A stretch of 64,000 nt of DNA from an uncultured Paracoccaceae bacterium. GTDB taxonomy: Bacteria; Pseudomonadota; Alphaproteobacteria; Rhodobacterales; Rhodobacteraceae. The notes beneath the pieces are model-generated. The model was not told the DNA's origin and ran no database searches. It was given only the letters and a program-made list of their open reading frames with translations. Shown piece after piece: positions 1 to 64,000 of this stretch; position 1 is the first letter of the stretch, and each line of letters opens with the position of its first letter. Made by a program: the position numbers and the translations under genes. Location: the NCBI GenBank assembly GCA_938016515.1, contig CALILP010000068.1, positions 1 through 64,000 on the forward strand. Reading direction: 5' to 3'.

Positions 1-50
1 ACACCGCCAGAGCCGCCACCAATGACAAATAGGTCAAAATCAAAAGCCAT
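1..50 (-). CDS. FAD-dependent disulfide oxidoreductase N-terminus (probably glutathione reductase), truncated by window edge
   Basis: Reverse complement reads MAFDFDLFVIGGGSGG, a Rossmann GxGxxG start; only 16 codons visible. Confidence 0.5.
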   Translation of the reverse strand, partial: MAFDFDLFVIGGGSGG

Positions 51-183
51 GGGATGCTCCTTACATGGGATGGGCGTGCGCCCTTCATTGCACTTGCGCA
101 CAAGACATAGGGGGACATGCCGGGAACAACAACGCCTGCCGGTGTTTCAACATCTCACGACTGCGTTCACACGGAAGGTCAGA

Positions 184-229
184 CAATTTCTGCTACACAG
201 AAATTGGCACAGACTTTTTGAAAAAGTCT
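184..229. repeat. Double palindrome CAATTTCTG-N5-CAGAAATTG and AGACTTTTT-N-AAAAAGTCT
   Basis: Two perfect 9-bp-arm inverted repeats side by side; related copies at 27859 and 51947. Confidence 0.75.
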
Positions 230-294
230 GGTCCGAGCCGCGCTTGACACCCAGTCAAAACCCCCGTCCACTTATCGGTGAGGGAGACATCATC

Positions 295-1917
295 ATGCTG
301 CACCCCGCCGCGTCCATCGCAACCTTGCGCGACCAGTTCCGCTGGGACATCCCTACGCGTTACAACATCGGGGTCGACATCTGCGACAGGCCCGCTGCAG
401 CGACACCCAATGCACCGGCCATTGTCGATGTGGCCCCCGACATGACCTATGTCACCTACAGCTTTGCAGATCTACGTGACCTATCGAACCGTTGCGCCAA
501 TTTGCTGACCTCAATGATCACACCCGGTGACCGCGTCGGTGTATTACTGCCGCAATGCATCGAGACGGCCGTCGCACACATCGGCACCCTGAAAGCAGGA
601 TGTATCTCGATCCCCCTTTTTACGCTGTTTGGGCCGGATGCCTTGCGGCACCGACTACGCGATAGCGGCACGAAAGTCGTTATCACCAACGCCGAAGGTT
701 ATGAAAAGATCGCGCAAATACGCCCCGATCTGCCCGACCTAATGCATGTGCTCTGCACGGACGACGGGCAAATTGACCAATCCTTTCATGACCTCATATC
801 GACTCGTTCTGACAGTTTCACAGCCGTAGACACTGCCGCCGATGACCCGGCTCTGATCATCTATACTTCCGGCACAACGGGAAATCCAAAAGGTGCGCTG
901 CATGCCCACAGGGTCCTGCTTGGACATTTGCCCGGGGTCGAGATGAGCCACGATTTCCTGCCCCAACCGGAAGACAAAATCTGGACCCCCGCCGATTGGG
1001 CATGGATTGGCGGACTGCTGGATGTGCTCATGCCCGCACTTCACCACGGCATTCCTGTGGTCGCGCACCGGTTTTCAAAGTTCGACCCACAGGCTGCTGC
1101 CGAGCTGATCCGCGACCATAACATCCGCAACACGTTTCTCCCACCGACGGCCTTGAAAATGATGCGTGCAGCCGGCGTATCAGACGTGCCAATGCGGTCC
1201 GTTGCAAGCGGTGGCGAAACGCTGGGCAGCGCCTTGATCGATTGGGGGAAAGAGACATTCGGCGTGACCATCAATGAATTCTACGGCCAGACCGAATGCA
1301 ATATGATCATCTCATCCTGCGGTGCCTTAACACCTGCCGAGCCCGGGGTGATGGGATTTCCTGTTCCGGGTCATGAGGTCACTGTTCTTGATGACGGCGG
1401 TCTGCCAACACAGGATGAAGGCGCCATCGCCGTCCTGCACCCAGATCCTGTCATGTTTCTGGAGTATTGGAATAATCCGGCCGCAACCGCTGAAAAATTC
1501 CAGACCTCTCGCAGCGGCACATGGCTTTTGACAGGTGACCGTGGGCGGAAAATGCCGTCAGGTCGGATCAAGTTTGTTGGGCGAGATGACGATGTGATCA
1601 GTTCTGCTGGTTACAGGATCGGTCCCGCAGAAATCGAAGACTGCCTGATCACGCATCCTGCCATCAAATTGGCCGGTGTCGTCGGTAGGCCCGACACGAC
1701 GCGTGGCCAGATCGTTGTCGCTTTTGTTGTCTTGGATGCGGGAATCGCGGCAAGTGATGAACTGACAACTGAGATCAAAGCCTATGTCGCAACACGCTTG
1801 GCGGCCCATGAAGCCCCTCGCGCGATTTTCTACGTTGATGCTCTGCCCATGACGACAACTGGCAAAATCATCCGCGCGCAACTCCGCGATCTGGCGGCAA
1901 AACAGAGATCATCCTGA
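295..1917 (+). CDS. AMP-dependent acyl-CoA synthetase/ligase
   Basis: IIYTSGTTGNPKGALHAHR, GGETLG, YGQTE, LTGDRG and TTTGKIIRAQLR motifs; preferred start MLHPAASIATLRD after AGGGAG. Confidence 0.9.
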   Translation: MLHPAASIATLRDQFRWDIPTRYNIGVDICDRPAAATPNAPAIVDVAPDMTYVTYSFADLRDLSNRCANLLTSMITPGDRVGVLLPQCIETAVAHIGTLKAGCISIPLFTLFGPDALRHRLRDSGTKVVITNAEGYEKIAQIRPDLPDLMHVLCTDDGQIDQSFHDLISTRSDSFTAVDTAADDPALIIYTSGTTGNPKGALHAHRVLLGHLPGVEMSHDFLPQPEDKIWTPADWAWIGGLLDVLMPALHHGIPVVAHRFSKFDPQAAAELIRDHNIRNTFLPPTALKMMRAAGVSDVPMRSVASGGETLGSALIDWGKETFGVTINEFYGQTECNMIISSCGALTPAEPGVMGFPVPGHEVTVLDDGGLPTQDEGAIAVLHPDPVMFLEYWNNPAATAEKFQTSRSGTWLLTGDRGRKMPSGRIKFVGRDDDVISSAGYRIGPAEIEDCLITHPAIKLAGVVGRPDTTRGQIVVAFVVLDAGIAASDELTTEIKAYVATRLAAHEAPRAIFYVDALPMTTTGKIIRAQLRDLAAKQRSS

Positions 1918-1976
1918 CCAGAAATCGCACGTTGCAACCCTGCCGTGCTCCCCAAGATTTCGTGACGGTGAGGGTT

Positions 1977-2246
1977 CCAGGGTCTGTGGACATTCACGCG
2001 GCACTACTGGTCACAGTCCAAAATTGCTCAGTTTCAGGCAAGAGAGCGTAGGACTAGAGGGCGCATTCAAGCTATCTTTGCGACGAAATGGGCAATTTTG
2101 GCGAAATCCGCAAAGACGCGGCCTATTTTCCTTCCGACTTCACGAAATTGAGCCTGCGATGAACCGCATCGCGTCGCTCAATTTCGTTTGTCAGCAGGAA
2201 AATGGACCTCGCCCAGTGGTGCATCGTGAATGTCCACAGGCCCTAG
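1977..2246. mobile_element. MITE-like non-autonomous element with ~35-bp imperfect terminal inverted repeats
   Basis: Left end CCAGGGTCTGTGGACATTCACGCGGCACTACTGG matches the reverse complement of right end CCCAGTGGTGCATCGTGAATGTCCACAGGCCCTAG; no intact transposase ORF inside; right end related to the 61818-61880 hairpin. Confidence 0.7.
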
Positions 2247-3031
2247 TCCTCAACGTCTGCGAAAATGTTGTCCTTCTCGACAAAATCAAACCGGCTTTCT
2301 TCGACCTCATCGGTGTTCATATCGTGCACTTGCACCTTCCCGTCGCCAAAACCAATCACCACGGTGTCACAAATGTCGATAAATAAGCCGTTTTCCACGA
2401 TGCCCGGAATCTGGTTCAATACGATGCTAAGCTGTCGTGCGTCGCCGATCCGGTTGAGGTGAAGGTCAAGGATGTGGTTGCCTTCGTCGGTCACGTAAGG
2501 CGCATCACCGTTCATGCGCAAACTGGTGGTCCGCCCCAGAACATCCATCCCAATCAGGGCTTCTTCGACCAGTGCTTTAGATGTCTGCCAGCCAAAGGGA
2601 ATGACCTCAATCGGCAGTGGGAAGGCGCCAAGTGTTTCGACTTTCTTAGAAGCGTCAGCGATCACCACCATCCGCTCTGAGGCGGTCGCCACGATCTTTT
2701 CTTGCAAAAGCGCACCGCCCCCACCTTTGATCAGGTTCAGTTCAGCGTCGTATTCATCCGCACCGTCGATGGTCAAATCAAGTGATTTCGCTTCATCAAG
2801 TGAAATCACCTCGATGCCCACGTCCTTCGCCAATTGCGCTGTGCGGCTGGATGTCGGCACCCCTTTGATTTGCAAGCCCTCGTCGCGGATCATTTCGCCC
2901 AAACACTGGACCAGCCATGCTGCGGTGGACCCAGTCCCAAGCCCAACTTTCATGCCAGACCGCACGTATTGCGCAGCACGTTTGGCTGCGACGAATTTTG
3001 CGCGATCAATTGGGGACAAGTCGGTGTTCAT
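2243..3031 (-). CDS. rpiA: Ribose-5-phosphate isomerase A
   Basis: VGLGTGSTAAWLV, DGADE and KGGGGALLQEKIV motifs; start MNTDLSPIDRAKFVAAKRAA. Confidence 0.95.
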   Translation of the reverse strand: MNTDLSPIDRAKFVAAKRAAQYVRSGMKVGLGTGSTAAWLVQCLGEMIRDEGLQIKGVPTSSRTAQLAKDVGIEVISLDEAKSLDLTIDGADEYDAELNLIKGGGGALLQEKIVATASERMVVIADASKKVETLGAFPLPIEVIPFGWQTSKALVEEALIGMDVLGRTTSLRMNGDAPYVTDEGNHILDLHLNRIGDARQLSIVLNQIPGIVENGLFIDICDTVVIGFGDGKVQVHDMNTDEVEESRFDFVEKDNIFADVED

Positions 3032-3151
3032 TGCATGCTCCACAGGTGCGTTTTGATGCGGGTTATAGGGTCTTGTCGACGGTTGGGAAACGATAAACTT
3101 ATTTGAATTGGATCGCTTGTCGTAGGGCAGCGATTGACTTAGCGTTTGTGC

Positions 3152-3667
3152 ATGAAATACGGCATCGCTTTTTGGCTCACTTGGGCGACCATGGCCAACG
3201 CACAAGACACGACTGAAGTCGCGTTAGCCAAGGCAACGCTGGAAAATCTGCAAGCGCAATCATTTGCCGCAAATCGCGAGTTTTGTGGATATCTGATCCG
3301 GGACCCGAGCGGCGCGCTAGTAGCAACCAAAGCAACCAGCGGTGCGGAAAGCTATTGCGAGCCAGAAGCGCCTGCAGACGATGCTGTGATCATTGCCTCT
3401 TATCACACGCACGGCGCTTTCGAATATGACACGCCTGCAGAATTCCCCTCCGTAGGGGATATCGAAGCGGATGAAGCAGAAGGGATCGACGGCTACGTCA
3501 CGACCCCAGGGGGACGATTTTGGTACATTGATACAACAGATATGGAAGTCAGTCAGATTTGCGGGGTGGGCTGCGTCACACAAGATCCCAATTTTGAAGC
3601 CGGCCTCGATGGTGAGATCGCCCAAAGCTATACCTACGAGGACCTGCTGCGGCTTGAAGGAAACTGA
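3152..3667 (+). CDS. Exported DUF4329-like protein
   Basis: Signal peptide MKYGIAFWLTWATMANA; SYHTHGAFEYDTPAEFPSVGDIEADE resembles the DUF4329/JAB-like HTH motif. Confidence 0.65.
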   Translation: MKYGIAFWLTWATMANAQDTTEVALAKATLENLQAQSFAANREFCGYLIRDPSGALVATKATSGAESYCEPEAPADDAVIIASYHTHGAFEYDTPAEFPSVGDIEADEAEGIDGYVTTPGGRFWYIDTTDMEVSQICGVGCVTQDPNFEAGLDGEIAQSYTYEDLLRLEGN

Positions 3668-3743
3668 CCGCGCTGTCCGGGTTCGCAAGGCATATTGTCG
3701 TTTTCAATCCGGCATCCGATGGATGATCTGCTAATGCATGTGG

Positions 3744-4427
3744 ATGAGTGACCAATTGATCCTGCACTACGCCCCAGACAACGCATCGCTGTGCGTTCGA
3801 CTGGCGTTGGAAGAGCTGGGAATCGATTACGTGACGGCGCTAGTTGACCGGTCAGTAAAGGCCCAGCGCAGCCCTGCGTATCTTGCCATCAACCCAAACG
3901 GTCTCATCCCGACATTACAAACACCACAAGGACCAATCTATGAGACCGGGGCGATTTTGCTATGGTTGGCAGAAAACACCCCCAGTGCTTTGTTTCCTCA
4001 GATTAGCGATCCCAAGCGCGCTGCGGCGCTGACCCGACTGTTCTGGTTATCCAACACACTGCATCCTGCTTTGCGGATGCTGTTTTACCCGGATTTTTAT
4101 GCCCCAAACGCAAGTGGTGAACTGAGGCATCAGACCCGTATCAGACTTTGTGCTTTATACGATCAAATGGCCGCAGATCACGCCCATCTGGTTGCGACCG
4201 AACCCAACCTCATTGCCTGCTATCTGGCGCCGTTGCTACGCTGGTCGGCAATCTATGGTGGACAAACAGACTGGTTCACCTTGGGCCGTTGGCCTGCACT
4301 GCTGCAGTTCGCTGAAACGTTCGAAACCCGCCCGGCCGCGTTACGCGCAGCACAGGCGGAAGGGCTTGGACCGACCGCATTTTCAAACCCGACTTTTCCC
4401 AATCCACCTGAAGGCAGCGCTACCTGA
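3744..4427 (+). CDS. Glutathione S-transferase family protein
   Basis: Thioredoxin-fold N-terminus LILHYAPDNASLCVRLALEELG...NPNGLIPTLQT...YETGAILLWLAE. Confidence 0.85.
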   Translation: MSDQLILHYAPDNASLCVRLALEELGIDYVTALVDRSVKAQRSPAYLAINPNGLIPTLQTPQGPIYETGAILLWLAENTPSALFPQISDPKRAAALTRLFWLSNTLHPALRMLFYPDFYAPNASGELRHQTRIRLCALYDQMAADHAHLVATEPNLIACYLAPLLRWSAIYGGQTDWFTLGRWPALLQFAETFETRPAALRAAQAEGLGPTAFSNPTFPNPPEGSAT

Positions 4428-5800
4428 TGTTTCTTTCCGTTTTCGATATGTTCAAAGTGGGGCTTGGCCCGTCATCATCCCACACAATCGGCCCAATAGT
4501 GGCGGCGGCGCGGTTTCTGGATCATTTGCGCGCCCAGCCGTTTCAGGTGGCTGGGCTGCGGGCCTCGCTGCATGGATCATTGGCCTTTACAGGTGTTGGT
4601 CACGCGACAGACCGGGCTGTGATCCTTGGCCTCGCCGGATTTCGTGCTGATGATTATGATGCTGCAAAAGCCGAAGCCGCTTTGGAAGTGGTGAAGGCAG
4701 AGGCCCACGTCAGCCCTGACCGGCTGCCTGACTTGCACTTCGATCCTTCTGTGGATCTGTTGTTTGACTACGGCCCACCTTTGCCCGGTCATGCCAATGG
4801 GATGAAGCTGCATGGAACCGACAGTCAGGGTGACGTGATTATCTCCGAGACCTACTATTCAATCGGCGGCGGTTTCGTCTTGACCGAAAAGGAATTGGCG
4901 GAAGGCGCAGATACTGACACGGGTGCCCCGGTCCCCTACCCGTTTCATACCGCTGCAGAGATGTTGAGCATGGCAGAGCGGTCTGGGAAATCAATCGCCG
5001 ACATGAAGCGCGCCAACGAGCTGAGCCGAATGCCACATGCCGACTTTGACCGCGGCCTGACCCGGATCTGGGATGTCATGAACGCCTGCATTGACCGAGG
5101 ACTTGCCACCGATGGCATCTTGCCCGGAGGATTGAACGTCAAACGTCGCGCAAAGGGCATCCACGATGCCCTGCTGGCAGAACGCGGCATGAACTTACAG
5201 GCACCGCATACGATCAATGACTGGATGTCTACTTACGCCATGGCCGTGAACGAAGAAAACGCAGCTGGCGGTCAAGTCGTCACAGCACCGACGAATGGTG
5301 CCGCTGGCGTCGTTCCTGCCACGATCCGATATTGGCTGGATCATGTTCCGGGTGCCACCGTCACACGCGTACCAGAGTTCTTGCTCACCGCAGCCGCTAT
5401 TGGCGGGTTGATCAAATTCAACGCCTCGATTTCAGGGGCCGAGTGTGGCTGTCAGGCGGAGGTCGGCTCTGCCGCGGCTATGGCTGCTGCTGGCCTGTGT
5501 GCCGTAATGGGTGGATCCCCCGAACAGGTCGAGAATGCCGCTGAAATTGCTTTGGAACATCATCTTGGCATGACCTGTGACCCCGTTAAGGGGCTGGTTC
5601 AGGTGCCATGCATTGAACGCAATGGGCTTGGGGCGATCAAAGCGGTCTCTGCGGCATCGCTGGCCATTCGCGGCGACGGCACCCACTTTGTGCCTCTGGA
5701 CGCCGCAATTGAGACCATGCGGCAAACCGGCATGGATATGAGTGAGAAGTACAAAGAAACGGCGCTTGGCGGTCTGGCAGTAAACGTTCCCAACTGCTGA
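4427..5800 (+). CDS. sdaA: L-serine ammonia-lyase
   Basis: MFLSVFDMFKVGLGPSSSHTIGP; GAECGCQAEVGSAAAMAAAG and CDPVKGLVQVPCIERN Fe-S cysteine motifs. Confidence 0.95.
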   Translation: MFLSVFDMFKVGLGPSSSHTIGPIVAAARFLDHLRAQPFQVAGLRASLHGSLAFTGVGHATDRAVILGLAGFRADDYDAAKAEAALEVVKAEAHVSPDRLPDLHFDPSVDLLFDYGPPLPGHANGMKLHGTDSQGDVIISETYYSIGGGFVLTEKELAEGADTDTGAPVPYPFHTAAEMLSMAERSGKSIADMKRANELSRMPHADFDRGLTRIWDVMNACIDRGLATDGILPGGLNVKRRAKGIHDALLAERGMNLQAPHTINDWMSTYAMAVNEENAAGGQVVTAPTNGAAGVVPATIRYWLDHVPGATVTRVPEFLLTAAAIGGLIKFNASISGAECGCQAEVGSAAAMAAAGLCAVMGGSPEQVENAAEIALEHHLGMTCDPVKGLVQVPCIERNGLGAIKAVSAASLAIRGDGTHFVPLDAAIETMRQTGMDMSEKYKETALGGLAVNVPNC

Positions 5801-5842
5801 CGGATGATTGTGACTTCTAAGATTGGTCCTTAGGCTTGCCGC

Positions 5843-6751
5843 ATGACCCAAGATCGGCCTTTCCTTGGAATTCTGTTCATGCTGGGATTTTGCGTTCTGG
5901 CCCCGTTAGGGGATGCGCTGGCCAAGTACCTTAGCGCAACTGTTGCGCTTTTTGTCCTGATAACGGTGCGGTTTTCAATGCAGGCAATCATGCTGACGCC
6001 TTTGGTGTGGCTTAGCGGAACAAGCTTGCGTCTACCGCAGGGCATTTTCCCCAAAGTCTTGCTGCGAACATGCCTGCATATTGCGGGTGTGGCCATGATG
6101 TTTGCAAGCCTTGCTTACCTGCCGCTTGCGGATGCACTGGCGATTGCGTTTGTGATGCCTTTCATCATGCTGATCCTTGGGCATTTTGTCCTGCATGAAA
6201 CAGTCGGGCCTCATCGGATTACGGCCTGCGCAGTTGGGTTCATCGGAACTTTGCTCGTGATCCAACCTAACTTTCTTGCGGTCGGCTGGCCTGCATTGCT
6301 ACCGCTTGGGGTGGCTGTCATCTTTGCACTGTTCATGCTGGTAACCCGCCAGATCGCCAAGCAGATCGACGCTGTGCATCTACAAGCCGTAAGCGGCCTT
6401 CAGGCGATGATCATGCTGATCTCTCTTGTGATCTTGTTTCCAGATGCACCCGGCGTTGCAATGGACTGGCCAGAGGCGCGGACCTTTTGGCTCCTTTGTG
6501 CGCTTGGCATTCTGGGGACAGTCGCGCATCTGTTGATGACCTGGAGCCTGCGATTGGCCCCCGCTGCGACCCTTGCACCGATGCAATACCTTGAGATCCC
6601 CGTGGGCACGATTTTCGGTTGGCTGATTTTCAAAGACTTGCCGAACGGCCTTGCTGCACTTGGAATTTGCATCACGATCGGCGCGGGGCTCTACATCATA
6701 CTGCGCGAACAGCGTTTATCGCGGTTTCCAGATGCGCCACCGGCAGCGTGA
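5843..6751 (+). CDS. DMT superfamily (EamA) transporter
   Basis: About ten hydrophobic segments, EamA repeats (HIAGVAMMFASLAYLPLADALAIAF; LAPMQYLEIPVGTIFGWLIF). Confidence 0.85.
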   Translation: MTQDRPFLGILFMLGFCVLAPLGDALAKYLSATVALFVLITVRFSMQAIMLTPLVWLSGTSLRLPQGIFPKVLLRTCLHIAGVAMMFASLAYLPLADALAIAFVMPFIMLILGHFVLHETVGPHRITACAVGFIGTLLVIQPNFLAVGWPALLPLGVAVIFALFMLVTRQIAKQIDAVHLQAVSGLQAMIMLISLVILFPDAPGVAMDWPEARTFWLLCALGILGTVAHLLMTWSLRLAPAATLAPMQYLEIPVGTIFGWLIFKDLPNGLAALGICITIGAGLYIILREQRLSRFPDAPPAA

Positions 6752-7358
6752 TCAGGGCAGGCCCGGTCACGGTGATCTGCACAGCTTCCCTGACCGTCCG
6801 ATTCGATGAGCTGACAAACCCCGCAGGATGGAGTGGCAGGCGGTCCATGTCCCAATGCAGCCCCGACGACGTCGCCAGCAAATCACCCATCGGCAAAACC
6901 GAGATTGCGGTTCCAACTGGCAATGTGATGCGAAGGCCCTGGTCGGGACACCGAAAGCAGCAATCTATTTCTGACAATAAAAACAGACCCTTATCCGAAA
7001 ACCGCGCCAGAACATTCAACGATGCAAAACTATGATCCAACCGCCCCCCCAAAAAACCGGCCCCGATAATCGCAGGGGCAGTGATGCGATTTAGAACCTT
7101 GTCGAGGTCTGTGGTGTCTTCATCTGCATTATGAACCAATTGTGGCGCGAACTTTTGCCGAGCAGCCGGCGAAATCGAGTCAAAATCACCAATGACTGCG
7201 CGCGGTATGATATGATTGGCCAGAAGATGGTCTGCACCACCGTCCGCTGCAACGAAGATATCTGTGAGTGTTTGCAATATCTTAATAACTTCGGGCGCAA
7301 TCTCGGCACCACCGACCAGCGCGATCGGTTCCGTTGCGTCAACAATCACGTCCGGCAT
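6696..7358 (-). CDS. Thiamine diphosphokinase
   Basis: FVAADGGADHLL, AVIGDFDSI, EDTTDLDKVL and GGRLDHSFASLNVL motifs. Confidence 0.9.
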   Translation of the reverse strand: MPDVIVDATEPIALVGGAEIAPEVIKILQTLTDIFVAADGGADHLLANHIIPRAVIGDFDSISPAARQKFAPQLVHNADEDTTDLDKVLNRITAPAIIGAGFLGGRLDHSFASLNVLARFSDKGLFLLSEIDCCFRCPDQGLRITLPVGTAISVLPMGDLLATSSGLHWDMDRLPLHPAGFVSSSNRTVREAVQITVTGPALITLPVAHLETAINAVRAV

Positions 7359-7497
7359 GAAGGTTTTGCCATATTTAGGAAACTTGCCATAATTCAGCCA
7401 TGAAATAATACCGCAAATACCGCGGTGTTGTGCCGGATTGAGAACCAATTGGTGGTAAACAGACTGTCAAAGCGATTGGCAGAAAGCGAGCAAAATC

Positions 7498-9912
7498 ATG
7501 GTCGGATCGAATAAGATTCTCACAGTCTCCTACGGGACTTTCTCTTGTACCCTTGAAGGGTTTGACGACTCCTTCCATTCCATGAAGGCGATTGCGGAAT
7601 ACTTCCGCGATCTCGCTCAGGATGACCGTTACTTTGGCGCAGAGCCGCCAACCCCGGACGCCGAAATGCTGGCCCGGATCGCCGAACGCGAGATTTCTCG
7701 CCGTGTTGAGGCAGAGATGGATGACCGCGGCATTCGCCTGCGCGCTGCCCCTCAGGCCGCAACCGCGGCGTTGGAAGCCGCTGCTGATGCAGGTGCGACA
7801 AGCGAAGCCGCCCCAGAGACGCCTACTGCTGCTGCCGAAGACAACGCCGCGCCGGCCGCAGACGCACCTGCCGAAGTCGCAATGTCGCCGGGTGTTGATG
7901 CGTCGCAGATAGACACAAGCTCTGATACGGCGACTGCCAGCGCATTCATGACAAGCCCATCCGCAGAGGCCCCAACGCCAACGCCGGTCGCGTTTACGCC
8001 TGCTGAACCCGGTAGCTTTGCTGCCAAGTTGCAGCGTATCCGGTCAGTCGTCGGCACGCCCGCCCCTGCGACCGAAGAGGCTGAAAGTTTCGACGACGTC
8101 TCGGCAATGCCATTTGACGAGGACGCTGATGTAACGTCTTCAGAAGATGTCTTTGCGGCGGACACTGAATTTGCTGCAGAAGATATTTTGTCACAAGGCC
8201 CTGATGCTGACATCGTCGAGGACGATCTGGCAGAACCAGATCATGACGTTGATGTCTCGGAAAAGGTTGAAATCGCTGACGCGGTCAAACTTGACGCTGT
8301 CGATGATAAGACTGACGCCGATGAAACAGATGATGTCCTTGCCGATGTTTCAACTGACGATGCAGACACACTTGAAGGCTCCGACGAACAGGAAGCGTCT
8401 GACGAGGCACCGCAAACAGAAACTTCGGAATCTGATGACGCTGAAGACGTGGATGCTGATGAAGTCGCTGAAGATGACACGCAACTTGATGCGGAAGATG
8501 CCGCTTGGGCGATGTCAGCATTGGCTGATGCAACGCCTGAAGACGAAGAGCAAGCGACGACAGATGCGGGTGACACGGATCATGAAGTGTTGTCGTCTGA
8601 TCTGACTGACACCGACATGGCTGAAGCTTCAGATGATGCGGATGCTGATTTGTCCTCGGACCTGAACGACATTGACGTACCCGAAGCAGCCGAAGCACCT
8701 GACGCGCAATCCACATCACAAGCCCGCATTGTGCGGATTGGCAAAGATGGCCCAACCGAGATTATCTCTGGTGACGGTGCCGAAGAAGCAGATGCAAACG
8801 TCACAGCAACTTTAAAGACCGACGCGGCCGAAGACGAGCCAGCTGAGGTTGCTGACTTGAACGATCCGCTCGTAAGCGACGATGCTTTTTCTGAGACTGC
8901 GGAAGACAACAACGCTGACGTAAGTGTCGATGACATTCCAGAAGCCGCCGAATTTGACGACGCTGACGAAGCGCACGACGGTATTCGCGCCGCAATCGCT
9001 GCTGCCATGCCAACCGGCAGCCTGTCGGATGAAGATGAAGACGATCTGCAACGAGAGTTGGCAGCCGTTGCCGAGGACGTGGTTGTTCTGGAAGACGAAA
9101 CCCCTGAAGTCGAAGAGGTCGTTGTTGAAGACGCCGCTGCGGAAGACGTGGTCTCGGACGAAGCAGATACGTCCGAAGACACCGCTGCAGAAGCGGCATC
9201 TGATACGGACGAGGATGACAACGCGACAGAGGTTGCTGACATCCCAGAGGTCGTACAATCCCGGCCAAAGTCCCGCAAGAAGCTGCCAGATGCCGACTAC
9301 GCCGTGACCCGCATGATCGCACAGACCGACGAGGCTTTGAATGAACCTGCAGGCAGCCGCCGCCGCAACGCCATCGCACAGCTCAAAGCAGCAGTCGCAG
9401 CGACCGAGGCTGCACGCCAGTTGGGCGACGAGTCCGGCTCTGCCGCTGAGGCCGAAAATGCCTTCCGGGACGATCTTGATCAGGTTGTGCGCCCAAGTCG
9501 CCCGCTTGACCCTAATGATGAAAACGACCGCCCTCGTGCGTCGCCTCTGAAATTGGTTGCGTCGCAGCGCGTGGATAGCGAACCGGTTCCCACACGCTCT
9601 ACACCCAAGATCGTTGATGCAGCTGACGTTGGTGGATTTGCCCAATTCGCAGATTCGATGGGCGCAACAGAACTGCCCGACCTTTTGGAAGCCGCCGCAG
9701 CCTACACGTCCTTCGTGGAAGGTATCGAGGACTTCTCGCGTCCGCAGATCATGAAGAAGGTGCAAATGACAACAACCGAAGAGTTCAGCCGCGAAGACGG
9801 GCTCCGGTCTTTCGGCACGTTGCTGCGCCAGGGTCGGATCAGCAAGGTCCGCAACGGTCGGTTCCAAGTGTCAGAGCAGACACGCTTCCGCCCGGACGCG
9901 CGTTCGGCCTAA
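7498..9912 (+). CDS. Large acidic low-complexity protein with conserved-looking terminal domains
   Basis: Structured N-terminus (SNKILTVSYGTFSCTLEGFDDSFHSMKAIAEYFRDLAQDDRYFGAEPPTPDAEMLARIAERE) and C-terminus (LPDLLEAAAAYTSFVEGIEDFSRPQIMKKV...) around ~500 aa rich in D/E/A/S/T. Confidence 0.85.
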   Translation: MVGSNKILTVSYGTFSCTLEGFDDSFHSMKAIAEYFRDLAQDDRYFGAEPPTPDAEMLARIAEREISRRVEAEMDDRGIRLRAAPQAATAALEAAADAGATSEAAPETPTAAAEDNAAPAADAPAEVAMSPGVDASQIDTSSDTATASAFMTSPSAEAPTPTPVAFTPAEPGSFAAKLQRIRSVVGTPAPATEEAESFDDVSAMPFDEDADVTSSEDVFAADTEFAAEDILSQGPDADIVEDDLAEPDHDVDVSEKVEIADAVKLDAVDDKTDADETDDVLADVSTDDADTLEGSDEQEASDEAPQTETSESDDAEDVDADEVAEDDTQLDAEDAAWAMSALADATPEDEEQATTDAGDTDHEVLSSDLTDTDMAEASDDADADLSSDLNDIDVPEAAEAPDAQSTSQARIVRIGKDGPTEIISGDGAEEADANVTATLKTDAAEDEPAEVADLNDPLVSDDAFSETAEDNNADVSVDDIPEAAEFDDADEAHDGIRAAIAAAMPTGSLSDEDEDDLQRELAAVAEDVVVLEDETPEVEEVVVEDAAAEDVVSDEADTSEDTAAEAASDTDEDDNATEVADIPEVVQSRPKSRKKLPDADYAVTRMIAQTDEALNEPAGSRRRNAIAQLKAAVAATEAARQLGDESGSAAEAENAFRDDLDQVVRPSRPLDPNDENDRPRASPLKLVASQRVDSEPVPTRSTPKIVDAADVGGFAQFADSMGATELPDLLEAAAAYTSFVEGIEDFSRPQIMKKVQMTTTEEFSREDGLRSFGTLLRQGRISKVRNGRFQVSEQTRFRPDARSA

Positions 9913-9933
9913 GCCCAAACAACAGTTACTTAG

Positions 9934-9963
9934 AACGGGCGCACGTCACTGCGCCCGTTTTGC
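9934..9963 (+). terminator. Rho-independent-type hairpin
   Basis: AACGGGCGC-acgtcact-GCGCCCGTTTTGC just after the stop at 9912. Confidence 0.75.
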
Positions 9964-10021
9964 GTTGGAAATCCCTTTTTGGCCACGGCGAAAAATGCGT
10001 CGACAGGCCGTTCGGCACACA

Positions 10022-10252
10022 TTAAGCGTCTGGGTCCGCTTGCCCCACACCCTTGAATACAGATTTCAAGGGGATCGCCCACAATACGCCCATTCCGACA
10101 TAGATCCCAAGCTCTACAAAGATCGACGGTCTATTAAGCGGGTCGGGATACAGCCAGTTCATAAGCGACACACAGGTGACAATGTAGGCCGGGATACCAA
10201 CCACAAGGATTAACAGCGCCAAGCGTTTGCGTGCTTTGTAGCTTAGCGCCAT
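10022..10252 (-). CDS. DUF2842-like small membrane protein
   Basis: MALSYKARKRLALLILVVGIPAYIVTCVSLMNWLYP, two TM segments. Confidence 0.75.
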   Translation of the reverse strand: MALSYKARKRLALLILVVGIPAYIVTCVSLMNWLYPDPLNRPSIFVELGIYVGMGVLWAIPLKSVFKGVGQADPDA

Positions 10253-10262
10253 TTTGTTCTCC

Positions 10263-11555
10263 TTAGTCGGCAAAGGGGTCGGTCACCAGAATGGTATCGT
10301 CCCGCTCCGGCGAGGTGGAAAGTAGGGCGACAGGGCAGCCAATCAACTCTTCCACGCGGCGCACGTATTTAATCGCCTCCGCAGGCAGTTCCGCCCAGGA
10401 TCGCGCACCCGCCGTTGATTCCGCCCAGCCCGGCATTTCCTCGTAGATCGGAGTGCAGCGGGCCTGCTGGTCTGCGGCCGTCGGCAGATAGTCCAGCGTT
10501 GTACCGTCAAGCGCGTAGCCTGTGCAGATTTTCAGTGTCTCAAATCCGTCCAGCACGTCCAGCTTCGTCAGTGCGATGCCAGTCACGCCTGATGTGACGC
10601 AGGTTTGGCGCACCAGCGCCGCATCGAACCAGCCGCACCGGCGCTTACGTCCGGTCGTCGTGCCAAACTCATGGCCCTGAACTCCGAGACGTTCGCCGTC
10701 GTCGTCTTGCAGTTCGGTAGGAAAAGGCCCTTCACCGACGCGGGTCGTATAGGCTTTCACGATGCCAAGGACGAATTCAATCGCTCCCGGCCCCATGCCA
10801 GTGCCCGCTGCCGCCTGACCCGCAATCACGTTAGAGGACGTCACAAAAGGATACGTTCCAAAGTCAATATCCAAAAGCGCGCCTTGCGCCCCCTCGAACA
10901 AGATCCGTTTACCTGCTTTGCGCTTTTCATTAAGCACCTTCCAAACCGGGGCCGCATATTCCAGTACCGCAGGGGCGATTTCGCGCAGTTGGGCCAGCAG
11001 CGCGTCACGATCAATCGGGTCCAAACCCAGCCCGTTGCGCAGCGCATTGTGATGGACAAGGGCGCGGTCGACCCGCAGTTCCAGCGTCGCGTCATCCGCC
11101 AAATCAGCCACCCGGATCACCCGGCGACCGACCTTGTCTTCATAGCAAGGCCCGATGCCCCGACCTGTCGTTCCGATTTTGGCGACAGAATTCTGGCTTT
11201 CACGGGCGCGATCCAACTCGCCGTGGAACGGCAGGATCAGCGGGGTATTTTCCGCAATCATCAACGTTTCAGGCGTGATCGTCACGCCTTGGGCACGGAT
11301 CGTCTCGATCTCTTTCACAAGGTGCCAAGGGTCAAGGACCACACCGTTCCCGATCACCGACAGCTTGCCGCCGCGCACAACACCGGATGGCAAGGCGTGC
11401 AGCTTGTAAACCTCTTCACCCACTACCAGCGTATGGCCCGCGTTATGGCCGCCCTGAAAACGGGCCACGACATCGGCCCGTTCCGACAGCCAGTCAACGA
11501 TCTTGCCTTTGCCTTCATCGCCCCACTGAGCGCCCACAACGACGACATTTGCCAT
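10263..11555 (-). CDS. purA: Adenylosuccinate synthetase
   Basis: [57 protein letters not shown]. Confidence 0.97.
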
Positions 11556-11691
11556 GATATCCGGTCCTTTTGACAATCCCCGGCCCCCTATAGCGGCGCG
11601 GATGCATGGGGGGAACCGCAAAGTGTGCCCACCGGCTGGACATCGACGCAACACCCGCCATGATGCTGCGAAAATATGAGAGAGGATCGCG

Positions 11692-12087
11692 ATGGGATTT
11701 CTGCTGCGTTGGGTGTTTGCCCTTGTCTTGCTAGCTGCAACCTACAACCCGACCGAGTGGAACTATGTTCGCTGGTCCCTATCCAACTGGGATACCCAAT
11801 TGCCGCTGGCCGTGTTGGGCGGGCTCGTGCTGCTGATCGGTTACATCATCTATTTGCGGGCAACAGTGCGGTCGATTGGGATTTTCGGGATGATCCTGAT
11901 CCTCGCCGTGGCGGGAACTCTGATCTGGGTGGCCTTTGACTTTGGGTGGCTGGACCTTAGCGATCCGTCCTTCAACACGTGGCTGGGACTTTTGGTGTTG
12001 TCGGTCGTTCTGGCGGTTGGCCTGTCGTGGTCAATTGTCCGCCGCAAATTGTCAGGACAAGCCGACGTCGATGATGTTGACGCTTGA
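11692..12087 (+). CDS. DUF6524-like membrane protein
   Basis: [14 protein letters not shown] followed by four TM segments. Confidence 0.65.
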
Positions 12088-12090
12088 TCG

Positions 12091-12759
12091 TCAGACGAGC
12101 CAAACCGCGATGACCAGAACCGCCAATCCCAAAGTTGTCGGCCCCAGAAGCTGCGCCTTAGTACCGCCAGCCAAGAGATATGCACTGTTGAGGCTGATAA
12201 ACAGGATCATGATGAACCAAAGGAACGCATCATCACTTGACGTCGTTGCCGCATCACCTGCTAGCCCCAAAACCAAGGCCCAAGTCACAAATGGCCACGC
12301 AAAATAAAGCGCAAAGAAAAATTTAGATCGCCCAAATTGCGGTGCGTCTGTACCGTATTGCGCCTCAAGCGCCGCGCGCTTTTCCATCTCGCGGTCTGGC
12401 CAAATCGCCATGACAGCGCCAAATAGCGCGCCGCTAAATGCCCAGACTGCGACGTGTCGCGCCGGTGCATCCGCATCCCAAAGCGCGATTATCATAATGG
12501 CGGCCCAACACGCACCAAGCACATACCCAAACATCCAACGGTGCGGATTGCGCCATGTCCGCGCGCCCATCAAAAGGACCGCGCCGTCAGTCACTTGTTG
12601 AAAAACCAGCCCCGCAGCGACCCCAAACATCACCCGGTACACCAAGTCCGAAGTTCCCGGCGATGGGTTCAACCCGTTCGTGATAAGGATGACCAAGGCA
12701 TAGAGAAACCCAGCAAACAGACCTCTGATCAGCGGTGGCCGGCCCTGCAATGCTAACAT
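12091..12759 (-). CDS. Hypothetical multi-TM membrane protein
   Basis: Long hydrophobic ORF; stop 3 nt from the convergent neighbour's stop. Confidence 0.65.
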   Translation of the reverse strand: MLALQGRPPLIRGLFAGFLYALVILITNGLNPSPGTSDLVYRVMFGVAAGLVFQQVTDGAVLLMGARTWRNPHRWMFGYVLGACWAAIMIIALWDADAPARHVAVWAFSGALFGAVMAIWPDREMEKRAALEAQYGTDAPQFGRSKFFFALYFAWPFVTWALVLGLAGDAATTSSDDAFLWFIMILFISLNSAYLLAGGTKAQLLGPTTLGLAVLVIAVWLV

Positions 12760-12891
12760 TTAACGTACACTCCAAACATTCACTCGCGCAAAAGTTGCAA
12801 CGACAGCAAGCTGACGTCAATCCACTCTTGCAGCACGGCGGGCAAACGCCTAGATACCCTCAAACCGTCCTTGCTTGCAGGCCATTTGTCT

Positions 12892-13257
12892 ATGGAAAAC
12901 GTCGTCCTTGTTGTGCATCTTATTTTGGCACTGTCCCTGATTGGGTCCGTCCTGATGCAGCGTTCCGAAGGCGGTATGGGCAGCATGGGCGGCGGTGGCG
13001 CTGGCGGTGGTGCTGCGGGAAGCCGGCCGCCTACGACGGTTATGGCGAAATTCACATGGATTTTGGCCGCAGCCTTCATTGCAACGTCAGTGACGCTGAC
13101 AATCATTGCCGCACAAAACTCTGCCGGTGCCTCTGTGATTGACCGGTTGGGTGATGTGCCTTTGACGGATGACAGTGGCGCTGCGGTGCCTGATCTGGGC
13201 GAAAGCCTGTTGCCGCCATCTTCAGACGATGCGCCGCTTGTGCCATCGGGCGACTAA
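12892..13257 (+). CDS. secG: Preprotein translocase subunit SecG
   Basis: MENVVLVVHLILALSLIGSVLMQRSEGGMGSMGGG; second TM; adjacent to pyrG. Confidence 0.92.
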   Translation: MENVVLVVHLILALSLIGSVLMQRSEGGMGSMGGGGAGGGAAGSRPPTTVMAKFTWILAAAFIATSVTLTIIAAQNSAGASVIDRLGDVPLTDDSGAAVPDLGESLLPPSSDDAPLVPSGD

Positions 13258-13422
13258 CTACTAGATTTAGCGATTTATTGGACTGACCTAAGGTTATCTT
13301 GGGTCAGTTCGCATTTGGGCGGTTGCGGGACCGGTCCGAATCCTGATATTCTTAACTCCCGTGATGGTGCGAAATTTGCAGGTCGCACTGACAACAAAAA
13401 TACTCACGGGGGGCAGCCGGGC

Positions 13423-15066
13423 ATGGCGCGTTATATCTTTATTACTGGTGGTGTGGTGTCGTCCCTTGGAAAGGGTCTGGCCTCTGCTGCGTTGGGTGCG
13501 TTGTTGCAAGCCCGTGGCTTTTCAGTCCGTCTGCGCAAGCTTGATCCTTACCTGAACGTTGATCCCGGAACGATGTCTCCGTTTGAGCATGGCGAGGTAT
13601 TCGTCACCGACGATGGTGCCGAAACCGATCTTGATCTGGGCCATTACGAGCGCTTCACCGGCGTTCATGCCCGCAAAACTGATTCCGTTTCGTCGGGCCG
13701 GATTTACTCCAGCGTCTTGGAAAAAGAACGGCGCGGCGACTATCTCGGCAAAACCATTCAGGTCGTCCCCCACGTCACAAATGAGATCAAGGAATTCATC
13801 AATATCGGTGACGATGAGGTGGATTTCATGCTTTGCGAAATCGGCGGTACGGTGGGCGACATCGAAGGTCTGCCCTTCTTTGAGGCCATCCGCCAATTCG
13901 CCCATGAGAAAAAGCGCGGCCAATGCGTTTTCATGCACCTGACGTTGCTGCCTTATCTTGCGGCCTCGGGAGAGCTAAAGACGAAACCCACCCAGCACTC
14001 TGTCAAAGAGCTGCAATCGATTGGTTTGGCCCCCGACATATTGGTCTGTCGGTCAGAACATCCGATCCCAGAGCGCGAGCGTGAAAAGATCGCCCTGTTC
14101 TGCAACGTGCGCAAAGACTGCGTTGTGCCCGCCTATGACTTGAAATCGATCTATGAAGCCCCTTTGGCCTACCACGAACAGGGGCTTGATCAGGCTGTCC
14201 TGAACGCCTTTGATATCTCGCCGGCCCCTGCCCCCAAACTGGACGTCTGGCACGACGTCTATGACCGTATTCACAACCCCGAAGGTCAGGTCAAAGTGGC
14301 CATCGTCGGCAAATACACCCAGCTAGAGGACGCCTATAAATCCATCGCAGAGGCCTTGACCCACGGCGGGATGGCCAACCGTGTGAAGGTCAAGATCGAG
14401 TGGGTCGATGCAGAGGTCTTTGACCAAGGCGACGCCGCCCCGCACCTTCAGGGGTATCATGCGATCCTTGTGCCCGGCGGCTTTGGCGAGCGCGGCACCG
14501 AAGGTAAGATCAAGGCGGCGCAATTTGCCCGTGAACGCAACATTCCCTACCTCGGCATTTGTCTTGGCATGCAGATGGCGGTGATCGAGGCTGCACGGAA
14601 CGTCGCGGGCATGGACAAGGCTGGCTCTGAAGAATTCGATCATGAGGCCGGAAAAAAGCGTTTTGAACCCGTTGTCTATCACCTGAAGGAATGGGTGCAG
14701 GGCAATCACGCCGTTACGCGCAAGGCGGACGACGACAAAGGCGGCACGATGCGTCTGGGGGCCTATGACGCGACACTGACCGAAGGATCAAAGGTCGCGG
14801 AAGTCTACGGGGCCACCACGATCGAAGAACGCCACCGTCACCGCTATGAGGTGGACATCAAATATCGCGAAAAGCTGGAAGCAGTGGGCTTGCAGTTCTC
14901 GGGCATGTCACCGGACGGCAAATTGCCGGAAATCGTGGAATGGAAAGACCACCCTTGGTTCATTGGTGTGCAGTTCCATCCCGAACTGAAATCCAAGCCA
15001 TTCGCCCCACACCCTCTCTTCGAGGGCTTCGTCAAAGCGGCGGTGGAGAATTCCCGCTTGGTTTGA
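13423..15066 (+). CDS. pyrG: CTP synthase
   Basis: [65 protein letters not shown]. Confidence 0.98.
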
Positions 15067-15136
15067 TGACATCGCTTTGACCTGTGCGGTGGTCATGCAT
15101 AGCTTGGATGTGTGACCCTTTCTGGCGAGGCATGCG

Positions 15137-15508
15137 ATGTTCGATCATGTAGAATTTTCTGTCAGCGACATTGCAAAGGCACGCGCCTTCTATGGCGGCA
15201 TTTGCAAGGTCATCGGCAGCGGCGAGGTCTTTTTCGACGGCGAAGGCAAAGAGCTGGGCATCGGCAAGGGCGATATCGTTCATTTGTTACTGTTCGAAAG
15301 CAAACCAACCCAGCCGCGCATGCATATTTGCCTTTCAGCGCACACCAAACAGCAAGTCGACGATGCCTATGCTGTGGCAATCCAGGCGGGCGGCAGCTGC
15401 AATGGCAAACCAGGGTATCGCGAAGACTATGGCCCCGGATATTATGCGGCCTTCATGCATGATGCAGATGGCCACAATATCGAGGTCTTGTTTCGGGAAG
15501 TGGCCTAA
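15137..15508 (+). CDS. VOC/glyoxalase family protein
   Basis: MFDHVEFSVSDIAKARAFYG...YYAAFMHDADGHNIEVLFR. Confidence 0.85.
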   Translation: MFDHVEFSVSDIAKARAFYGGICKVIGSGEVFFDGEGKELGIGKGDIVHLLLFESKPTQPRMHICLSAHTKQQVDDAYAVAIQAGGSCNGKPGYREDYGPGYYAAFMHDADGHNIEVLFREVA

Positions 15509-16275
15509 AAGTTAAATTCCAGCGCTCGCGTCACGACAACGCTAACCGACATCTGATCGTCAGAGCCTTGCTGCACGATGGGGCTGTCCGCCGCGTCATC
15601 AAGAAACTGCTCGTAAGTGACAGACCCAATGACGCCCCAATCATCATTGAAGTCATAGGACACGCTGGCCTCGACACCGCGCGAGATCAGACCACCAGAG
15701 GCCTCAAAGCTGTCAAAGCTGCTGGCCGCCGCCTCATCGTCACTGACACCGAAATAGGTTGCAGCATAATCGTCATCACCGCCAAACAAGCGTGGGCCTG
15801 CCCGGAATTCCAGCTGTTGGCTTGGGGCATAAATCAGATCCGCCCCAACCTCTGCCACGAATGATTCATGACCGACGACACCATAACGGACCTCCGCATA
15901 GGAATAGTTGCCCCAGGTCTGCGAGGTTCCGTTTGGCAGGTAGCTGTAGTTCACGCCCCCACCCAATTCCAACGCCGCGTCGACATCATCCAGACCTGCC
16001 AGCTCAGCGTCCTCGTCTGATGTTCGTTCGCCAATATAGCGAAAACCGCCCTTGAAACCAAATCCGTTAGGGTCTTCAACGCCGCCGATGTCAAAGCCAC
16101 CAAATGTCAGACGATCCAATCCAAATGATCCTGCGGCACCCGTTTCGGTGGTATCAGACCCGAAAAACGTCGGCGCAGATTGCGCACCGATCCCCACAGT
16201 CACGCCAAGTGTCCGGTCCTGCGCTTGTAGCGCAGTCCCAGCCAACATTGCGGCGATGATGATCAGGTTCTTCAA
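15505..16275 (-). CDS. MipA/OmpV-family outer-membrane protein
   Basis: Signal peptide, VTVGIGAQSAPTFFGSD, aromatic C-terminal ALEFNF beta-signal. Confidence 0.75.
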   Translation of the reverse strand: MKNLIIIAAMLAGTALQAQDRTLGVTVGIGAQSAPTFFGSDTTETGAAGSFGLDRLTFGGFDIGGVEDPNGFGFKGGFRYIGERTSDEDAELAGLDDVDAALELGGGVNYSYLPNGTSQTWGNYSYAEVRYGVVGHESFVAEVGADLIYAPSQQLEFRAGPRLFGGDDDYAATYFGVSDDEAAASSFDSFEASGGLISRGVEASVSYDFNDDWGVIGSVTYEQFLDDAADSPIVQQGSDDQMSVSVVVTRALEFNF

Positions 16276-16367
16276 GTCGTCTCGTCCTTCCAGACATTAA
16301 AGATGGCCTTGCCTTGGCGACCTAGCGCGAATTGCGTAGACAGCCAACAACCGAGAAAGGGTTTCCC

Positions 16368-17144
16368 ATGCTTTCCTACCAACACAGCTTCCATGCTGGC
16401 AATATGGCTGACGTTCACAAACACGCCATGTTGGCTTGGATGCTGAGCTATCTGACCCGCAAGGACAAGCCATTGACTTATATGGAAACCCACGCAGGGC
16501 GGGCATTGTATGATTTAGGTGACTCTGCGGCACTCAAAACGGGCGAAGCAGCACAGGGGATCGCCAAAGCACGGCAATGGTTTGCGGCGGATCATCCATA
16601 TGCCGTGGCCTTGGATGCCGTGGCCGCTTCACATGGCCCCAATGCTTACCCCGGATCACCTTTGATCGCCGCACATCTGCTGCGCGCCTCTGACCCATTG
16701 TTTCTGTCAGAGCTGCACCCGCAAGAATTCGCAGCCCTTCAAACCGTTATGAAGCCACACCGTGCCATCTGTCAGCACCGCGACGGCTGGGAGATGGCCT
16801 TGTCGCAGTGCCCTCCCGATCCACGCCGGGGTATCCTGCTGATTGACCCCTCGTTCGAGGTGAAGTCCGACTATGAAACCATCCCCAAAACGATTGGCCA
16901 AATCCATCGCAAGTGGGGCGTCGGTGTCATTGTCCTTTGGTATCCCATCCTGACGGATGCGCCCCACACCGCAATGATCCATCACATGAAACAAGACCAC
17001 CCCGAGGCTTTGTCGCACGAGGTCCGCTTTCCCCCAGCCCGTCCGGGCCACCGCATGGTGGGATCAGGTCTGTTTGTAATGAACCCGCCCTACGGTTTGG
17101 AAAAAGAAACGGCATGGTTGTCGGCACGCTTCGCCAAACTTTAG
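16368..17144 (+). CDS. rlmJ: 23S rRNA (adenine(2030)-N(6))-methyltransferase
   Basis: MLSYQHSFHAGNMADVHKHAML; METHAGRALYDL; LLIDPSFE; NPPYGLE. Confidence 0.93.
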   Translation: MLSYQHSFHAGNMADVHKHAMLAWMLSYLTRKDKPLTYMETHAGRALYDLGDSAALKTGEAAQGIAKARQWFAADHPYAVALDAVAASHGPNAYPGSPLIAAHLLRASDPLFLSELHPQEFAALQTVMKPHRAICQHRDGWEMALSQCPPDPRRGILLIDPSFEVKSDYETIPKTIGQIHRKWGVGVIVLWYPILTDAPHTAMIHHMKQDHPEALSHEVRFPPARPGHRMVGSGLFVMNPPYGLEKETAWLSARFAKL

Positions 17145-17584
17145 GTCAAGGCCTCTTTCAGGCCATTGGGGTAAAGGTCCAGCCCGCCACAATCCAGGTT
17201 CGCCAGATCAAACCAGCGGGCACAGCATTCCTGACCGTTGTCTTCGTGATAGATGATCTTGCTCTGCCCCGCGAATGCGCCATCCGGCAAGGCAACAGGG
17301 GCCAAAAACACCACCTCATGGCCACTCATTCCATGGTGGATATAGATGTTTTCCAGCACGATAGGCGCGCCGGTGATGGCAATGTCTACGTCCAACTCTT
17401 CCTTAAATTCGCGGGTCAGGGTGTTCTTCCAGGTCTCCCCAAACTCCACACGTCCACCCAAAGGACGCACACCTTTGATCTGCCCATCGTCGCGATAGAT
17501 CTCGCTAGCGAGCAGTTTGCCATCTCGCCAGACGAGGCCCAGCGCCTTGACCTGAATATGCTGTTGCGGACGCCAAACGGTCAT
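17141..17584 (-). CDS. NUDIX hydrolase
   Basis: GGRVEFGETWKNTLTREFKEELD Nudix box. Confidence 0.9.
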   Translation of the reverse strand: MTVWRPQQHIQVKALGLVWRDGKLLASEIYRDDGQIKGVRPLGGRVEFGETWKNTLTREFKEELDVDIAITGAPIVLENIYIHHGMSGHEVVFLAPVALPDGAFAGQSKIIYHEDNGQECCARWFDLANLDCGGLDLYPNGLKEALT

Positions 17585-18297
17585 GTTGCCATCCGAAGAC
17601 GCGCAGAAAAGAACATCTGGCCGACATCGTTCAGGGCGTCCAAGACCCAACCGCTTTCACCACAAAGCTCTTCAATCTCGGAAGGCAGCGGATGATACCA
17701 ACCACCCCATTCCCCGATCATGTCGCGATAGTCCAGCCGCATCCGGATCTCGCCTTTGCGGCGCCCTGCACGCAGGTTGGCCGCGTGGTAGGCCAGATGA
17801 GCAGGATCATCCGTACCGGTTACATCCAACCCGGTCAGCAGTAGCCGGGTATCTGGCTGCGCAACACAGCGCAGGTTGCGCAACAGCGCCACAGCCCCCG
17901 CGAAAGAGCCACCGATGCCTACGTTGTTCCCAAAGAGCGTCATCGTCTTGAATGTCTTGCCCGTCAAAGGCGACATATCCTGCGTCACATCGCATAGAAC
18001 AACCGACGCACAGCCCCGCCTTTTGGCACAGGCGACGGCCCCTTTCGAGATATCCACCCCGGTCGCAGCTACCCCATGCGCGTGACACCAAAGCAGATGA
18101 CGCCCCGCACCTGATCCCACATCCAGCAACGGCCCGGCAGCATCGGCGAGCACTGGCACTTCAAAATCAAACGGCTCTGGCGCAAAATACAAACCTGCGC
18201 TGTGTTCATCCACCACATCATCATCCCGCAGGATGCGGATCGGGTGATCACGCTGTCCGCCAAGATAGTCCAACAAGGCTGTTCCAAAGACATCCAT
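17581..18297 (-). CDS. Class I SAM-dependent methyltransferase
   Basis: PLLDVGSGAGRHLLWC and GVDISKGAVACAKRRG; stop overlaps NUDIX start (4 nt). Confidence 0.85.
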   Translation of the reverse strand: MDVFGTALLDYLGGQRDHPIRILRDDDVVDEHSAGLYFAPEPFDFEVPVLADAAGPLLDVGSGAGRHLLWCHAHGVAATGVDISKGAVACAKRRGCASVVLCDVTQDMSPLTGKTFKTMTLFGNNVGIGGSFAGAVALLRNLRCVAQPDTRLLLTGLDVTGTDDPAHLAYHAANLRAGRRKGEIRMRLDYRDMIGEWGGWYHPLPSEIEELCGESGWVLDALNDVGQMFFSARLRMAT

Positions 18298-18411
18298 TTC
18301 TTAACCCTGCACACTCAATGCGTGTATCGCAACGCGGTTTTCAAGCGGTTTGCGGATGCGCGCGCAGGGCCCTCCCTTTCCTATGGTCGCAACTGCCCCT
18401 ATATCGTCACC

Positions 18412-18852
18412 ATGTTTGCAGATCTTCTTAAGCGCCTGACGGCCCCCGAACCCGCCCTAGTTCCCGATAGCGACGCAAGGCTTGCCCTTGGTGCCCTTCT
18501 TGTGCGGCTTGCCCGCGCGGATGGCGACTATAGCACCGCCGAGGCTGATCAGATCGATCTTATCATGGCCAAGCGGTATGGGCTTTCGCCGTTCGAGACA
18601 GCCAAACTGCGCAGCGAATGCGAGGCGCTGGAACGCGAGGCTCCTGATACCGTGCGCTTTACCCGCGCAATCAAAGATGCGGTGGCCTACGAGGATCGTA
18701 TGGCCGTGATTTCTGCCATGTGGGAAATCGTTCTGGCAGATGGCGAGCGTGACGCGCAGGAAAACAGCCTGATGCGGATGGTGGCCCCAATGCTGGGGAT
18801 CACGGATCAGGAAAGCAACGCCGCGCGCCGCGCTGTCGATCCCAACAGCTGA
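18412..18852 (+). CDS. TerB-family (tellurite resistance-like) protein
   Basis: LALGALLVRLARADGDYSTAEADQIDLIM...ISAMWEIVLADGERDAQENSLMRMVAPMLG. Confidence 0.8.
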   Translation: MFADLLKRLTAPEPALVPDSDARLALGALLVRLARADGDYSTAEADQIDLIMAKRYGLSPFETAKLRSECEALEREAPDTVRFTRAIKDAVAYEDRMAVISAMWEIVLADGERDAQENSLMRMVAPMLGITDQESNAARRAVDPNS

Positions 18853-18945
18853 ACGGCCCTGTCCCGCAAAAGTATGCAGCGCGCGTGGTTTGCAGCGATG
18901 CCAAATTAAGCGATGCCGATCCGTGACACGTGACCTAGCGTCAGG

Positions 18946-19788
18946 GTGACAGTATCCATTGCAGAATCTGTTAATTTCCGGCCTAGTGTCGCGCAGTCAA
19001 CAGAAAGTCCCGCGCGCGTGTCATCTCAGCCGGTTATCGAAATTCGCAATTTGCATAAGTCCTACGGGTCTTTGGATGTCATCAAGGGCGTGGATATTGC
19101 AGCCCCTGCAGGCCATGTGGTGTCGCTGATCGGGTCATCCGGATCCGGGAAGTCGACGATTCTGCGCTGCTGTAACCTGCTTGAAGACAGTCAAAGCGGC
19201 GATGTAATGTTTTGCGGCGAACCTGTTGCCTGGAAAGGCAGCGGCCACAATCGCAAGCCTGCCAACGCCGACCAGATCGTGCGCATCCGCACCAATCTAT
19301 CAATGGTGTTCCAGCAGTTTAACCTTTGGGCCCATATGACCATCCTGCAAAACGTGATGGAAGCCCCGCTCACGGTGCTGGGCCGCGACAAAGATGAGGT
19401 CGAGGCATCCGCCCGCAAATACCTGACGAAAGTGGGCATCGGCGATAAATGCGACGTTTACCCCGCCCAGCTGTCAGGTGGCCAGCAGCAACGGGCGGCC
19501 ATCGCCCGCGCCCTTTGCATGGAGCCGAAAGCGCTGTTATTCGACGAGCCAACATCGGCGCTCGACCCCGAATTGGAACAGGAAGTTGTCAAGGTGATCA
19601 AGGACTTGGCCGCCGAAGGGCGGACCATGTTGATCGTGACACATGACATGCGTATGGCAGCTGACGTCAGCGACCATGTCGTGTTCCTGCATCAAGGGAA
19701 GATTGAAGAACAAGGTCCGCCTGAGACACTCTTCAAACATCCCAAATCCGAACGGTTGCAGGGGTTCCTCTCTGCCACCCAACATTAA
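18946..19788 (+). CDS. Polar amino acid/amine ABC transporter ATP-binding protein
   Basis: [18 protein letters not shown] (Walker A), [31 protein letters not shown] start. Confidence 0.92.
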
Positions 19789-19809
19789 TCATCAAACGGG
19801 AGAAATCTG

Positions 19810-20538
19810 ATGAAAAACCTGATCGTGACGACCGCGGTAGCGGCGCTCGTATCCACAATGGCGATGGCTGATGGCCACGCTGTTGTCCGTCTTGGCACCG
19901 AAGGCGCCTACCCTCCATGGAACTTCATCAACGACGCCGGCGAAGTCGACGGGTTCGAGCGTGAAGTGGGCGACGAACTGTGCGCACGCGCTGAACTGAC
20001 CTGCGAGTGGGTCACAAACGAGTGGGACAGCATTATCCCGAACCTCGTGTCCGGCAACTACGATGTGATCATCGCGGGCATGTCCATCACCGAAGAGCGT
20101 GACGAGGTCATCGACTTTTCTGAGAACTACTCGCAGCCTGATCCGTCTTCGTTCCTTGCCGCATCGCAGGACGTCGACCTTGAAGGTGGCGTGATCGCGG
20201 CCCAAACCGGTACGATTCAGGCCGCACATGTTGCGTCCACCGGTGCGACACTGTTGGAATTCGCAACGCCCGAAGAAACAGTTGCCGCTGTGAAATCAGG
20301 TGAAGCTGACGCCGTCTTGGCTGACGCCTCTTTCCTGGCACCTATCGCAGAATCCGACGCTGAAGTCGAAATCGTTGACGGCGCTGACGTGCTGCTTGGC
20401 GGTGGCGTGGCAGCAGGCGTGCGCGAAAGCGATGCAGAACTGCGCGACAAGCTAACTGCAGCAGTGCAGTCCATGAAAGCGGACGGCTCCCTGAACGAGC
20501 TGATCGTAAAGTGGGAAATCGGCGTACCGTTCGAGTAA
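19810..20538 (+). CDS. ABC transporter periplasmic substrate-binding protein (family 3)
   Basis: Signal peptide; RLGTEGAYPPWNFINDAGEVDGFEREVGDEL; ISITEER-type motif. Confidence 0.92.
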   Translation: MKNLIVTTAVAALVSTMAMADGHAVVRLGTEGAYPPWNFINDAGEVDGFEREVGDELCARAELTCEWVTNEWDSIIPNLVSGNYDVIIAGMSITEERDEVIDFSENYSQPDPSSFLAASQDVDLEGGVIAAQTGTIQAAHVASTGATLLEFATPEETVAAVKSGEADAVLADASFLAPIAESDAEVEIVDGADVLLGGGVAAGVRESDAELRDKLTAAVQSMKADGSLNELIVKWEIGVPFE

Positions 20539-20547
20539 GCTGTTACG

Positions 20548-20575
20548 CGCGCCCCGGTCTCCGGATCGGGGCGCG
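20548..20575. terminator. Strong intercistronic hairpin
   Basis: CGCGCCCCG-N10-CGGGGCGCG between binding-protein and permease genes; no T-run. Confidence 0.6.
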
Positions 20576-20710
20576 ACCCCATGCTTCATTTCGCTAAAAC
20601 AACTCATTCTGACCTGACTTCCGGGTGCTTCCATCTTCCAATATTGCGCTGATCCTGCCTCGCTTGAAGGGCTGACATGGCTGTCTTGCTACCTGACCAC
20701 GGGCAAGCAC

Positions 20711-21517
20711 ATGAACATGTATGACGCCTTTGGCACGGTGCTTTTGCTGCTTGCGATCACCGCACCCCTGGCGATGGTTTTTGGCTTTGGTGGTGCTGTG
20801 GCCGCCCGCAGCCGGATCGCCCCGCTGCGCTGGATCGGCAAGACCTATATGGCGATTGTGCGCGGCATTCCCGACATCGTCTTTTTCCTGTTCTTCGTGA
20901 TCGCGTTGGATCAGGCCTTTGAATACCTGCGGCACAAATGGAAATGCCCCGAATGGACCGAACCCATTCGCCAGGGCAATGACTTCATCGTCTGTCAGGC
21001 CGCCAAATTGCCGCTGGGCAATGCCCCCCAATGGATCCACGAGGTTTACGGCTTTTCGCTAGCCATCCTGACCTTCGCCATCGTTTTTGGGGCTTTTGCA
21101 GGCAACGTTCTGTTTGGTGCGATGCAAGCCGTCCCCCGTGCCCAGATCGAAACCGCCGAGGCTTATGGCTTTTCACCACGCCAGACCTTTCGCCGCGTGA
21201 TCGTCCCGCAAATGTGGGTGTTTGCCCTGCCTGGCCTGTCGAACCTCTGGATGGTACTGATCAAGGCCACGCCCCTGTTGTTCCTGCTGGGTGTCGAGGA
21301 CATTGTCTACTGGGCCCGCGAGCTTGGTGGCTCTAAACAGCCCCAATTCACCGATTATCCGCATCCCGACTGGCGGATGTGGTACTTTGGGGCTCTGCTG
21401 ATTTTCTATCTGCTGTTCACCCGCGTCTCTGAAATCGTGCTGGACAGGATCATGGGCAAGCTGACGCACGGCCAAGCCACCGCCGCAGGCGAAGCCCAGC
21501 GAAAGGCGGCCGCATGA
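20711..21517 (+). CDS. ABC transporter permease (His/Glu/Gln/Arg family)
   Basis: EAYGFSPRQTFRRVIVPQMWVFALPGLSNLW permease signature; start uncertain. Confidence 0.88.
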   Translation: MNMYDAFGTVLLLLAITAPLAMVFGFGGAVAARSRIAPLRWIGKTYMAIVRGIPDIVFFLFFVIALDQAFEYLRHKWKCPEWTEPIRQGNDFIVCQAAKLPLGNAPQWIHEVYGFSLAILTFAIVFGAFAGNVLFGAMQAVPRAQIETAEAYGFSPRQTFRRVIVPQMWVFALPGLSNLWMVLIKATPLLFLLGVEDIVYWARELGGSKQPQFTDYPHPDWRMWYFGALLIFYLLFTRVSEIVLDRIMGKLTHGQATAAGEAQRKAAA

Positions 21518-22320
21518 GTTGCGCTGAAACCATCGCCGCCTATGCCTTTCGGTCGCTGGGCTATGGTGAACGCTTGCTGCCCCGCACCGATTTCACGCTT
21601 TGCCAGCAATTTACGCTGATCGGGTCCGGCATGATCTGGAACATCTATTTCGGCGTTCTGGCCCTGCTGATCGGGTTCTTCATCGCAACCGCCGTCGCCA
21701 TCGGCAAAGCCAGCCCGCGCAAAGCGTTCCGTAAACCGGCAGAGTGGTTTATCTTCATCTTTCGGGGCTCGCCCCTCTTCATCCAGTTCTTCTTCGCCTA
21801 TTTCCTGTTTCTGTCTCTCAAAGGTGTGTCGCCAATTTTCAACCCGCTGACCTCGGCGACTTTCGGGGCATTGATTGTTTTGATCCTGAACACGGCGGCC
21901 TATTCCGGCGAAATCTTCTACGGCGCGCTTCAGTCGATCCCAAAGGGCGATATCGAGGCCGCAGACGCCTATGGCATGACCGGATGGGCCCGGTTCAAAC
22001 GGGTGATGTGGCCCACAATGTTGCGCCTTGCCTGGCCTGCCTACACCAACGAAGCGATCTTTTTGTTTCACGCCACTGCCCTTGTTTTCTTTGCCGGTTT
22101 TCCAGCTTCACAGCAAAAGGGCGATGCACTTTATTACGCAAATTACTTTGCCGACAAGACCTTCAATCCCTTCGTTCCGTACCCGATCCTTGCCGGGTAT
22201 TTCATTATTGTGACCCTGTGTGTGATTGGGCTGTTTGGGTTGGTGAACCGTCGGCTAAATCGCCATCTTCCGGCAACCGGGTACAAAAAGCTCAAGATCC
22301 GTCCGCAGCTCTTGCGGTGA
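21514..22320 (+). CDS. ABC transporter permease
   Basis: FIFIFRGSPLFIQFFF; EAADAYGMTGWARFKRVMWPTMLRLAWPAYTNE. Confidence 0.9.
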   Translation: MSCAETIAAYAFRSLGYGERLLPRTDFTLCQQFTLIGSGMIWNIYFGVLALLIGFFIATAVAIGKASPRKAFRKPAEWFIFIFRGSPLFIQFFFAYFLFLSLKGVSPIFNPLTSATFGALIVLILNTAAYSGEIFYGALQSIPKGDIEAADAYGMTGWARFKRVMWPTMLRLAWPAYTNEAIFLFHATALVFFAGFPASQQKGDALYYANYFADKTFNPFVPYPILAGYFIIVTLCVIGLFGLVNRRLNRHLPATGYKKLKIRPQLLR

Positions 22321-22381
22321 GGCCATAAAGTTGCCCCGATTTGGTCAAGCTAACGCTTTGCTAACCAGCTAAACTTTGCAC

Positions 22382-23065
22382 ATGTTGTTAATCAATTTGT
22401 ACCGGCGCCTGCGCGGCGCAATTGCGTTTGCATTTTTTGCAGCGGCTTTGCCCTTGTCGCCTGTGCATGCCGCCACGTTTCAGGGCGAGTTTTGGGCCAC
22501 GCCCGGCCCGTCGGCCAACATCAATCAAGCCATCGCAGCCATCAGCGGCGCCACCCCAACCGCGACCTTCATTTCGACGGCGATTGACTATCCAAACGGC
22601 AACCGGAACACCCAAAGAAGTAACCAAACCCTGACACAGTTCTTGGGTGCTGATGCTGCAAGCATTGTGGGTGATGGCACAGAACAGATCACCACCTCGG
22701 TGTTTCGCTTTACCGGCTTTCTGGATCTGGTGCCGGGTCAGCAGAATTTTTCGCTGGCCTCTGACGACGGATATCGACTGACCATTGACGGCAACATCAT
22801 CTCAGAGCGGAGCGCGCCGCGATCATTCCGTTCTACAGCGCTTGACGCCAACGCCGGATCCGGCACCGTCCCGTTCGAGCTGATCTTCTACGAAAACTTC
22901 GGCAACACCGGTGTGGAGTTCTTCATTGATAGCGCCCTTGCCGCCCCCGCTGCTGTCCCTGTGCCTGCCACACTGTCGCTGGGCCTCACCGGTATCGCTG
23001 CGTTCGCGATGCTAGGCTGGCGTCGCCGCCAATCGCGAAATTTGCCACTGGCACTGCCCGCCTGA
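22382..23065 (+). CDS. Secreted PA14-like protein with VPLPA-CTERM-type sorting signal
   Basis: Signal peptide; FSLASDDGYRLTIDG; C-terminus VPVPATLSLGLTGIAAFAMLGWRRRQ. Confidence 0.75.
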   Translation: MLLINLYRRLRGAIAFAFFAAALPLSPVHAATFQGEFWATPGPSANINQAIAAISGATPTATFISTAIDYPNGNRNTQRSNQTLTQFLGADAASIVGDGTEQITTSVFRFTGFLDLVPGQQNFSLASDDGYRLTIDGNIISERSAPRSFRSTALDANAGSGTVPFELIFYENFGNTGVEFFIDSALAAPAAVPVPATLSLGLTGIAAFAMLGWRRRQSRNLPLALPA

Positions 23066-23105
23066 ACCGGTCAAACATGGTCCAAATATCATCTGGACCC
23101 CTTCC

Positions 23106-24437
23106 ATGACCTGGCTTCTTGATCACCCCGAAATCCACAACATCCGCTGCGGTGCTGCCGATCTGAACGGTCAGGCCCGTGGCAAGCGCCTACCCCGCCG
23201 CTTTGCTGAAAAGCTGGAAACCGAAGGCACCCGCTTTCCTTATTCTGCCCTGAACCTCGATATCTGGGGTGAGGATATCGACGAAAGTCCGCTGGTGTTT
23301 GAGACGGGCGATCCCGATGGTGTCTTGATGCCAACCGAGCGGGGATATGTCCCGATGCCGTGGCTTTCTTCGCCGTCCGCCCTGTTGCCGGTCTGGATGT
23401 ACCATGAAGACGGAACCGCTTTTGCAGGCGACCCCCGCCATGCTCTGGCGTCCGTCGTGGCACGCTTTGCAGCGCATGGTCTGACCCCCGTTGTCGCCAC
23501 AGAAATGGAGTTCTATCTGATTGATGATAGCGGTCGTGAAATTCAGCAGCCCCGCTCGCCACGGTCTGGCAAGCGGCGTCCGGGCTCTGAAATCTTAAGC
23601 CTGCGGGCGCTGGATGCCTTTGACGACTTCTTTACAGAGCTTTATGCCGCCTGCGACGCGATGAACATCCCGGCAGAGGCCGCGAGTTCCGAAGCGGGCA
23701 CCGGACAGTTTGAAGTTGCGATTGAACATGGGCCGGACGCCCTGAAGGCCGCAGACGATGCATGGTTGTTCAAAATGCTGGTCCGTGGCCTTGCCCGCAA
23801 ACACGGGATGGCGGCCAGCTTTATGGCAAAACCCTACGAGGATTATTCCGGCAACGGGATGCACACCCACTTTTCACTGGCTGATAAGGATGGTGCCAAT
23901 GTCATGGCAAACGGAACCTTTGAAGGGTCCGACATCCTGCGTCAGGCGATTGCGGGCTGTCTGGCCGGAATCTCTGACCTTGCTTTGATCTTTGCGCCGC
24001 ATGGTAACTCTTACGAACGATTGGTCCCCAACGCCCATGCCCCTACCGGCATTTGCTGGGCCTATGAAAACCGAACCGCCTCGATCCGGGTGCCCGGCGG
24101 CGGCCTGAATGCAAGGCGGGTCGAACATCGGGTCGCCGGCGGCGATGTGAACCCTTACATTTTCATCGCAGCAGTCCTGGGCTCGGCACTGATTGGGGTC
24201 GAAGACGGACTTGATCCCGGCAACCCGATCACGGGCAACGCCTATGATCAGAACCTGCCCCAAATTCCGGGCACGTGGTCTGAAGCGATCGAGGCTTTCG
24301 ACGCAAGCCCATTGGTACGCCGCATCTTTGACCCGCAATTGGTAGACAACTTCGTTCTGACAAAGCGGCAGGAGTTGAAGAACTTCACGGCCCTGACCCC
24401 CGAAGAACAGATCGATCTCTATCTCGATACCGTCTGA
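23106..24437 (+). CDS. Glutamine synthetase family protein (gamma-glutamylpolyamine synthetase-like)
   Basis: EMEFYLID, GQFEVAIEHGPD, GMHTHFSL, NRTASIRVPGG motifs. Confidence 0.9.
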   Translation: MTWLLDHPEIHNIRCGAADLNGQARGKRLPRRFAEKLETEGTRFPYSALNLDIWGEDIDESPLVFETGDPDGVLMPTERGYVPMPWLSSPSALLPVWMYHEDGTAFAGDPRHALASVVARFAAHGLTPVVATEMEFYLIDDSGREIQQPRSPRSGKRRPGSEILSLRALDAFDDFFTELYAACDAMNIPAEAASSEAGTGQFEVAIEHGPDALKAADDAWLFKMLVRGLARKHGMAASFMAKPYEDYSGNGMHTHFSLADKDGANVMANGTFEGSDILRQAIAGCLAGISDLALIFAPHGNSYERLVPNAHAPTGICWAYENRTASIRVPGGGLNARRVEHRVAGGDVNPYIFIAAVLGSALIGVEDGLDPGNPITGNAYDQNLPQIPGTWSEAIEAFDASPLVRRIFDPQLVDNFVLTKRQELKNFTALTPEEQIDLYLDTV

Positions 24438-24512
24438 CCCCGGATTTGCGACATTGCCCTGCCCCTTTCGGCTGGATAGGCTTCGCGGCAAGACTCTGAC
24501 CAAGGCACGCAT

Positions 24513-25196
24513 ATGAAAATCGGCATCCTGCAAACCGGCCATTCCCCTCAAGACCTGATCGGGGATCTGGGGAACTATGGGCAATTGTTTGTGCACTTGC
24601 TGGACGGCCAGGGGTTCACGTTTGAGATTTTCGATGTGCTGAACATGCAGTTCCCGGCGGGGCCTGCAGACTGCGACGGCTGGCTGATCACAGGATCACG
24701 CCACGGTGTCTACGAGGACCTGCCGTTCATCGCGCCACTCGAAGACCTCGTCTGCCAGATTTTTGAAGCTGACAGACCTCTGGTCGGTATCTGTTTTGGC
24801 CACCAGATCATTGCACAGGCCTTGGGCGGCACCGTCGAAAAGTTCAGCGGCGGCTGGGCTGTTGGCAGGCAAACTTACGATTGGGGCGACAAGACTGTCG
24901 CCTTGAATGCCTGGCATCAGGATCAGGTGATCGCCCTGCCCGAAGGGGCGCAGGTGTACGGCGCAAACGATCACTGCGCGCATGCGGCTTTGATCTATGG
25001 CAAACAGGCCTTCACGGTACAGGCCCACCCGGAATTCGGCAGCACATTTGTCGCAGGCCTTGCAACACATCGTGGTCCGGGCGTTGTGCCTGACCCACTG
25101 CTGGACCAAGCCCGGGCCGATCTCGACAAACCCAATGACAATGACCTGCTGGCCCGACAGATCGGCAGGTTCTTCAAAGAAAGGGCCATCTCATGA
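24513..25196 (+). CDS. Type 1 glutamine amidotransferase
   Basis: GWLITGSRHGVYED, VGICFGHQIIAQALGG, QAHPEF catalytic triad. Confidence 0.9.
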   Translation: MKIGILQTGHSPQDLIGDLGNYGQLFVHLLDGQGFTFEIFDVLNMQFPAGPADCDGWLITGSRHGVYEDLPFIAPLEDLVCQIFEADRPLVGICFGHQIIAQALGGTVEKFSGGWAVGRQTYDWGDKTVALNAWHQDQVIALPEGAQVYGANDHCAHAALIYGKQAFTVQAHPEFGSTFVAGLATHRGPGVVPDPLLDQARADLDKPNDNDLLARQIGRFFKERAIS

Positions 25197-26545
25197 CGTG
25201 GCTGGATGATATCCCACAAGCGGCCCGGACCTATCTGGAACAAAACCGGCTGGACGAGGTGGAATGCGTGATCGGGGATCTGCCCGGCATTGCGCGCGGC
25301 AAGGCCGTGCCTGCGGCCAAGTGGGAGCGGCAGTCATTCTTTCACCTGCCCGAAAGCATCTTCTTTCAGACGATCACCGGCGACTGGGGCGAGGCCGCGG
25401 GCCCCGGTGGCTTTACCGAGCCTGACATGATCCTGCGCCCTGACATGGCGACAGCCACGGCTGCCCCTTGGACAGAAGACGGCACCCTGCAGGTGATTCA
25501 TGACGCCTACAAGACCAACGGCGATCCGATTGGATTTGCCCCCCGCAACGTCCTCAAACACGTCGTAGATCTGTATAAGAAACAAGGCTGGACCCCGGTC
25601 GTCGCACCCGAGATGGAATTCTTCCTGGTCGCCCGCAACACCGACCCCGCCAAAGGGATCGAACCAATGATCGGGCGGACTGGCCGCCCCGCTGCAGGCC
25701 GTCAGGCCTATTCGATGACGGCTGTGGATGACTATGGCCCAGTGATCGACGACATCTACGAATACGCTGAAATCCAGGGGTTCGAGATTGATGGCATCAC
25801 TCAGGAAGGCGGCGCAGGCCAGCTAGAGATCAACTTGCTGCACGGTGACCCGGTAGAACTGGCCGATCAGGTCTTCTACTTCAAACGCCTGATCCGCGAG
25901 GCGGCGTTGAAGCACGACTGCTTTGCCACCTTTATGGCCAAACCCATCGAAGGCGAGCCGGGCAGTGCCATGCATATCCACCATTCTGTGTTGGATCAGA
26001 ATGGAAACAACATCTTTACGGCTCAAGACGACGCCGAGACGCCTGCCTTCATGCACTTCATCGGCGGCCTGCAACAGCGCCTGCCCAACGCCATCGCCGT
26101 GATGGCGCCTTACGTGAACAGCTATCGCCGCTATGTGCGCGACCATGCCGCCCCGATCAATCTGGAATGGGGCAGGGATAATCGGACAACGGGCATCCGC
26201 GTGCCTCTGTCCTCGCCCGGTGCGCGGCGGGTCGAGAACCGTTTGGCCGGGATGGATTGCAATCCCTACCTGTGCATCGCGGCCTCACTGGCCTGTGGCT
26301 ATGTTGGTATGATGAACCAGATGCAGCCTGACCAGATCTACAAAGGCGACGCTTACGAGGGCGAGGATGATATCCCCCGGGGCCTTTTCACAGCACTGGA
26401 TTTGTTTGATGAAGCAACCGACCTGCATGAGGTGATGGGGGCAGATTTCGCCCGGGTCTATTCCATCGTCAAACGGGCAGAATACAATGAATTCCTGCAG
26501 GTGATCAGCCCATGGGAGCGTGAACACCTTTTGCTAAACGTCTGA
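25193..26545 (+). CDS. Glutamine synthetase family protein (second paralog)
   Basis: APEMEFFLVARN, GAGQLEINLLHGDP, GSAMHIHHSV, NRTTGIRVP motifs. Confidence 0.9.
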   Translation: MTWLDDIPQAARTYLEQNRLDEVECVIGDLPGIARGKAVPAAKWERQSFFHLPESIFFQTITGDWGEAAGPGGFTEPDMILRPDMATATAAPWTEDGTLQVIHDAYKTNGDPIGFAPRNVLKHVVDLYKKQGWTPVVAPEMEFFLVARNTDPAKGIEPMIGRTGRPAAGRQAYSMTAVDDYGPVIDDIYEYAEIQGFEIDGITQEGGAGQLEINLLHGDPVELADQVFYFKRLIREAALKHDCFATFMAKPIEGEPGSAMHIHHSVLDQNGNNIFTAQDDAETPAFMHFIGGLQQRLPNAIAVMAPYVNSYRRYVRDHAAPINLEWGRDNRTTGIRVPLSSPGARRVENRLAGMDCNPYLCIAASLACGYVGMMNQMQPDQIYKGDAYEGEDDIPRGLFTALDLFDEATDLHEVMGADFARVYSIVKRAEYNEFLQVISPWEREHLLLNV

Positions 26546-26546
26546 T

Positions 26547-27851
26547 ATGTCGACGCTCTACCGAAACGACAAGGTGGCAGCCTTTCCCAACAGTTGGTAT
26601 GCCGCCACTGTCACGCATCCTCCGCTGCGCCCTGACCTGCGCGGCACCCAGACCGCAGATGTCTGCGTCATCGGGGCCGGGTATACGGGACTGACCGCTG
26701 CACGCACCCTCGCGGCCAAAGGGCTATCCGTGATCGTTTTGGAAGCCCACCGCGCCGGATTTGGCGCATCAGGGCGCAATGGCGGACAGGTAGCGACAGG
26801 TCTTGGTCTGGCGCAACGCGACCTGATCCGAAAGTATGGCGAGGCACCGGCCCGCGCACTTTGGGACTTTAGCTTGGAGGCCACAGCGGACGTCGCGGCA
26901 AACTGCACCGCCTTCGGCCCCGAGACATGTCACCGGTGGGGGATTGCCCATGGGTGCTATACGGATACCGAATATGCAAAGCACGCACAGGAAGCCCGGT
27001 TTCTGGCTGATCACTATGGCTATGCAAAGATCGAACCCCAAGACAAATCCACCTTCGCTGAGACGGTCAAAACAACCAGCTATGCAGGTGGTGTCATCGA
27101 CCGGGGTGGTGCGCATATCCACCCTCTGCGCTATGCCCTTGCGCTGGCACGGGCCACAGAGGATGCAGGCGCCGTCATCTATGAAAACAGCCCGGCCCAT
27201 CACATCGCCAAAGGGGATACGGCCTCGGTCCGGACCAGCAAAGGCCGGGTGAACGCGAAACATGTGGTCATCGCAACCAACGGCTACATCGCTGGATTGG
27301 ACCGACAGGTAGCTGCAAAGGTTGTGCCGTTGAACAGTTTCATCATCGCAACCGAACCATTGGAGGATCGGGCAAAGGACATCATCGCAGAGGATATCGC
27401 GGTCGAGGACAGCAAGCATTTTGTAAATTACTATCGCATGAGCGAAGACAAAAGACTGCTGTTCGGTGGCCGGGCCTCGGCCAAGGTCGCCTTCCCGACA
27501 GATATTGCAGGCCTGCTGCGACCAAGGATGACCGATCTGTTCCCGCGGCTGGGTGATGTCAGAATTGACTTTGCCTGGGGCGGCGCACTTGGTGTGACCG
27601 CAACAGGCATGCCGGCGGCCTTGCGGGTTGCGCCCAACATCCTGTCAGCCGGTGGCTTCAATGGCCATGGGGTCGCGCTATCGGGCCTGTGCGGCAAGAT
27701 CATGGGCGAGGCGATTGCAGGACAGGCCGGGCGCTTTGACACACTTGCGACATTGCCCACGGTCACCTTTCCAGGCGGGCCGCTGTTCGGACGTAGTGTG
27801 CTGGGCCTGTATCTAGCCTGGCAGGGTTTGCGCGAAAAACTTGGCGTCTAG
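26547..27851 (+). CDS. FAD-dependent oxidoreductase (PuuB/DadA-like)
   Basis: DVCVIGAGYTGLTAARTLA; GFGASGRNGGQV; NGYIAG; GGFNGHGVALSGLCG. Confidence 0.9.
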   Translation: MSTLYRNDKVAAFPNSWYAATVTHPPLRPDLRGTQTADVCVIGAGYTGLTAARTLAAKGLSVIVLEAHRAGFGASGRNGGQVATGLGLAQRDLIRKYGEAPARALWDFSLEATADVAANCTAFGPETCHRWGIAHGCYTDTEYAKHAQEARFLADHYGYAKIEPQDKSTFAETVKTTSYAGGVIDRGGAHIHPLRYALALARATEDAGAVIYENSPAHHIAKGDTASVRTSKGRVNAKHVVIATNGYIAGLDRQVAAKVVPLNSFIIATEPLEDRAKDIIAEDIAVEDSKHFVNYYRMSEDKRLLFGGRASAKVAFPTDIAGLLRPRMTDLFPRLGDVRIDFAWGGALGVTATGMPAALRVAPNILSAGGFNGHGVALSGLCGKIMGEAIAGQAGRFDTLATLPTVTFPGGPLFGRSVLGLYLAWQGLREKLGV

Positions 27852-27858
27852 GGGGGCA

Positions 27859-27905
27859 CAATTTCTTTCTTAAGAAATTGGGGACAGACTTTGTCCCAAA
27901 GCCTG
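27859..27905. repeat. Double palindrome CAATTTCTT-N4-AAGAAATTG plus AGACTTTG-TCC-CAAAGCCT
   Basis: Same architecture as 184-229 and 51947-52016; convergent gene junction. Confidence 0.75.
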
Positions 27906-28409
27906 CTAGGCCCGCCCGTAAGCCTCTGCCATGGCAATCTGAACCGCATCGGCCGGGTCACGCTCGGCCCAGGTCACAAGCTGCACAGCAGGATAGAAAC
28001 GTTCGCAACTGGCGACAGCGGCCCCGATCATCGTATCCACCTGTTCGGCCGTTGGCACCTGATCGCCCGCAAGAACCAAACCATAGCGATACACCATCAT
28101 CCGCTGCTCTTCCCACCAGGTAAATGACCCGGCCCAACACATATCGTTGATGGTATTCAACGCCTCATACAGCGCGGGCATTCGGCCTTCTGGTGGCTCC
28201 ATTTCATACGTGCAGATCAGGCGCAGGGTTTCGTCGATGGCCGACCAGGCAAGAGTGATGGAATATGTCCGCCATTGGCCTTCGACGGCCATAGCAATCT
28301 GGTCGTCATGGATGCGGTCAAACTCCCACGCGTGATGCGTGGCAATGTGTTCGACCAGATCAATCGGATGCTGATCGTCTACGTCGAGATAGGATTCGGA
28401 AAGTGCCAT
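27906..28409 (-). CDS. YbjN domain-containing protein
   Basis: HIATHHAWEFDRIHDDQIAMAVEGQWRTYSITLAWSAIDETLRLICTYEM. Confidence 0.85.
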   Translation of the reverse strand: MALSESYLDVDDQHPIDLVEHIATHHAWEFDRIHDDQIAMAVEGQWRTYSITLAWSAIDETLRLICTYEMEPPEGRMPALYEALNTINDMCWAGSFTWWEEQRMMVYRYGLVLAGDQVPTAEQVDTMIGAAVASCERFYPAVQLVTWAERDPADAVQIAMAEAYGRA

Positions 28410-28641
28410 GGCTGCGCCCCTCGCCTGTCTTGCGGCATGGCATGGCAGCGCCAGCACCGCTATGTGACTGCTCTAGGGTCAGTGGTTTTTGTTCTCTGGC
28501 CCTACGATATATGGTGCGCGAGGGGCGCGCGCCTGTAAAGCCATTTCTTGGGGACAACGGTGCACAAACCGCAGTATCTTGTGGACAAATCAAGATTTGT
28601 GCGACTTTGGGAAGCTGACCGCGCAAATCTTATGAAAGACG

Positions 28642-29274
28642 TCATTCTTGGGCGACGCCTGACAGACTTATTGTTGCGGCCTCTCCATTGTAGAGTGCCG
28701 TGCTGTCCACCCCCGAAAAGCTGACGGCCGCTGTCGGGTTACCGCGAAGGACGCCTGCAAATGCACCCCCTGCATCAATCTCTATGTCATCGCCCAGCAA
28801 CTTGCCTCGGAACGTTCCGGTGACATCACTGGACGCTTCGGTTCCGGCACCGATCCGCGCATCATCGACCCGCAGTTCACCATCAAGACGAACAGTACTC
28901 CCGGACATGTCTGCCCCTGCAAAGTCGTCCATCCGAGCTGCAAAAAATGGCCCCGCAAAATCCGCGTTGATCACTGCGTCCCCAGTCAAGGTCATGGCCT
29001 GCGCGGTCGCCTGCGGCGTGACAACGATTTGCGCCATCCCGGTAAAAGTGGCGGCACCAACGGTCGGGACCACGCCTTCAGGCGACGCAGAAATGCCCAA
29101 GACCTGACCCGACAAGCTATCAAATTGTGCCGCTACCAGCTCTGCCTCATCTGAAGAGATTGGACCGAACGGGGTGCGACCTTCGAATGAGAATGGGTTT
29201 GACCCGGCACCACCACAGGCTGCCAAAACAAGCAGAGCACCGAGAATCAGGCTGATACGAAGTGGTTGCGGCAT
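28642..29274 (-). CDS. Lipoprotein, transferrin-binding-protein-like barrel
   Basis: Lipobox LLVLAACGG; repeated FAGVLRGN / TGTFRGKLLGDDIEIDAGG beta pattern. Confidence 0.7.
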   Translation of the reverse strand: MPQPLRISLILGALLVLAACGGAGSNPFSFEGRTPFGPISSDEAELVAAQFDSLSGQVLGISASPEGVVPTVGAATFTGMAQIVVTPQATAQAMTLTGDAVINADFAGPFFAARMDDFAGADMSGSTVRLDGELRVDDARIGAGTEASSDVTGTFRGKLLGDDIEIDAGGAFAGVLRGNPTAAVSFSGVDSTALYNGEAATISLSGVAQE

Positions 29275-29443
29275 AGGACGTCCTTTGGGTTGTATATCGA
29301 ACGCCCCACTATCTTCGACATCCGAGCAGCATTGCGACAGGAATTTGGCAAACTTTTGTTTCAGCGGAAATACACCCATGTGTCTTGTCTTCACCAATCG
29401 CCAGCCCCAAACTACACCAATCCACCCCAGACGGAGCACCGCC

Positions 29444-30475
29444 ATGAACCTCTCCCTTCTCAAAGCCTTATGCGAAACCCCCGGTGTTCCCGGCAACGAG
29501 CATCGGGTTCGTGATCTGATCACATCCGAGATCAAGGACCTGTTTGATGAGGTCAAGACCGACGCCATGGGGTCTTTGATGTGCAAGCGCACCGGAACAG
29601 AAGATGCCCCCACCAAAGTCATGTTGCTGTGTCACATGGACGAGATCGGGTTTCTTGTCAGCCACATCAGCAAGGATGGCTTTTTGTACCTGCAACCGGT
29701 CGGCGGCTTCGATGCACGCAATCTGTTTTCGCGCAGGGTTCGGGTTTGTACAGATGACGGCGACTATCTTGGGGTGATGAACCCCGGTGGCAAACCGGTC
29801 CACATCGCCTCGCCGGAGGATCGCAAGAAGGTGCCTGAGCTGGGTGAGTTTTTTGTTGATCTCGGCATGGGCAAGAAGGCCCATGATGTCATCAAGGTGG
29901 GTGATTTCGTTGTGATGGAAGAGCCCTTCATCGAGATCGGCGACAAGATCGTCTCCAAAGCGCTGGACAACCGGATTGCCTGCTGGCTGGGGATTGAGGC
30001 GATGCGGGCCCTTGGCGACAAGGGCAAAGGGGCCGAGATCCACGTCGTCTTTACCTGCCAGGAAGAGGTAGGGTTGCGTGGGGCGCGAACATCATCCTTT
30101 GCCGTAAAGCCGGATATTGGCATTGGGATCGACACGACCTTGGCATGTGACACCCCCGGTGTGCCTGAAAAAGACGCGACGACAACGCAAGGCAAAGGGT
30201 TTGGTCTGCATGTGCGCGACAGCTCTTTCATCGCAGACCGCGATCTGGTCCGCGAGATTGAAGCTCTCGCGATCAAACACGACATTCCGTACCAGCGCAC
30301 GATGTTGGGGGCTGGCGGTCAGGATGGTGCTGCGGCCCAACAGGCTGCCGCAGGAGCACGCGCCATTGGGATTGTGGTGGGCACCCGCTACATTCACACG
30401 GTGACTGAGATGATCGAGAAAGATGATCTGCAGGCTGCCCTTGATATCCTCGTGGCATATCTGTCAGAGTTTTAG
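29444..30475 (+). CDS. M42 family metallopeptidase (glutamyl aminopeptidase/endoglucanase type)
   Basis: CETPGVPGNEHRVRDLI; LLCHMDEIGF; KALDNRIACW; FTCQEEVGLRGA. Confidence 0.9.
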   Translation: MNLSLLKALCETPGVPGNEHRVRDLITSEIKDLFDEVKTDAMGSLMCKRTGTEDAPTKVMLLCHMDEIGFLVSHISKDGFLYLQPVGGFDARNLFSRRVRVCTDDGDYLGVMNPGGKPVHIASPEDRKKVPELGEFFVDLGMGKKAHDVIKVGDFVVMEEPFIEIGDKIVSKALDNRIACWLGIEAMRALGDKGKGAEIHVVFTCQEEVGLRGARTSSFAVKPDIGIGIDTTLACDTPGVPEKDATTTQGKGFGLHVRDSSFIADRDLVREIEALAIKHDIPYQRTMLGAGGQDGAAAQQAAAGARAIGIVVGTRYIHTVTEMIEKDDLQAALDILVAYLSEF

Positions 30476-30503
30476 GGGTGCACCAGCGTCCAATGGGGTC
30501 ATG

Positions 30504-30619
30504 CAAATTTTCTAGAAAATTTGGGGGATTTCGCTCTATCACATCGTGACGTCTGGCGCTGCAGGGGCGCTGCCCCCGCCCTACGGGCTCCCCCGGGATA
30601 TAGAATGAAACAAAGAAGC
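30504..30619. repeat. Composite 3'-end repeat: AT palindrome + GC hairpins + CCCCCGGGATATA-N4-GAAACAAAGAAGC
   Basis: CAAATTTTCTAGAAAATTTG perfect 20-bp palindrome; terminal 30 bp shared with the reverse complement of 59588-59617. Confidence 0.7.
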
Positions 30620-30621
30620 GC

Positions 30622-30867
30622 TTAGGCCTGCTTTTCCTCAAGTGCGGCGACCCGTGCAGCAAGCGCTTCATTTTCTTCTCGCGCTTTTTGCGCCATGGCC
30701 CGCACCGCGTCGAATTCTTCACGGGTGACGAAATCTCTGTCAGCCAACCAACGGTCCATCATCGATTTCATCGCATTGTTGGCTTCGTCCTTAGCCCCCT
30801 GGGCCACGCCCATCGCGTTGGTCATGAGTTGCGACAGATCGTCAAAGACTTTGTTCTTGGATTGCAT
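30622..30867 (-). CDS. ubiK: Accessory factor UbiK family protein
   Basis: MQSKNKVFDDLSQLMTNAMGVAQGAKDEANNAMKSMMDRWLADRDFVTREEFDAVRAMAQKAREEN. Confidence 0.8.
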   Translation of the reverse strand: MQSKNKVFDDLSQLMTNAMGVAQGAKDEANNAMKSMMDRWLADRDFVTREEFDAVRAMAQKAREENEALAARVAALEEKQA

Positions 30868-30976
30868 CCGCGTGCTCCCTTTTCGGCTTGGGGTTTATAT
30901 GGGCCCTGTACGGCCTCAGTGCAAGGAATGGTGCGACCCGGTTGACTTTGCCGCAGGCACTGGACATGTCGGAAAC

Positions 30977-31861
30977 ATGAGCACCCCGATCCCGTTTCCC
31001 GCTATTTCGCCCGAGATTTTCGCGATCAATCTGTTTGGGTTTGAATTGGCCCTGCGGTGGTATGCCATGGGCTATATCGTGGGGATTGCCATTGGTTGGC
31101 AGATCATCGCCTTTGCCTTACGCCGCCCACACCTTTGGCGTGGGAACGTGGCTCCGATGGATCCCAAACAGTTGGAAGACTTGCTGACTTATATTGTCAT
31201 CGGCGTGATCGGTGGTGGCAGACTGGGGTATGTCCTTTTCTACAACCCTGCTCAATTTATCGCCAATCCGTGGGAAATCCCGATGATTTGGACGGGTGGC
31301 CTGTCCTTTCACGGTGGTTTTCTGGGGGTGATTGCGGCCGTGTTTCTGTTTAGCAAGCGTCACGCTGTCTCTTTGCCCGCGCTGTCTGACATCATTGCCG
31401 TTGCTGCAACGCCAGCCATCTTGCTGGTCCGCATCGCTAACTTCATCAATGCAGAGCTGTGGGGCCGGCCCACTGACCTTCCATGGGCCGTGGCCTTTCC
31501 CGGCGAGGCCGCGCAGGCCTGTGCGACTGCTACCACCTTGTGTGGCCGGCATCCCTCGCAATTGTATGAAGCTGGTCTGGAAGGTCTTTTGCTGGGGGCC
31601 GTTCTGTTGGTGCTTGCCTTTGGACGCGGCGCGCTCAAGCGGTCCTGGCTTCTGACGGGCACGTTTTTTGCAGGGTACGGCATTGCCCGCTTTGTGGTGG
31701 AGTTTGTCCGTCAGCCGGATGCCCAATTCGTCTCTGTCGGCAATCCGTTGGGGCTGGCCTTTCACCTAGACGGCTGGGGCGTGACGATGGGGCAGACCCT
31801 GTCTTTGCCGATGATCCTGATTGGCTTGGCCACCGTCCTTGTGGCCCGCAAACGCGCATGA
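30977..31861 (+). CDS. lgt: Prolipoprotein diacylglyceryl transferase
   Basis: ALRWYAMGYIVGI; GGRLGYVLFYNP; GGLSFHGGFLG; RIANFINAELWGRPT; HPSQLYEAGLEG. Confidence 0.97.
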   Translation: MSTPIPFPAISPEIFAINLFGFELALRWYAMGYIVGIAIGWQIIAFALRRPHLWRGNVAPMDPKQLEDLLTYIVIGVIGGGRLGYVLFYNPAQFIANPWEIPMIWTGGLSFHGGFLGVIAAVFLFSKRHAVSLPALSDIIAVAATPAILLVRIANFINAELWGRPTDLPWAVAFPGEAAQACATATTLCGRHPSQLYEAGLEGLLLGAVLLVLAFGRGALKRSWLLTGTFFAGYGIARFVVEFVRQPDAQFVSVGNPLGLAFHLDGWGVTMGQTLSLPMILIGLATVLVARKRA

Positions 31862-32916
31862 CCCCCTTGGCAAAGGTCATCGCCGCCCGGATTGCGCGGA
31901 CCGGCCCTATGTCGATGGCAGAGTATATGGCCGAGTGCCTGCTGAACCCAGAGCATGGCTACTACGCAACCCGTGACCCTTTGGGCCGTGCGGGCGATTT
32001 CATCACGGCCCCCGAAATCAGCCAGATGTTTGGTGAGGTGTTGGGCCTTGCACTGGCGCAGACCTGGATGGACCAAGGGTGCCCGGCGTCATTCACGCTG
32101 GCAGAGCTGGGTCCCGGTCGCGGTACTTTGATGGCCGATATCTTGCGGGCCACCACGTCGGTACCTGGATTCCGCGCCGCCGCGCAGGTCCATCTTGTAG
32201 AAGCCTCGCCGGTCTTGCGCGCAAAGCAAGCCAAAGTGGTGCCTGATGCGACTTGGCACGATGATATCAGTGCCCTGCCAGACCAGCCCACATTTTTGGT
32301 GGCCAATGAGTTTTTCGACGCCCTGCCCATTCGCCAGTTCACCCGTGATGCGGCAGGCTGGCGCGAACATATAGTGGGGCTGACCGACGGGGCTTTGACC
32401 AAGGGCCTGTCCGATGCGGCCCCGATTGCAGCGCTAGACCATCGCTTGGGCGATACCCAACCGGGCCAAGTGGTCGAGCTTTGTCCGGCTTTGCCCGGTG
32501 TCGTTGGTGCGCTTGGCGCCGTGATCGGTGCACACGGTGGCGCTGCTTTGATCATCGACTACGGGGACTGGCGGTCGCTGGGTGATACGCTTCAGGCCAT
32601 TGCAGACCACAAACCGGTTGATCCGCTCGCGCAACCCGGCGAGGCCGATCTTACCGCCCATGTGGATTTTGAGACAATTGCGCAGGCCTGTCATCCTGCC
32701 GCCATGTCTCGCGTCAGTACCCAAGGCGTCTTTCTCGAGCGCCTTGGGATAACCCAAAGGGCGCAAATGCTGGCCCAACGCTTAAGCGGCCCTGCCCTTG
32801 ACCAGCATATCGCCGCCCATCGCCGCTTGACCCACCCCGACGAGATGGGCGACATATTCAAGGTGATCGGAATCTACCCTCCGACAGCAACACCGCCACC
32901 TGGACTTGCACAATAA
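31858..32916 (+). CDS. SAM-dependent methyltransferase (NDUFAF7/MidA-like)
   Basis: GPMSMAEYMAECLLNPEHGYYATRDPLGRAGDFITAPEISQMFGE; ELGPGRGTLMADIL; VANEFFDALPIRQF. Confidence 0.92.
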   Translation: MTPLAKVIAARIARTGPMSMAEYMAECLLNPEHGYYATRDPLGRAGDFITAPEISQMFGEVLGLALAQTWMDQGCPASFTLAELGPGRGTLMADILRATTSVPGFRAAAQVHLVEASPVLRAKQAKVVPDATWHDDISALPDQPTFLVANEFFDALPIRQFTRDAAGWREHIVGLTDGALTKGLSDAAPIAALDHRLGDTQPGQVVELCPALPGVVGALGAVIGAHGGAALIIDYGDWRSLGDTLQAIADHKPVDPLAQPGEADLTAHVDFETIAQACHPAAMSRVSTQGVFLERLGITQRAQMLAQRLSGPALDQHIAAHRRLTHPDEMGDIFKVIGIYPPTATPPPGLAQ

Positions 32917-32930
32917 AGGATCGGGCATTC

Positions 32931-33692
32931 GTGACACTTGATATCATCACAGATGATCTGCTTGCTGGCACAACACACGGATTTTTCACCCGCAAGGGCG
33001 GGGCTTCGTCAGGCGTCTATGCTGGGCTCAACTGCGGATTTGGCAGCTCTGACCAACACGAGATCGTGGCGATCAATCGCGACCGGGTCGCACAGGCCAT
33101 GGGCGTCGACTGCGATAGCCTGATTGGTGTGCATCAAGTCCACTCCCCTGATGTGATCACCGTCACTGCCGCAACGTCAGACAAACCCAAGGCAGATGCC
33201 ATGGTCACAAATGTGCCCGGCGTCGCTTTGTCGATCCTGACCGCTGACTGCCAACCGGTTCTGTTTTTGGACGCTCAGGCAAAAGTCGTTGGTGCCGCAC
33301 ATGCAGGGTGGAAAGGCGCGCTGGATGGGGTTTTGGAGAACACGCTGAATGCGATGGAGGCCTTGGGGGCCAAACGAGCGAACATCACGGCCGTGATAGG
33401 GCCATCAATCTCGCAAAGCGCATATGAAGTCGGGCCAGAATTCATGGACGCATTCTTGGCTGAAGACCCGTTGTTTGCCCGCTTCTTTGCACAAGGAAAC
33501 GGGGACAGGTTGCAGTTTGATTTGCCGGCCTTTGGTTTGATGCGCCTGCGGGGCGCAGGTATCGGCGAAGCAGGCTGGACCCGGCATTGCACGTACAGTG
33601 ATCCGAAACGGTTCTACAGCTACCGCAGGTCGGTTCACCACAAAGAAGCAGACTATGGCCGCCTGATCGCAGCCATCGTGTGCCCGACTTAG
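32931..33692 (+). CDS. pgeF: Peptidoglycan editing factor PgeF (multicopper polyphenol oxidase/laccase-like)
   Basis: GFFTRKGGASSGVYAGLNCG; HQVHSPDV; LTADCQPVLF; GAAHAGWKGALDG; GRLIAAI. Confidence 0.93.
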   Translation: MTLDIITDDLLAGTTHGFFTRKGGASSGVYAGLNCGFGSSDQHEIVAINRDRVAQAMGVDCDSLIGVHQVHSPDVITVTAATSDKPKADAMVTNVPGVALSILTADCQPVLFLDAQAKVVGAAHAGWKGALDGVLENTLNAMEALGAKRANITAVIGPSISQSAYEVGPEFMDAFLAEDPLFARFFAQGNGDRLQFDLPAFGLMRLRGAGIGEAGWTRHCTYSDPKRFYSYRRSVHHKEADYGRLIAAIVCPT

Positions 33693-33974
33693 GCAGGACT
33701 AAGGCAAGAACCCGCCACCCGATTGCCTCATTTTGCGAAACAATCCACCCTATCGGGATCATATTAGATTGCCACTCTGAGACAAATCTCTTGTTTTCAG
33801 TAAGTTACGCTAGGGCACCCCGGTCCTACAATCTATGACGTGAAAATCTGTTTTTTCACCGCATTTTTTGTTGTGACGGTCTAATTGCTGCCCGACTCAT
33901 CGCCCAGATTGTTCTCAGAAGCGCAACAACATGCGCCAGTGGAAACCAACAGATAGCTGCCAAAGGACGACCCG

Positions 33975-34160
33975 ATGACAAATGGAAACTGGATCAAGGA
34001 ACCCAAGACAGTGGCCAATGACTGCGAAGTCAACATGCCTTGGACACGCGGCCTGCGTCGCCAAGCAATGATCGCCCGCCGCCTTGAAACAGAAACACGC
34101 ACCGCGAAGATTACACTTCCGCCGATGCCTGCATTTATGTCCTCAGACATTACTGTCTAG
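33975..34160 (+). CDS. Small 61-aa hypothetical protein
   Basis: MTNGNWIKEPKTVANDCEVNMPWTRGLRRQAMIARRLETETRTAKITLPPMPAFMSSDITV; AGGACG upstream; followed by terminator hairpin. Confidence 0.55.
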   Translation: MTNGNWIKEPKTVANDCEVNMPWTRGLRRQAMIARRLETETRTAKITLPPMPAFMSSDITV

Positions 34161-34209
34161 GTAGACTTCCCCGACCTCCCTCCCCCGGCTTCCCAAGAGC
34201 CACCCGAGC

Positions 34210-34238
34210 AACCGCGCTGCATCCGCAGCGCGGTTGAT
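34210..34238 (+). terminator. Terminator-like hairpin
   Basis: AACCGCGCTGC-atcc-GCAGCGCGGTTGATTCTTGTTT. Confidence 0.65.
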
Positions 34239-34485
34239 TCTTGTTTGGACATGCGAAACACGCGCCTCAAAAGTTATCCACATCCAAATGTGGCGCGACC
34301 GTTCGCGCTGCGCGAACAATCCGATATCCCATCATGGATTGACCGGGCAAGCGGCGATTTTTTCATATTCTTTTGACCATAAGCACTCTAATCAGCCACA
34401 TTCGTGAGACTACAATGTACTCCTCAGATGTTGTCGGTGGGGCCGACAGATGTGTGAACCAGTTCTTAGTTTAATAGGTGCTCGC

Positions 34486-35289
34486 ATGAATAAGTCCCAC
34501 ACTACCGTCGCTGGCCTCGCGACGGAACGCTCACATCAGCTGCCAGCCACTCAGGTTGAACGGCTCACTAGTCAAGATGGGCGGCAACCCCGCGCAAAAC
34601 CACTTATGCGCAAATACGAAGTCGCCCATCTGACATCCACCTTCGAGATCGAAGAGTTTACGCGGATTGCACCTGCAACAACGCCATTCGAGGACGCATT
34701 TGCAGCGATTGGTCGCGGTGCAATCCTGCAAACCGAAATGGGCCCAGTTGCAGTCGAAGATTTGCTGCCGGGCGACAAAGTCAAAACAGAGTCGAATGGC
34801 TTTCAGACACTGCTCTGGCGCGGAACAATGACCATCGTTCCGGGTGCACAAAACAAGCGCCCCGAAATGGGAACGATGACCCGGATCACATCAGATGCGA
34901 TGGGTTACGGCCGCCCAGGACCAGACCTTATCTTAGGGCCATCAGCGCGCATCTTGCACAAAGCCCCCGGCATGAAGACATTGACGGGCAGTGACGTGGC
35001 ATTTGTTCCGGTTCGCGACTTTATCGATGGCTCTAGCATTATTGAACTCAAGCCGATTGCGCCTGTCCATTGTTATCAACTTGGGTTCGAAAACCATGAA
35101 CGGATCAGCGTGAACGGGATCGAGGTCGAAACGCTTCACCCCGGCCTGCCACACATGATGCAAATGCGTCAGGACATGCAGCTGCTGTTCATGTCCCTGT
35201 TTCCGCACAAACAACGCTTGTCAGATTTCGAAGCGCTGTTGCATCCACGGATCAACCTTCGCGATCTGGATCTATTTGCCGTTGCCTAA
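34486..35289 (+). CDS. Hint-domain-like protein (PF13403-like)
   Basis: RGAILQTEMGPVAVEDLLPGDKVKTESNGFQTLLWRG; LILGPSARILHK; VHCYQLGFENHERISVNGIEVETLHPG. Confidence 0.85.
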   Translation: MNKSHTTVAGLATERSHQLPATQVERLTSQDGRQPRAKPLMRKYEVAHLTSTFEIEEFTRIAPATTPFEDAFAAIGRGAILQTEMGPVAVEDLLPGDKVKTESNGFQTLLWRGTMTIVPGAQNKRPEMGTMTRITSDAMGYGRPGPDLILGPSARILHKAPGMKTLTGSDVAFVPVRDFIDGSSIIELKPIAPVHCYQLGFENHERISVNGIEVETLHPGLPHMMQMRQDMQLLFMSLFPHKQRLSDFEALLHPRINLRDLDLFAVA

Positions 35290-35314
35290 GCAATCCTAAG
35301 GCGCTGAAAGAAGG

Positions 35315-35938
35315 TCAAGAGACCTGATCGGCCCTCGTTTGCTGTTGCACATGCGCCCGCCACTTATTGCGAAGCCAAATCAGGCAAGCAAGGCTGGCGC
35401 ATGCTGCGATCACAATCCCAAAGAAGTTGCTTAGGATCGTGGCCACCTGGCTAATCTGCGTGGCAAACACAAAACCCAATCCAACGTACGCGACAGCCCA
35501 AATTGCAGCGCCTACAGTTGCGACGGACGTAAACGCTGCCCACTTCATTCCTCCAGCACCGCAGAGATAGCTGATGTAAGGACACGTCGGACTGAGGATA
35601 GTGTGGCTGAGCAAGACAGCCGTCTGCCCTTTCTCAGTCAACAGCGTCTCGCTTTTGTCCAGAACCGGTACCAAACGCGGCTTGCCCCTGATCCAATCCA
35701 ACAGCTTTGGCCCGACTTTGGCCGCCAATCGAAAGGCTATCTGGTCCCCGACCACGAAAGCGACGAAGGCCACAAGAACGACCTGCCACAGCGTCAAATC
35801 GCCAGCCGCAGCAAAGGCCCCAGATGCGAGAACCAGCATGGATGATGGAAGCGGGATAGCAAGGCAGGCAAGCGATACCACTGCAAACAGCAAGAACAGG
35901 CCATAGTCAGGTATCAAACCGAGGATCAGATCGGTCAT
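35315..35938 (-). CDS. DedA/VTT-domain family membrane protein
   Basis: FVAFVVGDQIAFRLAAKVG; LSHTILSPTCPYISYLCGAGGMKWAAFTSVATVGAAIWAVAYVGLG. Confidence 0.85.
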   Translation of the reverse strand: MTDLILGLIPDYGLFLLFAVVSLACLAIPLPSSMLVLASGAFAAAGDLTLWQVVLVAFVAFVVGDQIAFRLAAKVGPKLLDWIRGKPRLVPVLDKSETLLTEKGQTAVLLSHTILSPTCPYISYLCGAGGMKWAAFTSVATVGAAIWAVAYVGLGFVFATQISQVATILSNFFGIVIAACASLACLIWLRNKWRAHVQQQTRADQVS

Positions 35939-36291
35939 TGTGAATTCGCCCGATGATCAGCTGCAGCGGCGCGCACAATCTCGGTCAATTCTTCAAGCGT
36001 CACACCCATCTCAGCCGCGATATCCCGCATTGGCATTCCGCGTTGATCCATCGATGTCAGTCCAAGAATATCAGCCACCAAAGGGCGTGGAAGATCATAG
36101 GTCAGGACAACATACCGCGGTGTCATCCACCCCTTTAACTGGGCGTCTTGGTTTCGGGGGTCGTTGAAGTAAAGAAAGTCGCTGATGAAGACAAAAGCAA
36201 ACCAAAGGGCCGCCAGACTAAACAGAACAAAACATCCGACCGCCAGCCAGTGCTTGCGCACAAATGAACGAAAGTGAGCAGAAAAGATCAT
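35935..36291 (-). CDS. Hypothetical single-TM protein
   Basis: One TM then soluble domain YVVLTYDLPRPLVADILGL...; stop overlaps DedA start. Confidence 0.7.
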   Translation of the reverse strand: MIFSAHFRSFVRKHWLAVGCFVLFSLAALWFAFVFISDFLYFNDPRNQDAQLKGWMTPRYVVLTYDLPRPLVADILGLTSMDQRGMPMRDIAAEMGVTLEELTEIVRAAAADHRANSQ

Positions 36292-36309
36292 TGCCACCCC
36301 GGAACGCCT

Positions 36310-36810
36310 TTACGCTTCCTGCGCCAGCCGCTGTTCCAACACATCAAAGGGGACACCTGGTTCATCCTTTGCGCCACGGATCACCAGCGACGTTTTGACG
36401 GATGCCACGTTCGGCGCGCTCGTCAGCTCTTCGGTGAGGAAACGCTGGAAAGAGCGTAAGTCAGGCGCCACGCACTTCAGGACAAAATCAACTTCCCCAT
36501 TCAGCATGTGGCACTCGCGGACCAGCGGCCAGCTCTGGCACATGTCCTCAAAGGCGCTCAGATCGACTTCGGCTTGGCTGACCAAGCCAACCATTGCAAA
36601 CACCTGCACTTCGAACCCCAGCTCGCGCGGGTCGACATCTGCATGATAGCCGCGAATAAAGCCCGATTCTTCCAAAGTGCGGACGCGGCGCAGACAAGGC
36701 GGGGCAGATATCCCAACGCGTTTGGCCAATTCGACATTGGTCATGCGACCGTCGGCTTGTAACTCGGACAAGATCATCCGATCAATTTCGTCAAGCTTTT
36801 GCCCAGGCAT
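36310..36810 (-). CDS. Lrp/AsnC family transcriptional regulator
   Basis: [52 protein letters not shown]. Confidence 0.95.
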
Positions 36811-37003
36811 CCCGTTCCCCCTTGGAGATTTCCAAATATATCCGCAGGTGGCGATGCCTGCGCAACAATATTACATATATGCGCAATTTTGGAACACGCA
36901 AGGGTTTCCGGCGGAACGCGGTCCCGAAAGCGTGATGACGCCTTTTATCCGGACGAACCCGCAGTTATATCTTTGGCCGCACTGGATCGAAAGGCTGCCA
37001 CCC

Positions 37004-37972
37004 ATGTCCACGACACGTCATACCAAAGTCCTGATCATCGGCTCCGGCCCTGCTGGCTACACTGCCGGCGTCTATGCCGCGCGTGCGATGCTTGAACCTG
37101 TATTGGTGCAAGGCATCGAACCCGGCGGTCAGCTGACCACGACGACAGAAGTTGAAAACTGGCCCGGCGACACGCAAGTCCAAGGCCCCGACCTGATGAT
37201 CCGGATGGAGGCCCACGCCCGCGAGATGGGCTGCGACATCGTGGGCGACATCATCACGTCGCTTGACCTTTCCAAACGGCCGTTCACCGCCCAATCAGAC
37301 AGTGGAACCGTTTACACGGCTGATGCCGTCATCCTGTGCACGGGCGCGCGCGCCAAGTGGCTGGGCTTGCCGTCTGAAGAGAAATTCAAAGGCTTCGGCG
37401 TCTCAGCCTGTGCCACCTGCGACGGATTCTTTTATCGCGGACAAGAGATCGTCGTGGTAGGCGGCGGCAATACGGCTGTGGAAGAGGCGCTGTTCCTTAC
37501 CAACTTCGCCTCCAAGGTCACGTTGGTGCACCGTCGCGATGAACTGCGGTCCGAGAAGATCCTGCAAGACCGCCTGTTCAAGAACCCCAAAATCGAACCC
37601 CTGTGGTTCCACGAGGTCGAAGAAGTCGTCGGCGGCGACACCCCCCTTGGCGTTGAGGGCGTGCGCGTGAAGCACACCAAAACCGGCGAGATCACAGAGA
37701 TCCCCGCCAAAGGCATCTTCATCGCGATTGGTCACGCCCCTGCTTCCGAACTGGTGAAAGACCAGTTGGAGACGCACAATGGCGGCTACGTGAAAGTCGA
37801 GCCGGGGACGACACGGACAGCGGTGCCGGGTGTGTTCGCGGCAGGTGATCTGACGGATCACGTCTACCGTCAGGCTGTGACGTCAGCAGGCATGGGCTGC
37901 ATGGCAGCGCTGGACGCAGAGAAATTCCTGGCCGAGCAAGAAGACGCAAGCGAGGCCGTTGCTGCGGAGTAA
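37004..37972 (+). CDS. trxB: Thioredoxin-disulfide reductase
   Basis: [59 protein letters not shown]. Confidence 0.97.
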
Positions 37973-37977
37973 CGGAT

Positions 37978-38002
37978 GTAGGGTGTGCATTCATTGCGCA
38001 CC
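37978..38002. repeat. REP-like hairpin copy 1
   Basis: GTAGGGTGTGCATTCATTGCGCACC; 24/25 identical to copy 2. Confidence 0.7.
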
Positions 38003-38040
38003 CCTTGGCCTTTGATCTGATCGCAAACGAGGCAGATACC

Positions 38041-38065
38041 GTAGGGTGCGCATTCATTGCGCACC
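38041..38065. repeat. REP-like hairpin copy 2
   Basis: GTAGGGTGCGCATTCATTGCGCACC; stem GGTGCGC/GCGCACC. Confidence 0.7.
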
Positions 38066-38200
38066 TTCACGCCGGGCGACCCACAAGACACGGCCCCTTC
38101 GACTGCTTCAGGCGTCGGTTTGTTTCTGGATAAAACACACCCTCTGCCGCGAAGGGACATTTGCCACCATAAAGCAACATTCGGCCCCCGCAGAATGTTT

Positions 38201-38246
38201 GTTCTTGCATGAACGCACTTTTCGGCCAATACGTTCACTCGTGAAC
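38201..38246. promoter_or_regulatory. Paired GTTC-N6-GAAC dyads (candidate operators)
   Basis: GTTCTTGCATGAAC (38201-38214) and GTTCACTCGTGAAC (38233-38246), 32-bp start-to-start, upstream of a wHTH ORF. Confidence 0.5.
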
Positions 38247-38280
38247 AAAGTTTGAGTCGTCCCTAGTTTCTGTCCGAGTA

Positions 38281-40365
38281 TTGCCCGTGTCTGCACCCGT
38301 CACCAAAGCCAGCCTTGAAGAGCAGGATCACCTGTTTCGCTTGCTCCGCCAGCTTGATCTGGCACCGGTTGCCAGTCAACGGGGCTTGGCGGAAAGCATC
38401 GGCGTGTCGCTCGGTCGCCTCAACACACTTCTGCGCACCGCCACCGAGGCGGGCTTTGTCGAAATAACCGATCACAACGGCCCCGACCGGCGGCAGCGTG
38501 TTGCATACGCGCTCACCTCCAAAGGGGCCTCTGAAAAGATCCACCTCACCGATTCATTTCTGGCCAGAAAGCTTGCGGAATACGACGCCCTGCATGCGGA
38601 ACTGACCGGCACCACCTCTGGCCTCAGCCCTTTAACCAATAGGACCAATTTGATGACAACCAACAACCTTGCCCCCATCCCAGAGCTTTATGTCTCTTAC
38701 GACAGCGCCCAGAAAATGAAGATGGAAGCGGCTGACCTGGCCTCTCACGATCTGACACCGCGCCAGATCTGCGATCTGGAGCTCTTGATGAACGGCGGTT
38801 TTAACCCGCTCAAAGGGTTCTTGTCCCAAGAAGACTACAACGGTGTTGTGGAAAACATGCGTTTGGCTGACGGCTCGCTGTGGCCAATGCCGATCACGCT
38901 GGACGTGTCCGAAAAAGAGGCAGACACCATCGAAGTCGGTCAAGACATCGCCCTGCGCGACCAAGAAGGTGTGATCCTCGCGACCATGACCGTCACCGAC
39001 AAGTGGACACCAAACAAAGCACGCGAGGCTGAAAAAGTCTTCGGTGCCGACGACAGCGCCCACCCTGCCGTGAACTACCTGCACAACCAAGCGGGCAACG
39101 TGTACCTCGGCGGCCCAATAACCGGCATCCAGCAGCCCGTTCACTACGATTTCCGCGCACGCCGCGACACACCAAACGAGCTGCGCGCCTATTTCCGCAA
39201 AATGGGCTGGCGCAAGGTCGTGGCGTTCCAAACCCGCAACCCCCTGCACCGCGCCCACCAGGAACTGACATTCCGTGCGGCCAAAGAGGCACAGGCCAAC
39301 CTGCTGATCCACCCCATCGTTGGCCTGACAAAGCCGGGTGATATCGACCACTTCACCCGTGTACGCTGCTACGAAGCAGTCCTTGACCAGTACCCGGCGT
39401 CCACGACAGCGATGTCCCTGCTGAATCTCGCCATGCGTATGGCTGGCCCACGCGAGGCGGTTTGGCACGGTCTGATCCGCAAAAACCACGGCTGCACCCA
39501 CTTCATCGTCGGTCGCGACCATGCCGGTCCCGGTGCCAACTCTGCGGGTGAGGATTTCTACGGCCCATACGATGCACAGGAACTCTTCCGCGAGCATCAG
39601 GAAGAAATGGGCATCGAAATGGTCGACTTTAAGCACATGGTTTATGTGCAAGACCGCGCCCAATACGAACCGGCAGACGAGATCGCGGACAAGGACGAGG
39701 TCACCGTCCTCAACATCTCGGGCACCGAACTGCGCCGCCGCTTGGCGGAAGGTCTGGAAATCCCCGAGTGGTTCTCTTTCCCGGCTGTCGTCGAAGAGCT
39801 GCGCAAGTCGCGTCCACCACGGGCAAGCCAAGGCTTTACCGTGTTCTTCACCGGCTTCTCTGGCTCCGGCAAGTCCACCATCGCCAATGCGCTTATGGTG
39901 AAACTGATGGAAATGGGCGGTCGCCCAGTGACATTGCTTGACGGTGATATCGTGCGCAAGAACCTGTCTTCCGAACTTGGCTTCTCGAAAGAGCACCGCG
40001 ATCTGAACATCCGCCGCATCGGATACGTGGCCTCTGAGATCACCAAAAACGGTGGCATCGCCATCTGCGCGCCGATTGCACCTTACGCGACAACCCGTCG
40101 GGCCGTGCGTGAAGACATCGAAGCTTTCGGTGCTTTCATCGAGGTCCACGTTGCCACAAGCATCGAGGAATGCGAACGCCGTGACCGCAAGGGCCTGTAC
40201 AAGCTTGCGCGCGAAGGCAAGATCAAGGAATTCACAGGCATTTCAGATCCTTACGACACCCCTGAAAACCCAGAGCTGTCGCTGGAGACCGAAAGCATCG
40301 AGGTGGACAACTGCGCACATCAGGTGATCCTGAAACTGGAAAGCATGGGTCTGATCAAAGCCTGA
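38281..40365 (+). CDS. ORF joining an EPS-associated MarR-like wHTH (codons ~1-124) to bifunctional sulfate adenylyltransferase/adenylylsulfate kinase (from ATG at 38653)
   Basis: wHTH SQRGLAESIGVSLGRLNTLLRTATEAGFVEI; Sat FQTRNPLHRAHQELTFRAA; APS kinase [14 protein letters not shown] and LLDGDIVRKNLSSELGFS; no in-frame stop between them. Confidence 0.88.
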   Translation: MPVSAPVTKASLEEQDHLFRLLRQLDLAPVASQRGLAESIGVSLGRLNTLLRTATEAGFVEITDHNGPDRRQRVAYALTSKGASEKIHLTDSFLARKLAEYDALHAELTGTTSGLSPLTNRTNLMTTNNLAPIPELYVSYDSAQKMKMEAADLASHDLTPRQICDLELLMNGGFNPLKGFLSQEDYNGVVENMRLADGSLWPMPITLDVSEKEADTIEVGQDIALRDQEGVILATMTVTDKWTPNKAREAEKVFGADDSAHPAVNYLHNQAGNVYLGGPITGIQQPVHYDFRARRDTPNELRAYFRKMGWRKVVAFQTRNPLHRAHQELTFRAAKEAQANLLIHPIVGLTKPGDIDHFTRVRCYEAVLDQYPASTTAMSLLNLAMRMAGPREAVWHGLIRKNHGCTHFIVGRDHAGPGANSAGEDFYGPYDAQELFREHQEEMGIEMVDFKHMVYVQDRAQYEPADEIADKDEVTVLNISGTELRRRLAEGLEIPEWFSFPAVVEELRKSRPPRASQGFTVFFTGFSGSGKSTIANALMVKLMEMGGRPVTLLDGDIVRKNLSSELGFSKEHRDLNIRRIGYVASEITKNGGIAICAPIAPYATTRRAVREDIEAFGAFIEVHVATSIEECERRDRKGLYKLAREGKIKEFTGISDPYDTPENPELSLETESIEVDNCAHQVILKLESMGLIKA

Positions 40366-40385
40366 TCAGTGTCCGATGACAGTCG

Positions 40386-40415
40386 AAAGGCCCCGCCAAA
40401 TTGGTGGGGCCTTTT
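40386..40415 (+). terminator. Rho-independent terminator
   Basis: AAAGGCCCC-N11-GGGGCCTTTTGC after the stop at 40365. Confidence 0.85.
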
Positions 40416-40571
40416 GCATTTTTGAACCGCCATGCATGAAGTTAACGTTTCTTTCAGCACTCAGTGAAATTCTGCGCACCTGCTGGCATCACAACAGCCT
40501 GATTTGCATGTGATGCAAGAACGCCGTATAAGCGGCTAACAATAAAGAAAAAAAGAATTGAGCGCATCATC

Positions 40572-41030
40572 ATGAACAAGATTTTGAATACGGTTTGGGA
40601 AGACGTCGTGCATCCGTTTTTGCAACGCCCCAAACGGCTTCAGGTCGCCGCGCTTTGCCATCGTGGCAAAGGCGATGACAAAGAGGTTTTGATGATCACC
40701 AGTCGCGGTACAGGTCGCTGGATCATTCCCAAGGGATGGCCGATGCGTGGTCTCGACGATCACGAAGCTGCCCTTCAGGAAGCATGGGAAGAAGCAGGCG
40801 TGCGCAAAAGCGCCGCAAAACCAGACCCGATTGGCACCTATACCTACGACAAGGTTCAAGAGTCTGGCTGGTCCTATCCCGTTGAAACACTTGTCTATTC
40901 TGTGAAAGTGAACGATCTGGCCGAGACCTTTCCGGAAATGGACGAGCGTGACCGCAAATGGATGGCACCCCAAGAGGCCGCAAATCTGGTTCACGAAGAA
41001 GAGTTGAAAGCGATCCTGAAGCAGCTCTAG
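40572..41030 (+). CDS. NUDIX hydrolase
   Basis: GWPMRGLDDHEAALQEAWEEAGV Nudix-like box. Confidence 0.88.
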   Translation: MNKILNTVWEDVVHPFLQRPKRLQVAALCHRGKGDDKEVLMITSRGTGRWIIPKGWPMRGLDDHEAALQEAWEEAGVRKSAAKPDPIGTYTYDKVQESGWSYPVETLVYSVKVNDLAETFPEMDERDRKWMAPQEAANLVHEEELKAILKQL

Positions 41031-41113
41031 CCGCTTGTGACCTATCCAGAATAGTATTTGCTTTCTCACATTGAAGACCTCATAGCGTATCCCGCAATCC
41101 GGGGGACATTCGC

Positions 41114-42598
41114 ATGACAAACACGCAGGGCGATCCGCGCCATCTCGAAACGCTAGATCGCGATCTGGCCCGTTTTTCCAACCTCGAGATGGCGACGCAA
41201 TATGTCTCACGCCCTCTTGTCGGACCGGGTATTTCGCTTGTCTTTGTGGTGCTAGCAGGCATCGTCGCTGCCCTGTTTTTCGGACAGACCAATAATGCAA
41301 TGATTGTGGTAATTGCGGCGTGTTTTGGGGCGTATATGGCCCTCAACATTGGCGCAAACGATGTGGCGAACAACATGGGGCCTGCGGTTGGGGCAAATGC
41401 CTTGTCCATGGGCGGCGCCATCGCAATTGCAGTCATCTTTGAAAGCGCAGGCGCGCTGCTTGCCGGCGGGGATGTTGTCTCTACCATTGCGAAAGGCATC
41501 ATCGCGCCCGAAAGTATGGGCACGGCGAGCACGTTCATTTGGGCGATGATGGCGGCTCTTTTGTCAGCAGCGCTGTGGGTCAACCTTGCCACTTGGGTGG
41601 GTGCGCCGGTCTCGACGACCCATTCGGTCGTTGGTGGGGTCATGGGTGCAGGCATTGCGGCGGCCGGTTTCGCTGCGGTGTCTTGGCCGACAATGGGGGC
41701 TATTGCCGCAAGCTGGGTGATCTCGCCAGTGCTAGGCGGCGCAATTGCTGCATTCTTTTTGTTCATCATCAAGTCCCGGATCATCTATCAAGACGACAAG
41801 ATCGCGGCCGCGCGACGTTGGGTGCCCGTGCTGGTAGGGATTATGGCCGGGACGTTTGGGGCCTATCTTGCATTGAAGGGCCTGAAAAAGATCATCAAGA
41901 TCGATATGCCAACAGCCTTGCTGATTGGGGCCGCGATCGGCGTCGTGGTTTGGTTGGTGATGATCCCACTGATCCGAAAACAGTCAGAGGGTCTCGAAAA
42001 CCGGAACAAGTCACTCAAAGTATTGTTTGGCATCCCGCTTGTTGTCTCTGCCGCACTTCTCAGCTTTGCACACGGGGCCAATGATGTGGCCAATGCGGTC
42101 GGCCCGCTTGCGGCCATTGTGCAAGTGTCGCAATCCGGGGATTTTACCCATTCCTTCGGGATTCCCTTTTGGGTCATGATCATCGGGGCCTTCGGGATTT
42201 CCTTTGGTTTGTTCCTGTTCGGGCCAAAGCTGATCCGCATGGTCGGTGGGCAAATCACCAAGCTGAACCCGATGCGCGCTTACTGCGTCGCGCTGTCAGC
42301 CGCCATCACAGTAATTGTTGCAAGCTGGCTTGGGCTGCCTGTGTCTTCGACCCATATCGCGGTTGGCGGAGTCTTTGGTGTCGGCTTTTTCCGGGAATGG
42401 GACGCGGAACGTCGGATCCGCAAAGCACGGGCCACAATGCCGGACCGGGTCAGCTATGGCCCGGAAGAGCGGCGGCGGCGCAAACTGGTGCGCCGGTCAC
42501 ACTTCATGACAATCCTTGCAGCATGGGTGATCACAGTTCCGGCGGCAGCGCTTTTGTCCGGGCTTATCTTTGTCGCGATCAATGCCTTCACCGGCTAG
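41114..42598 (+). CDS. Inorganic phosphate transporter, PiT family
   Basis: MALNIGANDVANNMGPAVGA, APVSTTHSVVGGVMGAG, FAHGANDVANAVGP, LPVSSTHIAVGGVFGVG repeats. Confidence 0.93.
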   Translation: MTNTQGDPRHLETLDRDLARFSNLEMATQYVSRPLVGPGISLVFVVLAGIVAALFFGQTNNAMIVVIAACFGAYMALNIGANDVANNMGPAVGANALSMGGAIAIAVIFESAGALLAGGDVVSTIAKGIIAPESMGTASTFIWAMMAALLSAALWVNLATWVGAPVSTTHSVVGGVMGAGIAAAGFAAVSWPTMGAIAASWVISPVLGGAIAAFFLFIIKSRIIYQDDKIAAARRWVPVLVGIMAGTFGAYLALKGLKKIIKIDMPTALLIGAAIGVVVWLVMIPLIRKQSEGLENRNKSLKVLFGIPLVVSAALLSFAHGANDVANAVGPLAAIVQVSQSGDFTHSFGIPFWVMIIGAFGISFGLFLFGPKLIRMVGGQITKLNPMRAYCVALSAAITVIVASWLGLPVSSTHIAVGGVFGVGFFREWDAERRIRKARATMPDRVSYGPEERRRRKLVRRSHFMTILAAWVITVPAAALLSGLIFVAINAFTG

Positions 42599-42651
42599 GC
42601 CCATCTAGCCCTAAAGGCACCCATTTCGGCGTGCCTTCTTGACACCAACGT

Positions 42652-42876
42652 CTAGTGAACAGTGACCGGCACCATGCTGTTCTCGCGCGCGAGGTGGAAG
42701 GCCAAGGTTCGGTTCGCAACAAGCGCGAGCTGTTCACCATCTGCGTTGTGGACTGAAAACAATGTCTCCAGATCGCCAGCTTCGGCCCGCAGGTCATCAG
42801 GCAGTTCAGAGGTTTCAACCTCTTTCACGTAGACGATATTCCGACCCATCTCTGCAAATTTCTGCTTCATATTCAT
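42652..42876 (-). CDS. DUF1150-like protein
   Basis: NIVYVKEVETSELPDDLRAEAGDLETLFSVHNADGEQLALVANRTLAFHLARE; adjacent to hsp20. Confidence 0.75.
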   Translation of the reverse strand: MNMKQKFAEMGRNIVYVKEVETSELPDDLRAEAGDLETLFSVHNADGEQLALVANRTLAFHLARENSMVPVTVH

Positions 42877-42881
42877 ACCAC

Positions 42882-43295
42882 TTACCCCTTGCGTATCTTG
42901 ATCGTTTGAATGACGCGATCCGGTTCTGACCGGGTCAGGTCAACATGCAGCAGACCGTTTTCCATTACGGCCTCGCCCACATCAACACCGTCGGCCAGCA
43001 CAAAATTGCGTTGGAATTGGCGGGCAGCAATGCCCCGGTGCAAGAACACACGACCATCGGCATCTTCACTTTGACGACCACGAATGACCAAAGCGTTATC
43101 TTCAACGGTAATCGACAAATCCCGCTCTGCAAATCCAGCGACGGCCAGTGTGATCCGATACGACCATTCTGACGTTTGTTCGATGTTATAGGGGGGATAG
43201 CCGTCATTGCCGCTTTTTGCGGTGCGTTCGACCAATTGTTCCAGCTGTTCAAAGCCCAGCAGAAAGGGGTGGGTCCCCAAAGCTAATTTTGTCAT
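42882..43295 (-). CDS. Hsp20 small heat-shock protein (IbpA-like)
   Basis: YPPYNIEQTSEWSYRITLAVAGFAERDLSITVEDNALVIRGRQ; FLHRGIAARQFQRNFVLADGV. Confidence 0.93.
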   Translation of the reverse strand: MTKLALGTHPFLLGFEQLEQLVERTAKSGNDGYPPYNIEQTSEWSYRITLAVAGFAERDLSITVEDNALVIRGRQSEDADGRVFLHRGIAARQFQRNFVLADGVDVGEAVMENGLLHVDLTRSEPDRVIQTIKIRKG

Positions 43296-43363
43296 GCGAC
43301 ACGTCCTTACATCAAAGCGACAGTCCAGCGGGCGTCCTGATTACAGCAACACCGCTAGAGAAA

Positions 43364-43392
43364 ATATGGGGTCTGCGGTCTGATGTTGCAAG
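43364..43392 (-). promoter_or_regulatory. Candidate RpoH (sigma-32) promoter of hsp20
   Basis: Minus strand CTTGCA-N15-CCCCATAT, close to CTTGAA-N13/15-CCCCATnT. Confidence 0.6.
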
Positions 43393-43478
43393 TGCTTCAA
43401 AGGCGAATGAATCACTAGGCGGATCCACCAAAACAACGCTATAACAAGACGTCACCGGTCGTTGTTGAAGGAACCTGC

Positions 43479-43697
43479 ATGAACACCTCTGCCAAAATGG
43501 AACAGGAAGAGGTGCTGCGCGTGGAACTGGCCGTCCTGCGACAGGAACATCGGGATCTGGATGATGCGATCCATGCGCTGCACGAACGCGGTGTGCCGGA
43601 CATGTTGACCCTGCAACGGCTCAAACGGCAAAAGCTGGCCCTGAAAGACAAGATCGCCATACTGGAAGATCGCGTCACACCTGACATTATCGCCTGA
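43479..43697 (+). CDS. DUF465/YdcH-like protein
   Basis: ELAVLRQEHRDLDDAIHALHERGVPDMLTLQRLKRQKLALKDKIAILED. Confidence 0.85.
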   Translation: MNTSAKMEQEEVLRVELAVLRQEHRDLDDAIHALHERGVPDMLTLQRLKRQKLALKDKIAILEDRVTPDIIA

Positions 43698-43770
43698 CCG
43701 GATCACCCATTGCACCCGCAACCGGGCTGGCTATAGTGCCGCTTCCGCAACGGGTTAGGGCCTAGACGAC

Positions 43771-44253
43771 ATGGCAGACATCGCAATCGGGATCATCATG
43801 GGCAGCCAGTCTGACTGGCCTACCATGAAAGAAGCAGCCGACATGCTGGACGCCCTGCAGGTGCCATACGAGACTAAGATCGTCTCGGCCCACCGCACCC
43901 CGGATCGGCTGTGGGACTATGGCAAAACGGCTGTGGATCGGGGCCTGCAGGTGATTATCGCCGGTGCAGGTGGGGCCGCGCATTTGCCCGGCATGATGGC
44001 GTCGAAAACGCGGGTACCGGTGATCGGCGTGCCTGTGCAAACCAAGGCCTTGTCCGGCGTCGATAGTCTTTATTCCATCCTCCAAATGCCGCGTGGCTTT
44101 CCGGTGGCGACAATGGCGATTGGGGCGGCTGGTGCGGCGAACGCAGGCCTGATGGCTGCGGGTATTCTGGCCCTCCAAGACCCGGCGCTGGCACAACGCC
44201 TTGATCAATGGCGGACGGATTTGTCCGCCTCAATCCCGGATGCACCACAATGA
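43771..44253 (+). CDS. purE: 5-(carboxyamino)imidazole ribonucleotide mutase
   Basis: [45 protein letters not shown]. Confidence 0.97.
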
Positions 44254-45317
44254 CCGCCCTACCCGTTGGATCAACCATCGGCATCCTTGGTGGCGGACAG
44301 CTGGGGCGGATGTTGTCGGTGGCTGCATCACGTCTTGGACTGAAAACCCATATCTTTGAGCCGGGAGCCACCCCACCAGCAGGCGACGTGGCCCACACGG
44401 TGACCACAGCCGACTACACCGACACCGCCGCCCTGAAAGCTTTCGCGGCATCGGTCGATGTCATCACCTACGAGTTTGAGAACATCCCGACCTCAGCGCT
44501 CGACGTGCTGGAGGCTCTCAAACCGATCCATCCAAACCGCACGGCCCTGGCCACCAGTCAGGACCGCCTTGTCGAGAAAGCCTTCCTGCAAGACCTCGGC
44601 CTGCAAACGGCCCCCTTTGCGAACGTGGAAACGGCGGCTGACCTCGATACAGCGCTGTCAGGCATCGGCACACCTGCCATCCTCAAGACCCGCACGATGG
44701 GCTACGACGGCAAGGGTCAAGCACGGATCATGACGCCGGACGACGCCCCCAAAGCCCTTGCGGACATGGCCGGGGCAGCTGCAATTCTGGAAGGTTTCGT
44801 TGATTTCAGCCACGAGGTCTCGGTCATCGCCGCACGTAACCCCGACGGGGCGGTGGCCTGTTATGACCCTGGCGAGAACGTGCACGAGGCAGGTATCCTG
44901 CGGACCACCACGGTGCCCGCCAAACTGACCCCGTCGCAACGAACAGACGCTGTATTGCTGGCCGCGCGGATCCTGAATGCGTTGGATTATGTGGGGGTCA
45001 TGGGGGTCGAATTATTCGTCACCTCACAGGGGCTTATCGTGAACGAAATCGCACCGCGCGTGCACAACTCGGGGCACTGGACACAGAACGGCTGTACGAT
45101 TGATCAGTTCGAACAGCACATCCGGGCGGTGGCCGGCTGGCCGCTGGGAGACGGATCGCGACACAGCAACGTCAGGATGGAAAACCTGATTGGCGACGAC
45201 ATGAATCAGGTCCCAGAAGCAGCCCAAACCGAAGCAGCAATCCACCTTTACGGGAAGGCTGTAGCCAAGCCGGGACGTAAGATGGGGCATATCAACCGGA
45301 TCACCGGACCTGCATAA
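44250..45317 (+). CDS. purK: 5-(carboxyamino)imidazole ribonucleotide synthase
   Basis: [52 protein letters not shown]. Confidence 0.97.
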
Positions 45318-45344
45318 AGGGCCCAAACGACGCAGGCATCCCCC

Positions 45345-45362
45345 GATTTTTATAGAAAAATC
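45345..45362. terminator. AT-rich palindrome at convergent gene end
   Basis: GATTTTT-ATAG-AAAAATC between purK and the convergent hydrolase. Confidence 0.5.
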
Positions 45363-45386
45363 ACACCCGGCGTTCGACGGCGCGCC

Positions 45387-46148
45387 CTAGTCAGTCAACC
45401 CAAAGACAACGCCACCAAAACTCAGGTCGCGGTCAAACTGTCCGGCGGTCAGAAACGCCTGAACTTGGGCGATCACCAGCGGGTTGTTCATCATGAAGGT
45501 GTGGGTGACGGGCAGAACGATATGATCATTCATCCCGTCAAGTTTGGTTTCCTCGACAGAAACCTTCCCGTCATCCGGCCCTGCAATCAATGAGGAATAG
45601 ACGGGGTTTAAAGATCTGTCGCCCGCAATAATCCCTACCTCATATGATGCCCCATCAATCTGATTTGGAACCGATCCGGCCTCTGTCCCCAATTGCAGAC
45701 CAGCAGGTCCGTTGATCCACTCAAACGGCTCCCAATCGCCAAAGATATCAACCAATTCAGACCCCTGATTGGGTGGCCCCAACATTACGACACGCCCCAT
45801 CTGGGCGGGGCGGTTTTCGGTCAGCCACAGACGGATCAGGATATTTCCCATTGAATGGGCCACGAAGTTCACACGCCGATCACCGCAAGCGGCCACATCT
45901 GCACCCACCTGCTCATCCACCAACGCCTGAATGGTCTTTTCGGTCGAGGGATAGCCGGTGTTCACAACCGTATAGCCTGCCGCCTCTAACACAGCCTGCA
46001 TTGGGGCCAGCGATATTTCAGATCGCGCAAGACCATGCAGCAGCACAACACATTCTTCCGCTGTTTGCGGTTTGGCATGCACAAAGCCCTGCGCAATTGG
46101 GGCGCAGCCAAACATCAACAGAAAAAGAAACAAAAAACGAGCTTTCAT
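45387..46148 (-). CDS. Exported alpha/beta hydrolase (lipase-like)
   Basis: Signal peptide; [23 protein letters not shown] (GHSMG-type nucleophile elbow). Confidence 0.85.
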
Positions 46149-46238
46149 GGGGTGATAGATAACACTGGTGATGACGTTTCGGAATCCCTGCGCGACAAAA
46201 CCTTGCGTCGCGAACGTCAGAACGCCATCTTGGGTGCT

Positions 46239-46685
46239 ATGTCTAAACCTCCTCGTCTTGCTGTGCGCGCCGTTCTTTTGCAGGATAATCGTTTGCTTTT
46301 GGTCAATGCATGGCGCGGACGTGACCATTTGTGGTGCGCGCCCGGCGGCGGGGTCGATGCACACGCAAGCCTGCCTGACAATCTGCGCCGTGAAATGCAC
46401 GAGGAAACAGGCCTGCAGGTTGATGTTGGCAACGTCTGTTTGGTCAACGAATTCAACGACGAAGCGCATGACTTTCATCAAGTCGATATCTATTTTCGCT
46501 GTACCTTGGCCGCTGGCATCCTTGATCCCGCATGGCAGGACCCCGAGGGCATTGTGTCACACCGCCGCTGGGTGACGCGCGATGAGTTGTCAAAACTGAC
46601 CGTCAAGCCAGACAGCCTTGCACACGTTGCATGGGATGCGCCCGCCCAGACCTTCTACGATCTGTTAGAGCCTATCGTCCGTTAA
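46239..46685 (+). CDS. NUDIX hydrolase
   Basis: [24 protein letters not shown]. Confidence 0.9.
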
Positions 46686-47518
46686 CGCCCTGGCTTCAGC
46701 GACAAGCCGATCCCACCCAACACCAACACACCCGCAACAATCAACCGCCATGTCAGCGGCTCTCCCAGCAAGGCCACCCCCGCGGCTACCGCAATGACAG
46801 GCACGGACAATTGCGCGACCGAGGCCGTAACCGTCTCTAGTTGCGGCAAGCATCGGTACCACAAGGCGTACCCCAAACCGGATGTAACCGCGCCCGCGAT
46901 GATCGCTATGATGGTTCCCCCAAGGGTGATTGTCTCAGCACTTACGCCCAGCAAGAGAGCGGCAACCAGTGGCAAACATAAGATGAAATTCCCGGCTGTC
47001 GCAGCTAATGCATCCGGCTCTCCTCGTCCAAGCAAGGTATAGGCCGCCCAAGCGACACCTGCCGCCAGCATCGCCAATGACCCGGCAAACGGCACTGCTG
47101 TCTCACCGCCGGGCCACAAAAGTACCACCAAGCCCGCCATGGCGATGCTGCACCCAATCCACTTCAAAACAGAGATTTTCTGCCCCTCGACCACGGCCCA
47201 ACCGAACATGACGATCTGGAGAACCCCAAACAAGATCAACGCCCCAAGACCTGCACCCAGTGTTAGGTAAGACCATGAAAACCCGATCATATAAATGGCC
47301 AATGCCAATGCCCCGGCCATGCGTTTGCGTGACATCAACTGTATCCCGCCCTGCCGACGCCGCGCGACCAGAACCGCCAGCATCGTAGCCCCCGCAGCTG
47401 TCCGGATCACCGCAAAGATCATCGGGTCCATACCATAGCTTGCCACCCCGACCCGGTTCAGGATCGAGTTCGACGCAAAGGCGATCATGGTCAAAGTGAC
47501 GAGAAGTAAAAGGTGCAT
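46682..47518 (-). CDS. DMT superfamily (EamA) transporter
   Basis: Ten hydrophobic segments; FAVIRTAAGATMLAVLV; WYRCLPQLETVTASVAQLSVPVIAVAAGVALLGEPLTWRL. Confidence 0.85.
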   Translation of the reverse strand: MHLLLLVTLTMIAFASNSILNRVGVASYGMDPMIFAVIRTAAGATMLAVLVARRRQGGIQLMSRKRMAGALALAIYMIGFSWSYLTLGAGLGALILFGVLQIVMFGWAVVEGQKISVLKWIGCSIAMAGLVVLLWPGGETAVPFAGSLAMLAAGVAWAAYTLLGRGEPDALAATAGNFILCLPLVAALLLGVSAETITLGGTIIAIIAGAVTSGLGYALWYRCLPQLETVTASVAQLSVPVIAVAAGVALLGEPLTWRLIVAGVLVLGGIGLSLKPGR

Positions 47519-47580
47519 GACCACTGCTTGGCGGAGCAAAGCGAAACTGGCAAGCACGAAACCAATTGTCCTCGCAGAGA

Positions 47581-47976
47581 CTAAAGCAAGTTGCATTTAC
47601 CCGGTTCGGCCAAAGCATGATAACGCGGTCGGGGTGCATCTTCAGCAACGCGCACACCACGTGTCTCCATGATGCAAACGACGTCTTCGATACTGTCAAC
47701 AATTAGCCGATTATCCGTCTGAAAGATTTTCTGCAGTCCGGAAAACCGCGCCACAATCTCGATGGCTACACCGGTCCCGCTCGAAATATCTTCGATCGAA
47801 ACAACCTTTGCTGAGAAGTAAGTTCGGGACAATGGATCTTGCGGGCCACTCACATAAATAAGCCATGCAAAAATTCCAAGCAGCACCATTCCCGGCAAAA
47901 CGATAATAATCATCAGATGTCGCAGACGCTGTTTGCGGACAAGCTGATCAAGTTGCTTTTGCGTTCGTTTCGACAT
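47581..47976 (-). CDS. Hypothetical single-TM protein
   Basis: Lys/Arg-rich N-terminus plus one TM segment; intact ORF. Confidence 0.6.
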   Translation of the reverse strand: MSKRTQKQLDQLVRKQRLRHLMIIIVLPGMVLLGIFAWLIYVSGPQDPLSRTYFSAKVVSIEDISSGTGVAIEIVARFSGLQKIFQTDNRLIVDSIEDVVCIMETRGVRVAEDAPRPRYHALAEPGKCNLL

Positions 47977-48009
47977 CGGACATCTATGACGCAGTTTTTA
48001 GACAAGAAA

Positions 48010-48031
48010 AGGGCGCCCCGAAGGACGCCCT
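48010..48031 (-). terminator. groEL terminator
   Basis: Minus strand AGGGCG-tccttcgggg-CGCCCTTTTCTT. Confidence 0.8.
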
Positions 48032-48057
48032 CTCAATTTAAGTAAGGCCGCAGCAGC

Positions 48058-49704
<1,647 letters not shown>

Positions 49705-49738
49705 TTAGCTCCTTGAATTAAGTTGTTGTCTTGAAAAC

Positions 49739-49763
49739 GTAGGGTGCGTGCTTGCCACGCACC
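49739..49763. repeat. REP-like hairpin in the groES-groEL spacer
   Basis: GTAGGGTGCGTGCTTGCCACGCACC; stem GGTGCGTG/CACGCACC; same GTAGGGTGYG head as 37978/38041. Confidence 0.7.
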
Positions 49764-49770
49764 GACCCCA

Positions 49771-50058
49771 TCAGGCGATGATGCCCAGGATGTCGCTTTC
49801 TTTCATGATCAGCAGGTCTTCACCGTCGATCTTGACTTCGGTGCCGGACCACTTGCCAAACAGGATCTTGTCGCCTGCTTTGACGTCCATCGCGATCAGC
49901 TCACCGCTGTCCTTGCGTGCGCCTGCGCCGCAAGATACGACTTCGCCTTCAGCAGGCTTTTCCTTGGCGCTGTCAGGAATGATCAGCCCGCCAGCTGTTT
50001 TCTCGTCGCTTTCAACACGACGAACCAACACACGGTCATGCAGTGGTGTAAATGCCAT
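49771..50058 (-). CDS. groS: Co-chaperonin GroES
   Basis: [44 protein letters not shown]. Confidence 0.98.
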
Positions 50059-50092
50059 CTCCGAACTCTCCTTGTTCGCGTTAATCTTGATG

Positions 50093-50119
50093 TTATCACT
50101 CACACAGCGCGAGTGCTAA
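50093..50119 (-). promoter_or_regulatory. CIRCE operator (HrcA binding site)
   Basis: Minus strand TTAGCACTC-GCGCTGTGT-GAGTGATAA; one mismatch to TTAGCACTC-N9-GAGTGCTAA. Confidence 0.9.
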
Positions 50120-50126
50120 CGACGTG

Positions 50127-50155
50127 TAGTTAAGTAAGGACAGCGGACGAGTCAA
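50127..50155 (-). promoter_or_regulatory. Candidate sigma-70-type groESL promoter
   Basis: Minus strand TTGACT-N17-TAACTA just upstream of CIRCE. Confidence 0.5.
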
Positions 50156-50592
50156 CAGCTTCCAATGGAAGAAATCGGGCAAAGGAAAAAGACAGATAAA
50201 AAGCCATCAAAAGGCCGCGCTTCGCCAGACATCTTTTAGCATCTTTCCCGATAGATAGCATAAGCTTACAGGGCATTCATGAGGTTTATCATTGTTGCGT
50301 CTTACCCCAGCCGAACCCGGATAACTTTGCCCGCGAACCCGCACCATTCCATGCCGCCTACATCTGACCAGACGGCACAATTGCGCAACATTGGCTGCAC
50401 TTCAAAATTCACTGTTGCCCCAAAGGCAACGCTCCGGCTACACAACTGCAAGACGATAACGAATCGAGGAGACGACAATGCACCAAGGATACCCACTTAG
50501 CACCCGCTGGTGACCTTGCGCATTGCTGCGCCGTCACTGGCGCAGACCCCGTCTACGACCCCTCTATTTGATATTTTCGAAAGCATCCTCAA

Positions 50593-50910
50593 ATGCATCC
50601 CCCGTTTTATATCCCCGACACCCGTGTGTCGCAGGACATCACGCATCATTACGACAGCAAACCCGTCATCCGGCGGGGTGCTGCTAAAACAATTCTGCGG
50701 TTCATTCCTGCCCCGGGATGGCCACCGATTTGCCCTCATCTGGTTGATTTGGTTGAAGATGATCGGCCAAATCTGCCCAGCGGCAAATCCGTGCACGCGC
50801 GCCCTTTCCTGCAGGTGGTGCCCGCCCCACGAAACCATGTCCGCGACGCTGTGGGCCGGTTCCTGATCCGAATGGGTCAGCGGTTGATCTTAGAAAACCG
50901 GCCGGGCTGA
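50593..50910 (+). CDS. Hypothetical protein
   Basis: Plausible 105-aa ORF (MHPPFYIPDTRVSQDITHHYDSKPVIRRGAAKTILRFIPAPGW...); stop lies in hairpin stem. Confidence 0.5.
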   Translation: MHPPFYIPDTRVSQDITHHYDSKPVIRRGAAKTILRFIPAPGWPPICPHLVDLVEDDRPNLPSGKSVHARPFLQVVPAPRNHVRDAVGRFLIRMGQRLILENRPG

Positions 50911-50926
50911 TCCGTTCAGCCCGGCC
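50900..50926 (+). terminator. Strong hairpin overlapping the stop codon
   Basis: GGCCGGGCTGA-tccgt-TCAGCCCGGCC, 11-bp perfect stem. Confidence 0.65.
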
Positions 50927-50946
50927 TCTGCGAAAAGGAATGCTCT

Positions 50947-51936
50947 ATGCTGCGCGCCACTTTGACGGCACTTATGACCTGTTTGGCCCTTCCTGCGGCA
51001 GCGCTTTGTTCAGGCGATAGCTTTCTTACGCAACTCAACAAAGAAGATCGTACCGCCCTCACTGCGGCGTCCGAAAGCGTGCCGTATTCCGACGGACTTT
51101 TGTGGGAGTTGCGACGTGATAACAAGACCCTGACACTCGTCGGAACGATGCATGTCTACGATGCCAGGTTAGAGCCTATTCGCGACCGGGCGCTGCCCGC
51201 CTTGCAGACGGCTGACCTGTTGATGGTGGAAACCACTGCAGATGAAGAACGCGCGATGCAAGAAGCCTTTGTCGCTGCTCCGGATCTTTACTTGATCACC
51301 GACGGCCCCACATTGCCCGATCTCCTCGAGCCCTCAGTTTGGTCCAAAGTACAAGACGCAGCAGCCGACCGTGGCCTGCCCAGCTTTATGATCGCGCAGA
51401 TGCAGCCTTGGTATCTTTCACTGACGCTGGGAATTCCAGCATGTGCAATGGCAGACCTTGCAGCGGGCCAACGCGGGTTGGATCACATGTTGATCAATGA
51501 TGCCGAGGCCGCAGACATTCCGATACAATCGCTCGAAAGTTGGGAAGTCCTGATTGGCACGTTGTCAGACAGCACCATGGAAGAGCAGTTGGCAGCGCTT
51601 GCACTCAGCCTGCTCTCCAAAGCAGATCAACAGGCCATGTTCGTCGCACTCCTTGACCTATACTTCACAGAACAAACAGCAGCGGTTTGGACCCTAAGCG
51701 AAATTGCGGCCCGAGAATTGACCGATCTGGCAGAAGAAGAAGCGGCTGCGCAAATGGCGGAGACGCAGGATGTCTTGCTGAACCAGCGCAACTTGAACTG
51801 GGTTCCAGTGATCGAGGCTGCGGCAGCACAACATGATGAAATTGTCATCGCGTTCGGAGCCGCGCATTTGCCCGGTGAGCTGGGTATGCTTACGCTGCTC
51901 GAAGCCGAAGGCTGGTCCATCACCCGCCTGCCCTAG
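50947..51936 (+). CDS. TraB/GumN family protein
   Basis: Signal peptide; LLWELRRDNKTLTLVGTMHVYD; DEIVIAFGAAHLPGELGMLTLLEAEGWSITRL. Confidence 0.88.
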   Translation: MLRATLTALMTCLALPAAALCSGDSFLTQLNKEDRTALTAASESVPYSDGLLWELRRDNKTLTLVGTMHVYDARLEPIRDRALPALQTADLLMVETTADEERAMQEAFVAAPDLYLITDGPTLPDLLEPSVWSKVQDAAADRGLPSFMIAQMQPWYLSLTLGIPACAMADLAAGQRGLDHMLINDAEAADIPIQSLESWEVLIGTLSDSTMEEQLAALALSLLSKADQQAMFVALLDLYFTEQTAAVWTLSEIAARELTDLAEEEAAAQMAETQDVLLNQRNLNWVPVIEAAAAQHDEIVIAFGAAHLPGELGMLTLLEAEGWSITRLP

Positions 51937-51946
51937 CGGCGGCTCC

Positions 51947-52016
51947 CAATTTCTGTCCCAGAAATTGTAGCCAAATTCTCTCAGAGAATTTGCCACCAGA
52001 CTTTGGGACAAAGTCT
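51947..52016. repeat. Triple palindrome array
   Basis: CAATTTCTG/CAGAAATTG, CAAATTCTC/GAGAATTTG, AGACTTTG/CAAAGTCT, each with a 3-nt loop. Confidence 0.8.
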
Positions 52017-52018
52017 GT

Positions 52019-52696
52019 TCAGCCCTCTACATCACCGTAGTCGGCTAGGCCTTTCTGACCAGCCTTGGTCAACCCATAGACCCCCCGTTCAACCCGCGTA
52101 AACCACCCATAGTGATCGTCGCGCATGATCCGGGTGGCCTCGGGAACTTCTGCCCACTCCTTGACCTTTTTGCCCGGCGACGGACCATGAACCGCTAAAA
52201 ACCGGGCACAGCGCAGCGCGTCCTGACGATACCCTGTGATCAAACCATGACGGGTCGCCCCACCATCATTTGGGTCGCCTTTCAGCCGATCAAAGGCCCG
52301 CAACATCTTGGCCTTCTTCTTTTTTGACTTCCGGGGGGCATAAGGCACCGGATCGGCATGAACCTCGACATGACCATCCCGGCCCCGCACGGTCATCACG
52401 CCCAGCCCGACACGCCGCGCCAACGCGACGTTGTCTTTCAGGGCGCGCGCAAAAGGTTTGCCTGACTTCCAAGGGACCGCAACATACACCTGATCACTCA
52501 CAGCTAAGCGGGCGATGCCTTGGTGAAACAACGACAGGGAAAAACCGGTTTTCAACTCGACAATCACAGGGTCTTCTGGCCCACGCATCGCAACAACATC
52601 GGCAGCCCCAACCTCACCCTTCACAGTATAGCCTTGCCGCGTAAGATAGGCCTTAATTGGCGCATAGAGGTCTGTTTCGCGGCCCTTTTGTGCCAT
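52019..52696 (-). CDS. DUF2161-like PD-(D/E)XK-type protein
   Basis: ETDLYAPIKAYLTRQGYTVKGEVGAADVVAMRGPEDPVIVELKTGFSLSLFHQG. Confidence 0.8.
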   Translation of the reverse strand: MAQKGRETDLYAPIKAYLTRQGYTVKGEVGAADVVAMRGPEDPVIVELKTGFSLSLFHQGIARLAVSDQVYVAVPWKSGKPFARALKDNVALARRVGLGVMTVRGRDGHVEVHADPVPYAPRKSKKKKAKMLRAFDRLKGDPNDGGATRHGLITGYRQDALRCARFLAVHGPSPGKKVKEWAEVPEATRIMRDDHYGWFTRVERGVYGLTKAGQKGLADYGDVEG

Positions 52697-52861
52697 ACAA
52701 CTCACTATCTCTTCGGGGATTGCAGACCAAACTCAAGTCCTGCAACCACATCAATCTGCATAAGAATAAACCATGCTTCGTTTCTGACGAACACTCTTTT
52801 CGGCTTCACATCCGGCTGTCTGTGACCGCAGCAATGGCTCCGAACGACCAATCCTGATCGA

Positions 52862-52898
52862 AGGCGCCTATCTGTGAGCGAATAACAGATAGGCGCCT
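52862..52898. repeat. 14-bp perfect stem-loop
   Basis: AGGCGCCTATCTGT-gagcgaata-ACAGATAGGCGCCT in a divergent intergenic region. Confidence 0.75.
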
Positions 52899-53105
52899 CA
52901 TAGCAACTTGAACAAAACTGGCAGACGGACCCTACCCCGCGAAAAACTTCAACGCAGCGTCTTGGCCCAACAGGCATTTTGGTTTTGTCACCTTCGCCAA
53001 GGCTCTTTGAAAAACGCATATCAGCCTTGTTCATTGGCCCCGTGACAACGTGGGCTTTGCTGCTATAAGGCCCGCAAAACGTACCCCATTTCATAGGTAG
53101 CTCTG

Positions 53106-54026
53106 ATGACAACGCTGATTTTTGGCCACAAATCCCCTGACACTGATTCCACGGGATCCCCCCTGATCTGGGAATGGTTCCTCAACCACACTGGCACCGA
53201 CGCAAAAGCAGTGCTGCTGGGCCAGCCCAACACAGAAGCAGCCTTTGTGGCAGAACGCTGGGGCTTTGATCAGCCACAGATCATCGACACCCTTGCAGAT
53301 GGCCAGGACTGTGTTGTCGTCGATACCAACAACCCCGCTGAATTGCCTGACAATATCAACGCAGCCAATATCACCGCCATCATCGATCACCATAAGCTGG
53401 TCGGTGGTCTCGAAACAGCAGGCCCGATCGACATCACGATCCGCCCCCTCGCCTGCACGGCGACCATCATGCACGACCTGATGGGCGAACATGCAGCCCA
53501 CATGCCGGACGCTGTCAAAGGCCTGATGTTGTCTTGCATTCTGTCTGACACGCTTGAGTTCCGATCACCGACGACAACGCAAACCGACAAAGAGCTGGCC
53601 GAAACACTCGCCGCAGAATTAGGCATCGAAATCGGCATGTACGCCGCCGAAATGTTTGCCGCGAAGTCTGATGTCTCGGCGTTTTCCGATGCCGAGCTTT
53701 TGCGCATGGACAGCAAGGAATATGCAGTTGGTGATACTAAATTCCGGGTCTCTGTCTTGGAAACCACAGCGCCCCAAATCGTGCTGGACCGCAAAGACAG
53801 CATCATGGCGTCGATGTCTGATGTGGCCTCCGAAGACGGCGTCGATCAGGTCCTGCTTTTCGTCGTGGACATCCTGAACGAAGAAGCCACCATGCTAATT
53901 CCCAATGAGCTGACCAAAGGCGTCGCAAAGGCATCCTTCGGAGCAACTGTTTCCGGAGACACCGTGGTACTGCCTGGCGTCATGAGCCGCAAAAAGCAAA
54001 TCATCCCGAATTTAAAGACGGCGTAG
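53106..54026 (+). CDS. ppaC: Manganese-dependent inorganic pyrophosphatase
   Basis: LIFGHKSPDTDSTGSPLIWEWF; VVDTNNPAEL; IIDHHKLVGG; SCILSDTLEFRSPTTT. Confidence 0.95.
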   Translation: MTTLIFGHKSPDTDSTGSPLIWEWFLNHTGTDAKAVLLGQPNTEAAFVAERWGFDQPQIIDTLADGQDCVVVDTNNPAELPDNINAANITAIIDHHKLVGGLETAGPIDITIRPLACTATIMHDLMGEHAAHMPDAVKGLMLSCILSDTLEFRSPTTTQTDKELAETLAAELGIEIGMYAAEMFAAKSDVSAFSDAELLRMDSKEYAVGDTKFRVSVLETTAPQIVLDRKDSIMASMSDVASEDGVDQVLLFVVDILNEEATMLIPNELTKGVAKASFGATVSGDTVVLPGVMSRKKQIIPNLKTA

Positions 54027-54050
54027 GCAACGTAACAGCCTAAACGTTAG

Positions 54051-54080
54051 GGCTGCACTCTCAGGTGCGGCCCTTTTTTC
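54051..54080 (+). terminator. Rho-independent terminator of ppaC
   Basis: GGGCTGCAC-tctcag-GTGCGGCCCTTTTTT. Confidence 0.9.
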
Positions 54081-54182
54081 GGCGGCTTGAGGTGACGGCT
54101 TTGCGGGACTTATTGTGAATTCGCAGCGCCAGCGCAAAAAGCCGCTTTCAACGATATCATCGCCAAGACCAAAAGGAATGGG

Positions 54183-54641
54183 TTAGTCGGTCGGTGGTTG
54201 GATGCCGCCAAAAATGTGATTTTCTAGATTGTTTCTTGCTATTTGGTTGGTGGTTAACTCTCTGAACGGTAACCACGCCTTCTTCGCCAAAAGTTCATGC
54301 TCTTCGCGAATAAATTTGGATATGTCGATGATATGACGAACGCTGTCATAGCCAAAGCCAAGGTTGTCAAAGCTATACATAGCAAAAACAATTCGAAGCA
54401 GCCGAACTCTTTGAGTCTCTGCTGCTTTTGGAAAGGAGTGCTGAAAAAGAGACGATGCTGTCCCAAACAATCCAAGCCGAACTTTGCTATCAATGGACGC
54501 GCGCAGTTGGTCAGCGCTGCCTGGGTCAAGCTTCGCATAAAGATTTGCAAATTCGATCAGTTGCTCTTCAGCACTCGAATACCCTTGTTTTGCAAACTTG
54601 AACGTCTCTACCAATAACTGGAGACCGTTTATCGTGCACAT
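54183..54641 (-). CDS. Orphan hypothetical protein
   Basis: 153-aa ORF MCTINGLQLLVETFKFAKQGYSSAEEQLIEFANLYAK... with plausible amphipathic composition in AT-richer DNA. Confidence 0.55.
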   Translation of the reverse strand: MCTINGLQLLVETFKFAKQGYSSAEEQLIEFANLYAKLDPGSADQLRASIDSKVRLGLFGTASSLFQHSFPKAAETQRVRLLRIVFAMYSFDNLGFGYDSVRHIIDISKFIREEHELLAKKAWLPFRELTTNQIARNNLENHIFGGIQPPTD

Positions 54642-54866
54642 TTTGAAACCCTCGGCCTTACAGCGCACTGAATCGCAAAGCAGCTGTCGGTGCAATACGC
54701 AGCATTCAGTACTTTTCGGCTCTAACCGGTCATCCGACGCTTTTGGTAGGGTTCAATGCTGAAAACAACGGCCGAGGTCGGCAACGCGGACTTTGTTACC
54801 ATTGGATTTTGTCGCAGATGCAGTATTTGAGAACTTCGACCATACCTATCCGGAGTACCTTTTTCT

Positions 54867-55220
54867 GTGACTAACGAGATCGCATGGCCAGAGAGCTATA
54901 TACAGCGGATCAATCAAACGACTGAGATTTGCCTAGCTGACGGCATTGAAGCCTCTATAAAAGAGCTAAGGTCGATCCAGTTGGAATATGCTGAACATCC
55001 CAATTTTATCGACCATCATCAACTCCTTGAGCAATCAATCGTTCGAAACACTATCCTGATGCTAACTCTTTCAAATGAGCAGTTGTCCAAAGATTTGCTT
55101 GAGCGCCTGTTAAACTCAGAAAGTTCGTTGAACATCTTTGATTACGACGAGAAAGACGAGTTGCAACGTGCCATCGAAGGAAAGTTGAGAGATTTTGCCT
55201 TGCGTCAAAATGGTATCTAA
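54867..55220 (+). CDS. Orphan hypothetical protein
   Basis: 117-aa helical, acidic ORF MTNEIAWPESYIQRINQTTEICLADGIEASIKELRS... in AT-richer DNA. Confidence 0.55.
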   Translation: MTNEIAWPESYIQRINQTTEICLADGIEASIKELRSIQLEYAEHPNFIDHHQLLEQSIVRNTILMLTLSNEQLSKDLLERLLNSESSLNIFDYDEKDELQRAIEGKLRDFALRQNGI

Positions 55221-55611
55221 GGGCTCCAAGCAGACCTTGCCACCTTGGCCCCCTAAACCACCACCAAACCCAACACACTACGCGACACCCTCTCCCCCCC
55301 GTTTTCTGTCAACAACACAGACTGCCCCCAGCACATGGCCAAGCCCACATCGGACTTCATCAAGACCATGTGCAAAAAGAACACCTTTCCGGCCTGCATG
55401 ACCGTCGGGTCACCCTCATAGCACATCTGGAAGTCCGCCCAGATCGGGCTGTAGACGGCCCATCCCATATCCGCAGGCCTGCAAGCGGGCGTGCGGGTCA
55501 CCATCCGCGTCGCACACATTGCCCATCTGGCCGCCCACCCGGATTGCTGCTTCACATCGGTCGTTAACTAAAGCCTAACCTTTCACCCGGCCATCCCAAT
55601 TTCAGAAAATC

Positions 55612-55655
55612 GGTGTACGCGCGGTGTACGCCCGGTGTACAGCTGGTGCACACTC
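55612..55655. repeat. Four 11-bp tandem iterons
   Basis: GGTGTACGCGC GGTGTACGCCC GGTGTACAGCT GGTGCACACTC. Confidence 0.8.
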
Positions 55656-55680
55656 GCAACGCCCGCAAAACAGGTAGCCC

Positions 55681-56556
55681 ATGTCCCAGATCATCACCTC
55701 CTTTTCCGAGATTTCAGAGCGGTATGACGCGGCATTCGTCGACCTTTGGGGCTGTATGCACAACGGCATCCATGCCCATCCCGAAGCCGTCAAAGCGATG
55801 CAAGACTTCCGCACCAAAGGCGGAACGGTCGTGCTGGTCACCAACTCTCCGAGACCATGGGATTCCGTGGCCCATCAGATAAGCGATTTTGGCATTCCGG
55901 ACGATGCTTGGGACGCCATCGCGACATCCGGTGATAGTGCGCGGGCCGCGATGTTTCGCGGCATCGTGGGTCGTAAGATTTGGTTTATGGGCGAAAGCCC
56001 TCGGGATGACGATTTCTTCAAGACATTGAAAATAATTGATAATCCTGTCGACATTCAGAAAGTCCCGCTTCGCGAAGCCGAAGGCATCGTCTGCTGCGGT
56101 CCTTTCGACCCGTTAGCAGATCTGGATGTGAACCGGCCGGATTTTCTGATTGCAAAAGAAAAGGGCCTGAAGCTGCTTTGCGCCAACCCCGACATCGTCG
56201 TCGACCGGGGCGACGTGCGCGAATGGTGCGCGGGTGCACTCGCACAACTCTACACAGATATGGGCGGCGAAAGCCTTTATTTCGGCAAACCCCACCCCCC
56301 GATTTACGATCTGGCGCGCCGCCGGATCACCGCATTAGGTAAGTCGATACCAGATGCGAATATCATCGCAATCGGCGACGGGATTCGAACTGACATTCTT
56401 GGTGGCCTGCAAGAAGACCTTGATACCCTGTTTATATCTGGCGGCTTGGCGGCAGCTGAAACAAAGACTGATGACCAACCTGACCCGGAAGCGTTAAGTA
56501 CCTATTTACAAAAAGAAAACATGTCAGCGACCTTCAGCATGGGACAGTTGCGCTGA
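55681..56556 (+). CDS. TIGR01459-like HAD-superfamily hydrolase
   Basis: YDAAFVDLWGCMHNGIHAHPEAVKAMQDFRTKGGTVVLVTNSPRP; FGKPHPPIYDLARRRI; IAIGDGIRTDILGGLQEDLDTLFISGG. Confidence 0.9.
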   Translation: MSQIITSFSEISERYDAAFVDLWGCMHNGIHAHPEAVKAMQDFRTKGGTVVLVTNSPRPWDSVAHQISDFGIPDDAWDAIATSGDSARAAMFRGIVGRKIWFMGESPRDDDFFKTLKIIDNPVDIQKVPLREAEGIVCCGPFDPLADLDVNRPDFLIAKEKGLKLLCANPDIVVDRGDVREWCAGALAQLYTDMGGESLYFGKPHPPIYDLARRRITALGKSIPDANIIAIGDGIRTDILGGLQEDLDTLFISGGLAAAETKTDDQPDPEALSTYLQKENMSATFSMGQLR

Positions 56557-56648
56557 CGAACTTAAGGCTTGATTTTTCTGCGCTCGCAAAGTAATAAAGT
56601 TTCAAGCCGGTCGTGTTATCCGGTTTTTTGTTACCCGAAGGACGCATC

Positions 56649-57092
56649 ATGTTGGACAACGCACCCCGCGGCACGATCTGTATCGAAGACATCGAAATCG
56701 GCATGATCCGGTCTTTGCAAAAGGTCGTCACCGACCGCGACATCGAAATGTTTGCAGAAGTCTCGACAGACAGAAATCCCGTCCACCTTGACGACGACTA
56801 TGCCCACGACACGATCTTCGGGGGTCGCATTGCGCATGGCATGCTGACGGCGGGCCTGATCTCGGCTGTGATCGGGGAACAACTGCCGGGCCACGGCACA
56901 GTCTATCTGGGCCAATCCCTAAAGTTCCTGGCCCCTGTCCGCCCAGACGATATGGTCCTGGCCGAGGTCGAGGTCATGGAAATCGACCATTCCAAGCGCC
57001 GCGTGAAGATGGAAACACGTTGCATCGTAGACGGCAAAAAGGTCCTTGTCGGGGAAGCCACGGTTCTAGCGCCATCCCGTAAATTCGACTGA
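56649..57092 (+). CDS. MaoC family dehydratase
   Basis: FAEVSTDRNPVHLDDDYAHDTIFGGRIAHGMLTAGLISAVIG hydratase motif. Confidence 0.9.
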   Translation: MLDNAPRGTICIEDIEIGMIRSLQKVVTDRDIEMFAEVSTDRNPVHLDDDYAHDTIFGGRIAHGMLTAGLISAVIGEQLPGHGTVYLGQSLKFLAPVRPDDMVLAEVEVMEIDHSKRRVKMETRCIVDGKKVLVGEATVLAPSRKFD

Positions 57093-57128
57093 CCTTGCAC
57101 CAACTTACAGGCCGGGGTACGCAGCCAT

Positions 57129-58067
57129 ATGCGTATCATCCGCGACACTCTTTTCATTGATCCTGCCGACCGTGGTGCCGCCGCGGCCATTGGCAATTTT
57201 GACGGTGTGCATCTGGGCCACCAATCTGTGATCGACGTCACCCGCGAGGCCGCCGCATCCATCGGCGCGCCCCTTGGCATCATGACGTTCGAACCCCACC
57301 CCCGCAGCTATTTTGCCCGCGACACCAACGCCTTCCGCCTGATGAACGCAGAGGCGAAGGCGAACCGCCTTGCCCGCCTCGGCATCGAAAAGCTTTACGA
57401 AGTCACATTTAATCAAACGCTTGCAGAGCTCAGCGCCGCAGACTTCGCGCAAGAGATCATCGCGACCCGGCTTGGCCTGAAACACATCGTTGTGGGGGCC
57501 GATTTCTGTTTTGGCAAAGGCCGCTCTGGCACGACCGCCGACCTGCAAGACTTTGGTGCAAATATGGGTTTTGGGGTCACCGTGGCCCCGATGAAGGAAA
57601 TTGCGAACCTCGAAGTATCCTCCACGGCGATCCGCACCGCCTTGACCGATGGACGCCCCCGCGACGCCGCCAAAATGCTTGGGCACTGGCACCGTCTGGA
57701 AGGCGAAGTGATCAGCGGTCATCAACGCGGACGCGAGTTGGGCTATCCCACCGCCAATATCTCTATCGACGGGCTGCATCTGCCGAAATTTGGTGTCTAT
57801 GCAGTCAAGATCGACGTCCTTGATGGCACGCATGCGGGCAGCTACAACGGCGCATCCTCTATCGGTATCCGGCCGATGTTCGATGGGGACGTTCCAAATT
57901 GCGAGACCTTCATCTTTGATTTCAAAGGCGATCTCTACGGCTCAACCGTGTCAGTCGCCCTCGTGGATTTCCTGCGCCCCGAACTCAAATTCGACGGCCT
58001 GCCCGCGCTGATCACGCAAATGGACGCTGATTGCACGACATGCCGAAAGATCCTCGCCGATGTCTGA
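57129..58067 (+). CDS. ribF: Bifunctional riboflavin kinase/FAD synthetase
   Basis: AIGNFDGVHLGHQSVI; VVGADFCFGKGRSGT; GRELGYPTANI; FIFDFKGDLYG. Confidence 0.95.
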   Translation: MRIIRDTLFIDPADRGAAAAIGNFDGVHLGHQSVIDVTREAAASIGAPLGIMTFEPHPRSYFARDTNAFRLMNAEAKANRLARLGIEKLYEVTFNQTLAELSAADFAQEIIATRLGLKHIVVGADFCFGKGRSGTTADLQDFGANMGFGVTVAPMKEIANLEVSSTAIRTALTDGRPRDAAKMLGHWHRLEGEVISGHQRGRELGYPTANISIDGLHLPKFGVYAVKIDVLDGTHAGSYNGASSIGIRPMFDGDVPNCETFIFDFKGDLYGSTVSVALVDFLRPELKFDGLPALITQMDADCTTCRKILADV

Positions 58068-58524
58068 GATCCCCCGCGATGGCGTCCGCCCCCGGTTCTG
58101 GGAAACTCAGACCCTCGACGAGATGACCAAAGTCGAATGGGAGGCGCTTTGCGATGGCTGTGGCAAATGCTGCCTGAACAAGTTGGAAGACGAAGATGGC
58201 ACCGTTGATCTGACCCGTATCGCCTGCAAGCTGCTGGACGGGACGACCTGCATGTGCACCCAATATCCAATCCGCCACCAGTTTGTGCCAGAATGCATCG
58301 TCATGACGCCCAAGACTTTGGAAGATAACATGTATTGGCTGCCACAAACCTGCGCTTACCGGTTGAAATATGAAAACAAACCCCTCTTCGACTGGCACCC
58401 GCTGATTGCTGGCGACAGCCACAAGATGCACGCCGCAGGTGTGACGATGCGCGGCCGCACCATCCCGGAATTCGAAGTCGACGAAGACGATTGGGATGAC
58501 CACATCATCGAGGAACCAACCTAG
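58060..58524 (+). CDS. YcgN-like cysteine cluster protein
   Basis: CDGCGKCCLNKLEDED...TRIACKLLDGTTCMCTQYPIRHQFVPECI. Confidence 0.92.
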   Translation: MSEIPRDGVRPRFWETQTLDEMTKVEWEALCDGCGKCCLNKLEDEDGTVDLTRIACKLLDGTTCMCTQYPIRHQFVPECIVMTPKTLEDNMYWLPQTCAYRLKYENKPLFDWHPLIAGDSHKMHAAGVTMRGRTIPEFEVDEDDWDDHIIEEPT

Positions 58525-59574
58525 ATGTTTTTCGCCTCTGACAACGCGGGCCCCGCCCATCCCAAAGTGATGGATGCGCTGATCAGGGCCAACGACGGCT
58601 ACCGCTCCGGATATGGCGCAGACGCCGAGATGGCAGAGGTGACGGCCCTAATCCGCGACGCCTTTGAGGCACCCGAGGCCGCGGTCTTCCTTGTCGCCAC
58701 CGGCACCGCCGCCAACAGCATCCTGCTGGCAACTATGTCGAACCCTTGGGACACGATCTTTTGCGCCGACGTCGCCCATATCCACGAAGATGAATGCAAC
58801 GCGCCAGAGTTCTACAGTGGAGCGAAACTGACGCTGGTGCCCACCCAAATCGCCAAGATGTCACCAGACGCATTGCAGGCAGCCATAGCCGCCGAGGAAG
58901 AGCGTGGCGTGCATGGGCCACAGCGCGGCCCGGTCTCGGTCACGCAAGTGACTGAAAAGGGAACGCTTTACTCAGTTGCTGAATTGCAGGCGTTGACCTC
59001 GATCGCCCATGAATTCGGCTGCAAAGTCCACCTGGACGGCGCGCGCTTCACCAACGCGCTTGTGGCCCTTGGCTGCACTCCGGCCGAAATGAGCTGGAAA
59101 GCCGGTATCGACGCCGTCAGCTTCGGCGGCACCAAGAACGGCCTTCTGGGCGTCGAGGCCTGCGTGATCTTTGACCCCAAACTGGCGTGGGAATTCGCGT
59201 TGCGGCGCAAACGCGGCGGGCATCTGTTTTCGAAGCACAGGTTCCTATCAGCTCAAATGCTGGCCTATCTCACAGACGATCTTTGGCTTGACCTTGCACG
59301 CACTGCAAACGCACGCATGACGCAATTGGCGGCAGGTTTACAGGACAACGACCGCGCAGAACTCCTTTACCCAGCGCAGGCCAATATGACCTTCACCCGC
59401 TTTCCCCGCAGGGACCACAAACGGCTGCTAGACGCCGGGGCGCACTACTACATTTGGGACGGCGATGTTGAGACGGGTGATCCTGACGCCCTTCTTACGG
59501 CGCGCTTGGTCACCGATTGGTCAACCACGCCAGAGGCTGTCGACGCGTTCCTTACCCATCTTCGCCAGACGTAG
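58525..59574 (+). CDS. Low-specificity L-threonine aldolase
   Basis: MFFASDNAGPAHPKVMDALIRANDG; HLDGARFTNALVALG; SFGGTKNGLLGVEACVIFD. Confidence 0.93.
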   Translation: MFFASDNAGPAHPKVMDALIRANDGYRSGYGADAEMAEVTALIRDAFEAPEAAVFLVATGTAANSILLATMSNPWDTIFCADVAHIHEDECNAPEFYSGAKLTLVPTQIAKMSPDALQAAIAAEEERGVHGPQRGPVSVTQVTEKGTLYSVAELQALTSIAHEFGCKVHLDGARFTNALVALGCTPAEMSWKAGIDAVSFGGTKNGLLGVEACVIFDPKLAWEFALRRKRGGHLFSKHRFLSAQMLAYLTDDLWLDLARTANARMTQLAAGLQDNDRAELLYPAQANMTFTRFPRRDHKRLLDAGAHYYIWDGDVETGDPDALLTARLVTDWSTTPEAVDAFLTHLRQT

Positions 59575-59587
59575 CCACCACCTCAGG

Positions 59588-59666
59588 GCTTCTTTGTTTC
59601 TCTTTATATCCCGGGGGGTCTGGGGGGCTGGCCCCCAGACGGTCGGGTCAGATTAAATCTGACCCG
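59588..59666. repeat. Composite 3'-end repeat, inverted relative to 30504-30619
   Basis: GCTTCTTTGTTTC-N4-TATATCCCGGGGG, then GC hairpin, then perfect palindrome CGGGTCAGATT-A-AATCTGACCCG (59644-59666). Confidence 0.7.
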
Positions 59667-60249
59667 AAAGAGATGCCTCAAGGTCGGCCAAACGATCCTC
59701 TCCCCAGAACCGCTCATCACTGTCGGTGATAAAGAACGGCGCCCCAAAGACACCTGCCAGAACACCACTCTCAAGGTTTTGCGCATAGACATCTGCTGCC
59801 GTAAACATCCCCTTGTCCGCCAAATCAGCGTCAAAGCCTGCAGCGACCAGACAATCGCGGATTACATCATCCTCGGCGATGTTCTTTTCCTCAGCCCAGC
59901 AGGCCCGCGTGATACCGGCGACCAATCCGGCAACATCGCCACCCGCTTCTTGTGCTGCGATAATCGCATAAGACGCAGGCGCCGGGTTTGTGGGCCAGAA
60001 CGCGGGCTTCAGGTTTAACGGCATGTTCAACAATGCTGCCCGACGACGCATGTCCTGCAAGCGGTACTCTTGCCTGTTCGGGTGACGATCCTTCGGAGGA
60101 ATACCACCGGTCCGCCCAAACAGCTGCATGATATCCAGTGGCTTGTATGTGATTGTCGCCCCCTTTGCTTTGGCAATCTCTTCGGGTCGGGTTCCGCATA
60201 GGTAGGTGAACGGGGAAATCGTCGCGAAATAATAGTCGATATGGGCCAT
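59653..60249 (-). CDS. 2-hydroxychromene-2-carboxylate isomerase/DsbA-family protein
   Basis: MAHIDYYFATISPFTYLCG; FGAPFFITDSDERFWGEDRL. Confidence 0.88.
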   Translation of the reverse strand: MAHIDYYFATISPFTYLCGTRPEEIAKAKGATITYKPLDIMQLFGRTGGIPPKDRHPNRQEYRLQDMRRRAALLNMPLNLKPAFWPTNPAPASYAIIAAQEAGGDVAGLVAGITRACWAEEKNIAEDDVIRDCLVAAGFDADLADKGMFTAADVYAQNLESGVLAGVFGAPFFITDSDERFWGEDRLADLEASLSGQI

Positions 60250-60361
60250 TTGATCCTCCGGGGGGCGTGACATGTTTGCGGGACGGTAACGGCGTGCTAA
60301 GCGGTGTCAACGACACGAATCTGTTACACTGACAGACCCATCGACAAAGGACCGCCCAATC

Positions 60362-61375
60362 ATGTCGAGCCAAGAGCCCAAGCTGATTTCCGGAAATGCA
60401 AACACGCCCCTCGCCCAACGGGTCGCGCGGCGTATGTCTATGCACCGGGGCCGCAAGGTCAGTCTGGTGGATGCGCGGGTTGAACGGTTCAACGACGGCG
60501 AGATTTTCGTCGAAGTGTTCGAGAATGTCCGCGGCGAAGATATGTTCATCATCCAGCCCACCTCGAACCCGGCCAATGACAACCTTATGGAATTGCTGAT
60601 TATTTCAGACGCCCTGCGCCGATCCTCTGCTGCCCGCATCACTGCCGTGATCCCTTACTTTGGCTATGCTCGCCAAGATCGCCGCTCTAAAGCCCGTACA
60701 CCGATCACCGCCAAGCTGGTGTCTAACATGATCGTAGAGGCTGGGATCGAACGTGTTTTGACCCTTGATCTACACGCCACACAGATTCAGGGCTTCTTCG
60801 ATATTCCCGTCGATAACCTATATGCCTCGCCGGTCTTTGCCTTGGACGTGAAGCACAATTTCAAGGACAAAATGGACGATATCATGATCGTCTCGCCCGA
60901 TGTTGGTGGCGTGGGCCGGGCCCGCGATCTGGCCCAGCGGATCAAGGCCCCCCTGTCGATTGTGGATAAACGCCGCGGAAAACCCGGCGAAGTCGCAGAG
61001 ATGACAGTGATCGGCGACGTCAAAGACCGGACTTGTCTGATTGTGGACGACATTGTTGATACCGCCGGCACCCTTTGCAAAGCCGCCGAGGTTCTGATGG
61101 AACATGGCGCCAAGGAGGTGCACGCCTATATCACCCACGGTGTCCTGTCCGGCCCCGCGATTGAGCGGGTAACAAATTCAGTGATGAAGCACCTTGTCAT
61201 CACGGACACCATCAACCCAACCGATGCCGTCCGGGGCTGTGACAAGATCCGCATTGTCCCAACGGCTCCGATGTTTGCGCAGGCGATCCTGAACACGTCA
61301 AACGGCACATCGGTTTCTTCGTTGTTCGACCACGAAACGCTGGGTCCAATCTATGAAGGGATGTACACCGGCTAA
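60362..61375 (+). CDS. prs: Ribose-phosphate pyrophosphokinase
   Basis: [72 protein letters not shown]. Confidence 0.97.
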
Positions 61376-61737
61376 AACTCTGCCGCCGGAACGTCATCCC
61401 AAGCATCCTCTGCCACCACCGGCCCGATGGCCTGCCAGGCAGCCCGCATGCGGGCGATGCGCGTATTGCCCCATGTCCGAAACACGATATCGAACCCAAG
61501 CTGCGTGATGTTTTCGGCTGTGATGTCAGCGCGCAGGTTCGCCTCGTTCGACATGTCGATCATCGACATTTGCACTGACACTGTTGGGGCGTCCGCAAAG
61601 GGGGCCGTAAACTTGACAGAGGTTCGCGCCTCGCGCTGGCCTTCGCCTTTCCACATCGGACCATCACTTTCGAAATCCGAAAAAAGGGTTTCTTCCCCGG
61701 ACGAGATACCGATCTGATTGTGAGAGAAGACTTTCAT
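61372..61737 (-). CDS. H-type lectin domain-like protein
   Basis: [68 protein letters not shown]. Confidence 0.75.
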
Positions 61738-61817
61738 CGGCGGACCTTCAAGATGGTGGGCGATCATCATCGCTTGTTCTGCAAATTGGCCTGCGGTGCA
61801 AGCCCCCCAGCGCCACC

Positions 61818-61880
61818 CTAAGGCCCGTAGACAATCACGCTGCGCCACAGTGGTGCATCGTGATTGTCTACAGGCCTTAG
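61818..61880. mobile_element. 63-bp hairpin of two abutting terminal inverted repeats
   Basis: CTAAGGCCCGTAGACAATCACGCTGCGCCAC-a-GTGGTGCATCGTGATTGTCTACAGGCCTTAG; 28/31 paired; related to the ends of 1977-2246. Confidence 0.8.
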
Positions 61881-62773
61881 CCCTTTCGCGGATACCGCAC
61901 ATAGGCGAATTGCCTGCTGTCTGGTGCCCAAGAATTCACGTTGATACTGCCCTGCCCCCCATTGAACTGGTCAATATCGCAAATCGCTGTCCCATCCGGC
62001 CCCATCACCCGCAGGATCACATCCTTGTCCGCTGGGTGTCCTTGTGTCCCTGCTGGAAATGAGATGTAGCTGAAGATTGTCCCATCCGGGGCCGCGTGCG
62101 GAAACCAATTGACCCGCGCGTCGTCGGTCAATCGCTCAACCCCAGTGCCATCGGGGCGCATCCGAAATATCTGCGCATGTCCCGGCACGGTCGCAGCAGC
62201 TTCTGAGTTGAAATAGATCCATGCCCCGTCAGCTGTAAATTCCGGCCCATCTACGGGACAGCGGCCATCAGTCAGGATCGTGTCGACCCCGCCTGTTGCC
62301 GGGATCGTGCAAATGCGCGTCACTGTTTGCCCGGCCTGCATTTCTAAACCTACGTAGGTCAGTGTCAGACCGTCAGGCGACACGCCGTGCAGGTAGTACC
62401 GAAACCCGCGCGCCGGGTCATGATCGTTCGAGATACGGCGCGGCGCCCCTCCGGACAGGGCACACACATAGAGGTGCCCGTCGTTGGCGCTAAGATAGAT
62501 GTGTTTCCCGTCGGGGGCCAAAACATGGTCGTTGTTTAGGTCTTCGACAGTGCCCGTGTTGATCCGGTGCGGCCCGTCTTGTCCGTCAGGCGAAATCCGA
62601 AAAATCCGCCCATCCGCGTTGTAGATCAGCCATTTGCCGTCAAGTGTCCAATTCGGAGCCTCAATCAGCTCGCCAGTTTCATAAATGACTGTGACCTTAG
62701 CCCCATCACGGCTGGCCACCACCAGTTCGCTGACCTGATCCGGGGTAAGCCTGCGAAACCGTCGTGGCCTCAC
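61877..62773 (-). CDS. TolB-like beta-propeller (PD40 repeat) protein
   Basis: APNWTLDGKWLIYNADGRIFRISPDGQ; GPEFTADGAWIYFNSEAAATVPGHAQIFRMRPDGTGVERLTDD. Confidence 0.88.
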   Translation of the reverse strand: MRPRRFRRLTPDQVSELVVASRDGAKVTVIYETGELIEAPNWTLDGKWLIYNADGRIFRISPDGQDGPHRINTGTVEDLNNDHVLAPDGKHIYLSANDGHLYVCALSGGAPRRISNDHDPARGFRYYLHGVSPDGLTLTYVGLEMQAGQTVTRICTIPATGGVDTILTDGRCPVDGPEFTADGAWIYFNSEAAATVPGHAQIFRMRPDGTGVERLTDDARVNWFPHAAPDGTIFSYISFPAGTQGHPADKDVILRVMGPDGTAICDIDQFNGGQGSINVNSWAPDSRQFAYVRYPRKG

Positions 62774-63450
62774 CGTTGGTTATCTTTCGACCGCCAGGTG
62801 TTCAGCCAGCGTCGGATGCGACCGCGCTGTTCGGCGACACCTGCCTGTGCTTCGTCGATGCGATGCTCTGCACTGTCGATCAGGGGATCAACCGTGCGTT
62901 CGCGCAATTGCATCCACATTGCGCGGACAAAGAAGAAGGCGACGCCAAGGAAGATAAAGAAGAAAATGTTGAACCATGGGATGATGCGTACATCCGGCCC
63001 TTCCACAGGTTCGATGGCGACAGCATTGGGAAAAATCGAGGCCCAGCGTATCCGCCAGCCATAGTGGGTGATCACAGCCCATTCGTCGCCGCGTGCAAGG
63101 CTTGCGGCCTCAGCTTGCAGGTCGGAGCTGTCGAACTTGAAGTATGGCGGCCAAATCCAACCAGTGTCTTCGTTGCGGTAAACCATGACACCCGTGCTGT
63201 CGCGGGGCACAAACCCCAGCAGGAATGTTTGCTGCTTTTCGGTGTTGATTAGGCGCAGGTCACGGGTTGCCAACTCTGTGTTGCCGCTGTCGGCCTGTGC
63301 GTAGAACATCCTGTTGAACGCGGAAAAGTCGGTCCGAATGATCTCGGTTGAGGTAACACGGACGATGTCATGTTGCGGCAGCACGTAGTGAAAGAACGCG
63401 CCGAACAGCAAAAACAGACATACACGGAAGATGATACGGATACGGCGCAT
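62770..63450 (-). CDS. DUF1523-like membrane protein
   Basis: LFLLFGAFFHYVLPQHDIVRVTSTEIIRTD...GWRIRWASIFPNAVAIEPVEG; two TM. Confidence 0.8.
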   Translation of the reverse strand: MRRIRIIFRVCLFLLFGAFFHYVLPQHDIVRVTSTEIIRTDFSAFNRMFYAQADSGNTELATRDLRLINTEKQQTFLLGFVPRDSTGVMVYRNEDTGWIWPPYFKFDSSDLQAEAASLARGDEWAVITHYGWRIRWASIFPNAVAIEPVEGPDVRIIPWFNIFFFIFLGVAFFFVRAMWMQLRERTVDPLIDSAEHRIDEAQAGVAEQRGRIRRWLNTWRSKDNQR

Positions 63451-63469
63451 GAGAATTCCTCAATTCGCG

Positions 63470-63733
63470 TTAGTTATTGATGATATAGACAATCGCTGCC
63501 ACGACAATCGGTGGCACGACAAAGACCAGCCCAATCAGCTTGGGCCGAAAGCTCTTGTTGTAGGCCGCAACCCCTTGTTCGACGTAAGCCTCGCGCGTGA
63601 TGCCTTCAACCGGGTTTTCGTCATAGGCCTTTTCCAGCTTTTCGCGCCGAACCGACCGCGAATAAAGTGAGATCGACAAATAGATGACCCCCAAGGCCAC
63701 AAAGCCAAATACTACAAGACGCAAGAATGCCAT
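63470..63733 (-). CDS. Hypothetical two-TM protein
   Basis: MAFLRLVVFGFVALGVIYLSISLYSRSVRREKLEKAYDENP...VFVVPPIVVAAIVYIINN. Confidence 0.7.
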   Translation of the reverse strand: MAFLRLVVFGFVALGVIYLSISLYSRSVRREKLEKAYDENPVEGITREAYVEQGVAAYNKSFRPKLIGLVFVVPPIVVAAIVYIINN

Positions 63734-63736
63734 CGT

Positions 63737-64000
63737 TTAATCCCAGTCCACACGGCCCCAAGGGCCAACTTTATTGATCACGTCCGACCTTATACGGTAT
63801 CCGCGCCCGTCTGACCAAGGCCCCTTTAGCCGGGTCCGGGTTTGCGGCTCTTCCATTGGGTCCTCATGGCCGAAAAGCGCCTCGCGGGTGCCTGCCTTAT
63901 CGACCTGATATTCCCGGTCAAGGAAATCGGCGACATAATCCCGTTTTTCGTCCGGCCAAGTCGCGTACAGCGCGTAGAACACTTCCTTATGGCATATGAA
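63737..64000 (-). CDS. Hypothetical protein, truncated at window edge
   Basis: Frame stays open upstream of the GTG at 63982 (FICHKEVFYALYATWPDEKRDYVADFLDREYQVDKAG). Confidence 0.6.
   Translation of the reverse strand, partial: FICHKEVFYALYATWPDEKRDYVADFLDREYQVDKAGTREALFGHEDPMEEPQTRTRLKGPWSDGRGYRIRSDVINKVGPWGRVDWD

Follow-up and report, generated by a model that had tools for sequence, protein, structure and literature searches.

MITEs are usually viewed as decayed insertion sequence (IS) ends around arbitrary filler, and derivation of the interior from the IS by deletion holds for many of them, although not for all. REP and REPIN sequences, which go with a RAYT transposase, are non-autonomous and intergenic, and consist of an inverted pair of imperfect hairpins. 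RUP of Streptococcus pneumoniae is a MITE of IS630-Spn1, and CIR elements have been described in Caulobacter and Brucella (PMC2229807). For ERIC, the mechanism of transfer was described in 2007 as not elucidated, and Vibrio repeats related to ERIC have been mentioned (PMC2759123). Finally, ISPam4 is listed under IS5/IS427, its DR being 2 bp long (PMC3281130).

The element considered here lies next to rpiA in a 64,000-nt stretch of DNA from an uncultured Paracoccaceae bacterium, referred to as the window. Like RUP, it is miniature, has terminal inverted repeats (TIRs) in common with an IS, and targets TA; RUP differs in being 107 bp long and in having a single partner IS, which belongs to the IS630 rather than the IS5 family. 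We know of no structured core in RUP that is shared between end types. CIR elements resemble ours in that they are alphaproteobacterial and intergenic, with two inverted-repeat arms and a linker, but they lack a TIR and display GANTC at a terminal loop. Because TIRs are present in the window copy, and GANTC was not found there, it was rejected as a CIR element. REP/REPIN resembles the element in the hairpin pair, but here the pair is enclosed by TIRs of the IS427 type and accompanied by a TA duplication. IS427-group ISs, e.g., ISPam4, share with the element the terminal repeats and the 2-bp duplication of TA; the element differs in lacking a transposase, in its length, which for the family is ~264-306 bp as a rule, and in its unrelated interior. 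In contrast to the usual view of MITEs, the filler is conserved in this case and the ends are exchangeable. Very probably, this is an IS427-mobilised miniature transposon that sits at stop codons, and that carries a separate conserved hairpin module whose ends have been exchanged.

The element spans positions 1980-2243 (264 nt, plus strand in the orientation that places hairpin 1 first), as delimited by its arms, its fold and its homologues elsewhere. On the right it is followed by the target-site TA (2244-2245); on the left, the remnant of the target site (1978-1979) reads CA instead of the expected TA, that is, one base has decayed. The left flank of other copies is mostly TA, with one-base decay in some. 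The outermost ~15-17 nt of the left outer arm (1980-2013, plus strand) match the ends of IS427-group ISs, and the right outer arm occupies 2211-2243 on the same strand. The ends of this copy are GGG(T/C)CTGTGGAC; the outer end GTGAWTGTCYACAGGCC occurs five times in the window at up to 3 mismatches, against 0.66 expected, and 0 of 100 shuffles gave a count as high. Between the arms, hairpin 1 (2017-2101, plus strand) is matched at 2017-2122 with 98.6 bits by R1, a covariance model of this first internal hairpin, and has the internal-loop motifs CAGGC/GACG and GTAGGA/TTCAAG. The fold then shows a small linker hairpin, CCGC-AAAGAC-GCGG (2108-2121, plus strand), followed by hairpin 2 (2117-2211, minus strand), which corresponds to hairpin 1 in inverted and diverged form.

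An earlier note on this DNA had described imperfect TIRs around an interior with no intact transposase, and a nested hairpin at 2143-2186. Both descriptions are borne out. The inverted arms (1979-2020 and 2203-2244) are 81% complementary over 42 nt, and the longest stop-to-stop frame within the element has only 87 codons, so that the element contains no transposase gene; the nested hairpin corresponds to perfect 12-nt arms at 2142-2153 and 2176-2187, within hairpin 2. Folded as RNA, the whole element reaches -132.7 kcal/mol (z = -10.7, against 200 shuffles), and the core without the arms (2014-2210) reaches -75.9 (z = -5.2). No promoter-like site was found between 1800 and 2400. The sequence at 1980-2243 is confirmed as a non-autonomous transposon between two target-site TAs, of which the left one has decayed to CA.

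In the rest of the genus, a DNA search returned homologues that lie at unrelated genes and share 68-76% identity with the element over 210-270 bp. R1 detected copies in 11 of the 57 genomes of the genus and, in the order, in 10 of the 125 genera sampled, and a pattern scan yielded many copies in Sulfitobacter (sp. EhC04 and DFL-14) and in Planktotalea, Pseudaestuariivita, Pacificoceanicola, Pelagimonas and others. Versions of 363-371 bp (L278, L276, L241 and L265, in Sulfitobacter EhC04 and DFL-14) contain an extra stretch within hairpin 1, which is common to the two genomes and occurs with different end types. Blastn found no copies of the window element on plasmids or phages; a sister subfamily, type C, was found on Phaeobacter and Pseudosulfitobacter plasmids. 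On the Pseudosulfitobacter plasmid pDSM107133_a (L332), type C ends enclose a more diverged core at several places, unannotated, and R1 matches the hairpin tip only (E = 1.7e-4). The family is widespread and, as far as we found, unnamed in the open literature: in open-access papers we found no Roseobacter element of this kind.

Recent mobility is evident in these relatives. One genome, G043, holds seven type C copies of 266 bp (both TAs included), 97-99% identical to the query copy. When the flanks of these and further copies are joined, they align to sites of sister species. Nine such empty-site pairs were displayed, and six are ungapped across the junction (L359/L376, L356/L386, L360/L377, and L364 versus L378, L396 and L379). 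Five of the six keep a single TA at the junction, and the L376 pair differs by one base; the three L363 pairs are more diverged, and two of them are gapped. The relatives have therefore transposed with a 2-bp duplication of TA. Their targets have the form YTAR in 59 of 63 copies and in all 20 type C copies (79 of 83 altogether). The window copy probably moved in the same way; its own duplication is hidden by the decayed left TA, the evidence for duplication comes from the relatives, and no relative with both flanking genes was found that could serve as its empty-site counterpart. Directly after one type C copy in G043 (L357, C4:295871-296139) stands a second element end (gggtcctgaccctag), which suggests a tandem or nested insertion at the CTAG that the first had created. 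In G008:C2, near 3539464 (L327) and 3441671 (L320), two IS5-family ISs each directly adjoin a type C element end at CTAG, and the ends made by one insertion appear to serve there as targets for the next.

The candidate source of the transposase is indicated by the ends. An 847-bp IS (L066) with two ORFs (PF13340 and PF01609) carries type A ends, the end type of the window copy, and so does a locus with an annotated IS5 transposase on a Sulfitobacter plasmid (L331); the last 17 nt of the window's right arm are identical to the ends of both (17/17). Type A ends match IS5-annotated elements at up to 17/17 or 20/21 positions. The ends of ISPam4 are of type C (19 bp, 89%), the IS at L327 carries a third end type, T, and on a Paracoccus saliphilus plasmid type B-like ends lie, as judged by eye, beside an apparent transposase start. 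The proposal in the earlier note, a non-autonomous transposon that targets YTAR/TA in the manner of the IS5 family, agrees with the TIR identity and with the TA duplication at the relatives' empty sites, and on these matches the assignment can be narrowed, within the IS5 family, to the IS427 group. We propose that an IS427-group transposase, acting in trans, would recognise the outer ~20 bp, and that insertion into YTAR would duplicate the TA. No match to PF13340 was found in the assembly that holds the window (G000; 3.43 Mb, 227 contigs, 81% complete), so the partner of the window copy is absent or unassembled there. A partner in the same genome is not strictly defining, because partners are often lost or unassembled.

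These ends, the absence of an ORF, the multiple copies and the TA duplication are all what would be expected of an ordinary MITE, the remnant of a single IS after internal deletion, with a non-functional interior whose hairpins are by-products of palindromic DNA. We consider this unlikely, for the core has no similarity to ISs and is common to copies with different IS ends. In blastn comparisons, similarity between element and IS is confined to the terminal 15-23 bp, and the hairpin model finds nothing in the IS loci; an origin of the interior by deletion of an IS was rejected on both grounds. Cores of close relatives carry different ends, and the two ends of each copy match one another. EhC04a and EhC04b (type A) have cores nearly identical to those of DFL14a and DFL14b (type T), and within a single genome the cores of G048b and G048c are 91% identical while their ends are 17% identical (a few end registers in this comparison are shifted by some bases, but on inspection the types clearly differ). 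Mapped on a tree of 45 cores, end type must have changed 14 times or more, where 5 changes would be the minimum; this count is approximate, the tree having modest support, and the pairs just named carry more weight. Between types A and T, only three of the first eleven bases differ, and a concerted point change could be an alternative for that pair; A2 and B are unrelated sequences. Several end types match different IS427-group ISs. Comparison of the copies shows that terminal repeats have been exchanged to suit different IS transposases while the core persisted. With a conserved core and swappable ends, both the role of the core and the switching of transposases by non-autonomous elements become testable.

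Hairpin 1, in the core, lies outside the terminal repeats. Across 53 copies, 95.7% of the cells pair and 24 of the 31 pairs show two-sided changes, a result that 0 of 500 shuffles reach. Searches of the class and the phylum recovered hairpin 1 in additional families, also beyond the class, as a rule in multiple copies; the ends are quite different there and mostly flanked by TA. In 23 distant copies, two-sided changes occur in 30 of the 31 pairs (score 0.917, against 0.230 when shuffled), and AGG, G.AGGAA, TTC.AG and ACGC are kept in or beside the internal loops; the two internal-loop motifs of hairpin 1 are retained across the phylum. The alignments were fitted to the model and lean towards its structure, but the effect size and the slid controls argue that the covariation is real. 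A core that covaries, with internal-loop motifs conserved across many families, also speaks against an ordinary MITE. The earlier interpretation as an IS5-like non-autonomous element stands, but it had overlooked what is inside: two covarying hairpins, inverted to each other and conserved, found phylum-wide. The relationship within this pair is seen in other copies, as the second hairpin matches R1 on the opposite strand in L433, L437 and L443, and aligns with hairpin 1 at 47-55% in G489, G008 and Pacificoceanicola. In the window copy the figure is 37%, too diverged to show inverted homology alone. The ancestor thus seems to have been built as a TIR, a hairpin, an inverted hairpin and a second TIR. 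According to our preferred reading, the interior is a separate module of two homologous imperfect hairpins in inverted order, so that each strand holds one of them in its own sense; by comparison of copies, this module has kept its structure and loop motifs across Pseudomonadota, with its ends swapped to match IS transposases.

Pairing could also be kept by quasi-palindrome correction at the DNA level, through template switching in the hairpin, rather than by selection for structure. Such correction would explain why both ends of a copy change jointly, as is seen in concert in our comparisons, and it is in line with outer arms that are nearly perfect over ~33 bp, longer than the ~20 bp common to ISs, and with outer-stem mismatches that show no strand preference (32 GT versus 31 AC oppositions). 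However, it should erase the conserved mismatches and internal loops of hairpin 1, together with its two conserved G.U columns, which are present in 45 and 41 of the 53 copies. We hold this explanation to be possible, though on balance doubtful. The oppositions within hairpin 1 are skewed, with 39 G.T versus 11 A.C, counts to be read with the copies being related and the structure having been chosen on that strand; the asymmetry in hairpin 2 is ambiguous. Such a pattern is in keeping with hairpin 1 working as a single strand, on one of the two strands, and with the ends working as double-stranded DNA. A strand preference of the whole element, measured by free energy, was not significant (p = 0.14); asymmetry emerged only from counts made per hairpin. 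A single-stranded function of the hairpins, as RNA or ssDNA, fits best, and we infer that the hairpin most likely acts in this form and would be recognised by a factor of the host or of the element. The window contains no match to a known structured RNA at the gathering score of Rfam 15; below threshold, one chance-level miRNA match fell on the element, and nothing else.

The gene rpiA (2243-3031, minus strand) encodes 262 aa from the ATG at 3031, and its C-terminus, ...FADVED, is as long as in relatives. Its TAG stop (2245-2243, minus strand) consists of the TA at 2244-2245 and the terminal base of the element, C2243; the earlier note was correct that the end of the element supplies this codon, the ORF ending at 2243. 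Among the closest relatives, the length of the C-terminus is equal with and without the element, and therefore the insertion hit the rpiA stop codon itself. While rpiA is present in all 57 genus genomes, the element is absent downstream of it in all 27 other readable loci of the genus (L091 and L096, unreadable, were left out), and mostly another gene follows directly. This absence, together with the presence of the element at unrelated genes and the lack of a U-tract adjoining the arms, makes it very improbable that the element is a cis-acting structured RNA, i.e., a terminator or 3'UTR element of rpiA or its neighbour, well as that would suit a very stable fold between two convergent genes; an RNA specific to rpiA is refuted by the absence at the relatives' rpiA. 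The earlier note had held that conservation of these 270 bp at rpiA in distant genera, with compensatory changes, would suggest a structured RNA. Compensatory changes were found, in mobile copies at unrelated sites; conservation at rpiA was not. A scan for intrinsic terminators returned two weak sites, against 0.8 expected, neither of them formed by the outer arms; the one at 2215-2203 (minus strand) is located at the base of the core. Inserted copies may have a terminator effect in general.

The position at a stop codon is not particular to rpiA. In 39 of the 63 clear-ended copies, an ORF stop is made up of the boundary TA and the first base of the element, on both sides in 10 of them, compared with 58 of 257 other YTAR sites in the same flanks (Fisher p = 9e-9). 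With a further 11 of the 20 type C copies, 50 of 83 lie exactly on an ORF stop, versus 23% of other nearby YTAR sites. These fractions are approximate, as ORFs were called by length, without a gene finder (at least 100 codons for the 63 copies, and 80 codons for the 20 of type C). No orientation bias relative to the flanking gene was apparent when the table was inspected by eye. An in-frame TAR always reads as a stop, and the element begins with G whichever strand is read; insertion therefore regenerates TAG. Since YTAR is its own reverse complement, TA|G restores the stop for genes arriving from either side. Insertions at stop codons would thus be harmless on whichever strand holds the gene and would pile up, which would be why rpiA ends inside the element, and the excess probably reflects purifying selection against other insertions. 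A YTAR target and a leading G that together yield TAG provide a simple account of harmless transposon insertion at gene ends, on either strand.

Four places in G000 are related to the family: the element at rpiA, and three copies consisting of the ends only (~57-60 bp), each between two TAs. The arms that the earlier note had assigned to the same family at 61818-61880 prove to be one of the three, a 57-nt palindrome at 61821-61877 between the TA at 61819-61820 and that at 61878-61879. An ORF at 61877-62773 (minus strand) takes its TAA stop from the end of this copy. The others are at C222:1311-1369 and C88:41674-41733. The inner arms of these copies run past the IS-like part and agree there in sequence with the window copy (97% over 34 bp for C222), and therefore they look like family relatives from which the core is missing. 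An ABC transporter ATPase owes its TAG stop to the copy in C222 (L040); the reconstructed empty site reads TAT there, and the insertion may have truncated this gene.

Beyond the class, the family raises the question of ERIC. ERIC (also IRU or RU-1) is, like the family, a TA-ended folded intergenic repeat, and some gammaproteobacterial members of the family share its TATACCC ends. ERIC is, however, 127 bp long with one hairpin, whereas the family has an inverted pair. The ERIC query gave ~12 matches per E. coli genome, and real ERIC copies were used for the comparison. The window copy itself is not ERIC/IRU, for it has 264 nt and is not a ~127-bp unit with TATACCC/GGGTATA ends; its TIR compared with ERIC gave p = 0.43-0.97, and its ends are unlike those of ERIC. 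TATACCC...GGGTATA ends were found in Vibrio campbellii (L445) and in L435, L436 and L441, all outside the class. The end of L435 matches one real ERIC at 23 of 32 positions, which 0 of 2000 shuffles equalled, and other ERICs gave weak matches or none. On four ERIC loci, the best R1 match overlapping ERIC was not significant (E = 0.12), with AAGG/AACGC in register; in this alignment the base of the ERIC stem has an AAGGC/AACGC-like loop. Kinship with ERIC is therefore a lead and not proof. It is conceivable, though we put it forward tentatively and think it rather less probable than not, that the family represents phylum-wide mobile structured modules, inverted hairpin pairs with a conserved function as ssRNA or ssDNA, which persist by acquiring, time and again, the ends of the TA-targeting IS then active in the host, and that ERIC is a reduced member. 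If the link to ERIC were true, an old orphan typing repeat would be placed in a family and would also gain a candidate type of mobiliser. The Vibrio members may have been seen earlier under another name; L445, in Vibrio campbellii NZ_CP050465.1 around 133171-133408, is a 267-bp member with TATACCC ends.
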